Positions 1 through 64,000 of a stretch of DNA of 64,000 nt are shown in pieces. The translations under genes and the position numbers were made by a program. How positions within the stretch are numbered: position 1 is the first letter of the stretch; each line of letters starts with the position of its first letter. A model generated the notes under the pieces. That model worked only from the letters and a program-made list of their open reading frames with translations. It did not search any database and had not been told where the DNA came from. The DNA comes from Anagrus nilaparvatae (Eukaryota > Arthropoda > Insecta > Hymenoptera > Mymaridae), in the NCBI GenBank assembly GCA_022575985.1, contig JAKSXM010000014.1, positions 5,952,001-6,016,000 of the forward strand. Reading direction: 5' to 3'.

Positions 1-185
1 AATTCTAGAACTATCTATACATACATATCTTAATACTATATATAGTATATATATTTGAAAGTTTATTTGTCAGTCTGTCTGTACTCAGTTAATTTTTTTT
101 ATTTTCTCTTTCTTATTATAATTAAAGAATCAATCAGAACCTATAATTATTCATTAATTTGTCACCTATGCTATTATATATATTG

Positions 186-811
186 TATATATGGGCGATT
201 ATTTCTCAACCCGGCCACCCCCCTCTGTCCAAAAATGGTGGCAACTTAAAAAGATTTTGGTTTTCTCAAATTGACTGGAAAAGGGTCTAGTTTTTTATTC
301 TCATTGGCCTTTTCAACTCTGTAAATCTACTGTGCCCATTTTAGGCACTGAGCGGCGGCAGGTCGACGTTTTAAAAACAGAAAAATTGAAATAAAAGTAG
401 CTAAACGGTAAGTTTTTTGAAATTTTTTGCTCTTAAAAGTTGTTATTTATTAAAACAAAGAAAATGAGACCACTTGCATGGTAATTGGTTGATTTCTTAA
501 AAAGTTTTATGGGTGCTATGTAGTTTTTAAAAATGTGTAAAAAACGGCTACTTTGACTGATGATATCTCCGAACCTACATATCCAAAATAAAAATGGTAG
601 TCTTTTGATACATAATAAGTGTGCCAAATATCAAGGGATTTGATTGAGTAGTTTCGGATTTAACAATTTTCGGGTATTAATTCTCTTAAAAAATGAGAAT
701 AAAAAACTAGACCCTTTTCCAGTCAATTTGAGAAAACCAAAATCTTTTTAAGTTGCCACCATTTTTGAACAGAGGGGTGTGGCCGGGTTGAGAAATAATC
801 GCCCATATATA
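186..811. mobile_element. Foldback/MITE-like element with 120 bp terminal inverted repeats
   Basis: Bases 186-305 reappear as the reverse complement at 692-811 with only a few changes, leaving about 390 bp of unique centre. Both ends run into TATATA, compatible with insertion at TA, although the exact duplication cannot be separated from the AT repeat. No transposase is encoded inside; small open frames within it have no recognisable domain. This is the usual structure of a non-autonomous DNA transposon. Confidence 0.8.
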
Positions 812-1543
812 TTAAAATAATCTTATTCGCTCGCTACAAAATGACTTCACAAGTAGCCTAGTCTTTTTATAGTGTGACGGAAATCAACAAAACGGCTGGG
901 ACATGTATATGGGTATTTCCAATACTTTTTCTACAGATTAGGGCGCATTCGTGTCACCGATTGAGTTCAAATTTTAGGGTATGGTTTCGGGTATTAAAAA
1001 AATTCCTCAGCCAAAGTTTTAGCTCTCTACCACCTCATGGGGCCGAAATATGGCCGTTTAAAAGTCCAAAAATAGCCTGAATTAGCCCGTTTTCAAAATA
1101 TTGCCATTCCATCTTTAAATTTACTTCAAATTACATCTTATTGGTAAACAAAATTGCATTTAATGGCTTTTTTAATTTTGAAAAAAAGATTTTGAAAAAA
1201 TTCGGAAACAGGTTCAAAAAATTAGTAAAAACGAACTTTCTAAAACGAGTACTCTCATAGAAATAAATTAGGTACTACGTCCAAACAGAAAAATCAATTT
1301 AGTGTATTTTGTATTTTTTTGTGATGAAAAATTTTGGGAAAAAAATTTTTATAAAATTAATTATCAGATCGAGTAAAAATCATACTTTAAAATATAAGTA
1401 CTTTCATGGAAATAAATGAGGTATTAAATCAAAATTAAATTAAAAAAAAAGTAAATTGAGATTTTTTGATGAAAAAATTTTTGAACAAAAAATTAAGTCT
1501 CAATTTCCTAATGGTTGTAAGATATCACCGGTTACATACATAT

Positions 1544-1592
<49 letters not shown>

Positions 1593-1918
1593 GACTTTTT
1601 TTAAAAATCGGTTTTTTAGCTTTCTGAAGTTTCAAAACGTGCTTATGTGCCAAAAAAACAAAAATCAAAATTTTACCCTTCACAATGGTTGAAATTTATA
1701 AAATTAAAATTTTTTTTATATATTTTATGCAAATTCTTTCTTCTTTTTTTTAAACAGCATACCTCAATAAAGAGGGTCTATCGTAAAATTCCCGAAGAAT
1801 CCAAAAATCAAATCAGAATTTTCATTAGATTACAGGAAAAGCCGGAAAATGAAAAATTCCGGAAAATGGAAAGATAAATTTGGATGCGTCATAAAAAGTG
1901 TTTATAGTTAGGCGGTCA
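812..1918. other. AT-rich stretch without a recognisable gene
   Basis: No coding signal is recognised. The segment 1037-1093 matches 31805-31862 in the opposite orientation, and 1250-1300 resembles 21940-21990 (a shared phrase around ATAGAAATAAATTAGGTACTA), so the stretch is made of dispersed repeats. It contains the CA microsatellite listed separately. Confidence 0.6.
1546..1588. repeat. (CA)n microsatellite
   Basis: About 21 uninterrupted CA dinucleotides lie directly after a short ATACATATA tract. Confidence 0.97.
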
Positions 1919-2177
1919 GGGGCTCGATTTTCGAAATCGAGGGAGCGAGGGAGTAGAGGAATTCCCCACTTGTTTCCCCGGTTTTTAAAAAACTCAATTT
2001 TCGAAAGCAAAAGGAGAACTCTCCGGAGAACATATTCCCCAAAATGTACTCCCCACCTAGTATAGCAAGGGAATCAGGGAACTCCCTCGTTTAAAACACG
2101 ATTAATTTTTATTATTTTTATGCAAATAAGTGTATATTATTACATATATATTTTTATAATTATAGTTAATATATGCA

Positions 2178-2181
<4 letters not shown>

Positions 2182-2221
<40 letters not shown>
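2182..2221. repeat. (TA)n microsatellite
   Basis: About 20 consecutive TA dinucleotides upstream of the Harbinger transposase start. Confidence 0.95.
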
Positions 2222-2225
<4 letters not shown>

Positions 2226-2378
2226 TATAGTTAATATATTGAATAATATAATATATTTTAATTTTAATATACATGCGGAAAAAATTAGATTTTTTAAAAA
2301 ATAGTTTTTAGAAATTTTTCTTTTTTTAAACTTTTATTGTAATTTTTGTGCGAGTTTCATTAGTCTAATGTAATAAAA

Positions 2379-3894
2379 ATGGCTATGCATAACTACGTAG
2401 TAAATAATTTTAATAATTTAATTGCTTTACAAATGAGAAATGAAGCTATTGAACACGATGAAAGGGGCAATCGAATTTTTTATAATAGACAAGACGCATT
2501 TGATCTATCAGATCGACAATTTATAAAAATTTTTCGCCTAAATAAAGGAGTCGATGCAAATTTAATAGATGTTGCTGAGCGATATATACCAGGCCAAAGT
2601 AGAGCAAGCAGTTTAGACGTTTCCACAAAAGTAAGTATTATTATTATTTGCAATAAAAGTATAAAAATATTATTTGGATATATTTTATTGGCATAGGTAT
2701 TAACAGCTTTGAAATTTTATGGTGGTGGTAGTTATCAATCAGACATCGGTAGCAATATTCATTTAGCTATTAGACAACCATCTGTAAGCAAATGTTTGCA
2801 CAGTAACTGACAAGTAACTGACTTTTTGAATCACCAAGATATTATAAGTGAATGGATTAAATTTCCAAGAAATATCAATGAGCTTAATACTTTAAAGCAG
2901 AGTTATGCAATTAATCATTAAAAAATTTTTTTTTTGAAATTATATTTTTTTTATAAAAAATTTTTATTATAGTTTTTGGGAAAAATATCATTTTCCCTCG
3001 ACAGTAGGTTGCATTGACTGCACTCATGTTGCCATATTTCCGCCACAAAGAAATCACTCTGAATTTCCTGAAAATATTTTTGTGAATAGAAAAGGATATC
3101 ATTCATTGAATCTGCAATTGGTAATATTTATGTATATTTTATTATGTTCAATATTAAAATTATTTATTTTTATTTATTATTTCTATTTGTTATTTTTATT
3201 TAGTCTCTCAATAATGTACGTCTTTTAATGTTTTTAGATTTGCTATGCTGATTATCAAATTATAAATGCTGATCCACGTTTTCCAGGAAGCGTCCATGAT
3301 AGTCATATATGGAATAATTCGTTCGTATTACCCGCATTGTCAAACCTGTATAATATTCGCGAGATACATTTTTTGATAGGTAGATATTAAAATATTGCAA
3401 TATATATACATATATATATATAATAAAAAACTTATTTAAACTTTTGCTAAGGTGATTCTGGTTATGCATTACGACCATGGTGAATGACTCCAATAAATGA
3501 AGTTGAAGATAATACTCCAGAATTTTACTATAACAATCGATTAAAAACTGTAAGGTCTTCGATTCAAAGAGTAAACGGACTTTTAAAAATGCGCTTTCGT
3601 TGCCTACTAAAACATAGGGGTTTGCATTATAAGCCAATGATGGCCGCAAAAATTGTAAATGCATGCTGCGTACTTCATAATATCTGCATAGCAAATAATG
3701 TTCCAGAACCACCTTTAGATGCTGAAGATGAAAATCAGGACTATGGATTATATCCACCAGAACTAATAAGAGATGAAGCAAGAGTTGGTCGCGTTAATCC
3801 AGAGCTCGAAGCAGGTAGAAGAGTTCAACGCGAAGTCGTTAGAATGTTATCACAACGCAGGCAGCAACGACAAAATATTGATAATGCATTATAA
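2379..3894 (+). pseudogene. PIF/Harbinger DDE transposase, broken
   Basis: The start ATG at 2379 opens an exon ending at the GTAAGT donor at 2631. Further exons are supported at 2697 (after an AG), 2973-3120, 3238-3379 and 3452-3894. The DDE core is visible: DCTHVAI in the third exon (first Asp) and GSVHDSHIW in the fourth (second Asp), followed by GDSGY and the RFRCLLKH / VLHNICI segments characteristic of Harbinger (DDE_Tnp_4). Three lesions are seen: a TGA at 2808-2810 created by a 12 bp in-frame imperfect duplication of the neighbouring sequence, a TGA at 3481-3483 right after the conserved RPW, and glutamine in IQRVNGLLK where the family normally has the catalytic glutamate. The copy should not make an active enzyme. 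It is the first gene of the element and reads in the same direction as the Myb-like partner. Confidence 0.85.
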
Positions 3895-4411
3895 AAAATA
3901 ATACATTTTTAAAAAAATTGTAAAATTAATTATAATAAAAAGTATATAATTTTTTCTTAAATTTTATTTTATATATATTTTATTGAGACACTAAGTGACG
4001 ATTATTTATATATAAGATAAGGAAGGCATGTTTTTAAAAAAATAATTGTGTATCTCAGCATGATATGCAAAATGATGCATGTAATATTAACAGAGATTTT
4101 ATATTATATTAAAAAAATAATTAATGCATCCATATGCACACATTATGAACACACAATTTTTTTTCTAACAAACAGTTTCCATGTATTATGAATGGAATCC
4201 TGTTTTAAACGTTTTAAAATTTTATCAGTTTCAATATTTTTGTTTTATAAGATATCATATTTTTTATATTAAAAGATTTTTTCTCTCACGAATTTTCAAA
4301 ATTTCTTTAACAGATGTTATTAAATCTTACCAGTAAAAAATTTTTTTGAAGTAAAAAGTTAGTATATATTTCTTTGTCATAGCGTAAAGATCTTTTGTAA
4401 ATCTATAATAG
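3895..4411. other. Spacer between the two Harbinger genes
   Basis: AT-rich DNA between the transposase stop and the first recognisable exon of the Myb/SANT-like gene. A possible upstream exon or start codon for the second gene would be expected here, but I could not identify one. Confidence 0.4.
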
Positions 4412-4591
4412 TTTTAAGTGAAGAACAAAAATCGCATTTACTTGATTTCGTAAGAAATAATTATGCTGCACTTTTTCTTAAACATACTGGTGTGGCAGAT
4501 TCAAAAAAATGCAGAAAAATTGTGGAAAGACGTAGCAGAAAAATTAAATGCACTGCCAGGAGATATTAAAGATTGGGAAAAATGGAAACAG
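4412..4591 (+). pseudogene. Harbinger Myb/SANT-like DNA-binding protein, 5' exon
   Basis: After an AG at 4410-4411 the reading frame gives EEQKSHLLDFVRNNY and then, after a one-base frame change in the A-run near 4507-4518, LWKDVAEKLNALPG...WEKWKQ, ending at a GTAATT donor (4592). This Trp-rich pattern is the Myb/SANT-like domain that accompanies PIF/Harbinger transposases and carries the transposase to DNA. The exon continues at 16452 on the far side of the palindromic insertion, which sits in the intron. No start codon is evident. The frameshift makes it a pseudogene. Confidence 0.7.
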
Positions 4592-4795
4592 GTAATTGAA
4601 ATTTATCATTAAAAACTGAGTTTGTATAAAATTAAAAATGCTTTTTTGTATGCTTTTAAGAAAATTTTTGTTTATACCCACTCCGCATCAATCCAGAGAT
4701 TTTGGAGCATTAATCCAGAATATAGGTATACTTCATGTTTGAAAACCAGATTTACGTAATTTTACTGAATTGAAACTAGAAATAAGCAAAATTCT

Positions 4796-5020
4796 GTTTT
4801 ATAATCCAGAAAAAATCAATATTCTGGATTTAAAACAAGAAGATATAAGCCGGTAAAGATGAGTGAATTTATTTCTTGATTTGAAACCAGAAAAAAGTAA
4901 AAATCTGTTTTACAATCCAGAAAAAATCAATATTCTGGATTTAAAACAAGAAGATATAAGCCGGTAAAGAAGAGTGAACTTATTTCTTGATTTAAAACCA
5001 GAAAAATAATTTCCTCTGTT
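4796..5020. repeat. 111 bp tandem duplication in the subterminal region
   Basis: The block beginning AATCCAGAAAAAATC at about 4803 repeats at about 4914, a period of 111 bp, including the GATATAAGCCGGTAAAG segment. The right arm near 16094-16160 holds one inverted copy. Confidence 0.85.
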
Positions 5021-5261
5021 TTATAAATCAGAGTTTTGATTATTTCTAGTTTTAAAAAAAGAAAATTGAATTTCAAAAATTGTAACGAAATAACTTCTAA
5101 ATTTAAAAACAAAAATTAATGAAATTCCGGTTTACAAAATAGAATCAATATATTTTATGGCTTTAAAACCAGAAATTTTCATTATTAATTACTAAAATTA
5201 ATTAATATTTATAATTTTCTTGTATCTCTATAAAGTCTTAAACGCTGCCGCCGCTGTCGAA

Positions 5262-5970
5262 TGGCACTTTTGGACCAACCTGGTACTTTTGGGCCAATTT
5301 GGTACTTTTGGGCCATATTGGTCCTTTTGGGATAAAATGTAACATTCGGGCCAAACTGAACCTTTTGGGCAAACTGGGCCTTTGGGCCAAACTACACCTT
5401 TCTGGCCAAACTGAAACTTTTGGGCAAAACTGAACCTTTTGGGCAAAACTGGACCTTTAATGCCACAGTGGCTCTGTTTACATAAAAACTGTTGTATAAG
5501 TTTATTTACCCAAAATAGTCTTTTTGGGCCAAAGCGGTACTCCTAGGCTAATATGGTACTTTTGGGCCAATTTGGTACTTTTGGGCCAAACTTGTACTTT
5601 TGGGAAAATCTGGTACTTTTGGAACAAACTGAACCTTTTGGCCAATCTGGTACTTTTAGGCCAATATGGTACTTTTGGGCTAAACTGGTACTTTTGGGCT
5701 AAACTGGTACTTTTGAGAAAATCTGGTACTTTTTGAACAAACTGAACCTTTTGGCCAATCTGGTACTTTTGGGCCAAACTGAACCTTTTGGGACAACCTG
5801 GTACTTTTGCGCTATACTAGTCCTTTTGGGTCAAAATGGATCTTTTTTGATAAAATGTAACCAAACTAGGGCCAAACTAGAACCTAACCTAAACTAACCT
5901 TTAAGGTTAAACTGAACCTTTTGGGCCATAGTGGCTCTTTTATCTAAAAATTTTTGCATAAACTTATTTA
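5262..5970. repeat. About 20 bp tandem array (GGTACTTTTGGGCCAA type), left arm
   Basis: More than twenty imperfect copies of a roughly 18-20 bp unit such as TTTGGTACTTTTGGGCCAA. The array keeps long open frames on both strands only because the unit rarely contains stops, so the lysine/proline/tryptophan-rich translations here are not taken as genes. An inverted counterpart lies at 11740-12062. Confidence 0.9.
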
Positions 5971-6969
5971 CACAAAATGGTCTTTTTGAACCAAAGCGGT
6001 CCCTTTCGCCTTAACAACAATCGATGATTTATAAGACCCCTTAACTCTCGCCTTAACTAAAATGGTCTTAAACAGCTCGAGTTATGGTAAATCAAACTCA
6101 TTGGGTGGCTCTCAACTAGCGTTAGTGCTTTTTGGGAAAATACTAAAAATGGATAAATAAGAGCTTGAATAATATATTACGACCCATGTCCAGAAAAATA
6201 AACAATGGCCCGATTCGCACGTAAACTACCTTCCAAGGCGAAGGTGAGGATGGTAAACTGCAATTTGGGGGATTAGGGTCGTATACATCGGTGGCGAGAA
6301 AACACGTCTTTGCCGGACGCGCAGCGGCCGAAAAATACGTGCTTTCTGGCTGCTGACCAGAAAAACATATTCTGAAAGAGTATATATGTTGGGAAACCTT
6401 CAGTAAATCCATTTGTTTTTCAGAAAAACTCCGGAAAATGGGAAAACGTGTTTTTGGAAAAACCGAAATATCTCATTTGCCGCCATTTAAAAAAAAAAAT
6501 TTTTTTTTTTAATTTTTTTCAACCAAAATCTCATCAATATGACCATAAAAAATTTTCTATGTCGGCCATTAAGGAGCGATTTTAGTCTGTTTTAAATTGT
6601 TTTTACATTCTTAATACTTATATATGTAATAAACTATAAAAGGTTACATAAATTGACTTTTTTCTTTCAGAATCGAATAGCCAGGGAAAAAGTAGTTGAA
6701 AATATAAAAAAAATTTGCTTTTTTCGGTGAAAATTAACCGAGTTATGGTCAAGTAAAGATACTGTCACAAATTACCATGTTTATACTGATTCCAATTTTA
6801 TGGTCCATGACGAGATTATAATTTGAAAACTGCATAACTCGCTTATATTTTATCGTAAAAAGAAAAGTTTTGGATTATTATCCAATATTTTTTAAATATT
6901 TTTAATATTTTTAATATTTTTCTAACAATACTATAAAATATTTTTCAAGATTTTTGATTTTTGATTTAA
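5971..6969. other. Foldback interior without a recognised gene
   Basis: 5985-6040 is mirrored at 11670-11710. A less AT-rich patch at 6175-6420 contains an 89-codon reverse-strand frame (6143-6412) with no domain I recognise and no support beyond its length. The remainder is AT-rich and featureless. Confidence 0.4.
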
Positions 6970-7279
6970 CTTATAATTTTCAAAATATCGATTTATTCGG
7001 GGAAAAATTAAGAAAATAAAAAACTTTTTTCAGTGAATCCATACTAAATAATGTCCTAAAAATTATCTTCAAAGATTTTTAAAAATCTGAAATTTTATAA
7101 AAAAGTCTTATTTAATTTAGTACCTCAAAAAAAATAGAAATTCCCAGCTCTAATAGCTCCGTCTGCAGTCAATAAATTTTCAAATTTTTTTTTAAATTCT
7201 TATGGACATGTAACTTGCTTAATGAGTATCAGAATCATAGTTTCCAGAAGTTTCAATTTCCAGAAATCTTAAATCGAAA

Positions 7280-7960
7280 AAAACGATACGTCAAGCCTTA
7301 CACTAGCGTAAGCAAAGGAATTAGGCGATAATAAAAAATGAAACGCCAAGCCTTGCACTAGCGTAACCTAAGGAAGTAGGCTATAATAAAAAAACGACAA
7401 GCCAAGTTTTACACTAGCATATACTAAGGAAGTTGTATATAATAAACCCGAATAGAATCGGAAGTATGGGCTGATCCGGCCCAGATACGGCGTGATCTGG
7501 CCCAGATCTGGCCCGGATCTGGGCTGGATCGGCCCATACTTCAGATTCTATTCGGGAAGAAACGACACTTCAAGCCTTACACTAGCGTAACCTGAGGAAG
7601 TAATCTATATTAAAAAAACTATACGTCAAGCCTTACACTAGCGTAACCTAAGAAAGTAGGTTATAATAAAAAAACGACAAGCCAAGTTTTACACTAGCAT
7701 AAACTAAGGAATTTGCATATAAAAAAGAAACGACACTTCAAGCCTTACACTAGCGTAACCTAAGGAAGTAGGATATAATAAAATAACGATACGTCAAGCC
7801 TTACACTAACATAACCTAAGGAAGTATATATAATAAAATAATGACAGGTCAAGCCTTACACTAGCGTAACCTAAGCAAGCAGGCTAAAATAAAAAAAACG
7901 ACACGTCAAGCCTTAAACTAGCGTAACCTAAGGATATAGGCTATAATAAAAAAAAACTTA
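7280..7960. repeat. About 58 bp tandem array (CAAGCCTTACACTAGCGTAA), plus orientation
   Basis: Roughly ten copies of a 55-58 bp unit with the core CAAGCCTTACACTAGCGTAA and an ATAATAAAAAAACGAC spacer. The same unit is inverted at 8680-9000. The hairpin at 7447-7556 interrupts the array. Confidence 0.9.
7447..7556. mobile_element. 110 bp GC-rich hairpin insertion
   Basis: CCCGAATAGAATC at 7447 is mirrored by GATTCTATTCGGG ending at 7556, with complementarity continuing inward through GGCCCAGAT-type repeats. It is strongly GC-rich compared with its surroundings and splits the 58 bp array, so it looks like a tiny inserted foldback element. Confidence 0.75.
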
Positions 7961-8129
7961 TAACCGGTTTGTGTAAACACAACCTAAATGCATGGAACAT
8001 GTTTACTTCCAGATGAGGACTAGATATAATACAAATGTTACTCAACATTACAATAAAATTTTCTATTTTTATAATTTGTAATTATCACCTCACTAGCTGT
8101 TAAGATTCTAAACTCAAACTATTCTGATT

Positions 8130-8260
8130 CCCTAAACCTGAATTATTCCAAGTCCCTAAACCTGAATTATTCCAAATCTCTGAACCTGAATTATTCCAAG
8201 ATATTATTCCATAGACCTGTATTACCCTAAGTCCTTAAGCCCAGATTTTTCAAAGTCTTT
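8130..8260. repeat. 24 bp tandem repeat (CCTGAATTATTCCAA)
   Basis: Copies of a 24 bp unit around CTAAACCTGAATTATTCCAA start near 8137, 8161 and 8185, with decayed copies either side. The same family occurs at 32165-32330. Confidence 0.8.
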
Positions 8261-8310
8261 TAAAAGTATTTTATTTATTTATATATACTTACCCAATTAT
8301 TCTAAGTCTT

Positions 8311-8432
8311 ATTTGACCCCCCCCCCCCTTAAAAAGGACAAATTTGACCCCCCCCCCCCCTTAAATAGGACAAATTTGACCCCACCCACCTTAAAAAGGA
8401 CAAATTTGACCCCACCCCCCTTAAAAAGGACA
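8311..8432. repeat. About 31 bp tandem repeat with C-tracts
   Basis: Four copies of ATTTGACCCC followed by a C-run and TTAAAAAGGACAA. C-runs vary in length (up to 12), which is typical of slippage. Confidence 0.9.
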
Positions 8433-8679
8433 AAAATTTTTGTCTCAAACTTTTGCTTTGAAAAAATATAAAAAATATCTATATTTGTATTATTTTTAAA
8501 CGTAGTAGCTAATTCTTTTCAATAAAAGTCATAATTTTAGAAAAATTGATTTAAATAGATTTATTGGATCTGATAATTAATTACTTGAAAATTTTTTTAT
8601 TTAAATTTTTTTCACTACAAAAAAATATACCTGAGACCTAATGATTTAAAAATTTTTGTCTTCAAATTTTACGTTGTGC

Positions 8680-9000
8680 TGGTGTAAAGCTTGACTTCGT
8701 CGCTTTTTTATTATAGTCTACTTCCTTAGGTTATACTAGTGTAAGGCTTGACGTGTCGTTTTTTTATTATAGCCTACTTCCTTAGGTTACGCTAGTGTAA
8801 GGCTTGACGTGTCGTTTTTTTATTATAGCCTACTTGATTAGGTTACGCTAGTGTAAGGCTTGACGTTTCATTTTTTATATCGCCTAATTCATTAGGTTAC
8901 GCTAGTGTAAGGCTTGATATGTCGTTATTTTATTATATCTTACTTCCTTAGGTTATGTTAGTGTAAGGCTTGACATGTCGTTTTTTTTATTATAGCCTAC
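8680..9000. repeat. About 58 bp tandem array, inverted orientation
   Basis: Five to six copies of the reverse complement of the 7280-7960 unit (core TTACGCTAGTGTAAGGCTTG), forming the mirror half of that array. Confidence 0.9.
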
Positions 9001-9003
9001 TCT

Positions 9004-10138
9004 CCAGTCAAAATACGGGTTTGGTTGTATTGTTTCTGGCCACCACCAGATTTGGTCTACTATGGGTTTTTTGGGTCGCTGAACACGAAAATAGGGGTCT
9101 TTTCTATGAGAAACTGGGGCTTGACCCTTAAATTGGGCAAAACTTGCCCTAAATAGGGCATTTTTGACAGATTCACTCTAAGCCTTTGAAATTTGGTATA
9201 CGGGGGTTTTTTAGGTCGCTGATAACGAATATTTAATTATTTTTAATGAAAAATTATACCTTTGCCCTTAAATTTGCCCAAACTAGCCCTAAAAAGGGCA
9301 TTTTTGCTACATTCACTCCAGCCCTTTAAAATTTGGTATACGGGTCTTTTTTGGGTCGTTGATCACGAAAATCGGAGTCTTTTCTATGAGAAATTGGAGC
9401 TTGACCCTTATATTGGGCTAAACTTGCCCTAAAAAGGGCATTTTTGCTGCATTCAGTCTAGGCCTTATAAATTTGGTGTACGGGGGTTTTTTGTATCGCT
9501 AAACATGAATATTAAGGTTTTTTTAATGAGAAATTAGACCATCACCCTTGAATTGGCTAAAACTTGCCCTAAAAAGTTTATTTTTGCTACATTCAGTCTA
9601 GGCTTTTGAAATTTGGTGTACGGGGTTTTTTTATCGCTAATCACGTATATGATGGTTTTAAATTTTAGGGGGCTAGAGTGAATGTAGCAAGAATGCCCTT
9701 TTTAGGGCTGTTTTGGGCCAGTTTAAGGGCAAATGTATAATTTTTCATTATAAATAATTTAATATTCGTGATCAGCGACCTAAAAAACCCCCGTATACCA
9801 AATTTTAGAGGGCTGGACTGAATGTAGCAAAAATGCCCTTTTAGGGGCTAGTTTGGGCGAATTGAAGGGCAAAGGTATAATTTTTCATAAAAAATAATTG
9901 AATATTCGTAATTAGCGACCCAAAAAACCCCCGTATACCAAATTTCAAAGGCTTAGAGTGAATTTGTCAAAATGCCCTTTTTAGGGCAAGTTTTGCCCAA
10001 TTTAAGGGTCAAGCACTAGTTTCTTATAGAAAAGACCTCGATTTTCGTGTTCAACGACCCAAAAAACCTATAGTAGACCAAATCTGGTGGTGGCCAGAAA
10101 CAATACAACCCCCCCCCCCCCCCACGTATTTTGACTGG
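9004..10138. mobile_element. Nested palindromic element built of 140 bp repeats
   Basis: Ends CCAGTCAAAATACG (9004) and CGTATTTTGACTGG (to 10138) are inverted repeats. The left half carries four direct copies of a 140 bp unit (TTTTTTGGGTCGCTGA-type phrase near 9067, 9207, 9347 and 9487). The right half carries three inverted copies (near 9776, 9917 and 10058). Each unit has a GCCCTAAAAAGGGC internal palindrome. The same family, with the same left edge, recurs at 63396-64000. It appears inserted in the 58 bp array. Confidence 0.8.
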
Positions 10139-11739
10139 ACTATACTTGCTTATTGCCTACTTGGTTGTTTTTGATTTAAGATTTCTGGATATTGAATCTT
10201 CTGGAAACTATGATTCTGATACTCATTAATCAAGTTACATTTACATAAGAATTAAAAAAAAAAAAATTGACAATTTTTTGACTGCAGACGGAACTATTAG
10301 AGCTGGAAATTTCTATTATTTTTGAGCTACTACATTACTCAAGACTTTTTTATAAAGTTTCAGATTTTTAAAAATCTTTGAAGATAATATTTAGGACATT
10401 ATTTAGTATGGATTCACTGAAAAAAGTTTTTTATTTTCTTAATTTTTCCCCGAATAAATCGATATTTTGAAAATTATAAGTTAAATCAAAAATCAAAAAT
10501 AATGAAAAATATTTAATAATATTATTAGAAATTTAAATTCTTTTCGGGGATCGATACTAAATATTATCCTAAATATTGTATTCAAAGATTTTTAAAATCA
10601 GAAGCGTTATTTTAATTTTTAAGTTTTAATTTCCAAAATTCTTAAAAAGAAAAATGCTATTTTTAATCACCTGATTCATCCTTAAACTATTAAAACTAGT
10701 AAAAAGGGAAATCCTCTTTAGCAAACAAGATATAACTAATTTATTTCTAGTTTTAATACTGAAATTCTATTTTAAATATTGGAGCTTACGAATTCCTGGA
10801 TTTGAAACCAGGAATGAGTAAATTTCTGTTTTATAAACAAGTTAATGATTTATTTTTAGTTTTGAATCTTTCTGGATTCAAAACCAGTAAAGAGTAGATT
10901 TCATTTTTATAAACTAGAGATATAGATTTTCTAGTTTTAAATCAAGAAATCATTCTCTTTTCTTGTTAAGATCCTAAGAAAATTAGGATTGAGTTGTGAG
11001 GGTAGAATTTGAATTAGATATGGAAAAAATTTATTGACAAAATAAACTGTTTTTGCTTCTTATTTATATGCTTTTAAATTATGGGCGAAAATTTAAACAA
11101 AAAAATTAAATTCATTTTTAAATTTTTGCCAAGTGGGATTGGTATAGATAACAGAAGGGTAATAGAGATTATTGAATATAATATTTTTAAATTGTTTAAA
11201 GGTAAAAATTTCAAAAAATTGATTGAGTTTTAATCCGCAGATTGGTTCAAAATTGTAATTTACTAAATGGGAAGGTTGAATACCAATATATATATTATGT
11301 TAAAAAAATTTTATTTTTTATATTTATTAAAGATATTATTGCAATAATTGTTATTTTAAAATTTTTCTAATCAAATGCATAAATGATTATAATAAGCAAC
11401 TAATATATTTTTATATTTACTAGGGGGCTCCGACCCCTGCGAGCTTCGCGCGCCAACCCCCGTAGAAAAATTAGAAAACTAAGTTAGTTTTAAAAACAAA
11501 CAAATTTTGTAAATTTTACAAATATGAGGTTAGTCATGGTGATATTTACATAATTTACTTAAATAATGTAATCATGAACATCGATTTTGGTTATGTTTAA
11601 AAGTTATTTTTCTTCTAGTAGTTGCAAAAGATAGTAGTAGCTCCTAGTAGCCCAAAATGACCATTTTTGGTAAGGGGTCTTATAAAACATCGATTGTTAA
11701 GGCGAAAAGGACCGCTTTGGTTCAAAAAGACCATTTTGG
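10139..11739. other. Right central part of the foldback, no gene
   Basis: 10170-10510 is the inverted counterpart of 6970-7270. 10640-11000 holds scattered CTGGATTTAAAACCAG-like subterminal fragments. 11422-11466 is a short GC-rich block in otherwise AT-rich DNA. No coding region is recognised. Confidence 0.5.
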
Positions 11740-12062
11740 GTAAATAATGGCCCAAATGTTACATTATATCCCAAATGGTCCATTTTGACCCAAAAGGACC
11801 AGTATGGCGCAAAAGTACCAGGTTGGCCAAAAGGTTCAGTTTGTTCCAAAAGTACCAGATTTTCCCAAAAGTACCAGTTTAGCCCAAAAGTACCATATTG
11901 GCCTAAAAGTATCAGATGGCCAAAAGGTTCAGTTTGTTCCAAAAGTACCAGATTTTCCCAAAAGTACCAGTTTGGCCGAATAGTACCAAATTGGCCCAAA
12001 AGTACCAGTTTGGCTCAAAAGTACCAAATTGGCCTAAAAGTACCAGATTGGCCCAAAAGTGT
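11740..12062. repeat. About 20 bp tandem array, right (inverted) arm
   Basis: Reverse complement of the 5262-5970 array (TTGGCCCAAAAGTACCA units). It leads into the mirrored GC-rich mark ATTCGACAGCGGCGGCAG at about 12063. Confidence 0.9.
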
Positions 12063-12356
12063 CATTCGACAGCGGCGGCAGCGTTTATGACTTTATAGAG
12101 ATACAAGAAAATTATAAATATTAATTAATTATAGTAATTAATAATGAAAATTTCTGGTTTTAAAGCCATAAAATATATTGATTCTATTTTGTAAACCGGA
12201 ATTTAATTAATTTTTGTTTTTAAATTCAGAAGTTATTTAGTTATAATTTTTGAAATTCAATTTTCTTTTTTTTAAACTAGAAATAATCAAAACTCTGGTT
12301 TATAAAACAGATGAAATCATTTTTCTGGTTTTAAATCAAGAAATAAGTTCACTCAT

Positions 12357-12634
12357 TGTTCAGTTATTATGCACCTTAATTTTTATACTAAGAGACAGCG
12401 CTTCACGCACGTTATTAGTAATTAATATTATAGAGAGGGACTAAAAGGACCCACGATTATTCGATGTCTTTTAGCTTCTCTCGCTTCTGTTTTATACTTT
12501 GGTACGGCCGGTCACACGTAAAGACATTATGATTCACTGTATATATTGTATTCACTTTAATAAAGATTCATAATTATTTAAATATAAAAGTTAATTATTG
12601 TGTCGTAATTTATTTATTGCAAGATAATTAAACA
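12357..12634 (+). repeat. BEL/Pao 5' LTR
   Basis: Begins TGTTCAGTTATTATG and ends ATTAAACA. It contains AATAAAG near its 3' end. The sequence just downstream (TGATAGCAGAGCAGGA from 12635) occupies the primer-binding-site position, but I did not match it to a specific tRNA. Confidence 0.93.
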
Positions 12635-13499
12635 TGATAGCAGAGCAGGAACAATTAAAAAGTGAACAAAAAATATTAATGAATTATTTTTTCGTTAACG
12701 TGTACCGAATGCCGCAAACTGAACCACGTGGAGAACAAGTTTAAGTTTAATCTTCGCAATATTTTTTTTAACAAGAAATTGGAAAATATTTAGTGTTCAG
12801 TGACTTTTATAAAACAAATGCAAATTTTTTGGGGCAATTTTTTGTGACATTTTATATGCATTTATCATTATCATAATAGATAGAAAACATAGGATTTCAA
12901 CATAATTGTACGCATTAAATATTCCAAACTCTACATAAAAAAAAACCTTCAAGCATCTTTGTCATTTCAAGAGAGAGAGAAGAGGCTGCGTAAACCTTTC
13001 ACTCACTCATCTGCGTAGAAATCGATAAGAATTTTGACAAGTATAGACCAGTCAACGGAAGCATTCTTTTTTGTAGAAGTCAAGGTCGGTGAAATCGAGT
13101 ATCGTTAAATTCTATAATGTACACATGCACATGTGTATCAATAATTTTTAGTTATTTTTTCTAACAAGTATATTTCAACATTCTATTTTATTCTTTTTTG
13201 ATAATATAATTATTGTTTATTTAACAATTCGAATTATTTAAATTTTGTTTAACAATTAAAATAAATTATTAATAATTTTTACAAATCTTGTATTTATTTA
13301 ATGTTAGAAATGCAGTTTTCTCATCTCAAATCAACTAAATTTTTATTGTTTATATTTTTGCAATTAAACAAATAAGCAGATTATTATTAGAATAACAAAT
13401 GTAAAAGTTAATTGTAAAAATAAAACAAAATATTGCTCCGAAAATTCAATTACACAAGAAAGTTAGATTTTTCCCCTTCTTTCTTTCATTTTTTATAAA

Positions 13500-13795
13500 C
13501 ATACAGTTTAGTCACGTATGTAGTAAGCAATTTTTTAATACAGTATAAACTCGTCTACAGCAAACATTGTAGCAGTTACACTTCTTTTCTTACTACATAG
13601 CAAATACTTACTGTAGTTATTTTACAAATGTTAACCTTTATAATATACAGTTCTACCACATGCATAGTAAGCTAATTATTAGTGTAGTATAATCTCGTTT
13701 ACAGCAAACTTTGTAGCAGTTATACTTTCTTTCTTACTATATAACAAATTATTACTGTACTATTTATAAATCTTATTTATCACAATAATACATAT
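13500..13795. repeat. Two diverged 145 bp tandem repeats in the BEL/Pao leader
   Basis: The block from about 13500 (ACAGTTTAG...TACAGCAAACATTGTAGCAGTTA...ACTGTAG) recurs from about 13647 with scattered substitutions. A third, weaker copy may start near 13818. It lies in the untranslated region between the 5' LTR and gag. Confidence 0.75.
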
Positions 13796-14048
13796 GCATC
13801 GCGACTATACAGTATAACATTAGCATATGGGAGTACCTTATTCACTTTCTTACAAGCAATATAACTTTCTTACCATAACCATTTTTAAGATTTTATATTG
13901 TAAACTCATATAGCAAACATAATTTCTGTCATAGTTAAACGTATATAAAATAAAACCTGCTTATTACTGAGCAGGACAAAATAATAATACACTTTGATCT
14001 ATCGAAATCTTTTCTCTAATTACTAGTCTTCGATTTAAATTTTCCAAT

Positions 14049-15377
14049 ATGACTTCGCAAACATCAAAAGACTTAAATAAGCAAATGCGATTGCGTAAAC
14101 ATATACACAATTTTATAGTAAACTCTATAGATAAAATTCCGACAATCAATCGTACGATTGAGCATTTTGAGGCAAGATTAATATTATTGGAGGATTATTG
14201 GCGAAAATTTTCTAATAATGATGATAATTTAATAATCTTCAGCGAAGAATTCGCGGATCATGAATATTTTAAAGCGGATAGTTACATAGCGGGAGAAATA
14301 GATTATATTGCCGCTAAAGCTAGGTTATCCCAAGAAATTAATTTGTTAAAAGTGAATGACGATTACGCATCGACACACAACTCAGTTCAGGATCGTAGTG
14401 TTATTCAGAGACGTATAAATTCCTCTTACGGTCATTCTCTTCCAAAATTACCAATACCGAAATTTGATGGTGAGCAAACCAATTGGGAAAGCTTTAGAGA
14501 GTTGTTCACTGCAGCCATGGCTGCTGATCCAAGAGCCACAGACATTATTAAACTCCAGCATCTACTTAATAATGTAGAGGGTCCAGCAGCACAAGCACTT
14601 AAAGGTACAAAAGTGATAGGTGCAAATTACCAAGTAGCTTGGGAAAAATTGGAACGCAGATATGACAATAAGAAGGTTAGGCTACACACGCATTTTGAAT
14701 CCATGATAAATCTTCCCAAAGTGCCCCAGAAGTCAGCCGCACAATTAAGTAACTTAGTCGATAAGATTGAAGAAGCAGTTAAAGGACTAAAAGAACTTGA
14801 GTGTCCTGTTGATCGCTATGACCTTTGGCTTGTAAATTTACTGGCCAAGAGCTTAGACAGCGACACAAGAGAAAGCTGGGCCATTCAACAAGAAAAGGAA
14901 AAGAAGTTTCCAACGTATGAAAACTTGACCTCTTTCTTGGAAATTCGAACCCACAGTTTAGAAGAAGCTAAAGTTGACGATCCATCAAAAATATCCAACA
15001 AAAATAAACAAAACAAATTGAAAATAGTTAATCACGACTCACAGAATGCTAAAGAAAAAGAAATCTTTACTCAGTGCTGGTGTTATGACGGAAACCACCT
15101 AACTAAAAAATGTAGTAAATACTTAAATTTGGATATCAAGGATCGCAAAAAGCTAGTTCTCAAGAAAAATCGATGCTGTAACTCCTGCACAGTTTTGCAC
15201 TGTACTAGTAGTTCTAGATGTTTTGAATGTAAGGGCAAGCATCACACTACAATACACTCTGGAAACTCGCATACCTTCACAGCTAGCTCTGACTTCGACC
15301 CAGGAGGGGGTAAAAGTCATGACCCTATTAATGTGATTCAAAAATTGATTCTTTCATTATTTATTTCAATTTTTTAA
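14049..15377 (+). CDS. gag: BEL/Pao Gag-like protein, intact frame
   Basis: A 442-residue uninterrupted frame. An N-terminal helical part (about residues 1-125) precedes the conserved LPKLPIPKFDGEQTNWESF block (from about residue 131) that marks BEL/Pao Gag. About residues 340-410 are a Cys/His-rich nucleocapsid region: a CYDGNHLTKKC knuckle in which the usual first Cys spacing is lost, and CFECKGKHHTTIH. The ATG at 14049 is the first in frame and is preceded by a leader of about 1.4 kb. The normal protease and reverse transcriptase that follow in autonomous copies are missing; the frame instead ends in a hydrophobic tail that is probably non-native sequence created by the deletion. Gag would bind the element's RNA and build particles in the cytoplasm. 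Confidence 0.88.
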   Translation: MTSQTSKDLNKQMRLRKHIHNFIVNSIDKIPTINRTIEHFEARLILLEDYWRKFSNNDDNLIIFSEEFADHEYFKADSYIAGEIDYIAAKARLSQEINLLKVNDDYASTHNSVQDRSVIQRRINSSYGHSLPKLPIPKFDGEQTNWESFRELFTAAMAADPRATDIIKLQHLLNNVEGPAAQALKGTKVIGANYQVAWEKLERRYDNKKVRLHTHFESMINLPKVPQKSAAQLSNLVDKIEEAVKGLKELECPVDRYDLWLVNLLAKSLDSDTRESWAIQQEKEKKFPTYENLTSFLEIRTHSLEEAKVDDPSKISNKNKQNKLKIVNHDSQNAKEKEIFTQCWCYDGNHLTKKCSKYLNLDIKDRKKLVLKKNRCCNSCTVLHCTSSSRCFECKGKHHTTIHSGNSHTFTASSDFDPGGGKSHDPINVIQKLILSLFISIF

Positions 15378-15810
15378 TTTATAATTTTTCGACATATAAG
15401 GGAGCAATATTTTATTTTATTTATTCTTTCTTTGTATGTAATAATTACCTTTGCTAAGGCAAATACACAATAACAAAATATGTAACTTACAAGAAAATAT
15501 TGTACACTATTTATAAATAACAAAAAAATTTTAATATAACAAAAATATTATTCCACACTTATTCAATGCAAACTATAGAAAAATAAGGAAATACTAAAAC
15601 TGAATAGCAAAACGTTAAATTTAAATTATTTTTATTTGTAAATCGTAACAAAATATTTGATTAATTTATTATGTTTTAATTTTCTGCATTCATAAACCAC
15701 TAACGTTTAGTCAAACATGTAGATACGATAAAGTTTTTTTCAAACTTTCTTTGTAATAGCTGCATATAAGTCAATACATTGCAGATCATAGTTCTGCAAG
15801 GGGTGCGGTA

Positions 15811-16088
15811 TGTTCAGTTATTATGCACCTTAATTTTTATACTAAGAGACAGCGCTTCACGCACGTTATTAGTAATTAATATTATATAATGGGACTAAAA
15901 GGACCCACGATTATTCGATGTCTTTTAGCTTCTCTCGCTTCTGTTTTATACTTTGGTACGGCCGGTCACACGTAAAGACATTATGATTCACTGTATATAT
16001 TGTATTCACTTTAATAAAGATTCATAATTATTTAAATATAAAAGTTAATTATTGTGTCGTAATTTATTTATTGCAAGATAATTAAACA
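15811..16088 (+). repeat. BEL/Pao 3' LTR
   Basis: Matches 12357-12634 except for a few bases (ATTATATAATGGGAC here against ATTATAGAGAGGGAC). The purine-rich stretch GCAAGGGGTGCGG just upstream is in the polypurine-tract position. Confidence 0.93.
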
Positions 16089-16741
16089 CTCATCTTTACC
16101 GGCTTATATCTTCTTGTTTTAATCCAGAATATTGATTTTTTCTGGATTGTAAAACAGATTTTTACTTTTTTCTAGTTTTAAAACAAGAAAATCATTACCG
16201 CATATCTGAAATATTCATTATTCTGGATTTAAATCAAGAAAATATAGTATTGTATGGTTTCAAAACCTGAAAGACCCCTATATTCTGGATTAATGCTCCA
16301 AAATCTCTGGATTGTGCGGAGTGGGTACAGATTTTTTAACGGAATTCGAGATATTTATTACATAAATTATTATTATTTTTTTATCACCGAATTTTCAAAC
16401 ATTTCTAACAACTGATTAATAATATTTTTTAAAAAAACATCATTTTTACAGTGCCATAAAGATTTAAAAAAGAATACTCGCAAAAAGGCTTCCAAAATTT
16501 AATTATCGCTAAATAAAACTGGAGGTGGACCGCCTACTTCTACCTCTTTATCAGATTTTGATAATGCAATTTTAGATATAGGTGGTAGAGGATCCTTAGA
16601 CGGATTGCCTATACCACAAACTCAAATAAATTTTGTAAGTATATAATGTATTCTAGACACATAATTACCGTAAATATTCGAATTATAGGGGCTTTTTTTA
16701 AAGATTAAAAAAATTTTTTTTAGTGTAAATTTAAAACAAAA

Positions 16742-17690
16742 GAAAAAAAGACAATAGATTTAAATAAATTTAAATAAATATTAATTTTTTTTCAAATTGG
16801 TTAAAAAATTGCATAGCGATTGTTTAATTAAAAAAATAAAAGCTACCAAAATTTGAATGGCGAAAATCGGTTAATTTTAGCCAGCAAAAATTCAATTTAT
16901 CGATTTGTAAAATTTTTTTAATAAAATTTTTTTTTGGCTAAAGTTAAATATTTTTAAAAAAATATTTAATCAAACAAATTTGTTGATTAAAAAAAATAAG
17001 CAAAACTACTTGATACGTTAAAATAAAAAAAATGAAGTCCATGTATCAAAAATGTGAGTTTTTCGAATCTAAGGATTTGTTTGATCATCAAGGTCGTATC
17101 AAATAATTAATTAATTAATTTAATAAATGAACGTATAAATATTAAATTTAGTATAAACACACTGACCAGAATTGTGTTATTTGTGAGAAAGGTGTCTTTA
17201 AAGAGAATCGATGTCGGGTTCTCCAGTAGCTCAGTGGTTAGAGCGGCTGACCAGATATCAGAGGGACACGAGATCGAAACTCGTCTGGAGACATTTTTTT
17301 CACAAACTTTTTTTCAATGTTTTTTCATAAAAAATTCATTACTTAAAAATTTAATTTGCAAAAATTAGATTTTTAAAAAAATATTTAATCAAACAAATTT
17401 GTTGATTAAAAAAAATAAGCAAAACTACTTGATATGATAAAATAAAAAAAGTGAAGTCGGTTGGACTCCACGTATCAAAAATGTAAGTTTTTCGAATCTA
17501 AGGATTTGTTTGTTCATCAAGGTCGTATCAAATAATTAAAGTTAATCGATTTTCGCCATTCAAATTTTGTTAGGTTTTGTTTCTTTAATTAAACAATCGC
17601 ATGCAATTTCTTAACATATTAAAAAAAAAATGTAATTATTAAAAAACAAATGAATATTTATTTAAATTTATGTAAATCTATCGTTTTTTT
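16742..17690. mobile_element. Repeat-flanked insertion in the Harbinger intron carrying a tRNA-like core
   Basis: A direct repeat of about 155 bp (about 16956-17110 and 17377-17537) flanks the tRNA-like sequence. Outside it, 16742-16880 is mirrored at 17545-17690 (GGCGAAAATCGGTTAA versus TTAATCGATTTTCGCC). The combination of inverted outer and direct inner repeats suggests a palindromic element with a duplicated internal segment. Confidence 0.6.
17220..17292 (+). tRNA. tRNA gene or tRNA-derived (SINE-like) sequence, anticodon unclear
   Basis: A cloverleaf can be drawn: acceptor TCTCCAG/CTGGAGA (7 bp, perfect), D stem GCTC/GAGC, T arm ACGAG-ATCGAAA-CTCGT. The A box TAGCTCAGTGG and B box GATCGAAAC match the RNA polymerase III consensus, and a run of seven T follows directly, as a terminator. 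The anticodon stem is imperfect (GCTGA/TCAGA) and the 7 nt loop CCAGATA lacks the near-invariant U33, so I cannot assign an amino acid; by position the anticodon would be AGA. It may be a decaying tRNA or the head of a SINE rather than a functional tRNA. Confidence 0.6.
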
Positions 17691-18880
17691 CTTCGTAAAA
17701 AAATTTAAATTCTTTAGAAAAACCGTATAATTTGAAAATTCACGGTAGAATGATTACACAAAATAAAATTAATTTTTTTTTTTTTTTAATTGCAATCAAA
17801 TATTTGCTTTTATTTTTAGGAATTTTCTTCTACACATAAGCGTGGTTTGGATAGTGAAGTGAATTTTGAAGAAGAAAAAAACATAGAAATGCCAACTAGC
17901 AGTAAAAATAATTTACTACTGACAGATGCTGCTGATCCATTACCAACACAAGCTGAAAATAAAGATTTGATTGTGATTCCTCCAACTTTTGTAGAAGTTC
18001 CAATTAAAACTGCAACTGAATCGATGCCTTCAATGGGCTCTACTATAGCAACAAGGCGCAACGCAAAAAACGTTTACAGGATTCCATCCAATTTAGTAAA
18101 GACTTAGTTAAAGTTCAAGAAGAGGACAGTATTGCAAGGAAAAATTATTTAGAAAAAAAAAATTTCCCTTTATGAAAAAGAAATTCAATTGACGGAGAGA
18201 CTTGTGACAGTTCAAGAAGAAAATGGAAAAATCGTGAAAGAAGGATTAACTTTGATCTATAAATTAATGAACAAAGAAATTAATTAAGTAAATAAAAATA
18301 TAGTCTCCTAAAATTTCAATTTTTGTATTAACAAAAAAAATTTTAAATAATTGTAATTCAAATTATTTAATCTGTATCATTTTATTTTTTGTTTTTGAGT
18401 ATTGATTAATAAAAAAATATTTTTGTTTATTTTCGGAAAATTTTTGTCTTACATTATTTAAAACTTAATATTTATTTTAATTTTTACTAAATTAACAAAA
18501 CATAATTGAATTTAATTTTTTTTTTTTATTATCTATATTCATTAAAATACTGTAAGAATTAAATTAAAAATTGCTTTACTTTGTTCTACATAATATGCAC
18601 ACATGTATATATTTATAATAGAATATATTTGAAAATATATAATGCATAATATATAAATATTTTTAAATTATCTAGACTGATGCGCTTCAATTATCTACAG
18701 TTTCATTGGTTAAAAGAAAACATATGCTGTGGCAACATCGCGCTATTGTTCCCTTGATATAGAAACAGGGAGAAGAGAAAAAAAAGCACTCTCTGTTTTT
18801 CACTTTATTTTTTGTGGGGTAATTTCTAAGAGGGGAATTCCCTTACTCTCTCATTCCCTCGATTTTGAAAATCGAGCCCC

Positions 18881-20414
18881 AACGGAATTTTCAGGTCACT
18901 CATTTTGCACCGCTTAAAATGTGCATAAATCGCTGATTTAAGTCAAGCCTGACAAATCCGACCCATCGAGAAGTCCGGCGCGCGGTCAAGCGGGTGATTT
19001 AAACTGGCCGGAACATGTCAAAAATTCGGGAAAATGAAACTCATTTTGCTCCACTATTGAATATCCGGAATCTTTTATTTATTGACCCTCATACACGAAA
19101 ATACTAATGGCTGATAATTTCCGCGGTTTAACGCACTAGCCTGACGCCCTAAATTTGTCAAAAAAATGGCTTAGGTTATATCATTTCGCTCCGAGAACCA
19201 CTTGACCGATTTAAAAAAATGAAAGTGCATTTTAAAGGGCTAAGGTAACCTGAAAAATCTACGGGTACACTGATAATTCCGAGAAGAAAATGGCGTCAAC
19301 GAGCATGGAAAGTTTCACTAGAATTGCATACAATTAACACTAAAATTAATTATTAGAGAAAAATATAAGGTAAGTTAAGGTCAGAATATAATTATATAAT
19401 TTTAATAAGGGTGAATAAAACTAGCTAAACCATTTTTAGCGCCGGAAAAACTAGAAAACGTGAAAATTGGTTTTTCCTTATATGAAAATAACCATGTTTT
19501 GCCTTACTTTAAAGCTTACATCCTCTTACTGCATACCTAATTCATTTTTTCTAAAGCTTTTTTAATGAAGAAATTGTACGGCATACCGTTAACGGAATTC
19601 CGGTTACCATAACTGAAATTCCGGTATTTTAGAAAACTTTCCTGTGGGTTCCAAACATTATTTTATATCAAAAAAAAGGATAAAATAATTTTTTTCAAAA
19701 TACTTTTAGTTAATGATTTTCAAAAAATTAAATCGAAAAAGATATATGCAAACTGCAAATTTAATAGAAATTTAAAAAGCAATTTTAGAATGTGGGAAAT
19801 TAAGAAATAGAAAATCATGTATTAATCGTACTGAACCGATTATTTTTGTAAAGAATTTCCAACAAAGATTTAATTCTTGTTTCCATAAATATGAAAATGT
19901 TATTTTAAGAGTTGTATAAATATTCAATGCATATTTTTTTGAAAATTCAAAAACGTATTTTACGGTGATATAAATGGGACTTATCCGATTATTGCAATCT
20001 GATAATTATAATATTTTGAATATGGATCCAGAAAAACAAATAGATCTAGACATCTAAAATAAGGTGTAGATCTTTTCTATAAAAGATATATTCTTTTGTT
20101 AGATTCATCTTGTGTTTTAATTTATTATGCATGTTAATTATTACGTTGCACATTAAAAATGGAAATTGCTGTACATTTTTAAATATTTTTTTAGCAACCA
20201 GTTTATAGTAAATGCATAGAACAAACAATTTAAAATTTCAATCTATTATCTGAAATATGTATGAACACGTTTTTTGTAATAATGAATCTGCTTTAAATAA
20301 TTTAAAAATAAATTTTTGGTCCAGTTTTTCTTTTCCCTCGTAAACAGAAGTACGGACGTAGAAGTTGGTTTTTTATGAAATCTTAAAAAATTTACTAAGT
20401 TATACAAAAAAGTT
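18881..20414. other. No recognised gene
   Basis: Mostly AT-rich. 18930-19020 is locally GC-richer (CCGGCGCGCGGTCAAG) with no domain or RNA fold I can support. 19590-19630 repeats GGAATTCCGGT-like phrases. Confidence 0.4.
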
Positions 20415-20626
20415 ATGTCTCCTGAAAAGTGTTATATTTGTAATAAAAGTACGGGTGCTTTATAAATTTAACTGAAAAATTATTTGATACCTGTAATAAT
20501 GTAATGAGAAAGAGAAAATTCTATAATTTGAAATTTTCCGAAGTTAATTTAACGTGATAACTTTCGTGATGGTAACAATTTTAAGTATCATACTGAGTGC
20601 TACAGGTTGTATACATCTTTGTCTGG
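20415..20626 (+). pseudogene. Dispersed-family gene, first piece (Cys/His motif)
   Basis: ATG at 20415 gives MSPEKCYICNKSTGAL and then a TAA at 20463-20465. Reading shifts frame through the middle and resumes as NNFKYHTECYRLYTSLSG immediately before the solo LTR. The CxxC...HxxxC spacing suggests a zinc-binding module. Confidence 0.55.
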
Positions 20627-21596
20627 TGTGACCGGCTTTTAACGACGGGAAAAAAATAACAAAAAAAAGGCTTACCTTGAAATTTATTCATAAGGAAAAG
20701 AGAGAGAAAATTTAAATAAATAAATTATAATTTTTGATTTAATAATTATTAATTTTAATGAAATAAAATGCTCGTTGAGCGCCACGATATTTTAGAGCAA
20801 ATATCGAAACTACACCAATACATATAAAGAAAACGTTATTTACAAGAAAATACTTAAATTCTACGAAAACCCGGATATAAATATTAAGGGGAAAATTACA
20901 AGAGAGCATGGGAAATTTAGGGCGTCTTTCCGCATAAGCAATTATATTTATTAATTATTACAAAATTAAACCGTAAAATCAAATATTAATTAATTAATAA
21001 AAAAATACTAAATTTAACCTATCTGAAACCCGAGAGCACACAAACGCAAAATAATCTCGATGTATTTACCTTGAGATGGTTATCGTCTATGAGTTCCAGG
21101 AATTACGCCAAACAGTCTTATTAAAAAGTCCAAAGAGTCTTATTGTATAGAAATGACGGATTTTCACAAATCAAATTATTGTATAGAAATTACGGATTTT
21201 CACAAATTACCTTATTTTATAGAAATTACGAGAAGCTCCTGCGTGCTCCCGTAATTCTGTGAACAAACAATCACTTATAATACACAAAATAACTAATATT
21301 AAAGTATTAGTCTTAATTCACTAATAGCACTAATTATCAAATTAATAATCTTAACGAGCCAAAGAGAAAAACTAAAAGAGAACGAACTAAAAAGCAACAG
21401 ATATCGTGTATTCACTCTGACGGCTCGCATCACTGACTTGTCGGGCTCTCCTTCTCTGCCGCTTCGACCGAGAGTCGATCTCTCATTGGTCCGAGATCGC
21501 GGACAAATCGGAGCGGAGCGGCAAATTCAGTATTTATAAAAAAGTATTATGTGTATTTTATATAAAGAAAATGTCACGGGTATTCACCCTGTGACA
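20627..21596. mobile_element. Solo LTR, 970 bp, with 4 bp target duplication
   Basis: Begins TGTGACCGG and ends GTGACA, flanked by CTGG on both sides (20623-20626 and 21597-21600). A 4 bp duplication with TG...CA ends fits a Ty3/Gypsy-type LTR. Removing the LTR and one CTGG restores an uninterrupted reading frame in the surrounding gene piece (SLSG into KENYS). No second LTR or internal coding region is present, so it is the product of LTR-LTR recombination. It has a GC-rich part at 21420-21525, followed by a TATTTATAAAA box at 21529-21540. Confidence 0.85.
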
Positions 21597-21732
21597 CTGG
21601 AAAAGAAAATTATTCAGTACCTGAAGACTTTGATCCTTATGCTGATGAAGATGCTGAAAACGACTCGAATTATTTAAACTGCAGCAATGAAGATACGAAT
21701 TTAGAAGAAAAGCAATCATTTGCCCATGATAA
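21597..21732 (+). pseudogene. Dispersed-family gene, acidic exon after the LTR
   Basis: Continues the frame from upstream of the LTR: an Asp/Glu/Asn-rich stretch (VPEDFDPYADEDAEND) ending at a GATAA/GTAAGT splice donor at 21733. Confidence 0.6.
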
Positions 21733-23229
21733 GTAAGTTTAGATTAATTTATGGCTAAATTTAAACTAAATAGTGATAAAATGCATGGTCGGTTCTTAAA
21801 ATCGATTCCAAAGTATTTATTTCCGAAAGTACTACTAAAAATAAGCTAAAATATTGTAGTTTTTTTTTTTTTTAATTTAAAAAAAAAAATTTGAAAAAAT
21901 TAAGTATTAGATCTAAAAAATGACTATAAACGAGGTTCCTAAAACTAGTACTCCCATAGAAATAAATTAGGTACTATGTCTAAAGAGAAAAAAAATTTTA
22001 TTTTCAAAAAATTTTTTTTGTTTTTTCTGTTTTTTTAAATAATTTTGCTTAAAAAGAATATATAAAAAAAATTTTAGGCAAAAAAAAAATGTTTTTGAGA
22101 TACTTTGATTTTTATTTAACATGGAATATATTCATAGGGAGATGCATTCGAAAAAATATACATTTTTTTTACGCATTATTATTACAATATAATAGAGATA
22201 TATATTGGCTCGAGGTTCCTGTAATAAAAAATACTAATAGATCTGCATGTTTTTTGCCTTTTATTAACGACGCTCTGGTCATGAGTCCCAAGTAATTGAG
22301 TGATGAAAAATAGCTATGTATTAAAATATTGGTTTTTGCTTTGCATGCAGCTGTATAGAAAAGTCGAACCCAATATTTTTTCAATGGTTCTAAAATATAT
22401 TTTCACATATTATGGGCAAAAAAGCTATCTCCCTAGGGTAGAAAATAGATTTTTTTGCCCTAGATATGTAATAGTATTTTAAGTATCAAGGGCGTAAAGG
22501 TTTTGGCACTAGCGTGAGCACTAACGAAGGCGAAGCCGGGCACGAGTGAAGAGTGTTCACGCTCGTGTCTAAAGTATTTCGCCCATGATGCTTACACTAT
22601 TTTTTGCCCACCTAGGCGTAGAACGAGTTCAGAAAATTCTTTAAACACGAGTTTTACGCCCGGGAGGGCAAAAAATATTTTTCATTAAACGATGCAAAAA
22701 AGATCTACTTTCTTATTTTCGGGCAATCTTTTCTTCGCTTTTAATAAAAAATTATGTGTTGAACACGGGAAAAAATTTAGGAATTTTTACTTTCAACGCT
22801 GTCCGCATTCATTCGCTAGAGTCACTCGTGCATACAACTGAATTGAAAGCCAAATCTTATTTTTGTTCCATTGTTGAACAAATAGATATTATACATTCAA
22901 AAAATTAATCTTTTAAACCAATGTAATTATTAATATCTTTTAATTTTATTAATTTACAATTTATATGTCTTTACTTTTAATCAATGATTACTTCTGCAAA
23001 AATAACAAATTCCAAACTCAAATTGAAACTTCCTTGCATATATATTTATCAAATAATAATATGTTTTTTGGGCTTTAAACTTGGAATTCATCACTATCTG
23101 CATTGGGAAGTTAACGATTTGATAGAAAAATAATTAGCTTCCGGAATTTTTTCCATGAGGCTAATGCAATTTATTTATCTTTGTGCCCATGTATCTCAAA
23201 ATTATGCATATATTCATAATTTCATTACC
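21733..23229. other. Intron-like DNA with dispersed repeats
   Basis: 21940-21990 resembles 1250-1300. 22400-22690 is less AT-rich, with repeated GGGC-containing phrases (TTATGGGCAAAAAAGC, CGCCCATGATGC, GCCCGGGAGGGC) and may be a decayed foldback element, but I could not define its ends. No coding region is supported. Confidence 0.4.
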
Positions 23230-24092
23230 TAAAGATATTAATATCATGATAAATAATGAGTCATTACCCAAAGTATCGAGTGTTAAATATTTAAGAGTAC
23301 TTTATGACCAGCATCTGAAATGGTGTTTTTAAAGGAACAAGATATCTAATTTATATTATATCAAAATTAAATAAAATACTAAGTCTTAGCAATCTCATAT
23401 CTGTATATTATGCCTTTTTTCATAGTATTGCTACATATGGCATAATATCATGGGGAGATGCTTACGGTAATTCAATTGATATACTTCATACTTTACAAAA
23501 TAAATTAGCCAAAATATTTTCTAGTAATAAAGAAAACACAAATAATGTTTTAAAACCTCTCATAAATATTCAACAAACATTTGTGCATAAATCATTGATA
23601 AAAGATTATTCCCAATGAAAATTAAAATATATTAACAGTAATAGTAAAACTAGAAACAAATCAATTGAATTACCAAGATGTCATTTGGAGGTAGGAAAAA
23701 GAGTGTACAGTTATACAGCATTAAAAACATTTAATAATTTGCCAAATAACTTCAAAAGTCTTAAAATTAATAAAAAAAGCTCTAAAAATCATCTAAAAAG
23801 TTGGATACTTAAGAACATACTTTAGTAATTAAACTATTATTTTATTTAATTGTATTTTAATACTACAGGTATATTGGTATTGCAATTAAATTGTTGTCTT
23901 ATTATACATCTTTATAAAAATATTATATTTATTTATATTTATCTATATTTATTTTTGACTTTTAATGAAATTATATTTATCATATTATTCCACCTATGTA
24001 CAGGTATTTTACCTACTGTAGGACTGATATGATGTTACTTTTGTACATTGTACTTTTATTTGAAAATAAATTTATTTATTTATTATTATTAT
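23230..24092 (+). mobile_element. 5'-truncated non-LTR retrotransposon (LINE) 3' end
   Basis: The plus strand encodes a decayed C-terminal reverse-transcriptase tail: SVKYLRVLYD near 23280, then VYYAFFHSIATYGIISWGDA near 23404-23470, and LPNNFKSLK near 23740. These match the region after the catalytic domain in Jockey/CR1-group LINEs. It is followed by a short untranslated region and an (ATTT/ATT)n tail at 24065-24092. Several stops are present. It inserted in an intron of the dispersed-family gene: a splice-acceptor-like TTCAG follows directly. Confidence 0.7.
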
Positions 24093-24098
24093 TCTTCA

Positions 24099-25070
24099 GA
24101 CTTTTACCTAACAAAATTGCATATGCTGAAATTCTACAGCCAGAGCGTCCTAAAATACAAAATTTTTTACAAATAGTTTTGAGATTGATTAAAATTTTTT
24201 TTTTTAGTAATGAAAATTTGGACAATCATAACAACTTCGATGAAGTTAAAAAAACATGTTTCTTTTGTAATAAAAGACAAAAAAAAATCAAAGGACGAAA
24301 TCATGATGTATGTAAAATTATTGATATCAACGACTTTATAAAGCAAGTAACCAATGCAGGATTAGTAACGAATAACGAAAAATTACTTGAAGATATAAAA
24401 TACATAAATAATGATTCCAAAATTTACAACCATAAAAAATGTCGCAAAGATTATACTCGAGGCATTGATTTTGAAAATAATGAGGGAGACTGGCATTTAA
24501 AGCGTAAACATCACTCATCTTCATATGATATTGTCTGTAAATTTGTTGATGAAAATATTGTCTCTAAATTTAATCGTTACTATTTTTTGAATTTCTTATT
24601 TGAAATGTATGTCGAAAATTTATTAAAATTATATGAAAAAGACAATTTACAATCACCAAACAATTTCAAACCATGGGTCTTGGAAAATAAACTATTAGAA
24701 ACATTATTTAAAATAATTAAAATACTAAATTATTGCGGAGAACGAATTGTTTTACCCGTAAACGGAGTTGCGCCTGAAGAAGAAGACTTCTTTTATTTAA
24801 AAAAAAAGAGATCTTGTACGCACAATTGGTCTTTATATATATTCGGAGATAATAAATCTGTAGAAAACTCCCTTGCCAGAAAAAATAACTCTTGAATCTG
24901 TTATTAAGGGCAAATGCGATGTTCTCCGATTAACTAAAGAATTTTTCAGTTACGCATTAGCCGGATGAAGAAAGCGACGTAAAAGTACACGTTATCATAC
25001 TTTGCAAGAGTCTCTTGCTCAAGATCTTGTATATGCAGTTTTTAATGGTCGAATAAAGACATCTTAGCAC
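24099..25070 (+). pseudogene. Dispersed-family gene, second Cys/His region
   Basis: An open frame runs from the AG at 24097-24098 to 24895 and includes CFFCNKRQKKIKGRNHDVC and HKKCRKDYTRG, a second zinc-motif-like module, then a helical segment. Near 24860 the frame changes and the text continues as LESVIKGKCDVLRLTKEFF, with stops at 24966 and near 25060. These motifs occur in the same order in other members of the family. Confidence 0.6.
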
Positions 25071-25128
25071 ATGTGCCTTGGAATAGCAGCTAAAAATAAC
25101 TTGTTACAATTTGAAATAGATTTGGACA

Positions 25129-26560
25129 TACTGTAAGTGACAGTGTTGTAGAAGAATTAGAAACTGAAGCAACTTTTACTGCAACTGAAAATTCTCGGAT
25201 ATGCCATGAGGGACTTCGATTGGAGTCTCACTTGTTGACTGGAGTTTCATATGATAATTTAGATAGATATGTCGACACGATTGGTGGAAAAGACTCTTTA
25301 CATGACACTGTTGTCTTATTGTACATCAAGAAGATGATGACAGTAATGTAGTCGAATCTAATAATCATTCGGTATATGAAAATAATGAATCAGCTGTAAA
25401 TGATGATCTTTCTCCAATAATTATAAGTAGACATGATGAAGCAGAGTCTAATAATGGGGAACATAAGATTCCCAAAAAAAGAAGAAAGTTTGAAGCAATA
25501 TCTGTTGAATTACAGCCTTGTCCGTGTAAGCCCAAATTGCGGGAAACAATGTTGCCTGTAACTCACGAATCTCGTAAAATATTACCTATAAATTTGCAGG
25601 ATATTCAAAAAATTAATTTGTGCTGGATTTTGTCTCATGTCTTAAATATTAAAACGCCTATGTGGGTAGGTTTTAATAGCAAGATTATCTTGGACGAATT
25701 CCGCAAACAAAAAATTTCATACTTGACACCTATTAACTTATCTCCAACAGATGTAAAAGTAGTACATTCAAGCTCAGAATATTGCAACTGAATGCGGTAT
25801 GAAGTTTATGCAAGTAACTTATGATTTAAACATTGCTAACATAGCTTTTCGTTTGCAATCTCAATTAAAACCAAAATTTGATAATATTTTTATTCATTTG
25901 GGACCTTTCTATATATAGATGGCTTATTTCAAAGAAATTAGAAGATTTATCGATGGCTGTGGATTAATAAATATTCCAGTGGACAGAGAAATTTTAGCGA
26001 GTGGATCGATTAATGGATTCTTAGCAGGCAAAAGCTATAATATAAATAAAAAACTACATCCAATGATGTCTCTGTCACTTCAAATATTGCATATTAAATT
26101 TTTTTTAAACAAAAACAATTATAATTTTTCTGAAACAACAATCAATTATATTCTTGAGTTTCAAAATCGTAAATTAACTAACCCTATTTTTAATAATAAT
26201 GATTTACAGCAGTTAATGGACAAATATATTAAATTTAAGGAAAATACCTTAGCTGGAAAACACAGTAAAACAGCTCAGTTCTATTTAATTTATGTAAAAC
26301 TTGTAGATTACTATCATTTGCTGAGTAGAAGTATAAAAACTTCAGATATTAATTTATTTCTTTATGTTTTGCCAAAAATATATTTTTTTCTTTTGGTTTA
26401 ACAAATTACTCTAGGTGGCCGGCCTGGTATGAAAATTGTTTATCAATGATTGATGAAACTCATCCTGGTTTAAAAACTCAATTAAAAAGAGGATCTTTTA
26501 AAAAGAACAAGCTAAAGAGCCAATAGATTAGCTTTAGAGCAAACATATAACGCAGAAGCT
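25129..26560 (+). pseudogene. Dispersed-family gene, central region
   Basis: Contains ELETEATFTATENSRI and LRLESHLLTGVSYDN (25150-25270), an acidic linker, then CPCKPKLRETMLPV through TPMWVGFNSK and LSPTDVKVV (25517-25790), IFIHLGPFYI followed by a TAG (25917-25919), MAYFKEIRRFIDGCGL (25919 on), and after another frame change LEQTYNAEASRRQGI (about 26530). At least four stops or frame changes occur. The conserved blocks resemble the core of the family. No catalytic motif that I can name is visible. Confidence 0.6.
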
Positions 26561-26739
26561 TCACGAAGACAAGGAATTGTAAAGTATACGACTTCAATAT
26601 CAGACAACGATGGTCAAGGAGTCATGGCCTTAGAACAGGTGTTGTTAGCTTCTTGAAAAGTACAGCTGGAATAAAAAAGAAAGAAGATGTCACTTCAGAC
26701 TAACAAGAATCCAATATTAGAAAGTCTGCAAAATATGTA

Positions 26740-28383
26740 CAGTCGGTCAAATTAATACCGTCCCCAAGTAACTAATTATAAGGTTTAATATTAGTTGACA
26801 TTTCATTTAAAAAATAAAAAATAAAAAAATATGGTATATTTACAAAATTTAAAATTTACAATTCGCGAAAATATTATGATATTTGTAGAGAAAAATTCGC
26901 TAAATAAAATAAAATTTGAGTTTGCAAAATCGGATGAAAATTGGGAGCTCTACACTGAGAAAAAAAAAGATGAATTATTCCTATATTAAATAGTAATTGA
27001 GCACTACCTGCGATTTACCCAAAAAATTACAATATACTTAAAAAGAATATTACTATAAGTATAGTAAAAAATAAGATTTTCAATTTGTCGCAATTTGTAC
27101 AATAAAAACAGTAAAAGTTACAATATTTTTAAAAAATATTTTACTAAGTTGTCTTTAAAAAATTTAGTATCTCGTATAGTAATTTTTAGTACAATTCTTT
27201 AGTATATAAATAGCATATATATGTCTCATATTACGTCATTGAGATATTATAAAAAGTTAATTCTTTCATTTTATCTTGCGGTATCAAATTTAAAAATATA
27301 AATCTACTTTATCTTACATCAATAAATTGTATAAATATTAGATTTAATTCAAGCTTTTAAAATATACTGCAAGAGGCTAGTTAAATTTTACTCGCAAGTG
27401 GAAAAAATGGGTTTTAGTTTCTATATAAGGACACTGAGTTTCTAACTTGAACATACATAACTATAGTGTACTTAGAACTTTGCGTGCGTGTGCGAATGTA
27501 TCGAAGAGGTTAAACTAGAATGTATACATGTATAATAGCGATAATAAATATGCGATAATAAATATTCGAATATAAAATATTGGTAGGTAGATTGATTAAA
27601 TAATTGCCACGGTTCAAAAGATGGTATAGGAATTATAAAAGAAAAAAAAAATGTGCCCTGAAAATTAATTTTTTCTTTCGCTATAGTTCAAATAATTTTT
27701 CTTATAAAAGTCTAGAATTTTTACTATACGAGTTTTGTAAAATTTAGATACAGATATAAATTTCATTTTACACTAATTACACTTCTCGTATAGTAAAAAT
27801 TAGTACTCAAACAGGTAATATACGCACTTTATATATGATTAATTCCATGAATATTCATGGTAAACTTTACATACTAAAATATTATTTTCTACAATAAAGT
27901 GAAACATAGTGCTCAATTACTATAAAAAGATAGGAGTTTTTACCATTATTTATAATAATTTCTTCTAATTTTTTTTCTCAGTGTAGACGATAAAAAATAT
28001 GACAAAATCATTAAAAATTTGGAAATTAAAATAAATAAAAATATTATTTTTATCTTAATACAAAAGAGTCGCCATGGAAAGTATCTAATGCTTAGATACT
28101 TATTTTTATTTATTTTAATTTCCTAATTTTTAATGATTTTGTCATCTTTTTTATCGTCTAGAGCTGCCAATTTTCATCCGATTTTGCAAACTCAAATTTT
28201 ATTTTAATCAACGAATTTTTCTCTACAAATATCATCTTTTTAAATTTTATTTTTTTCGCGAATTGTAAATTTTAAATTTTGTAAATATACCATATTTTTT
28301 TATTTTTTAAATAAAATGTTAACTAATATTAAACCGTATAATTACTTATAAATTTATGGGGACGGCATTAATTTGACCGACTG
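26740..28383. mobile_element. Mariner-like palindromic MITE A with TA target duplication
   Basis: Terminal sequence CAGTCGGTCAAATTAATRCC at 26740 is mirrored at the right end (to 28383), flanked by TA on both sides (26738-26739; 28384-28385). The arms are about 280 bp each once the nested element at 26953-27983 is removed, so the original MITE was an almost complete palindrome of about 610 bp. It interrupts the dispersed-family gene. Confidence 0.88.
26953..27983. mobile_element. MITE B nested in MITE A
   Basis: Ends CACTGAGAAAAAAA (26953) and TTTTTTCTCAGTG (to 27983) are inverted repeats flanked by TA. The insertion site can be reconstructed: MITE A's intact right arm reads GAGCTGCC...TCTAGACGATAA in reverse, while its left arm is split exactly at that TA (AGCTCTA | TAGACGATA). 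Inside, CTCGTATAGTAAAAATTAG (about 27786) is mirrored near 27171, giving inner symmetry. Confidence 0.88.
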
Positions 28384-28391
28384 TACAAAGT

Positions 28392-29440
28392 ATGATAACT
28401 GCAATCGAAGAAATAATTAATCCATTTGAGGATAATTTAGACCCGGGTTCATTATACAATTTTACCACTGGTAAAGCTGCGCCAGAAGAAGTGGCTGATT
28501 TTTTGCTGAATATAGAAAGTAAAGGTGAAGAGTTAAGACATAAATTCATTAACAAATGTGCCAATGATCCCAAAAGATTTGAAAAAACATTAAATAAAAA
28601 TCCAGTCAAAAATTTTGCTTCACTTTAAAAAAAAAATGTAACCACAGCGGGTAATAAAATAAATGAAATCAGAGTTCAAAGAAATATTTTTGGCAAACTT
28701 CTTGCCGTTTCTATCCAACAATGTGAAAGAAAAATTGATATAGATAAAATTTTTTCTTATCTTATAAGTTTTGCCATTTTGATGGCACAATTTATAAAAT
28801 TGATAAATCATTTTTGCTACGAAACTTAGAAACCATGATTGATTAGAACCTGAATATTTAGATTTAATTGTATATGATGGATTTTTCACAATGTATCAGC
28901 TAACAAATCTTCCATCAACTTTTGGTTCAATATCGAAACAATACTTAAATATGCTGACAAAGTATACAAATGCGAAAAGAGTGGACGTAGTTTTTGATGA
29001 ATATCCATCGCCAACCATCAAAGACTATGAGCATGATCTTAGAAGTGCTACGAATTCTGCATTTGAAATAAAAGGGGCGAATCATATTCGTTCCTCCAAC
29101 TTCAAAAGTGATTTAAAAAATGTAAACTTTAAAATAGCATTTGTTAATTTTTTAATTATGCACTAGAAATCAGATGAAATGATTGATTTTTTTTAACAAC
29201 AAAGAAGTAAATATAAATTTTCGAGGATGTCATAATTATCAAATAATAAATGAAAAAGTTGTGTATAAAAGTGATGAGAATTTGTCTTGTAACCATGAAA
29301 AAGCAGGCACAAAGATAATATATTATATAGTTATCGGCGTAACACAACCAGCAAATGTTGAAATAAGATGTTCTGATACTGACGTTTTAATTTACAGGAA
29401 GTTTATTAATGAAAAAGGAAAAAATTCGTGTCATTTATAA
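28392..29440 (+). pseudogene. Dispersed-family gene, 3' region
   Basis: 28392-28628 is open and reads LDPGSLYNFTTGKAAPEE and FINKCANDPKRFEK. After several stops the text continues CHFDGTIYKIDKS (28770s, broken), LPSTFGSISKQYLNML and VDVVFDEYPSPTIKD (28891-29030). A final piece (29183-29440) has CNHEKAGTKIIYYI and VEIRCSDTDVLI. The motif order agrees with other members of the family. The SDTD run is the most distinctive acidic motif, but calling it a catalytic site would be a guess. Confidence 0.6.
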
Positions 29441-29449
29441 TGGATACCA

Positions 29450-29790
29450 CCTTAATGTACACGTTTTTCGCAGCCATTAGATGTATCTTTTCATCGACAA
29501 TTAAAAATATTTATTAAAAATTTGCAAAATAGCGTATATTTATTAGAAACAGATCAAGAAATAAACACTTGAGAGGATGCAATAAAAACTCATGCTGTAG
29601 TTCATAATCAAATGACGGCCCCTGCTTTCAGAAATATGATAATTTACGCATGGTATGCAAGTCATTTAATTACTGCCAGGTATTATTTTGACAATGTAAA
29701 CAGTGTATTTTTTCCTGAAAGGCCACCAAAAAGTTTCAATAAGCTTTGCCAAATGCTCTTGGTGTAGAGATTTTTGTTTTTTCAAATGCT
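29450..29790 (+). pseudogene. DDE-superfamily transposase relic (C-terminal part)
   Basis: The frame reads SQPLDVSFHRQLKIF, then a TGA within TDQEINT, then KTHAVVHNQMTAPAFRNM and YAWYASHLI. The QPLDV block followed by an HNQ...YAWY tail is what follows the second Asp in several Tc1/mariner/pogo-type DDE transposases of insects. The N-terminal and catalytic portions are not visible, so assignment to a specific family is uncertain. Confidence 0.5.
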
Positions 29791-32160
29791 ATTATATAGA
29801 TTATCACCCAAAATGGTGAAAACAATTTTTTATTAATTTGTAAAATAAAAATATACCTATAATATTACTCATTTAATTTAAATATTTTATGTAAGCAATT
29901 CTGTACAATACTCGTTTAAAAATATGTAAAATTGTTGATTAATTAAAATTTAAAAATATTTAATTTATTTATTGAAATGTTTCCTGTAAGTAATTATTTT
30001 TGTTCATTATTTATTTTAAGATTAGCAAAATTATAAATAATAATTTATTTTTAAAATATCCAGGTTTTTTGCTTTTTTTTAAACCTTAAGAATTAAAATT
30101 TATATTTATATTAAAAAATTCTAAATAAATAAATTTATTTATTATTTTTGATAAATGATACGTTTTATTTAAAAAGTTTTTTTAAATTTGCGGTTGTTAA
30201 TTATCATAGGTGTCGTGCCATTCATAAATCATGCGCGCTCTAAAATCAATACCATCGACTTCGTGCACCCACGCCGTAACGTACAGGTTATAAACAAACA
30301 TTATATTATTTTTAGTCAAATCCTTTTTTTAATAAAAATTCATTTTTCTAATTTACCATAAAATAAATATTTAAATTTAACAAAAAAAAATTTATTTTTT
30401 ATTTCAGGAGTAAGTCAAGGTAACAAAGGCACGTGCTGGTATATGCAGCTTGATCCTGATGCATTTTCGTAGAAATTTTTTGTTTATTATTGCAATCACA
30501 TTCAAAAATTGGTATATCTATTATTTATCTTAAGTGTTTATTAAGAAAATGATTAAATAATTATTCTTTTTTTCAGGTTCACTGCAACCAATGGGCTAGA
30601 TTTACAATGATTGGTAGCAGAAAAATTATTAGGTTTAGCTAAGAAAATGCATGTTAATCTTCAGCAAACTCCAGTGATTCACATGAGTCTTTTTTTTTTT
30701 TAATTTTAAATAAAAAAGCATTTTTTTATGTAAAAGAATGATTCTTTGTGGTTGATTAAATTTCTGTTACAGGTAGGATGTAAGCTGAATTTGGAAGATT
30801 TGATTTTGGATACAAAAAATAATAAAAAAATAAATTAGATCCAGTGTCTTTTGTTGTTGCTTCAATTATTTTTTATCAACTACTAGCCAGGTTGGAAAAA
30901 ACTTGCTTTTTGTTTTAAATGATGAATAAGCGCAGTCAGTACCTTAAAATAAAACTCACATTGGGAAGAGAATTCTTTAAAATGCTGATAGATATGAAGA
31001 TTTATGTTTATTTTATTGATTTTTATTGATAAATTAGTTTATTAATAAGTGAAAGTTGAATAATGTATGTTGAATATGTTATTTACAGCAATTATTTCAA
31101 ATGATCGGTAAATAAAAAAGTTTCTACGTCTAATTCTATGAAGGAAATGTGGAAAAATTTATTACGTTTTATTTTTTGTTATGTGCTTGTGATAAAGTAT
31201 TTATTTGAAGTGTAATTTTAAAAGTTCATAACATTTTTAAGCTAAAAGTTAAAAAAAATTGGCTTTTTTCGATGCGAAAAAACTTTAAAAATGAGTCAAT
31301 TGGTCTATATTCTTAATGCACATGAAAAAAATAATATTATTTTTCAATTACATAAAGTATATAGACAAATTAGACTAATCGAAATCATTATTTTTAATTT
31401 TAAATTCTTAAATTTAGCTTTTTTTGAGTTTTTGATATTGTAGGGTCTTTGTATATTGGCTCTAAAGGCCCATTGGAAGGAACGAAAGGTACCAGGAATG
31501 TTTTTTCAACATACTAAAGCAAACCTACAAGTTTGGTCCAATTCGATGATCCGAATGTATTGAACTCCCTTTGTGAGTAGACAAAAAAATGCCACCAACC
31601 AGAAGTATTTAAGAGTTGATCTTGAGCCACGGTATTATTTTGAAAATCAGCTTTTTTAATAAAATTGATTTTACGTTTATCAATTCCAAAAAAAATTGAC
31701 GCCATGAAATCACCTAAAATTTTTCCCACATAATTTAGGCCTTTTACCGGTCCAAATGCAACTAATAAGATGAAATTTGAAAAAAATTCAAAGAAGAAAT
31801 TTTGAAAATGGGCTAAATCAGGCTATTTTTGGACCTCTAAACAGCTTTATTTCGGCCCCAGAAAATAAACATATGTGATTTACATGAAATTTGTATACAT
31901 TTTTTTGGTTTAACACTCCAAATTTACGGTGAAAATCTCACGATTCAGTTACTTTAAAAATTTTTTTTTTTTCTAAAAATTAAAATTAAAATTTTTTAAA
32001 AATATTAAGATTTACTTAGCCAGAATTTCAAAAAAATAATCTAAGAAACCTACATAACCTCAAAACTAACATTTTTAGCATACCAAATCGCGAAATTTGG
32101 GTAATAATGCAAATTTTTTTTGTTTAAAACAAATTTCGGATAAATATTAAGTTCCTAAAG
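29791..32160. other. AT-rich stretch with uncertain exon fragments
   Basis: 30408-30480 follows a TTTCAG and could encode a short peptide (GTCWYMQLDPDAF) but ends in a TAG. 30580-30650 follows another TTTTTCAG. Neither matches a family I know. 31805-31862 is the inverted copy of 1037-1093. No gene is supported. Confidence 0.4.
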
Positions 32161-32164
32161 CTAA

Positions 32165-32330
32165 ATTATTCTAAGTCTTAAATATAAATTATTCTTAGTC
32201 CCTAAACCTGTATTATTATACGTCCCTAAATCAAAATATTCTACGTCCCTAAACCTGGATTATTTTAATTCCCTAAATTTAAATTATTCTTAGTCCCTGA
32301 ACCTAAATAATTATACGAGCTTAAATCCTA
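32165..32330. repeat. 24-28 bp tandem repeat, same family as 8130-8260
   Basis: Six or so diverged copies of TTATTCTTAGTCCCTAAACC, the same phrase found inside the foldback element at 8130-8260 (CCCTAAACCTGAATTATTCC). Confidence 0.75.
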
Positions 32331-32347
32331 ATTACTTATGAAACAAA

Positions 32348-32650
32348 AAACGGTGTAAGATATTTTGGAAAATGGTGTTAGCTACTTTTGGAGTCTAAAA
32401 TTAATGTATAATGCTTCCAAAATCTCTTTTCGCAACTTCAGACTCAGATATACGGCGTTAGATATTTCTAAAAAAAATATTAGCTACTTTAATAAATTAT
32501 AAAATCGGAAAACGGTGTTTGATATTTTGGAATGTGAAGTTAGCTATTTTTTACATCGAAAATTGAGGTAAGATGCTTCCAAAAGCTCTTCTATCAACTT
32601 CAGACTTCAGCAAACGGCGTTATATATTTCTGACTTAAAGTGTTAGATAC
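32348..32650. repeat. 161 bp diverged tandem duplication
   Basis: AAACGGTGTAAGATATTTTGG at about 32348 recurs at about 32509, followed in both copies by GCTTCCAAAA, CTTCAGAC and ACGGCGTTA phrases in the same order. An (ATT)n run at 32676-32698 follows. Confidence 0.75.
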
Positions 32651-33354
32651 TGAGAGATTGATAGTATAGATAGATATTATTATTATTATTATTATTATGT
32701 AATATTTTCGCTTAATTAATTGGAAAATAGGAAAATTCAGGGAGTGAAGGAAATGACAAAATAAAATTAACACTGTTCAGCTTTTTATATATATATCGTG
32801 TGAGCCCTTTTAACTTGACGCACGCGTTTATTAAATAATAACTCACTTATAATTAATTACTACAAATTTGGCAGTTTAAATAAAATAACGTTTTTTCGGC
32901 ACTCCCGTGAAATTATAAATTTAAATAGAAAAATAAATGTAAATGAATTTAGTGGACTGTATTTTGGCACTTTAGATTAATTAAAATTATAATATTGAAT
33001 TGATTTTAACCAGCAGGGCGGCACAATTTAGCACAGAACTTGAACTTTGAGAAAGATTTTGATGTCTCGACGACCGACCACAGAATCTAATAGAATAGAT
33101 ACTATTAGAAAATGACCTTCACCGATTAACCTCAAATTTATCAGATATTTTTATACATATCAGATATTTTTATACGAATTATTTATCAGATATTAGAATT
33201 ATATCAGAATTCATCAGATATTCTATTGCAGCCCTCTAGGTGCAAAAGTGCCCACATTGGGCTCATTTGAACTTTTTTGAAAGTTTTCTAATAATTTTTT
33301 TAGTAATTAATTTATGAAACCAAAAAGATGAAATTTTCAATGAATACCCTTATG

Positions 33355-33896
33355 AAAAATTTCCCGATAAATTTCATTTTTCGGTTGGCATTGGCCTAAA
33401 ATGTTTAAGGATGCCAGAAATAAAGATTTCGAACACTATTGCAGTAATTTGAATTTCTAAAAAAGTCAAGAGAAGTGCTCTTCTTAAAATAAAATTTATA
33501 TAAAATTTTACATGAGGAACTATTTATAATCCTATATATTTAAAAAAAATAATTTCTAGAAATTCTAAAAATTATAATTTTTTAAATGTAGCCGCTATTT
33601 TTTGCTGCTATTTTAAATTTAAAAGTTTTATCTTGCTTAATTTTGTTAAAAACATTACTCATATCCTTTAAAATATGTTTGAAATAATCATTCGTAATGC
33701 TTGTAATTAATGTAGAGTTCTCACTATTTTATTTTAAGAAAACTACTCCTGTTGACTTATAAAATTCATAGATAAAAAGTTTTATTTTTTAGAAATTCAA
33801 ATTACCGTAACAGTGATCGAAATCTTCATTTTCTGGCATCATGAAGCATCTTAGGCTAATACCAACCGAAAAATCGAATTTATCGGAATATTTCCC
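33355..33896. mobile_element. Palindromic MITE-like element
   Basis: TTTCCCGATAAATTTC...TTTTTCGGTTGG at the left is mirrored by CCAACCGAAAAATCG...GGAATATTTCCC at the right. Complementarity extends at least 110 bp inward (GATGCCAGAAA, AATTTGAATTTCTAAAAAA) and weakly beyond. No coding region. Confidence 0.8.
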
Positions 33897-34149
33897 ACAG
33901 GTATTTTTTATTTTTTATTAAAAAAGTAAAATAAAATAAATTCTTTTAATAAATTAAAATTTTTTGTAAATATAACATAGTAAATACAGTAAATATGGTT
34001 CATTTATAGTAAATATATGTGAGTATAATCAGATAAGTAAATATATGTATAAGTTTAGTGATAATAATACTGTTACAGCAATTATAGTAAATATAATATA
34101 ATAGTAAAATCAACAAATACAGCTTCACCTTAAAGTAATTATTGTCAGT

Positions 34150-35400
34150 CTAAATTTGAAAAATATACTTTAATACTCTTTTTAAATTAGGAGAATGATG
34201 GTACGTAACGTATACAGGGCGGGATGGAATTCCAAAGATTAGCATACTTAACTTGGTAGGATAAAAGACTAGAATCAGTGGATACTATGGGAATAGCTAG
34301 ATCTTTATGAGGTCCTCTCTGTGCCTTGCTACTGTGGTAAGGTTTAAAAAAAGAGAGAAGGAGAGGAGGTTCTTTCATCCTTATAATTCTGTACATGATC
34401 AGCATGGCAATGTAATTACGATGAGAGTCATTGCTAAGCCATTTTAGTTTTTTCCTAAAGGGAGTGATTCTTTCACTCCTACCTATTCCAAAAATATACT
34501 GTATTTTTGAGTTTGCTAACATTTGTAACTGAGCACAAAGTGAAAAAGATGCATCAGCATAGTCTTCTACGCAATAGTTAGGGTGTACACGATTTGATGA
34601 ATCTCAAACTAAATAGAAGCTCTATTTACTTTCTTAGAAACATGATGGACCTGCTGTTTCCAAGACAGAGTACTGTTTAAAATCACCCCAAGACTAGTTA
34701 CTTCATCTACAAAAGGAACTGAATCACCATTTTTATTAATTACCATACTAGAAACTTCAAGTTTCTTAAAAAGTCCTATCATATGTGAAGTTCCGAAAAC
34801 AATAGCTGAAGTTTTTTTTTATATTGAAGGACATTAAGTTAGTTTCGGCCCGTTCTGATACTTTATTAGCTGAGTCTGATAGTAGCTGCAGGCCATGTTG
34901 AATTTGATCCGCAGGTACCTGAATGTATATTTGTAGGTCTTCAGCATAGAGAATCTGATTCAAGTAGAGTTTCAGGTCATTCATATAGATGCAAAATAAG
35001 AGGGGCCCCAAGACCAACCCCTGTGGCACATCTATATTTATTTCACGCGGGGCTGAGGTTGATGATTTTGAATAGAAACACATCGAGCGAGCATAGAGAT
35101 ATGACCAAAACCATTCAAAGGCTGTTTTAGAGAAACCGATATCTTGTAATTTCTTTAACAGTCTAGATGGAGATACATTATCAAAGGCTTTCGAGAAGTC
35201 AAACTGTACTAACAGAATTGCTAGCTTCTTGTTCTTTCCTATACGAATGTCATCAGTAAGTTTTATTAAGGCTGTCTGGGTAATATGATGTTTTCTAAAG
35301 CCCGTCTGGAATTTATCCAGAATATTTGATTTAATCAAGAAGCCAACCAGCTGGTCGTGTGCTAACTTCTCCAAAACCTTTGAGAGGATATGCGTATGCC
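34150..35400 (-). pseudogene. LINE reverse transcriptase, 5'-truncated and broken
   Basis: Reverse strand. 35374-34766 (202 codons) reads DQLVGFLIKSNILDKFQTGF, then QFDFSKAFDNVSPSRLLKKL (motif A with its Asp), VPQGLVLGPLLFCIYMNDL (motif B) and ILYAEDLQIY. The last should be YADD in a working enzyme; here the third residue is Glu. The frame then breaks, continues as VTSLGVILNSTLSWKQQV near 34700-34630 and ends in a 34522-34187 frame with the usual LINE C-terminal YANLWNSIPP. There is no endonuclease domain, as expected for 5' truncation. Clade uncertain (Jockey/CR1-like). Confidence 0.75.
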
Positions 35401-36480
35401 TTATGTATGCCTAATATATAAATTATTATTTAACCAAATTACCGCGTTACAAATATTTGTATAAACATTAAAATAGTTTTAGGAAGAATCTAAATCTAAT
35501 TTTAAGAAACGTTGCCAAAGGCACTATGTTTTCTAATTAGAAATAACAGAATTTTCTTAATGGTCTATTTTACCAAACAAAATACAATGTCATCAGAAAA
35601 ACTAAAAATGTTATTTTCCTTGCTATTGCTTGTTTAATATCTCATGGAAAAAATTAGTTATTATTTAAAGATTATATAAATACACTATTATATAAATTTT
35701 TTTTTATAAGAAACATTTCTGCCATACAGTTTTTGTTGTAGCTAACGTGGTTATATTGAATTTCTAAAATTATTATCAACATAGAAAAAAATTAGATTGC
35801 GACCATTAAGTTGATTACTTTAGTAATTAACAACGTAGTCAGCCATTTTTTAATAGTTTAATTCTTTAATTAAATGAATTGTTATTTACGAAGATTAATT
35901 TTGACTTTGAATACTGTAATGCAATAATTTGCATTATCAGATTAAAGTATTTTTACTATTTTATATTTAAATATTCTGTATTTTCCCGCGTATTTTCTAC
36001 TTATGAAGCTGCAAGTTTTGTAAGTGCTGCTCAAATAATCGAATCGTCAGTACGACAAAACGGATGGAGGAGTGTCGAAGATCTGACCCAGGTTCTGATT
36101 TTCTGGCTATATTTATACTGCATTTTTGGCAATGGTCACCAGTGGATTGACAGAGATCTCTAAACAGGATCTATTCTATTCTTTTTTGTAGTTCGCCTCG
36201 AGTTTTGGCGGTTTGATACCTTCACGTGTATACCAGTTATGTTTCGAATAAACTATTGGAAATCGACTTATTGTATTTAGTTTCGTGTTTCTTCTTTTAT
36301 CCGCGCAAGGTAACCCTTGGTCGACGATTTATGGTAATCCTGGCTTTAAGCTTTGCTAGCTATTACATTCCTCCCCTTACAAAAAAAACTTTTCATAAAA
36401 GATTTTCTTAAAGGAGCTTTTTCGTGATCTAAATGATTTAATACTGTAATACTGTAAGTATTTTTTTCATATTTATTGTG
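35401..36480. other. No firm gene; one unassigned open frame
   Basis: 35879-36163 is open on the plus strand. Its middle (SFVSAAQIIESSVRQNGWRS, about 36013-36075) looks less random than its surroundings, but I cannot assign it. 36180-36375 is less AT-rich with AATAAA near 36245 and could be an LTR fragment. Neither is more than a suggestion. Confidence 0.3.
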
Positions 36481-38152
36481 CAATAGGGTTGTTCACAAAA
36501 AAAAGTGCGCCAAAAATGTTCTTCCTGAAGTATGTTGAAGTTTAGGTGAGAAAATGATCCCATACCAATTTTTAGCTCTTTTCAGAACGATTTAGGGGTC
36601 GCACAAACCCAGGGTAGCTCTTCAGTGGTTCGCTAATACCGACAATTAGTGGGAATGACAAAATCTTTTTTTAAAATACGTTTTCTATACTTCCTAATAT
36701 GATTTCGGTGTCGCTAAACTCGAAAATGAGGTCCTCAGAGTCCGAAAATACCTTAATCACACTTAATCACCGAAAACTCCCCTTTTTTTACCAAAAATTT
36801 TTGGATTTTATAGCGAAAATCATATATATTCGAAACATCTGCGTGCTCAATTCTATAACAATGTTATAAGATATGGTTTTTTGGCAAGTTACCAAATAAC
36901 GCTGTCATATTGCCATTCTACCAAAATACTACCGTTTGGTCACATTTTTTTCGTATAAGTTCTACCTTTCAAACGCCGTAAACCGCAATTTTTCATCACC
37001 GATTTTCTCATCGCTATAGTTAGTAAATCAAATGTCCATTTTTTGCCAAAAATGACAAATTTTAAAATTGCTGTTAAAATTTTAATTTTTGATGAAAATG
37101 AGTCTTAAAGGTCTCGAAAATTTCAAATAATATTTAAGTTTTGAAAAAATTTTTACTCATTCCCTTTCAATTGTTTGTTTAGCAGATATGATAGTTTAAA
37201 AAAAGAGTTTTAATTTAAGGTTTTTTAAAAAAAATCTTATTTTATCACTATCTTTGTCGAATCATCTTGAAAAGGTATAAAGCAAAATGGACGAGTGAAA
37301 AATTTTTCGAAACTTGAGACTAGTACAAAATGTTGAAGACCTATAAGACTTATTTTCTTCAAAAATTACAATTTTAGCAGCAATTTTAAATTTGGTCATT
37401 TTTGGCAATAAATGGACATTTGATTTACTAACTTGAGCGATGAGAGAATCTGATGAAAATTGCGGTTTACGGCGTTAGAAAGGTCAATTTTTTTTTTTAT
37501 TTTTTTATTTTGAATTACTTATACCTTTAACCCTCCGTGTGTCAACTTGGTGTATATTGTCCACCAACTTTTTACGACATAGTTGTAACTTATACAAAAA
37601 AAATGAGACCGAACGGTAGTATTTTGGTAAAATTGCAATATGACAGCGTTATTTGGAAAATTGCCTAAAAACCCTATCTTATAACATTGTTATAGAATTG
37701 AGCCCTGCGTTTCTCGGCCAAGAAGGCGCGTTGGAATAAACGGAAGGAGATTTCGGTATTTTTTCAACATTTTTAAGTCTTCAATTGTAATTTATAATCC
37801 AGATGTTTCGAATATATACGATTTTCGCTATAAAATACAAAAATTTTTGGTAAAAGAAGGGGTGTTTTCGGTGTTTAAGGGTGATTAAGGTATTTTCGGA
37901 CTCTGAGGACCTCATTTACGAGTTGAATGACACCGAAAACATATTAGGAAGTATAGAAAACGTATTTTTAAAAAAATTTTTGGCTTTCATACTAATTGTC
38001 TGTATTAGCCAACCACTTGAGAGCTACCCAGGGTTTGTGCGACCCCCAAATCGTTCTCAAATGAGTTAAAAATTGGTATGGAATCATTTTGTCACCTAAA
38101 CTTCAACATACTACAGGAAAAAAAATTTTTGGCGCACTGAAAAACCCTATTG
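36481..38152. mobile_element. 1.7 kb foldback element with arms over 500 bp
   Basis: CAATAGGGTT at 36481 and AACCCTATTG ending at 38152 are the termini. The left arm (36481 to about 37035) is matched inverted by the right arm (about 37430-38152) through GGTCGCACAAACCC, GAGGTCCTCAGAGTCCGAAAATACC, ATAACAATGTTATAAGAT and others. The 62-codon frame at 37881 is an accident of the arm. Related sequence occurs at 48840-49410 (CTCTCATCGCTATAGT). No transposase is visible. Confidence 0.85.
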
Positions 38153-38261
38153 TGTATACAAAATACACTTTTTCTAAAAAAAATTTTGGGCTCTTTTGGT
38201 TTGCCCAGCGAAAATGACTTCATGAATTTTGTATTCTCTCTTACTGATATGAAATAAAAAA

Positions 38262-38560
38262 AATCTTTTAAATCCTTGCTAATTCTTGCTACACTGTAGT
38301 TGCCGCACATTTTAACACGTGTTTCCTTATGTAAAAATCATTTTTTTATGAAAAAAAGACACATATGTGTCAAAATTTATATAAATTTTTTACTTTGCAA
38401 AAGTTGAAAAAAACTCGCGTCGCGTTTCCCGTAGGTCAATATTGTCCACGGTCGTACTAGGCACCCATAGCATGACTAAACGGCTAAAAAAAAAATAACG
38501 AGACTTGGCAGATGTTTATAATATGGGTGAAAGTGTTTTTAGAAGGGGTAACCAATTAAC
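38262..38560 (-). pseudogene. piggyBac fragment (third partial copy)
   Basis: The reverse strand carries MCGNYSVARIS at about 38310-38278 and the GACACGTG-like and ACGGTC...CGTGGACAAT flanking phrases seen at 44402-44870, so it is a truncated and mutated relative of the two 1.25 kb copies nearby. Confidence 0.7.
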
Positions 38561-38611
38561 GCGATATATGTATGTTCAGTGCATGCACGGCTTTCACAAT
38601 TAACACATCAA

Positions 38612-38996
38612 GAAATTATAGTTTTAAAAATCTAGTTGTGTTCCGCCATTTATTTATTTATTATAAAACAAATTTTTTATTAATACATATAATCAGCAAA
38701 TTAACTAATCTTAATCCATCGAGCCGTATTTATTATATTAAAAGGAGGGTTAAAGGTATAAGTAATTCAAAAAAAAAAATTAAAACAAAAATTGATTTTT
38801 TTTTCTGCAAACTAATGTACTACCTTAAATGAAAGAAACTTTATTCATTACTAGGGGGTTTTTTTTAATATAATAAATACGGCTCGATGGATTAAGAATA
38901 GTTAATTTGCTGATTATATGTATTAATAAAAAATTTGTTTTATAATAAATAAATAAATGGCGGAACACAACTAGATTTTTAAAACTATAAAACCCC
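38612..38996. mobile_element. Palindrome around a duplicated piggyBac flank
   Basis: 38612-38740 is mirrored by 38869-38996 (TAATCCATCGAGCCGTATTT versus AAATACGGCTCGATGGATTA). The centre (38741-38868, AAGGAGGGTTAAAGG to ATTACTAGG) matches the DNA just outside the piggyBac copy ending at 44982. A stretch of that flank again appears inverted at 38990-39100. Confidence 0.7.
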
Positions 38997-39101
38997 CTAG
39001 TAATGAATAAAGTTTCTTTCATTTAAGGTAGTACATTAGTTTGCAGAAAAAAAAATCAATTTTTGTTTTAATTTTTTTTTTTGAATTACTTATACCTTTA
39101 A

Positions 39102-40356
39102 CCCTCCTTGTGTCCACTAGGTCGATATAGTCCACCAACTTTTTACGACATAGCTGTAACTCGGGCATGGGCAATGGTTGATGGTTGGTGCCCCATCCTG
39201 AAAAAAACTTTCACCCTTGTTATGAACATCTACCAAACCGCGTTAGTTTTGGTTTAGCCGTTTAGTCATACTGTGGGTGCCAAGTTGGACCGTGGACGAT
39301 ATCTACCTACGGGACACGCGACGCGAGTTTTTTTTCAACTTTTGGTAAGTAAAAAATTTTATCAAATACGCTCCAAAATAATAAATTTTGACACATATAT
39401 GCCTTTTTTCATAAAAAAAAGATTTTTACATAAAAAACACGTGTCAGGCCAAACCTGATACGGCTAGCTTTTGCTATAATAAGGGCATGACTTTGGTTTC
39501 TAATGCACCGAATAAGCAAAAAGTAGACCTAGCCGTATCAAATTTTCATAAAGCTGGTAAAATGTTAAGCCGAAAATCACCACTGCCTCCTAAACCGGAT
39601 ATAATTTTATTCTATAATAAAACTAAATTCGGGGTAGACACCGTTGACCACATGTGCGGCAACTACAGTGTAGCAAGAATTAGCAGTAGCTGGCCAATGC
39701 GGATCTTCTACGGAATGCTCGTCCAAAGTGGGGTCAACTCCAATATTATTTATAATTTGAATCCAAACCTCGACAGCATGGTAAGGAAGGATTTTCTTAG
39801 GGAACTAGGTTTCGACCTAATAAAACCTCACTTGCTGACGCGTTTACAAATCTCGACGTTGAGAGTAGTCAATCAGGAAATGATACGGAATATTCTACAA
39901 TTACCAACGGAATGTGACAAAAAGCAAATACATTTCGAAGATCAAAAGAGGCACTATTGCAGTTGTTGCTCACCAAATGATTAAAAAAACAATATGGTGC
40001 TGTTCGCATCGTCTAAGAGGTGCTTGCGACGAACATCTTCTCCAAACGTGTTACAAATGTAGAAATATGATATATTTAAAATTTTTTTTGTACTATTTTC
40101 TTTTTTATAATTCATATCAAAATTTTTTATACAAAAAATATTAAAAACAATTAAAAAAAATAATAAACTGTTGCAAAAAATTTTTTTCCTAAAAATTTCA
40201 CAAAATAAATCCATTTTTTTTCTCTCCAAAATTTGATTATGACGAACCACCTTAATTTTTTTTGACAAAATTTTTTTTAATCACTTATAAACAACTTTTT
40301 TGGCCATTAAATGCCCCTGGGGGTCTGTTTATCCAATAAAACCTTCATGCAGAGGG
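39102..40356 (+). mobile_element. piggyBac derivative, copy B
   Basis: Starts CCCTCCTTG at 39102 and ends GCAGAGGG at 40356, with TTAA on both sides (39098-39101 and 40357-40360), the diagnostic piggyBac target duplication. At 1255 bp it is half the usual length or less and keeps only the transposase 3' half. It forms an inverted pair with 43730-44982; the similarity extends about 25 bp beyond the 3' TTAA and further beyond the 5' one. Confidence 0.88.
39487..39984 (+). pseudogene. piggyBac transposase C-terminal half
   Basis: An open frame of 165 codons. KPDIILFYNKTKFGVDTVDHMCGNYS contains the last catalytic Asp of the DDD triad in the VDTVD context, followed by the conserved WPMRIFYGMLVQSGVNS. 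The C-terminal Cys-rich domain begins (RHYCSCCSPND) and then breaks: its remaining part (WCCSHRLRGACDEHLLQTCYKC) is in another frame at 39980-40070. The first two catalytic Asp residues and the N-terminus are absent, so the piece is non-functional. The same frame break is present in the inverted copy. Confidence 0.85.
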
Positions 40357-40383
40357 TTAAAAATTACCTGTTAAAATTATATA

Positions 40384-41169
40384 TTTTACCTGAATAATCC
40401 GTCTGGTGACTTAGTAAACTATTTAACATCAAAACCGACGCGTTTCGGAACTTGTATTAAAACACTAACACTTAACACTAATTACATAAAAAGTACAAAA
40501 TGTTTAATATATATAATAAATAAAATATTTATTTGCACAAAACAACACTGTGTTGACATTTTGAGCGCGCGCTATAGAGGCCGGCGAAAACCTGATTTTA
40601 ATATTCGTGATAGAATGATAATTTTAAAATTTTTAAAATCCGTTTATTCGATGTTATTATTATTATTGTCATTTAAAATTTGTGATGATTGAAATTTAAA
40701 TGCCTTATATATTTCAAATTTCTCGAAAGCGTTCATAATATTTCCTTTATTGCATATATGCAGTGGCTTTAAAATTATTATTATTAGAGTTCCCATAGTC
40801 GCAGAAAAATTAAAATCAAACTTCGCTAAACATTTGATAAACGAAAATCATAACTGCTCCAGTTTACAGAACAACTTAAAGCCACTGCATATATGCAATA
40901 AAGGAAATATTATGAACGCTTTCGAGAAATTTGAAATATATAAGGCATTTAAATTTCAATCATCACAAATTTTAAATGACCAGTTACACTTTAAATCAAA
41001 TTCCTCATATAATATAGCGATAAACATAAACAACAACAATAATAATAATAACATCGAATTTAAGTCCGCTGTACCGGTCCCAAGCCCGGAGCCTCATAAG
41101 GCTGAGGAAGGAGGAGGGTGGTTCTGGCCTCCTTTTTTCAAGGTTGAACTCGAATCAAGGATATAGGAT
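40384..41169. pseudogene. Penelope-like element fragments in the spacer
   Basis: Plus strand 40796-41010 reads EKLKSNFAKHLINENHNC, EIYKAFKF and LNDQLHFKSNSSYN, the C-terminal tail after the GIY-YIG endonuclease of Penelope-like elements. 40667-40773 is an inverted copy of 40876-40982, so the fragment forms a hairpin. The reverse complement of 40434-40447 reads CCGAAACGCGTCGG, a phrase like the 3' side of Penelope hammerhead motifs, but no CTGATGA partner is found nearby. An (AAT)n tract lies at 41030-41055. Confidence 0.6.
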
Positions 41170-41176
41170 ATAGCTC

Positions 41177-41440
41177 TCTGGAACAACTGAGGCTGCCCTA
41201 TAAATCGGGCCTCATGCCTTGCATTTCTCCGGGGACATGCAATATGCTTTACCCCATGTGTCCATGTTAGGAATGCCGCAGACTGCTCATAATTAGTCTA
41301 AAAGAGGTTCTGGAATAACTGAGGCTGCCCTATAAACCGGGTATTATGCCTTGTCTTTCCCTCGAGCATTCTTGACAAGCATGCAGCCGCAGACTGCTAT
41401 CATAAAACTATACTTGAGGAAGAGGCAAATTAAAGGGGTT
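41177..41440 (+). repeat. 132 bp tandem repeats, LINE 5' untranslated region
   Basis: TCTGGAACAACTGAGGCTGCC (41177) recurs near 41309, both followed by CCCTATAAA and a GCCGCAGACTGCT phrase at the end of the unit. Such repeated, GC-richer leaders are common upstream of R1-group LINE ORFs. It precedes the Gag-like fragment at 41900. Confidence 0.7.
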
Positions 41441-41859
41441 CCAAGGTTTTCTGCAACCTAAGTGCGATTTAAGCCACATACAGGGTTGCCTTAGACCTGA
41501 CGTATTGGCTCTTAGCATGGGAGAATTCTACTCCGAGCACAGCGATGTAGCCGATTAAAGGTAGTCGCGAGTCCCGCTAAATCATGACTACAGGTTGTAT
41601 TTTCTGGTTTAGTAATGTGTGAAGGTGATGGGTTATTGGGTTATTGGGAAGTGGCATTGTCATCAGACAAGGAGGAGCAATCCTCCATTCTGTAAGGGAA
41701 TCATTGTCGTCTGGTTCCAGAGTAAAATCTGACATCAGCCCTCATGATTCCACTGGTAGATGCCTGACCTGTTCCATGACAGGTATAAAACAATGTGGAA
41801 TGGTAGCAAACATGAAGGTGGAAACACTTCACCTGCTAGATTGAGGATTGATGTTCCCT

Positions 41860-42123
41860 CGCGTCATGCAGAACTATGACGACATGAAAGTCGCCATCTT
41901 CAAGGCTAAGGGCACTTAGGTGGAAATGGCGGTCGTAGACCTACCAGAAGCCGCCGCACTAAAATTGACCAAAAAAGGCCGGATAAATAATGGCTGGTCT
42001 AATTGGCAAGTGCGCTTAAGAGCCGAGGTTACACGGTGCTTTAAGTGTCTTGGTTTCGGCCACAACCAGTGGTCATGTAAGGGCATGGACCGAAAATTTG
42101 CGTGTTTTAAATGTGGCGTTTAA
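41860..42123 (+). pseudogene. R1-like LINE ORF1 fragment with zinc knuckle
   Basis: Reads VVDLPEAAALKLTKKG, then RCFKCLGFGHNQWSC, a CCHC knuckle (C-x2-C-x4-H-x4-C), and KFACFKCGV before the stop, i.e. the beginning of a second knuckle. This is the RNA-binding part of ORF1 in R1-group elements. It matches the layout of the better preserved ORF1 at 49798-50822. It is separated from its endonuclease part (42951-43709) by unrelated DNA. Confidence 0.75.
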
Positions 42124-42950
42124 GGCCACAAGTATATATATTAAAGTAACATAATAACAATACTTGTGTTATTTAATTTCGCTGCAATCCTATCTTTCCA
42201 CAAAATACCATATTAAGGTCCGGGAGATACATTATCGCCGAAAATAGTGAAAGCCGACCAACATCAAGAAATCAACGTAAGGATCTCGAGTGTGATATTT
42301 TGGTTCACTACCCAGATACATAACAAGCGGCCCGGGTTCGATTCCCGGTACCGGAACCGGAATATCGTTTAATGAATACCGAGGAAGACTTTTACACAAT
42401 ACGAGGATATAACTAATTTAAGAATCGATACAATATCAACTGTGGCCCGATCGTAAGAGAGAGCTGTAGTTCTAAGTCATACTTTATATACCCACAATGA
42501 TAGGAGTGACAATATTTGTCTAATGGTGGTTTAAACTCTCCGCCTAGTCGTAAACTTTCAATTGAATGACGCGTAGGCGTTGCTAAAGTTTCTAAGGCAT
42601 TATTAATCAGTATCTTTATTGTGTTTTATTACTCCGTTTAGGAGGGTGAGCTTTTTAATTTATTATAACTGGAAGTAAAGAATTCTATTTTATTACTCAG
42701 TTTACGACTGTCTACGGAGGGTGAGTTTAATAAGATATTGATTTTTATTACTCAGTATATGACTGGAAGCGGAAAGTTCTATTTTATTACTCATTTTACG
42801 ACTGTCTACGGAGGGTCGAGCTTTTTAATAAGATTTTGATCTACCATTTATGTATGATTCTTTATTTGGGGAATTTTATTATTCTTATATAAGATAGATT
42901 TTATGCGTAAAAAGAAGTAAGGGTGTTTTGAAATTGATTTTGATATATGG
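42124..42950. other. Insertion between LINE fragments, with a tRNA-half and tandem repeats
   Basis: 42332-42348 is a perfect T arm (CCGGG-TTCGATT-CCCGG, with B box GGTTCGATTCC) followed by an acceptor-like TACCGGA. No matching 5' half is present, so it is a tRNA or SINE fragment. 42618-42850 holds two copies of a roughly 100 bp dimer (TTTATTACTCAGTTTACGAC...CTACGGAGGGTGAG). Confidence 0.55.
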
Positions 42951-43709
42951 GTGAGTCCTTATAGGTGTATTTTATGGAAAAATATTGACGAACGTCATAG
43001 CAATAGGAACCAGCAATTCTGGTTAACCCATGACGCAGGCCGGTGCGCTATATGGCTACGAGGTCGTGCTCAGACGTCTATGTCCCGACATGGAAAAGGC
43101 AACAGCCACGTCTGGGCAAAATGCGGTGATACAACTTTCATTAGTTGTTATTTGTCACCGAATGACACTATTGGGGTGTTCAGCGCAAAGCTGGCCTCAT
43201 TGGAGGAAACGATAAGGGAAGTCTCTGGCAATATCATATTTGCTGGGGACTTAAATGCCAGGGCCGTGGAATGAAGAATGCCAACCACGAACCGTAGGGG
43301 AACGTTGATCCTAGAGATGGCCGCTAGAACTGATCTGGTGGTCATGAACTCTGGGAACAATCCAACCTACGTAAGGCCAGGCTTCGGTGAATCGATCCCT
43401 GACGTCACTTTTGCCTCGGCCGGGCTGGCAGAAAGAGAGGGCGGTTGGAGAATGATGGATGGAGCCAATGGCAGAGACCATAATTACATCACCTTCAAAG
43501 TGCGTGATAGGGTCGTTAATCGGCCCCCGTACAAAAAGCGCCCACTAACCTGGAATGTGTCAAAGATGGACGAGGACAGATTTGTGGTTTATTATCTTCG
43601 CGAAGAGTTCTCGTCTATTCCTGCCTGGTATGGAGGACCTACCACCCCGCGAGAGGCAGAGACTTTTGTCAAGAGAGTAACTGCTCTTCTGAGCAAACTA
43701 TATATATAA
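42951..43709 (+). pseudogene. R1-like LINE apurinic endonuclease domain fragment
   Basis: Two adjoining same-frame pieces (42951-43274 and 43278-43709) are separated by a single TGA (43272-43274). FISCYLSPND and IIFAGDLNARAVE are the central endonuclease motifs (the GDLNA Asp and Asn are catalytic-site residues). The TGA sits where the homologous element has VD followed by a stop as well (51209). Then RRGTLILEMAARTDL and IPDVTFASAG follow, and GRDHNYITF gives the conserved final Asp-His. The reverse transcriptase is missing: the copy ends at 43725, where the piggyBac copy starts. Confidence 0.75.
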
Positions 43710-43729
43710 TTTTAACAGGTGATTTTTAA

Positions 43730-44982
43730 CCCTCTGCATGAAGGTTTTATTGGATAAACAGACCCCCAGGGGCATTTTATGGCCAAAAAAGTTGTTTATA
43801 AGTGATTAAAAAAAATTTTGTCAAAAAAAATTAAGGTGGTTCGTCATAATCAAATTTTGGAGAGAAAAAAAATGGTATTATTTTGTGAAATTTTTAGGAA
43901 AAAAATTTTTTGCAACAGTTTATTATTTTTTTTAATTGTTTTTAATATTTTTTGTATAAAAAATATTGATATGAATTATAAAAAAGAAAATAGTACAAAA
44001 AAAATTTTAAATATATCAATTTCTACATTTGTAACACGTTCGGAGAAGATGTTCGTCGCAAGCACCTCTTAGACAATGCGAACAGCACCATATTGTTTTT
44101 TTAATCATTTGGTGAGCAACAACTGCAATAGTGCCTCTTTTGATCTTCGAAACGTATTTGCTTTTTGTCACATTCCGTTGGTAATTGTAGAATATTCCGT
44201 ATCATTTCCTGATTGACTACTCTCAACGTCGAGATTTGTAAACGCGTCAGCAAGTGAGGTTTTATTAGGTCGAAACCTAGTTCCCTAAGAAAATCCTTCC
44301 TTACCATGCTGTCGAGGTTTGGATTCAAATTATAAATAATATTGGAGTTGACCCCACTTTGGACGAGCATTCCGTAGAAGATCCGCATTGGCCAGCTATT
44401 GCTAATTCTTGCTACACTGTAGTTGCCGCACATGTGGTCAACAGTGTCTACCCCGAATTTAGTTTTATTATAGAATAAAATTATATCCGGTTTAGGAGGC
44501 AGTGGTGATTTTTGGCATAACATTTTACCAGCTTTATGAAAATTTGATACGGCTAGGTCTACTTTTTGCTTATTTGGTGCATTAGAAACCAAAGTCATGC
44601 CCTTATTATAGCAAAAGCTAGCCGTATCAGGTTTGGCCTGACACGTGCTTTTTATGTAAAAATATTTTTTTTTGAAAAAAGGCATATATGTGTCAAAATT
44701 TATTATTTTGGAGCGTATTTGATAAGATTTTTTACTTATCAAAAATTGAAAAAAAACTCGCGTCGCGTGTCCCGTAGGTAGATATCGTCCACGGTCCAAC
44801 TTGGCACCCACAGTATGACTAAACGGCTAAACCAAAACTAACGCGGTTTGGTAGTTGTTCATAAAAAGGGTGAAAGTTTTTTTCAGGATGGGGCACCAAC
44901 CATCAACCATTGCCCATGCCCGAGTTACAGCTATGTCGTAAAAAGTTGGTGGACGATATCGACCTAGTGGACACAAGGAGGG
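43730..44982 (-). mobile_element. piggyBac derivative, copy C (inverted)
   Basis: CCCTCTGCATG at 43730 and AAGGAGGG ending at 44982, both flanked by TTAA (43726-43729; 44983-44986). 1253 bp, nearly identical to copy B in reverse orientation, with matching sequence on both flanks, so the pair is better explained by an inverted segmental duplication than by two independent insertions. Confidence 0.88.
44101..44811 (-). pseudogene. piggyBac transposase C-terminal half, copy C
   Basis: Open for 236 codons on the reverse strand. From the Met at about residue 72 it equals the copy B protein almost residue for residue (MTLVSNAPNKQKVD, FGVDTVDHMCGNYS, WPMRIFYGMLVQSG) and ends at the same RHYCSCCSPND stop. 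The extra N-terminal residues (MGAKLDRGRYLPTG...) are also present in copy B at 39273-39458 but in a broken frame, and do not look like piggyBac protein. The shared frame break means both derive from one already dead copy. Confidence 0.8.
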
Positions 44983-45059
44983 TTAAAGGTATAAGTAATT
45001 CAAAAAAAAAATTAAAACAAAAATTGATTTTTTTTTCTGCAAACTAATGTACTACCTTA

Positions 45060-45300
45060 AATGAAAGAAACTTTATACATTACCAGGGTGTTTTCGAGGT
45101 AAGGAAAAACGTTTTTATGAATGAAAATTTTCATATTTTCCTATTTTCCAAGATGGCGGAGCAATAAACACCCTGAAAAGAAACTTTATACATTACCAGG
45201 GGGTTTACAAGGTTGAGAAAAACGTTTTTATGAGTAAAAATTTTAATATTTTTACACCAGCATATTTTCCAATTTTTTAAGATGGCGGACCAGTAAATAT
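45060..45300. repeat. 113 bp tandem duplication
   Basis: GAAACTTTATACATTACCAGG at 45067 recurs at 45180, followed in both by AGGAAAAACGTTTTTATGA-like and AAGATGGCGGA phrases. Confidence 0.8.
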
Positions 45301-45339
45301 CCAAAAATATACTTATACATAGTTTAATAACATTATATC

Positions 45340-46366
45340 ATGACCTTATATTATTTTATTTATAATATAATCTTATTTTGTGACTTGGACACTACAAACA
45401 TGTTTTTTAAATTTCTAAATGCTAGTCAAGCAAAAATAGTGCTTAAACTCCAGCAAAGTAAAATCATATTGCTAAAAACTAATCTACTTATAAAGTTCAA
45501 TAAAAAATGTTTAGCATATTGTATTATTCGGAATTACATCAAAATAAATACACGTAATAAATCACCATCAGCTATAAAAATCATAAAGAAAGCTAAAAAA
45601 GATTGGTTGAAAATGGAGATTAAACATCTATACAACAAAAAATGTTATTTAAATAATATATTATTTAAACAATATTTACTTATATTAAATAGTTTTCTTA
45701 TAGCAATCATCGAACAAATAATGGAATATACGAATACAAAAATTAATAATTAAGTAAACAAGACATTTGCCATACAGAACGAAAAGTTCAATCACCTATT
45801 AAACAGTCATAAAAAAAAACAAGAAATTTATAATAGGAAAGAGACAGAAAAATGTAAACATAAATTTTATCCACGTTTTATTAATCTAACGTCTATTTCA
45901 TTTTCAGATAATGAAACCGGTCTTTTAAGCAAAGGCTTAAAATAAAATATTCCTGATAGCCCGATTAAAAATGAAAATATAATAAAAGAACTGGTGCATG
46001 CGGAATCTTCAATAAAAAGCATAAAAGATGAAAATAAGCAAAATAATATTCGCGAAATTATTAGCCAAAAACTAAACTCTCAAATTAACGGTAATAACAA
46101 GGACACAAACAACATAAATAATAATAATATCAAAAATATTAAATCAAAACATGTTCAAGAAATCTAAATAATAAATAACATCAGAAATAAACTTAAAGAA
46201 AACAACGCAATTATTACTAAAGCTGATAAAGGGGAAACTAAGTTAATCATAGGCGAAGAATCATATAATAATAAAGCATATGATTTTTTTTGTAAAATGG
46301 TATTCTCGAATTGAAAAAAGATCCAACAGATGAATATATAAAAAATTTAAATTTAAATATTTAGGT
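45340..46366 (+). pseudogene. Penelope-like element, N-terminal part
   Basis: Plus strand, several stops. 45340-45753 is an Asn/Lys-rich helical frame; it is followed by FYPRFINLTSISFSDNE and LLSKGLK (45860-45940), and NNAIITKADKGETKLII (46200-46255), the conserved ADKG block upstream of the Penelope reverse transcriptase. The remainder of the element is missing; it stops near 46366. Confidence 0.7.
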
Positions 46367-46985
46367 ATCCAATATTTTTTTCAATTGAATCCTTAAAATC
46401 TTTTTTTTTTGAGATTGATTTTATTTTTAATTTACAAGAAATAATAATAAAAGTTTTGTGAATATTAAATAATGGTGTTTTATAAAGGTATTTCTGATAT
46501 CATATTCTTTAATGATTGGAAAAAAAACTCTTGTTTTATTACAAGTAGTATAAAATTCAAATCAATTAATATAAAAAAAATGTATACCCAGAGCACTATT
46601 AAATTCATTTAAATTTTTGTTATTATTTATCAATAAGTAAATAATTAAAAAGTATAATATAATTTCAAGTTCACATATAGTTTTTATATGGATTTCATTC
46701 ACTTAAGATTGTTATTTCGATTACAAAATTTTAGCAAAAAATAAAAAAATTGTAGTTGGCTACAATTATATTATGTATATTATTATACTATATTTTTATC
46801 GAATTAATTCTAAAATTAAAAAAAATATGAAAAGTTTAAGAACTATGAAAAGTTAAAAAAAAAAGTTATTTATTTTTTCAGTGCATTTTTACATTTGAAA
46901 AATAAGATTTGTCTGCAAATGTAATTGTATATAAGCTGTCAAATTTCTATATATTTTATTCCGTTACTTAACTCATGGCTTTTCA
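46367..46985. other. AT-rich, no recognised feature
   Basis: Simple-sequence-like A/T runs and no supported coding region. Confidence 0.4.
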
Positions 46986-48460
46986 TTATAAGCGAAAACA
47001 ATAATCACCTGAAGATAGAAAATAGATTACCAAGTATAATGCAAAAAAAAAATTTTTATTTTTGTGAGGCGAGATTTGGCTTTGTATGAGGAAAGATTCT
47101 GAAAATGTGCGTTTGTGATAATGTTGTTCAGTATCTAGAGCCTTAACACCTTTACAATTAAATTTATGACCTAATTTTCTATGTTCAGTAACAAGACCGT
47201 GTTTATCATCATTTAAGCTGTAATGATCAAAATGTTCCTTTCTTCTTACACCTAATTCACGTTTGGTTTTACCTACGTATGAGGAAACACAATTAATGCA
47301 TTCAATTTTATACACCTTATTAGGTTGTTGAAATTTATTTAATTTGTCTTTTCCTCTGATAATTACTTGACTAATCATATAGTTAGGTTTAACTACAACT
47401 TGAATATTATAGGGTTCAACAGCATTTTTTACTCTGTAAAATAAACTATTATTATGAGGAAGACATAATTTCATTTTTTGATTATTTATGTTGTTAGCTA
47501 TTCCATTAGTACCTTCAATATTATTTTTTTTCCCTTATAATTTAAAGTATCCAGCCTTTTTTTAATGTAAAATTCAATAAATTTATTTGGATATGCATTG
47601 TTACTCAAGAAAGATTTTACCTTAAATAGATTATCATTATGAAAGATTTTATCAGATAATTTGTATACTTTGTCAACCAATGTGTACACCATGCCTATTT
47701 TTTGTGATTTTGTGTGACATGAATTAAAATTTAAGGTTCTATAAGATGTGCCTTTCCTACACCAATTATATAAAATTTTGCTATTATTATTTATCAACCT
47801 TAATTCTAAGAAATTGATGATTTTATTGTCTTCAAGTTCATGGGTAAATTGTAATCTATTATTGTAAGAATTAAAAATTTTTAATGTGTAATCAATTTTA
47901 TCTTTAGAAATGCATGTTAAAATATCATCAACATATCTGTAGTAAAAAATCAGCTTAAAATTTAATTTTTTTAAACATTTTTCTTCAAGATCACACATCA
48001 CTATATCAGCTAAAATAGGTGAAACTCGTGAACCCATCGGTGTCCAAAAGATCTGTTTATAGTATTTGTATATAGAATGAAAAATATGTGTTATAATATT
48101 ATAAATCTACAGCACTTATAATATCCCTTATTAACATTTTTTTTTTGATAACTTTTTTCAGATCTTTAAATCTTTTTCTTATGCTGGTTTTAATTAATTC
48201 TATAGGTACATTTGTATACAAAGCCTTAACATCTAAAGAGAACATAACATAATCATCAGGAATAGTGATGTTTTTTAATTTTTCTATTAGCATTTCACTG
48301 TTTTTTACATAAGAATTTGGATTTTGAAAGCCCTTAATAAAATATCAGTTAAGAATTTTGCCAAAAAGTAAGTAGGAGTTCGGATTATGAGCACAACAGG
48401 TCTTACAGGATGACCATTAGACTGTGTCTTATTTTTAATTTTTCGATATTTTTTGGCTCT
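46986..48460 (-). pseudogene. Penelope-like element: reverse transcriptase plus GIY-YIG endonuclease
   Basis: Reverse strand, in order from 48460 down: GHPVRPVV and PTYFLAKFLTDIL, VMFSLDVKALYTNVP (RT motif A; 48293-48099), a frameshift, PMGSRVSPILADIVM (motif B) and YYRYVDDILTC (motif C with both Asp), all in 48037-47498, then a stop, and 47474-46986 with KVYKIECINCVSSYVGKTKRELGVRRKEH, the GIY-YIG endonuclease core with its Arg and the Glu-His. The RT catalytic residues survive although the frame is broken twice. Penelope-like elements copy RNA at a nicked chromosomal end. Confidence 0.82.
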
Positions 48461-49412
48461 CCCCATTTTTTTCGAATATTTTGGTCATTAAAAACCCCCA
48501 GCTCCAAGGATTTTGATTTTCGATTTTTTTAACCCGTGCCGCCGAACACTTGAAGTTTCCCATTTAAATAACATTGGAATTTTGGGTTTTTAGCTATACA
48601 AATTTTAACAAAATCCAAAAAGCTTTTTTAAAAGCTAATTTTTACTGAAAACATACTTTTATATGTTGTAAAGACATGCAAAAAGCCCTGGATTCATTCC
48701 AAAGGGAATTTTGGGGCTAGAAACGCAAATTTACATGTTGACTCAATCTTACAAAACAGGTTTTTTGGTAATTTTCGATAAAACGCTACAACCTCAAAAA
48801 TGAATTAAAATACTTCTGGTTAGTCTACATTTTTTGGTGTACATGTCACCTTTCAAATGCCGTAAACTGCGTCTTTTTATCACTGATTCTCTCATCGCTA
48901 TAGTAAATTAACCTACTGGTAATTTTCGACTAAAAATAACTAATTTTTGAATTTTTTTTAATTACTGTCAAAAATGTAATTTTTGACGAAATTATGTTTT
49001 ATAGGTCTCAAAAATTTTCTACATGCTTCAAATTTCCAAAAATTTTTTACTAACTGCTTTTCAATAAATTATTAACCAGAGACGATAATTTAAAGTTATA
49101 GTCCCAATTTCAGGGTTTAAAAAAAAAATCAATTTGTATCATTTACTTTGAAAAACGATATCTTAAAAACTATTTAAAAAAAAGAGATGAGTAAAAAATT
49201 TTTGAAAAATTATAGCTTGCAGAAAACCTTTAAGGTCTATAAAACTCAATTTTGTCGAAAATTACAATTTTGGCAGCAATTTAAACAAATTTAAAAATTG
49301 GGCCTTTCGGGTAAAAAATTACCAATAGGTTAATTGACTAAAGCGGTGAGAGAATCAGTGATAAAAATACACGATTTAGGTTGTTTGAAAGGTGATATTT
49401 ACACCAAAAAAG
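48461..49412. mobile_element. Foldback element related to 36481-38152
   Basis: 48835-49030 is mirrored by 49225-49405 (CACTGATTCTCTCATCGCTATAG versus CGGTGAGAGAATCAGTG). The CCTTTCAAATGCCGTAAACTG phrase matches 36966 onwards in the other foldback. It separates the Penelope piece from the R1-like LINE and appears to have removed the LINE 5' end. Outer ends not determined. Confidence 0.65.
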
Positions 49413-50822
49413 TTCAGGCATCTTTTGCCAGTACTTCAATTGGCAAAAACGTCACGAACTTGAATCGATATCATGTGACAATCGACAAGATATATGAAGA
49501 AATGCTATCTCACGTTGCACAAATGGAGGAAAAAATTAAAAAGCAGACTAACATTTCGATAGTAATCCAAGACGGTGTTAGGCTGATAAAGAATAATTGA
49601 ACAAGCTGAAGACAATTAAAGGCATGCAAGTGCGAGAATTACTGTCCATCGAAACCGAATTTAAGCAGTATATTAGTGAGCAATCTAAAGCTGCTCAAAA
49701 TACAAAGAAAAGGTTTTGAGAAAATTCGGAAGAGGGAAATGAGACAGGAAAACAGACTCCCTCAAAGAAGCCTGCAAGCGGGAGTAGCCCAAAAAATTTG
49801 GGACTGAAAGCCAATTCTGCTGCATCCGCGGCAAAACAACTCGCAGCTGCCAGGGCAACCAAGCCTCAAACGTCTCCTAGACTTACTGTTTCATTGATAA
49901 GAATGACAAATAAAACAGTGACGGAAATGGAAGGAAATGGAGACAAGACGCCGGAACCTACCGAGACTCCTCTTGGAAACAATGAGGACTTCCAAGAGTA
50001 CACAGGCCAAAGCAACAGGAGAAAGAAAAGAAAAAAGGCAGAGAGAGAAAAAGACGAGGGGAAAAAAAAGAAAAGAAGAAAGGGAACGCCAAGGGGAAAG
50101 CGAAGCTTCCTAGAGCTAGAGACAAGGCAGTCGCAATTAAGCTACCAGAAGGGAGAGCGTACGCGGATGTCTTGAAGCAGATCAAGGAAAGCGTTAGCGG
50201 AGAGGCTACTGCAGCTAACATCTGTGCAGTAAGAAAAACTCAAGCCGGTAACGTATTGATCGAGATGAGAGGAAAAACAGAAGGGCAAACAGCTCTTTTC
50301 GAGGCAGTCAAGGCAACAATGGGGGAGAACGTGAACGTCGCATGTTTGACACCACGTCGAAACCTCAAGATTCGGGACATCGATTGCCTTACCAGGGAAG
50401 AGGAAGTAGAGGCAGCCCTGAAAACTGTACTGAAGGAAACTGGACCGATCCAGGTAAAGCTATCTCAGCCTAATATGCGAGAGCAAAGATTAGCCATAGT
50501 AGAGATAGATGAAAAGGCTGCTTTTAAGCTGGTCAAGAAAGAAAGCATTAACCTAGGTCTGTGTAACTGCAGAGTAAGACTGCAATCAACTCCACTGAGA
50601 TGCTTCAGGTGTTTAGCTTATGGACACATAGCTAAAAATTGCAAGGAACCTGACCGAAGCAAACTTTGCTTTAAATGTGGTATAGGAAACCACAAGGCAG
50701 ATGAATGTACAGGAAAGCTGCAATGCTTCCTCTGCAACGCTGCCAAAATGAAGGGAAAAGAACTCAAGCACTTCCTCGGATCTAGAAAGTGCGCTGAGTT
50801 CAAAAACACGACCACAAAATGA
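49413..50822 (+). pseudogene. R1-like LINE ORF1 (Gag-like), broken
   Basis: The 5' portion (49413-49600) is a helical segment (MLSHVAQMEEKIKKQTNIS), stopped at 49598 by a frame change; another part (49600-49720) is in a second frame, and a basic low-complexity region (49950-50170) follows. 50172-50822 is open for 216 codons. It reads IRDIDCLTREEEVEAAL and EQRLAIVEIDEKAAFKLVKK, then RCFRCLAYGHIAKNC, LCFKCGIGNHKADEC and CFLCNAAKMKGKELKHFLGSRKC, three Cys/His knuckles as in R1-group ORF1. It would bind the element RNA. Broken by at least two frame changes. Confidence 0.8.
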
Positions 50823-53800
50823 TCAAGGTAGTCCAAGGAAACATGCATAGAAGCTGGATCGCAAACCAGCTTATGTACCAAATTCAGAGGGAGATCAAGC
50901 TGACCTGTGGATCATCAGCGAGCAGTACCCAGCAGCTTATCCAAACCCAACCACCTGGTTTGGGGACGAACTTGGAACAGAAGCAGCTATTTGGGTCAAA
51001 TCCTGGAAATGTTCCAGTTAAAGCATCAGGAAGGGGCAGGGGCTTTGCGTGGATCAGAAGCAAAGCTATAACGTACGTGAATTGTTACTTAACACCAACA
51101 GGACCTATACAGAACTATTATACGAAGTTGGTAGACATAGAGGACTTCGCGAGAGAAGCGGGCGGCAATTTAATTGTTGCAGGAGACTTTAATGCCAAAG
51201 CTGTTGACTAGGGTATGCCTTATACTGACTCAAAGGGAACTGCGACACTGGAAATGTTATCAAGGTTGGGTCTCGCTGTTCTAAACGTGGGTAAAACCAC
51301 AACCTTCAGAAGGCCCAACTACGTTGAAACAATAATAGACATGTCCTTCGCATCTGAAGGCCTGAGTACGAGGGTCAATAATTGGCACGTTATGGAAGTC
51401 TTTACTGCGAGCGACCACCAATACATTTCGTTTGAAATTCAGCATGAGAGACAGCCCCCTGGAGAGGCATATAGGCCAAAACCAAGAGGCTGGTATCTTA
51501 ATAAGCTGAACAACGAACGATTTATACGAACGATTAATTTATTATTTATAGAGTTTTAATGATGGGAAAAAGGGCAATTCTAATAGAACCCCGCAGAGTA
51601 GGAAGTAAGGAAGACGCGGAGACAGTAGTATCCGAAGTAATGACGCTGCTTAAAAAAGCATGTGACGCTTCCATACCTCGAATAAGGTTTAAAAGGAACC
51701 CACCTGTGTACGGGTGGAACACAGAAATCGCAGAGCTACGCAGACAAAGCCAAAGAACGCGAAGAAGAGCGACTAGAGCCAAGTCTCGCGAAGAAGCAAG
51801 GGAACTGATGATAGTTCACAAAGAAGTGAAACGATCTTTGAGGTGAGCGATTAATGCCAGTAAGATCCGCTGTGAAAGGAACCTATGTCTCGAAGTGGAC
51901 AACGATCCCTGGGGATTGGGCTTCAAGATACTCACGAAGAAGCTAGAGCGCTTTGCGGCTAGCTCACTAGTGGACGAAGAGGAAGCAAGGACAGTAGTTG
52001 ATGCTATGTTTCCGATGCACATGACGAGAATATACCAAGAGGAGGATATTAATGTAAACGATGTCCCGGACTTCACGCAAGAAGAGCTGTTTGCTGCCGT
52101 AGACTCTCTCAGAAATAAGAAAGCCCCAGGCCCAGACGGCATACTAGCCGAAATCATAAGAATTGCTGCAGACGAGTGTCCGTCATTGATGTTAATGATG
52201 TACAACACGTGCCTACGAGCTGGAGTCTTCTGTAGGCGATGGAAAAAGGCACGACTGGTCCTTATCAGTAAAAGAAAGGGAGATCCCACACTCCAGTCCT
52301 ACTGGCAGCCTTTAGGACTATTGGATACAGCAGGAAAGGGCTTTGAAAAAATGTTACAACCGCGTATTTTAAATACAGCAAAAGCAGCAGGGAATTTATT
52401 TCCTCGGCAATACGGGTTTAGACGAGGGCGGTCCACGATCGGGGCTATGAAGGAGGTCGTTGACGCGATAACAGAGGCCCAAACGGGTAATCATTACTCT
52501 CGTAAAATTATTCTTTTGGTTACCCTTGACGTCAAGAACGCATTCGACTCGGCAAAGTGGACAAAGTTCCTGCAAGGACTACATGACTTTGCAGTACGGA
52601 AATATTTTCAAGGTTACCCTTGACATCAAGAACGCATTCGACTCGGCAAAGTGGACAAAGTTCCTGCAAGGACTACATGACTTTGCAGTACGGAAATATT
52701 TGATGCGGGTAATGAAGAGCTACCTAAGCGACAGAGTACTATTGTACGAGACTCTTCAAGGGAAGAAGAGTAGGAAAGTTACAGCAGGTGCAGCTCAGGG
52801 CTCCATACTGAGACCTGACCTATGGAACGTCTCCTATGATGGTATCCTGAGACTAGAGCTGGGGGATGGCTGCTTTATGATAGGCTATGTGGATGACATT
52901 GCCCTCGTGATCATAGGAAGGAACGTGCAACAAGCTGAGGAGAGCTTGAGCGTCTGCATGTTAAAGATAAGCGCATGGATGGAAGAGCATGGTTTAAGTC
53001 TGGTAGCCGCTAAGACAGAGATCGTGATTTTCTCGGAGAAGCAAATCAATACCGTCATTTCAATACGGGTCGATGAGGAAACCATTATAGAGACGGAAAG
53101 GTTCGTAAAATATCTTGGAATATTTCTGGATACGATGCGGACCTATTTCGAGCATATTTCTCAAAGGGTCAAGAAGGCAGGTACGAACACAATGGCCTTG
53201 AGCAGGCTGATGTCCGTAACTCACTTCATCTTATTGTACGGAGCGGAGATTTGGGGTGAGGCACTGAAAAAGGATATCTATGCAAAAGGCAGGGTGCTCT
53301 GAGGGTTTCTTGCGCACACAGGACTGTCTCAAAAGCGGCAGTTCTTGTTATTGCCGGAATTATTCCAATTCAGCTTCTTGCCAAAGAGCGCAAGCTTATA
53401 TACGAAAGAAAAAATGAGGAACTTGTAATATATTAAAGCGGATGTTAGGAGAGCTACAATGTTGGGGTGGCAAGGATGAACTCATAAAAGAGGTCGTACC
53501 CTAGACTCAGAGGGGGCGCGGAGAGGTAAACTACTTTTTGACACAGTTCCTCAGTGGCTATGGGCTTTTCCAATCCTATCATTTCAAAATAGGAAAGGTC
53601 GTGAGCCCTGAATGTGTATTTTGTCCGGACAAATGAGACGACGCGCGTCACACTTTTTTCGAGTGTTACCGCTGGATAAGTAGAAGGAGGACACTGGAGG
53701 CAGAGATGGAGATGGAGAAAGTCACACTCAATAACATAGTTGAAAAAATGCTCCAGAATGAGGAATCATGGAGCATCGTGGCAAGGTACGTGGAGGAGAT

Positions 53801-53830
53801 TCTGCGTACAAAAAAGTTATTGACGACACC
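50819..53830 (+). pseudogene. R1-like LINE ORF2 (endonuclease and reverse transcriptase), broken
   Basis: ATG at 50819 overlaps the ORF1 stop. Endonuclease: VNCYLTP, LIVAGDFNAKAVD, a TAG (51209-51211), IIDMSFASEG, ASDHQYI. Frames then break at 51559 and 51846. Reverse transcriptase: NKKAPGPDGI (52110s), FPRQYGFRRGRSTIGAM, LDVKNAFDSAKW (motif A), AAQGSI (motif B) and GYVDDIALVI (motif C, Asp-Asp intact). A 94 bp tandem duplication covers motif A and shifts the frame (52518-52705). The C-terminal CVFC...ARHTFFEC knuckle is at about 53607-53665. Not functional. Confidence 0.82.
52518..52705. repeat. 94 bp tandem duplication inside the reverse transcriptase
   Basis: GGTTACCCTTGACGTCAAG (52518) recurs at 52612 with one difference (GACATC) and is copied through GCAGTACGGAAATATTT. 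Because 94 is not a multiple of three, it breaks the reading frame and doubles the motif A catalytic segment. Confidence 0.95.
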
Positions 53831-54346
53831 TTAACTAGGAGCCGTTTGTAGGAGCGGTCAAAATAGACGGTTCTTGCACGCGGCACCAATGGGGGGATAA
53901 TGGAGGACGTACAAGGATATTTATTTATTTATTTATATATTTATTTTTTTATTTATTTATAAGCCTTGTATATATCTATCTGACGACATGGTGAAATAAC
54001 AAGAAGTAGAAAGCAGGAATCTCCAGGATGAAAAGACAAAAGAAAGAAAGGATCCTCATTTAAAGAGGATACACAGCCTAAGTCAACCCAATGTAATGTG
54101 ATAAACGGTTCCAGGTTGACTTGTATAAGGCAGAATAGGGGGTGAGTTTAGTCGGTAGCTTGCCAGCGTGATCCGAGTCAATTCGGAAGCACGCTGACAT
54201 GTAGTCCTAGACATACTTGGGGGCCGGGCCCAAGTATGCGTAACGCATTCTCACTTATAGCAAATATTTAGTTGTACAGTTTTCAGAGCTTTAGCTCTAT
54301 AAAATCGTCCAACTTTATGTAAGCCGCCCTTGCTCGCATGCAAAAC
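53831..54346 (+). other. R1-like LINE 3' untranslated region
   Basis: Non-coding stretch between the last ORF2 motif and the poly(A). It includes a (TTTA)n tract at 53920-53962 and GGGGGCCGGGCCC near 54220. Confidence 0.65.
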
Positions 54347-54347
54347 G

Positions 54348-54378
<31 letters not shown>
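54347..54378 (+). repeat. Poly(A) tail of the R1-like LINE
   Basis: An uninterrupted A-run of roughly 30 bases after CATGCAAAACG marks the 3' end of the retrotransposon. The length suggests a fairly recent insertion, in contrast to its damaged ORFs. Confidence 0.9.
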
Positions 54379-54380
<2 letters not shown>

Positions 54381-54980
54381 ATTATAGTCAGAGAAAAAAT
54401 GGGTACTAGAAAATTGAGAATCTGTTTGGTAATTTTTGGAGTATAAATTATTAATTTTTTTCTTCATTTGTTTGTAAAGAATTAGTTCATAAAAATCTAA
54501 ATATGTTTTATAAGCATTATTAATAAGTTCTAATTTGCTATTTTTAATATATTTTTTTAAATTGGAATCAGTTTTATTTATGTTTTTTAATAAATAATTT
54601 ATATGGAAATGAATATCTTTAATGTGTAAATTAAATGTGCGTTTTTGAAAATTAATAACTAGTTTGTCAAAATTATTATTACCAATATTACTATAAAATT
54701 GTTGATGTTTCACATTCTTGGCTATATTCACAATATTAGATGGAAATAAGTCATTACGTCTGTTAAATACTAAGAATTCCCTTTGTACATTTGCTTGAGT
54801 TTCTTTTTCAAATTCATGAGCAATCTAACCTTCTTCTGACAACGAGTACCAAATTCATGGTTATTATCGTTTAATATACTTGTAATAACTGTATGATCTG
54901 GTCTACTGATCAGGGCGTCATTGCATCTAAGCCCAATATAATTAAATTTGTTAACGCTGGACATATTTTTAAGTAAATAA
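54379..54980 (-). pseudogene. Penelope-like element, N-terminal part (reverse strand)
   Basis: 54964-54770 reads MSSVNKFNYIGLRCNDALI, HTVITSILNDNNHEFGTRC and KKVRLLMNLKKKLKQM; 54731-54400 continues with a helical Asn/Lys-rich region. It resembles the region before the reverse transcriptase in the other Penelope-like copies here. The following 200 or so residues up to RT motif A at 48293 are missing, consistent with the R1-like LINE and foldback lying between the two halves of one element. Confidence 0.65.
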
Positions 54981-55008
54981 ATAAATTATTCGATGTACAC
55001 CATGCCTA

Positions 55009-55748
55009 TTTTTTAATTAAAATTTAAGAATCTATTATAATGTACACATTGGTTGACAAAGTATACAAATTATCTGATAAAATCTTTCATAATGATAATC
55101 TAATCAAGGTAAAATCTTTCTTGAGTAACAATGCATATCCAAATAAATTTATTGAATTTTAGATTAAAAAAAGGCTGGCTACTTTACATTATAAGGAAAA
55201 AAAAATATTGAAGGTACTAATGGAATAGCTAACAACATAAATAATCAAAAAATGAAATTATGTCTTCCTCATAATAATAGTTTATTTTACAGAGTGAAAA
55301 ATGCTGTTGAACCCTATAATATTCAAGTTGTAGCTAAACCTAACTATATGATTAGTCAAGTAATTGTCAGAGGAAAAGACAAATTAAATAAATTTCAACA
55401 ACCTAATAAGGTAAGGTGTATAAAATTGAATGCATGAATTGTGATTCCTCATACGTAGGTAAAACCAAACGTGAATTAGGTGTAAGAATAAAGGAACATT
55501 TTGATAATTACAGCTTAAATGATGATAAACACGGTCTTGTTACTGAACATAGAAAATTAGGTCATAAATTTAATTGGAAAGGTGTTAAGGTTCCAGATAC
55601 TGAACAAAATTATCATAAACGCACATTTTCAGAATCTTTCCTCATACAAAGCCAAAAAAATAGTCTTAACAAACAAGAAGACTCAAATAAATTAAATCCA
55701 GCCTTTTCTAAATTAATTTATGTTTTACAATACAAAAATATCATATGA
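55009..55748 (+). pseudogene. Penelope-like element, GIY-YIG C-terminal part (plus strand)
   Basis: YTLVDKVYKLSDKIFHNDN through FLSNNAYPNKFIEF (about 55042-55160), stops, then 55252-55437 (KLCLPHNNSLFYRVKNAVEP) and 55416-55748 with MYKIECMNCDSSYVGKTKRELGV and a following Lys-Glu-His, the GIY-YIG core. Nearly the same sequence is on the reverse strand at 46986-47700. A 5 bp duplication (AAGGTAAGGT, near 55410) causes the frame break within the endonuclease. Confidence 0.8.
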
Positions 55749-56029
55749 TATTACAGATTTCTATTGTTATCTTATTTGCATATGCTAATAATATTATATG
55801 ATAATGTAATTACATAATGATACTTGTATAGACATTTGTATTAATTGATACAGATGTCTATACTTGTGTTATTATTTGTTATTTTTCTTTTTCTTTTAAA
55901 TATTGACAAGTAGATATTGTAGTCTACACGTACACAAAGTATAATCAGTATCATGAATATTCATATACAATATAAGCTCTTTAATCAAAACAAAAAGTTT
56001 ACTATCAAAATAATATAAAAAAAATTTTA

Positions 56030-56142
56030 TTATATACTAAATTAGGTAAGATTCATGTAAATATTGTTTTTATATTTTTAATTATCAAATAATTTATTTA
56101 ATTTCAGTCCTGATGAAGGAGTTAAACGCCTCCGAAATATAG
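56030..56142 (+). ncRNA. Candidate Penelope-type hammerhead ribozyme motif, imperfect
   Basis: CTGATGA at 56110-56116, one extra base, a stem GGAG/CTCC (56118-56121 with 56130-56133) and GAAA at 56134-56137 form the hammerhead core. A long helix I is possible (56036-56044 with 56099-56108, one bulge), while helix III would be only about 3 bp, so catalysis is doubtful. The sequence 55-110 bp downstream (56192-56250) equals, inverted, the start of the Penelope ORF at 54948-55000, so the motif lies just upstream of the element's coding start, where hammerheads are reported in Penelope-like elements. Confidence 0.5.
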
Positions 56143-56191
56143 ACAATGTATTTTTGTTTTTTATAAAATAAAAAGAGTATATATCTAGAAA

Positions 56192-57588
56192 TCATCGAAT
56201 AATTTATTTCTTTACTTAAAAATATGTACAGCGTTAACAAATTTTATAGAAAATAAAAATTTTTTTTCAGTGAATCTTTATAAAAAAGTCTTGATTAATT
56301 TAGTGTGTCAAAAATTAAAGAAATTTCAAGAGGTAATATCTCCGCCTGTTGTCAATAAATTCAAAAAAAAAATTTTTTATGTTCTATGAGACATATAACT
56401 TGATCAATGTCTATAAAAATCAAAGATTCCAGAAATTTCGATTTCCAGAAATCTTAAATGAAGAATGCTAATTTTATTCACCTGATTCAACCTTAATAAT
56501 TTCTACCTTTACTGTAAGTTGAGGAATCCTGACTTCATGCCTTTTCCTCGACTATATAAAAGTAATGTTAGTAACTAATGCGCTCAGTTTAAAAATTAGT
56601 ATGTTAATAGCGGTTATATAGAATGGACGCTTCTTATGGTTTTATACCAAATAAGTTCTTTCAACAGCTTCAAGGTCAAATTGAAAGAGACTTTTACTCT
56701 GATTGTTTGAGAAGCCTTGCCCAAAAAATTATCTATCCAGTAAACCCCTACTTATAGCATCTACCCTTAGTGAATTTAATATTATTACTTAAAAAATGGT
56801 ATTATAAAAAAAAATAAAAAATAAAATTTGATCGTATTATAAAAAAAAGGAAAATCTTAAATTAATTCCCATTAACCATTATTAAACTATTTGAATTGAT
56901 TTTTAGGACTTTGATTTTTTAATGAAAATATAGGAATTTTATTTTTTAAAGAATAATAAAAAAAAATTAATTGAAAATTTGAATACAAAATAAAATTAAA
57001 AATGAATCTATTTTGAAAATGAAGTTATTTTGATTAAACGTGAAAATTTAATTAACATGAATGAGACTAAGTACCCTTGAATTAAAATAAAAATTTAAAG
57101 AAAAATATTCTAAGTTCTTTTTTTGATTTTAAATATAAAAATTATTTTAAGTTCATTACACATTTAATAAGAGAGACGCGTCATGAGTCCTTGCTCTTAG
57201 AAGAGCTATTTCCCCAAGTACCAAAAATTTTTTTTTCTATTTATTAGGTTACCTCGGATTTGCAAGGTCCCGGTGTTTCCTCTTTTATGATAGTTGCGTA
57301 ATGAATTCATTTACATTTATAATTAATATTTTAATTTTAATAAGCTGGAACTCTTTTATCCCTACTTTTTTATAATTTTTATATTAATTTTATTTGCGTG
57401 TATTAATTAACATTTTATTTAATTTGTATTTGTTTCCTTACGTTGGAATTTCACATTGAGCTTCCAAGCAAACTTAAAATTTATAGAATAATGATTTAAC
57501 TTTTGTATGTGTTTTGTTTTTAATATATAATAATTTAATGCAATTTTCTATGCTTAAATGCATGCGTCGCAGGTCTTTGCGATTAATA
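56192..57588. other. Repeat fragments, no gene
   Basis: 56192-56250 is the start of another Penelope unit. 56262-56500 resembles the foldback interior at 7080-7270 and 10600-10680 (CAGTGAATC, TTCCAGAAATTTCGATTTCCAGAAATCTTAAATG). The rest is AT-rich without a supported gene. Confidence 0.5.
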
Positions 57589-57905
57589 CAGTGGAACCTT
57601 GATAATTCGAAGTTTTCGTTTAAATTTTCCTTAAATTTTTTTTTTTAATTCACAATTTTAAATGAAAAAATTCAATCCTTCCCATACAAAATGATTATAA
57701 GAAGATTATTATAATATTTTATAATTATAATAATAAATAAATAAGTATTTAAAATATTTTTTCTCTAAATTTTAAAATTTACTTATTTTATCTTTAATCT
57801 TATTTTTAAATTGTTCATTTTATTTTTGTTTGTCTCTGAATCAACATAGTTTATTATTTTAGTTTATTTATTGTCGTTTGAACTGTTGAAGAGAAAGGAG
57901 CTAAA

Positions 57906-57997
57906 TACCGGGTGGAATGCAATTGTCGCGATTATTTACATTGCTTTGATATATACTAGCAATGTAAAAATCCGCGGTAATTGCGTTCCACCCGGTA
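57906..57997. mobile_element. 92 bp mini-hairpin element within the Tigger copy
   Basis: TACCGGGTGGAATGCAATTG at 57906 is mirrored by CAATTGC-like GTAATTGCGTTCCACCCGGTA ending at 57997. The arms include TTACATTGCT/AGCAATGTAA in the centre, so almost the whole piece is a hairpin. Confidence 0.8.
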
Positions 57998-58039
57998 TTT
58001 TTTTAAATAAGTTATTTTTAAAATTTATCATGACTTGCG

Positions 58040-58340
58040 CGCAATACAAAACGCTTACTTTTGAAGACAAAAAAATGTATTCTAGAAGTGCTTGAAAATA
58101 AGCGTAAAAAAAGTGAAATAGCCCAAGAGTTTGGAATTCCGCTTAACACCTTGTCTACATAATTAAAAAATAAAGAAAAATTTTTCGAGTCAGCTTTAAA
58201 ACATAATAAGAATAGAAAAAGGGACAAGCGTGCTAAAAATCCTAAAATTGAGAAATGTGTTATGAATTGGTTTACACAAGTTTGCGATCAAAATATTCCC
58301 ATAAGTGGATCTATTCTTAAAGCCAAAGCTGAATATTTGG
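58040..58340 (+). pseudogene. Tigger/pogo transposase N-terminal fragment (CENP-B-like HTH)
   Basis: Frames join as LEVLENKRKKSEIAQEFGIPLNTL, the first helix-turn-helix of CENP-B/pogo proteins, a TAA (58160-58162 region), then KNKEKFFESALKH and KIEKCVMNWFTQVCDQNIPIS, the second DNA-binding (Tc5-type) half. No DDE domain follows. It starts near an ATG at 58031 but shifts frame around 58070. Confidence 0.7.
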
Positions 58341-58952
58341 GTGAAAAGTTTTTTTGTTGTTTTTTTTGTTGTTTTGTTTGTTTTTCAAATTTTCCAATAA
58401 TTCGAAGTTCTTTATAATTCGAAGTTTTAGCTTGCCAAGTGAGTTTCCAATTATCGAGGTTACACTGAATAATACACACAAAATGTGAATTATAGTTGGT
58501 TTTAGGGTAAAAAAAATAACTTAAAAAATACTACTCTACCAATAAAAAAAATAACCACCGTGTTCTCTTTAAATATAATGAAATTTATAAGAAATGAAAA
58601 CAACACACCAGCCCAAAAAGTAAAATAAATTTTAATAGAAATTAAAATAGAATTATAAATGTAAATATAAATAAAGACAAACAAATAAATAAATTTCTTT
58701 CTAATTTCTGTTAATTATAAAATTAAATGATATGCATTTATACTCATTTCAATTATTTACAATATTTAAGGTATTTGATAATTATCAATGGTTTATGCCA
58801 ATTGCTTCTAAGCCATTGCTCGAATGGTATTAGTTTTTAAGTTTACTTTTACAAGCAGCCGATTCTTGAGTTATTTCTACTTTTATTACTAAATTAACAG
58901 CTCTTAATTATTTGCATCATAACGAAGGAGGATGTTTTTACATAACAAAAAT

Positions 58953-59414
58953 TTACCTTAAAGGTTCTGGAAATCCTTCATGAGGTTCTCCAATCGCTCC
59001 TTGAAAAAATTCGATTACAGACTTTGGAAAAGATAATTCTTCGGCTTGAGTTAATACATCTTTTGGTTTTAGCTTATTTTGAACCATAAACTGTGCTAAA
59101 TCACCTACCACTTTTGAACTAGGCGTTACTTTAATGATATCACCTAATAATATGTTTGCTTGTCTGTAAGCTTTCTTAACATCTTCAAAATATTCACCAA
59201 GTCCTAAAGAAAATGCTTGAAACTGAAGATTTGTATATTGCCCTCCTGGAATTTCATTAAGATATACATCAGCATTTCCAGATTTCATTGTTACTGTGCA
59301 TTCAAATGGAGCATACAAAGTTCGGGTTTGTTCCCAGTAGGCAGAGTATTCGGAAACATCACTAAGATTAATTCCAGTATCCAGTGACGTACCTAGAACA
59401 TCAATAAAATTCAT
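58953..59414 (-). CDS. Pyruvate carboxylase exon (carboxyltransferase/central part), isolated
   Basis: A stop-free reverse-strand frame of 153 residues. [54 protein letters not shown] and [18 protein letters not shown] are near-diagnostic of animal pyruvate carboxylase, the biotin-dependent mitochondrial enzyme turning pyruvate into oxaloacetate. The piece covers the end of the carboxyltransferase domain and the start of the following linker/allosteric region. It ends at a good splice donor (AG/GTAAAT, reverse strand just below 58958). At the 5' side the ATG codon aligns with an internal Met of the enzyme, but no AG acceptor or pyrimidine tract precedes it. No other exon of the gene is visible on either side in the window, so it may be a gene fragment or an exon with very long introns. 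I cannot decide which. Confidence 0.85.
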
Positions 59415-59714
59415 AAATTTTAATGTATTTTTTATATTTTATACTAGCTAATTGGCCTCAAGACTATTAATTATTATTAATCAATGATTATTTAATTTTT
59501 CTATAAATATTAATAATATTAAAATACAAAAATATAATAAAATAAAATATTAAACTATAATACTTTATTAATTCGTTCCTTTCATAAATTTAACTTAAAA
59601 GATATTATATATTGGTCAATATGAACATAAAAATAACAATTTAATTATTGCTTTATACAAAAATTTGATGGAAATTATTTGTCAGTCTTATTACTGACCT
59701 AAAAGATTTTAAAT

Positions 59715-59788
59715 GGTTTATTTCGGCTCTGTATAGTAGTACGAGCCATCATCAGTAAAGTATACTACTATACTTCTTTAGATAAACC
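59715..59788 (-). ncRNA. Type III hammerhead ribozyme, left arm
   Basis: The reverse strand of 59715-59788 is identical to the 74 nt motif at 60389-60462, with all core bases, helices and loops conserved. Confidence 0.75.
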
Positions 59789-60388
59789 AAGATGTTAAAC
59801 ATTACAAAATACTCATTTATATACCTTTAGTATTTCACTTCTCTTTCGAGATAAATTACAGTTTATGTTCATCGGTGTTCAGATAGTACAACTCAATATA
59901 TATACTTATATTTTGTATAGTTAGTCGAATAACAGTTTAATTACTGAAAAAGTATGACTATATTACTATACACAAAGTAGTACATATAAAATAGACAAAC
60001 AAAACTGTAATTTCTTGGCATATTTAAGACCCAATGCCAAAAAATTAAACTATAATACTTTATTAATTATTAATACTAAAATACTAAATACTTTATTAAT
60101 ACTAAATTAATTAATAAAGTATTATAGTTTAATTTTTTGGCATTGGGTCTTAAATATGCCAAGAAATTACAGTTTTGTTTGTCTATTTTATATGTACTAC
60201 TTTGTGTATAGTAATATAGTCATACTTTTTCAGTAATTAAACTGTTATTCGACTAACTATACAAAATATGAGTATATATATTGTGTTGTACTATCTGAAC
60301 ACCGATGAACATAAACTGTAATTTCTCTCGAAAGAGAAGTGATATACTAAAGGTATATAAATGAGTATTTTGTAAAGTTTAACATCTT

Positions 60389-60462
60389 GGTTTATCTAAA
60401 GAAGTATAGTAGTATACTTTACTGATGATGGCTCGTACTACTATACAGAGCCGAAATAAACC
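60389..60462 (+). ncRNA. Type III hammerhead ribozyme, right arm
   Basis: Helix III GGTTTA (60389-60394)/TAAACC (60457-60462); U16.1 at 60395 pairs with A15.1 at 60456; cleavage-site C17 at 60396 (triplet AUC). Helix I TAAAG (60397-60401)/CTTTA (60417-60421); core CTGATGA at 60422-60428; helix II GGCTC (60430-60434)/GAGCC (60448-60452), then GAAA 60453-60456. All conserved core positions are present; the only oddity is one extra U (60429) between the core and helix II. Loop 1 (60404-60414) and loop 2 (60436-60446) are perfectly complementary over 11 nt. Predicted to self-cleave after position 60396; activity not tested. Confidence 0.78.
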
Positions 60463-60600
60463 ATTTAAAATCTTTTAGGTCAGTAATAAGACTGACAAAT
60501 AATTTCCATCAAATTTTTGTATAAAGCAATAATTATATTGTTATTTTTATGTTCCATATTGACCAATATATAATATCTTTTAAGTAAAATAAAATATACC

Positions 60601-60680
60601 GGGCTCGGTAGCGTAGAGATAACGTTCTTGCTTGTTAATATTGGCAAAAAAATCTACCACCGCGGGTATGGGTGGCGCTG
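60601..60680 (+). other. Degenerate tRNA-like (SINE head?) sequence
   Basis: GGTAGCGTAGAGATAACG resembles a polymerase III A box region and TTCTTGCTTGTTAATATTGG an anticodon arm, but the B box is too diverged (GCGGGTATGGGT) to support a tRNA. Possibly the remains of a tRNA-derived SINE. Confidence 0.35.
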
Positions 60681-60778
60681 TTAAAAAATCCAATATGGCG
60701 TCTCACAACATGCTAGCATAATAGCTTATAATATAAATATTATTGTTTTATCAAGTTTTTTCAAATTATTTTAAGAAA

Positions 60779-61288
60779 ATGTCGCGAATTTCTATGAGAA
60801 GTATATACAATTATACAAACGCTAATACTTGGTCTAGGAGTTATGTTGAAGGTGAAAGAATTTTAAATTCTAATTTAATTGTTATTTGTGGGATAACTAG
60901 GATAGAAAATAATGCAGTTTTTCTATATTCATTAATTTTACAAGCGTCACACATTACAAGTAACCCATATGAAGTAAAAGGAAAATTATTAATTAATTCA
61001 GAAATTTTGAACAATGAAATGTGTCAAGATGTTTTCATATCATCAATGAGTTGTACTTGTAAAGCTGGGCAAAGTGAAATTTGCAAACACGTAGTTGCAG
61101 TATTATTATATTGCAACAGGTATTTAAAGCTTTTTATTTTTTTATAATGTTTTATTAAAGTTAATTTTTAACAATCTAATTATTATTGTTCTTCTATTTT
61201 AATAAATAATAATAGTAAATATTTAAATAATATTTTTAGGAATGATATCTGTAAACTTCAAGAACCATCGTCAACTGATTTAGAATGA
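60779..61288 (+). CDS. SWIM zinc-finger protein, two exons
   Basis: ATG at 60779 (an upstream in-frame ATG at 60743 is also possible) gives MSRISMRSIYNYTNANTW, RSYVEGERILNSNLIV and, near the exon end, SCTCKAGQSEICKHVVAVLL, a SWIM motif (CxC...CxH with Cys-Thr-Cys and Cys-Lys-His). The first exon ends at a CAG/GTATTT donor (61120); the second begins after TTTTTAG at 61240 and in frame adds NDICKLQEPSSTDLE, then TGA (61286-61288). Other family members continue past SSTDLE with a Trp, so the TGA may be a TGG-type mutation. SWIM domains bind DNA or protein and occur in Mutator-like transposases and in a dispersed insect family. No transposase domain is present here. Confidence 0.7.
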
Positions 61289-61479
61289 TACTTGGCGATG
61301 ATAAGTTTTAATATTAGTATTAAATATTTTTCACGCTGTAATGAAAAAATTGTAGTTACTAAATAAATAATCTCTTAAAATAAACAATGTAAGGTATAAA
61401 TTATTAATAAGGTAATATTTTCAAATAACCCCTTGTATACTTTATTTATTAATTTACATATTGAAGTTTTACATTGAGA

Positions 61480-62215
61480 CATTTTGGTTTTTCAAGCTTG
61501 ATCTCAGTACAATCAAATACATCCTTGCAATCTCATTCATGCAGTTGTGGTTCTATTTGCTTCACAAATTCCACTTCATCTGTTTTTTGACGAAGACTAT
61601 GAATTTTTATTTTAACTACACATTTATACATTTTTATTGAATTTGCAATATCGCTTAACTTTCTTCTTTAGTTCTATAATAATAATAATATTTAAAAATA
61701 GTATTTTCTTTCATAAAATATAGTTATTATAGTTATTAAACTTACAAATCATGCTTCTCTTGCTTCTATTTGATTAACTTTTTTTGATGATTTACCAACT
61801 TCTATTGAAGCAGCTGTTTTTCTTAATTTCCTAAATTTTTTTGGCAAATCTATAAAAAAGGACAAATCCGTTTTATTAACATGTTTTTAATTTCAACGAA
61901 AAATATTTTAAATAATTTGTTAATATTAATAATACCTGGAGTATAAGTAATCATCTTTTCTAAAGAGTAACGAAAAAATGTATAATTCAACATTCTTTTT
62001 ACAGTTTTAAATTTTCAATAACTTTAACCACTCTGTCCTTTTATCTACTATTTCTGTATTTCCAAAAATCGTTTTTCTTATTACACAAAACTGAAAAAAT
62101 TTTTGTATACTATGAAAAGTTAAATTGGAGTCAACAATAACTTGTGAATCACATTGTAAACAACATCCATTACCTCCGTTTTTTATTACATTGGTTGAAG
62201 AATCCATTGCAATTT
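61480..62215 (-). pseudogene. Reverse-strand gene remnant in the SWIM element, unassigned
   Basis: 62207-62007 opens with MDSSTNVIKNGGNGCCLQCDSQVIVD, beginning close to the right terminal repeat as a first exon would. 61640-61480 on the same strand reads IKIHSLRQKTDEVEFVKQIEP, then a stop and DVFDCTEIKLEKPKC. I do not recognise the protein. Convergent arrangement with the SWIM gene suggests a two-gene element. Confidence 0.35.
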
Positions 62216-62360
62216 CACATTAAATCATTTATGTCTTTATTTTACTTAATTTTATTCACATTGATAAATTTTTAATCTTATAAAATAAGTTTTTATTTAT
62301 AAAATCAACTAAAATACCCATTTATACAATAATAACATCATGACGTGAGACGCCATATTG

Positions 62361-63395
62361 TGTATTTCAACTTTTTAACACTTGGGGCGCACTATTAATT
62401 TAAATTGCCAATAGTATTATATTATGAAGTGGATTCGCCGCTGATGTGGAGCATTGATACTTTTATTTCTAAATAAATATTGAATAAAAATTAAATATTT
62501 AATATAAGAAGGGAGAGTAGAGCTGGCTGCCGGTCCGCAGGAGAGAGATGAAATAGAAAGTGCTAATTACTGTCTCCATATGTCATGAATAGAGGGCGTT
62601 TTTACAAGGTTTTTCGCGCCTCTTTTAAAGTATAGAGTCGTAGAAATACAACTCTGCGCTTTAAAGACGGAATTGTCAGCATTACTCCTGTAAAACCCAG
62701 ACCTTGGACCGCAATTGGCCTTCCCAAATCCTAAGGAGGTTAAAGATAATTGAGTTTGAGAAACGGTTGCTAAGATTCCATCAACCCTATAAAAACCTTC
62801 TAATCCTACAGTTTCACTAACAATTTATCCACATACGTATTCAAACCAAAAATTATTTCCATTAAAGAAAAAAGCGGTATATATCTAAATATATATTTAG
62901 TATATATATACTTCCAAAGAAATAAAAGCAAAAAATTCGGTTTGGACCGCTTGTGCAAATTGTTAGTGATCTTCGACATAACGTAAGATTCAAAGAGGTT
63001 AAACATAAGCACATACATAATAAAATAAAATACATAATATTACAATATAATTTCTAATAGAGTCATGTTTTACAAAAAAATTGTAATTTCGATTGTTTTT
63101 ATGCAAAACCAGAATCAAAATAATATTAGTATTGAATTTAGAAGAATATAACCCAATAAAAATTTTCTTGAAATGGTGTTCAGTTTTATAAAAGAATAGT
63201 ATTTTAAATTATCTTTATGCAGCAATATCATTAAATTAATACTATTGAAATCAGTAAAATATATCATAATATAAATTTTCTTCGAATATTATACTGTTTT
63301 ATAGAAAAATTTTAATAACAATTGTTGTAATGCAATGACAAAATTAATATTAGTACTGAATTTAGTAGAATATAGCCCGATATAAATTTCCTTCG
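62361..63395. other. No recognised gene
   Basis: 62510-62810 is less AT-rich. A TATAAAAA box at 62788-62795 followed about 20 bp later by ACAGTTTCAC could be a promoter/initiator pair, but no gene follows. 63100-63400 shows two loose copies of a GTATTGAATTTAG...AATATA...AAATTTTCTT phrase. Confidence 0.35.
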
Positions 63396-64000
63396 AATAA
63401 AGTTACTCCAGTAAAATCACGGTTTTGGTGGTATTGTTTGTGGCCGCTACCAGATTTGGTCTACTATAGGTTTTTTGGGTCGCTGAGCACAAAAATCGGG
63501 GTTTTTTCTTTGCGCGATTGGGGCTTGACCCTTAAATCGGGCAAAACTGCCCCTAAAAAGGGCATTTTTGCTGTATTCATTGTAAATCTTTGAAATTTGG
63601 CATACGGGGGTTTTTTGGGTGGCTGATAACGAATATTGCAGTTATAACTATGAAAAATTACCCCTTCACCCTTAAATTGGGCAAAACTGCCCTTAACTAG
63701 GGCATTTTTGCTGTATTCACTGTAAGCCTATGAAATTTGGTATACGGGGGTTTTTCGGGTCACTGATAACAAATATTGCAGTTATAACAATGAAAAATTA
63801 CCCCTTCACCCTTAAATTGAGCAAAACTGCCCCTAAAAGGGGTGTTTTCGCTACTTTCAATCTAGCCCTTCAAGATTTGGTGTAATAGGGTTTTTTGGGG
63901 CACTGATCACAAAAATCGATGTCTTTTCAATTAAAACGTAATTCTTCAACCTTATATTAGCCGAAACTACTCCTAAAAGGGGCGCTTTCGCTATATTCGT
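63396..64000. mobile_element. 140 bp repeat element, left part (continues outside the window)
   Basis: Same edge (CCAGTAAAATCACGG) and same 140 bp units (TTTTTTGGGTCGCTGA-type phrase near 63470, 63611, 63750 and 63890) as the element at 9004-10138. Four units are visible in plus orientation; the inverted half, if present, lies beyond the window. Confidence 0.8.

Follow-up and report, generated by a model that had tools for sequence, protein, structure and literature searches.

A dispersed retrozyme-like element with an atypical type III hammerhead motif and head-to-head arms in Anagrus nilaparvatae, a candidate substrate of Penelope-type machinery

Circular RNA intermediates have been proposed for the retrozymes of metazoans, with Penelope elements as plausible helpers, in the available sections of PMC7229834. 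The anatomy of Penelope elements, as laid out in the portions of PMC3846280 at hand, includes head-to-head pLTRs, one of which carries a 31-bp tail while its partner is 37 bp shorter, and duplications of 8-10 bp; the origin of these head-to-head structures is left open there, self-priming being favoured. According to PMC11167929, both target strands are cut and extended in vitro, targets are AT-rich, and the tail is bounded by two start sites; a dimer is predicted for the enzyme, and the later steps of insertion are called unvalidated. Hammerheads similar to the one described here have been mentioned in termite and dipteran DNA, the available part of PMC7936874 referring to a study “in preparation”.

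The DNA analysed in this work, called the window, is a stretch of 64,000 nucleotides of A. nilaparvatae (contig JAKSXM010000014.1, positions 5,952,001 to 6,016,000). A near-perfect palindrome carrying one type III hammerhead per strand had been predicted there from the letters alone, at 59593..60585. The alignment of the arms (59593-60069 and 60108-60585; 478 columns, 7 differences, one of them a 1-nt gap) and the identity of the motifs on the two strands confirm it. The palindrome is real, but the inserted element is slightly larger and asymmetric, spanning 59551-60584 between 13-bp direct repeats (Table 1). Its left end is ~42 nt longer than the right one; the surplus includes 23 nt that recur at the arm's inner end. 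The asymmetry implies that a 495-bp unit was copied slightly more than once on the left, and slightly less than once on the right. The unit was deduced from the window before other copies were seen; head-to-tail copies spaced 494-496 bp were found later with a 74-nt query. Both arms stop at unit position 1, and the palindrome looks perfect for this reason. The open-reading-frame list has no long frame within 59551-60584, which makes this an element without a protein; as no frame for a reverse transcriptase or a GIY-YIG endonuclease lies in the interval, the element is non-autonomous at most. Judging from its sequence, the palindrome is likely to be a single insertion of a protein-less, retrozyme-like element of ~495 bp with an atypical type III hammerhead, the RNA of which, probably circular, would have been copied by Penelope-type machinery from both strands of a staggered cut.

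Table 1. Coordinates of the inserted element, its parts and its flanking repeats in the window
Feature	Position	Strand	Basis
Target-site duplication, left copy, 13-bp direct repeat TAAAATAAAATAT	59538..59550		Random 12-mer match probability 6e-06 in the neighbourhood
Tail, last 23 nt of the left arm, entering a second unit; outer end at site 2	59551..59573	-	Same 23 nt as 60046-60068
Left arm with a complete 495-bp unit; sense strand of the ribozyme is minus	59574..60068	-	Alignment
Left-arm hammerhead, 76 nt, predicted minus-strand cut at 59781/59780	59714..59789	-	Identical to the right copy; cut read from the motif
AT-rich spacer at the head-to-head junction	60069..60107		About 40 nt between the arms
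Right arm without tail, covering unit positions 1 to about 475 and ending outwards at site 1	60108..60584	+	Alignment
Right-arm hammerhead, 76 nt, predicted cut between 60396 and 60397	60388..60463	+	Descriptor, random-sequence control, fold
Target-site duplication, right copy, 13-bp direct repeat	60585..60597		Matches 59538..59550

An exon of pyruvate carboxylase (PYC_OADA domain; 58953-59414, minus strand) lies ~140 bp from the insertion, and by its position the element may reside in an intron of this gene. A 136-codon open frame with a SWIM zinc finger (60737-61147) lies directly to the right. Other repeats populate the window: a large inverted repeat (39048-40384 and 43702-45036, 95-98% complementary) with a fragment of a DDE_Tnp_1_7 (piggyBac-type) transposase in its left arm; two arrays of ~19-bp repeats, mutually inverted (5243-5871 and 11730-12084); tandem ~140-bp repeats, some inverted, at both window ends (9002-10078 and 63406-63985); and a 94-bp tandem duplication (52506-52693) within the reading frame of a LINE reverse transcriptase. 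A candidate diverged copy of the element at 23.4-23.9 kb was rejected, its score being no better than that of shuffles.

The predicted 74-nt motif at 60389-60462 (plus strand) is identical to 59715-59788 (minus strand), and has all type III core elements according to a descriptor made of CUGANGA, GAAA, a UH site and stems of at least 3/3/4, helix III being open. Helices I and II are 5 bp long as claimed, but helix III is 8 bp long, not 6. The layout consists of helix III UGGUUUAU/AUAAACCA, an AUC cut site, helix I UAAAG/CUUUA, the core CUGAUGA, an extra U, helix II GGCUC/GAGCC, and GAAA. The extra U, located between A9 and helix II (CUGAUGA-U-GGCUC), was absent from the original prediction. 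In the plus hammerhead of a viroid, an extra core nucleotide reportedly adjoins A9. The presence of an extra nucleotide in that core, a precedent for the one seen here, is documented in the accessible part of PMC3705267. The descriptor finds two sites in the whole window, the motifs of the palindrome. In 556 Mb of first-order random sequence of window composition, no motif was found with stems of at least 5/5/8, and two with stems of at least 5/5/6; a chance origin of the motif is very unlikely. Loops I and II have 11 perfectly complementary nucleotides in common, a figure matched by 2 of 100,000 shuffles. In a hammerhead-constrained fold both stems lengthen, and the small loops left over could kiss. 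The unconstrained fold has a shifted stem I (-20.6 vs -16.1 kcal/mol for the best hammerhead-compatible fold), a gap of ~4.5 calculated with loop-loop pairing left out. A covariance score below threshold had been named beforehand as a point against the motif, and this is what Rfam's model gave: no hammerhead at the gathering score over the window, nor at E<=5 over 59550-60650. Searching the A. nilaparvatae genome with RF00008 yielded 0 matches; the same search yielded 0 also in each of 14 control genomes, and its result therefore carries little weight. Permissive Rfam searching of the palindrome gives matches below cut-off, among them a microRNA precursor model (43 bits vs a cut-off of 113), which were discarded as hairpin-driven. 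The idea that transcripts of both strands could cleave themselves holds formally, as there is one ribozyme per strand, but in each transcript the complement of the ribozyme precedes it, and the ribozyme may end up inside a hairpin of ~450 bp.

The lack of other copies with a conserved core, a second point named against the motif, is contradicted by the genome. A 35-nt ribozyme pattern, allowing up to 3 mismatches, has 253 matches in the 488.7 Mb of assembly (393 contigs), and its backward control 0; the 74-nt query has at least 41 matches at 99-100% identity, from the best 40 of 288 candidates scored. The majority of arms do not exceed about one unit in length, and tandem units occur in some, so that the direct-tandem copies sought since the original prediction do exist, within arms. 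Identity of the copies ranges from 73-85% up to 100%, and at least three subfamilies can be told apart by identity and ribozyme variant. The notion of an undescribed small retroelement, put forward at the outset, is supported by dispersed copies, target-site duplications, truncations and tandem units. The counts given below refer to 58 distinct loci, 50 found via the ribozyme (window included) and 8 held-out loci found via another part of the unit, and drawn from the best 40 of 282 candidates scored. Ribozyme-found loci derive from the 74-nt search or from 100 of the 253 pattern places, all without mismatch, and copies with damaged ribozymes are under-sampled as a consequence. L044, L045 and L046 were left out, having the same structures as L022, L025 and L026, of which they are probably haplotypic copies; L024 was merged with L023, and L003-L010 are places already covered by loci with other flanks. 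Bacterial L001 and L002, and L072-L074, which are Penelope, do not enter the element counts. A gapped pattern run on contigs of other genomes hit two bacterial stretches lacking stems and an Rfam hammerhead, which were dismissed as chance.

N7 and C17 are positions tolerated by hammerhead chemistry, and changes are frequent only there (28 and 18, respectively) in 65 distinct locus-sequence combinations. N7 changes nearly always to G, and C17 to A in the printed variants; the extra U is changed in 0 of the 65. The stems are nearly invariant among these copies of one genome, their changes being singletons. Between units of subfamilies Y and W, 1 of 76 positions in the ribozyme and 28 of 415 outside it are different. 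For old copies compared with the W unit, the corresponding figures are 38 of 1664 and 587 of 5864, a contrast biased by the finding of most loci through an exact ribozyme match. All the held-out loci, picked without the ribozyme, keep a recognisable one, but its core is altered in some (at A15.1 in L064 and both L065 arms, at G5 in one of the units of L066). Core changes in ribozyme-found loci involve C3 in L021, G8 in L029 and G12 in L040. The family supplies copies of different age in which recurrent ribozyme changes are confined to two tolerant core positions.

Two arms are found at 44 of the 58 loci, and all 44 are arranged head-to-head, the minus arm preceding the plus arm (38/38 two-armed loci in the ribozyme-found set, 6/6 in the held-out set); L065 is head-to-head with a small extra flip at the junction. 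Outer ends fall at two sites ~40 nt apart, site 1 at unit ~466-488, and site 2 within the following unit, at a depth of 16-30 nt overall and of about 20-30 nt in the ribozyme-found loci. Each of the two sites is used by one end in 33 of 34 classable loci, namely 27/28 ribozyme-found, after two hand corrections, and 6/6 held-out. The corrections concern L015, the right end of which is unit 475 and not 512, and L036, the right arm of which is a 24-nt tail only. Two site-1 ends occur in 0 of the 28 classable ribozyme-found loci, two site-2 ends in L041 alone. In L041 (1383-2276) the tail is found on both outer ends, and the direct repeat found is only 8 bp long. Among the 38 two-armed loci of the ribozyme-found set, 10 have one or both outer ends away from the two sites, and these are often copies that are old or interrupted. 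One-armed copies number 12/50 among ribozyme-found and 2/8 among held-out loci. A preference of these copies for site 2 was considered and abandoned, as the 12 loci split into 5 at site 2, 5 at site 1 and 2 at neither; both held-out ones are at site 2.

Direct repeats of 12-18 bp flank 34 of the 58 loci when ends are set by script (28/50 and 6/8), and 24 loci have no duplication of 12 bp by the same script. Held-out loci have 13-14-bp duplications around all 6 two-armed copies, and none at the two one-armed copies. The duplications of the 28 ribozyme-found loci are 86% A+T. In a control covering the first 14 loci with hand-set ends, whereas script counts cover all 58, 9 loci reach 12 bp, and 0 of 182 mismatched flank pairs exceed 9 bp. 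L015 has a 13-bp duplication with hand-set ends, yet falls outside the 28 counted by script; candidate duplications 29-33 nt off in L012 and L022 were left out of the count. Arms range in length from the 24-nt tail of L036 to about 11 units in L023. Inner ends differ by >10 nt in 40 of 41 junctions, the window being the sole exception, and the closeness of its inner ends accounts for its neat palindrome. Inner ends occur all over the unit; they are mildly enriched close to the unit border (11 vs 4.3 expected), and not enriched at the ribozyme cut (2 vs 3.5 expected). Traits of a Penelope-type insertion are found: head-to-head arms, a tail on one arm only, a short duplication, and an AT-rich target. 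Sites 1 and 2 have complementary sequences (AAAGUAUUAUA/UAUAAUAUCUUU), which pair with each other when one arm is folded as a linear molecule; the corresponding stem is not visible in the circular fold of the window unit, and the complementarity is taken as a hint.

The most likely scenario is the following. The element RNA would cleave itself at the hammerhead and close into a circle. A GIY-YIG endonuclease/reverse transcriptase of Penelope type would cut both target strands with a stagger of ~13 nt, and both target 3' ends would prime cDNA synthesis on a single RNA, starting from site 1 in one case and from site 2 in the other. Both cDNAs would run towards the 5' side of the RNA, sometimes several times round, and would eventually be joined in the middle. 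Two antisense cDNAs started from a staggered cut and growing inwards would leave the arms head-to-head, with inner ends that differ, and would not produce tail-to-tail copies, which is what the loci show. That the two different start sites almost always come as a pair suggests two subunits in a fixed arrangement on a single region of the RNA. In the most specific version of the scenario, for which we see an even chance, one RNA, probably a circle made by the ribozyme, would be copied simultaneously from both cut strands by a two-subunit Penelope-type enzyme, with start sites ~40 nt apart, one per strand, and cDNA running round the circle up to about ten times per side. If this is true, double-ended rolling-circle reverse transcription would make head-to-head arrays, and would explain the inverted structure of Penelope elements in general.

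Information on the template comes from a 9.9-kb insertion at C1:8.296-8.305 Mb, flanked by a 13-bp duplication, in which the left arm has ~11 units, the right arm ~9, and all 18 full units (10 minus, 8 plus) are identical; the large array accounts for 9 plus-strand matches to the 74-nt query. Such uniformity would most simply reflect one recent event, one circle being copied many times from each side, though the identical units may also derive from a linear template or a source array that was homogeneous, or from a collapse in the assembly. Private variants common to both arms are 23 of 199, and occur in 12 of 31 young two-armed loci, against a mean of 0.7 and a maximum of 5 in 40 permutations; 10 of the 23 are contributed by L065 and L067, and 19 of the 31 loci have none. 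Within-locus and between-locus distances are 0.0160 and 0.0161 in subfamily W, whereas in subfamily Y the former is smaller (0.0014 vs 0.0168), largely through one big array. A linear multi-unit transcript, in place of a ribozyme-made circle, is a tentative possibility as template for the same element. Unprocessed tandem RNA was the main substrate of insertion in PMC11167929, and ribozyme mutants left insertion unchanged; a preferred RNA 5' end could also give the mild excess of inner ends near the unit border. The 18 identical units across both arms argue instead for one circle, barring the homogeneous array or collapse mentioned above.

Penelope elements are at hand in the same genome. A Penelope-like fragment has at least 109 matches, from the best 150 of 456 candidates scored, and several form minus-then-plus pairs. 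Three copies were fetched. In L074 the head-to-head arms are 909 bp long (97.9% identity), one side has a surplus of ~22 nt, and there is a direct repeat of 10 bp; the surplus stretch resembles the reading-frame start of the window's Penelope. L073 has head-to-head arms and no clear duplication, L072 no inverted arms. Penelope-like pieces are arranged head-to-head also in the window (46986-48037 and 54380-55020 on the minus strand, 55041-56247 on the plus strand). A LINE whose poly-A end lies near 54378 may have split a single arm into the minus pieces. The plus arm stops shortly within the start of the reading frame, and no convincing duplication was found around the window's Penelope. The anatomy of the window and L074 copies matches that reported in PMC11167929 and in the available sections of PMC3846280. 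No sequence is common to the element and the window's Penelope, and we therefore infer the helper from insertion anatomy alone. Twin priming by LINEs yields inverted copies, and LINE-type reverse transcriptases are present in the window. Mobilisation of the element in this way, by a LINE or another reverse transcriptase, is nonetheless unlikely, as the outer ends use two fixed sites, a different one on each side, the ends inspected lack an A-tail, and Penelope copies follow the same plan (L074 here; the accessible portion of PMC3846280).

Snapback self-priming, in which one cDNA folds back and copies itself, has been proposed for Adineta Penelope (PMC3846280, in the part available). The process accounts for head-to-head arms and a palindromic centre, and the window taken alone fits it, but it would be expected to leave equal inner ends, and outer ends that are the same left and right. 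Of 41 junctions, 1 has inner ends no more than 10 nt apart, and outer ends are mixed in 33 of 34 loci; snapback appears quite improbable. The family is a natural data set for separating two-ended priming from snapback, and its paired unequal outer sites and unequal inner ends fit the former. Tandem units exist, and a satellite unit might have turned palindromic by DNA rearrangement or replication template switching, but flanking direct repeats, and outer ends recurring at unrelated loci, leave very little room for this origin. A DNA copy of an infectious viroid-like or delta-like circular RNA is brought to mind by the atypical type III hammerheads with long stems and loop pairing of delta-like RNAs and termite and fly DNA (available part of PMC7936874), and by the compact circular fold of a single unit, which has a z of -6.0 in L023 and of only -2.25 for the unit of the window. 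Yet each unit has a single hammerhead, of one polarity, no long reading frame is listed inside the element, copies span 73-85% to 100% identity, and exact patterns in viral contigs and blastn of phages found no match, making this origin highly improbable. Least credible is the foldback that captured a ribozyme of the original prediction, or a similar MITE-type DNA transposon, which would share with the element a long inverted repeat, a short spacer and the lack of a protein, but is at odds with the absence of fixed inverted termini at both ends of all copies, with arms going from a fraction of a unit to ~11 units, with outer ends at different sites and inner ends unequal in nearly all junctions, and with the one-armed copies.

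A Penelope-driven insertion of a retrozyme-like RNA, our preferred reading, places the element between several known systems. Traits of retrozymes are found in the non-coding hammerhead unit, in the dispersed distribution, in the target-site duplications and in the direct tandem units of some arms; the type I hammerhead of animal retrozymes is replaced by a type III layout. As far as the available text of PMC7229834 goes, metazoan non-LTR retrozymes are likewise small, non-coding, AT-rich tandem hammerhead units with target-site duplications of >4 bp, but have type I hammerheads in direct tandem units of 170-400 nt, whereas the element has an atypical type III hammerhead, a 495-nt unit and head-to-head arms. 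A type III hammerhead in a non-autonomous element recalls the LTR retrozymes of plants; in the latter, according to the accessible sections of PMC4918200 and PMC7229834, duplications are 4 bp long and pairs are direct, while here no LTR structure was found, duplications are 12-18 bp long and pairs are inverted. In the open-access literature, as far as its available text goes, neither a type III hammerhead in an animal retrozyme nor a retrozyme arranged head-to-head was found; subscription journals were mostly outside the scope, and part of this finding may already be in print. Head-to-head arms, an optional tail of 30-40 bp on one arm, AT-rich targets, short duplications, tandem copies and a hammerhead are shared with Penelope-like elements, which differ in that their hammerheads are minimal type I, the element being in turn devoid of a protein (PMC11167929, and PMC3846280 in the sections at hand). 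The mirror-image insertion hints at Penelope-type machinery building from both ends of a cut. The ribozyme itself is closest to the atypical type III hammerheads of termite and dipteran DNA and of delta-like RNAs, with which it shares a stem I of 5 bp, extended stems, loops of stems I and II that form Watson-Crick pairs, and a location in animal DNA. In the available part of PMC7936874 the termite and dipteran hammerheads are reported as isolated motifs; here a motif of this kind, with an extra U after A9, belongs to a repeat family, and is placed inside a dispersed mobile element.
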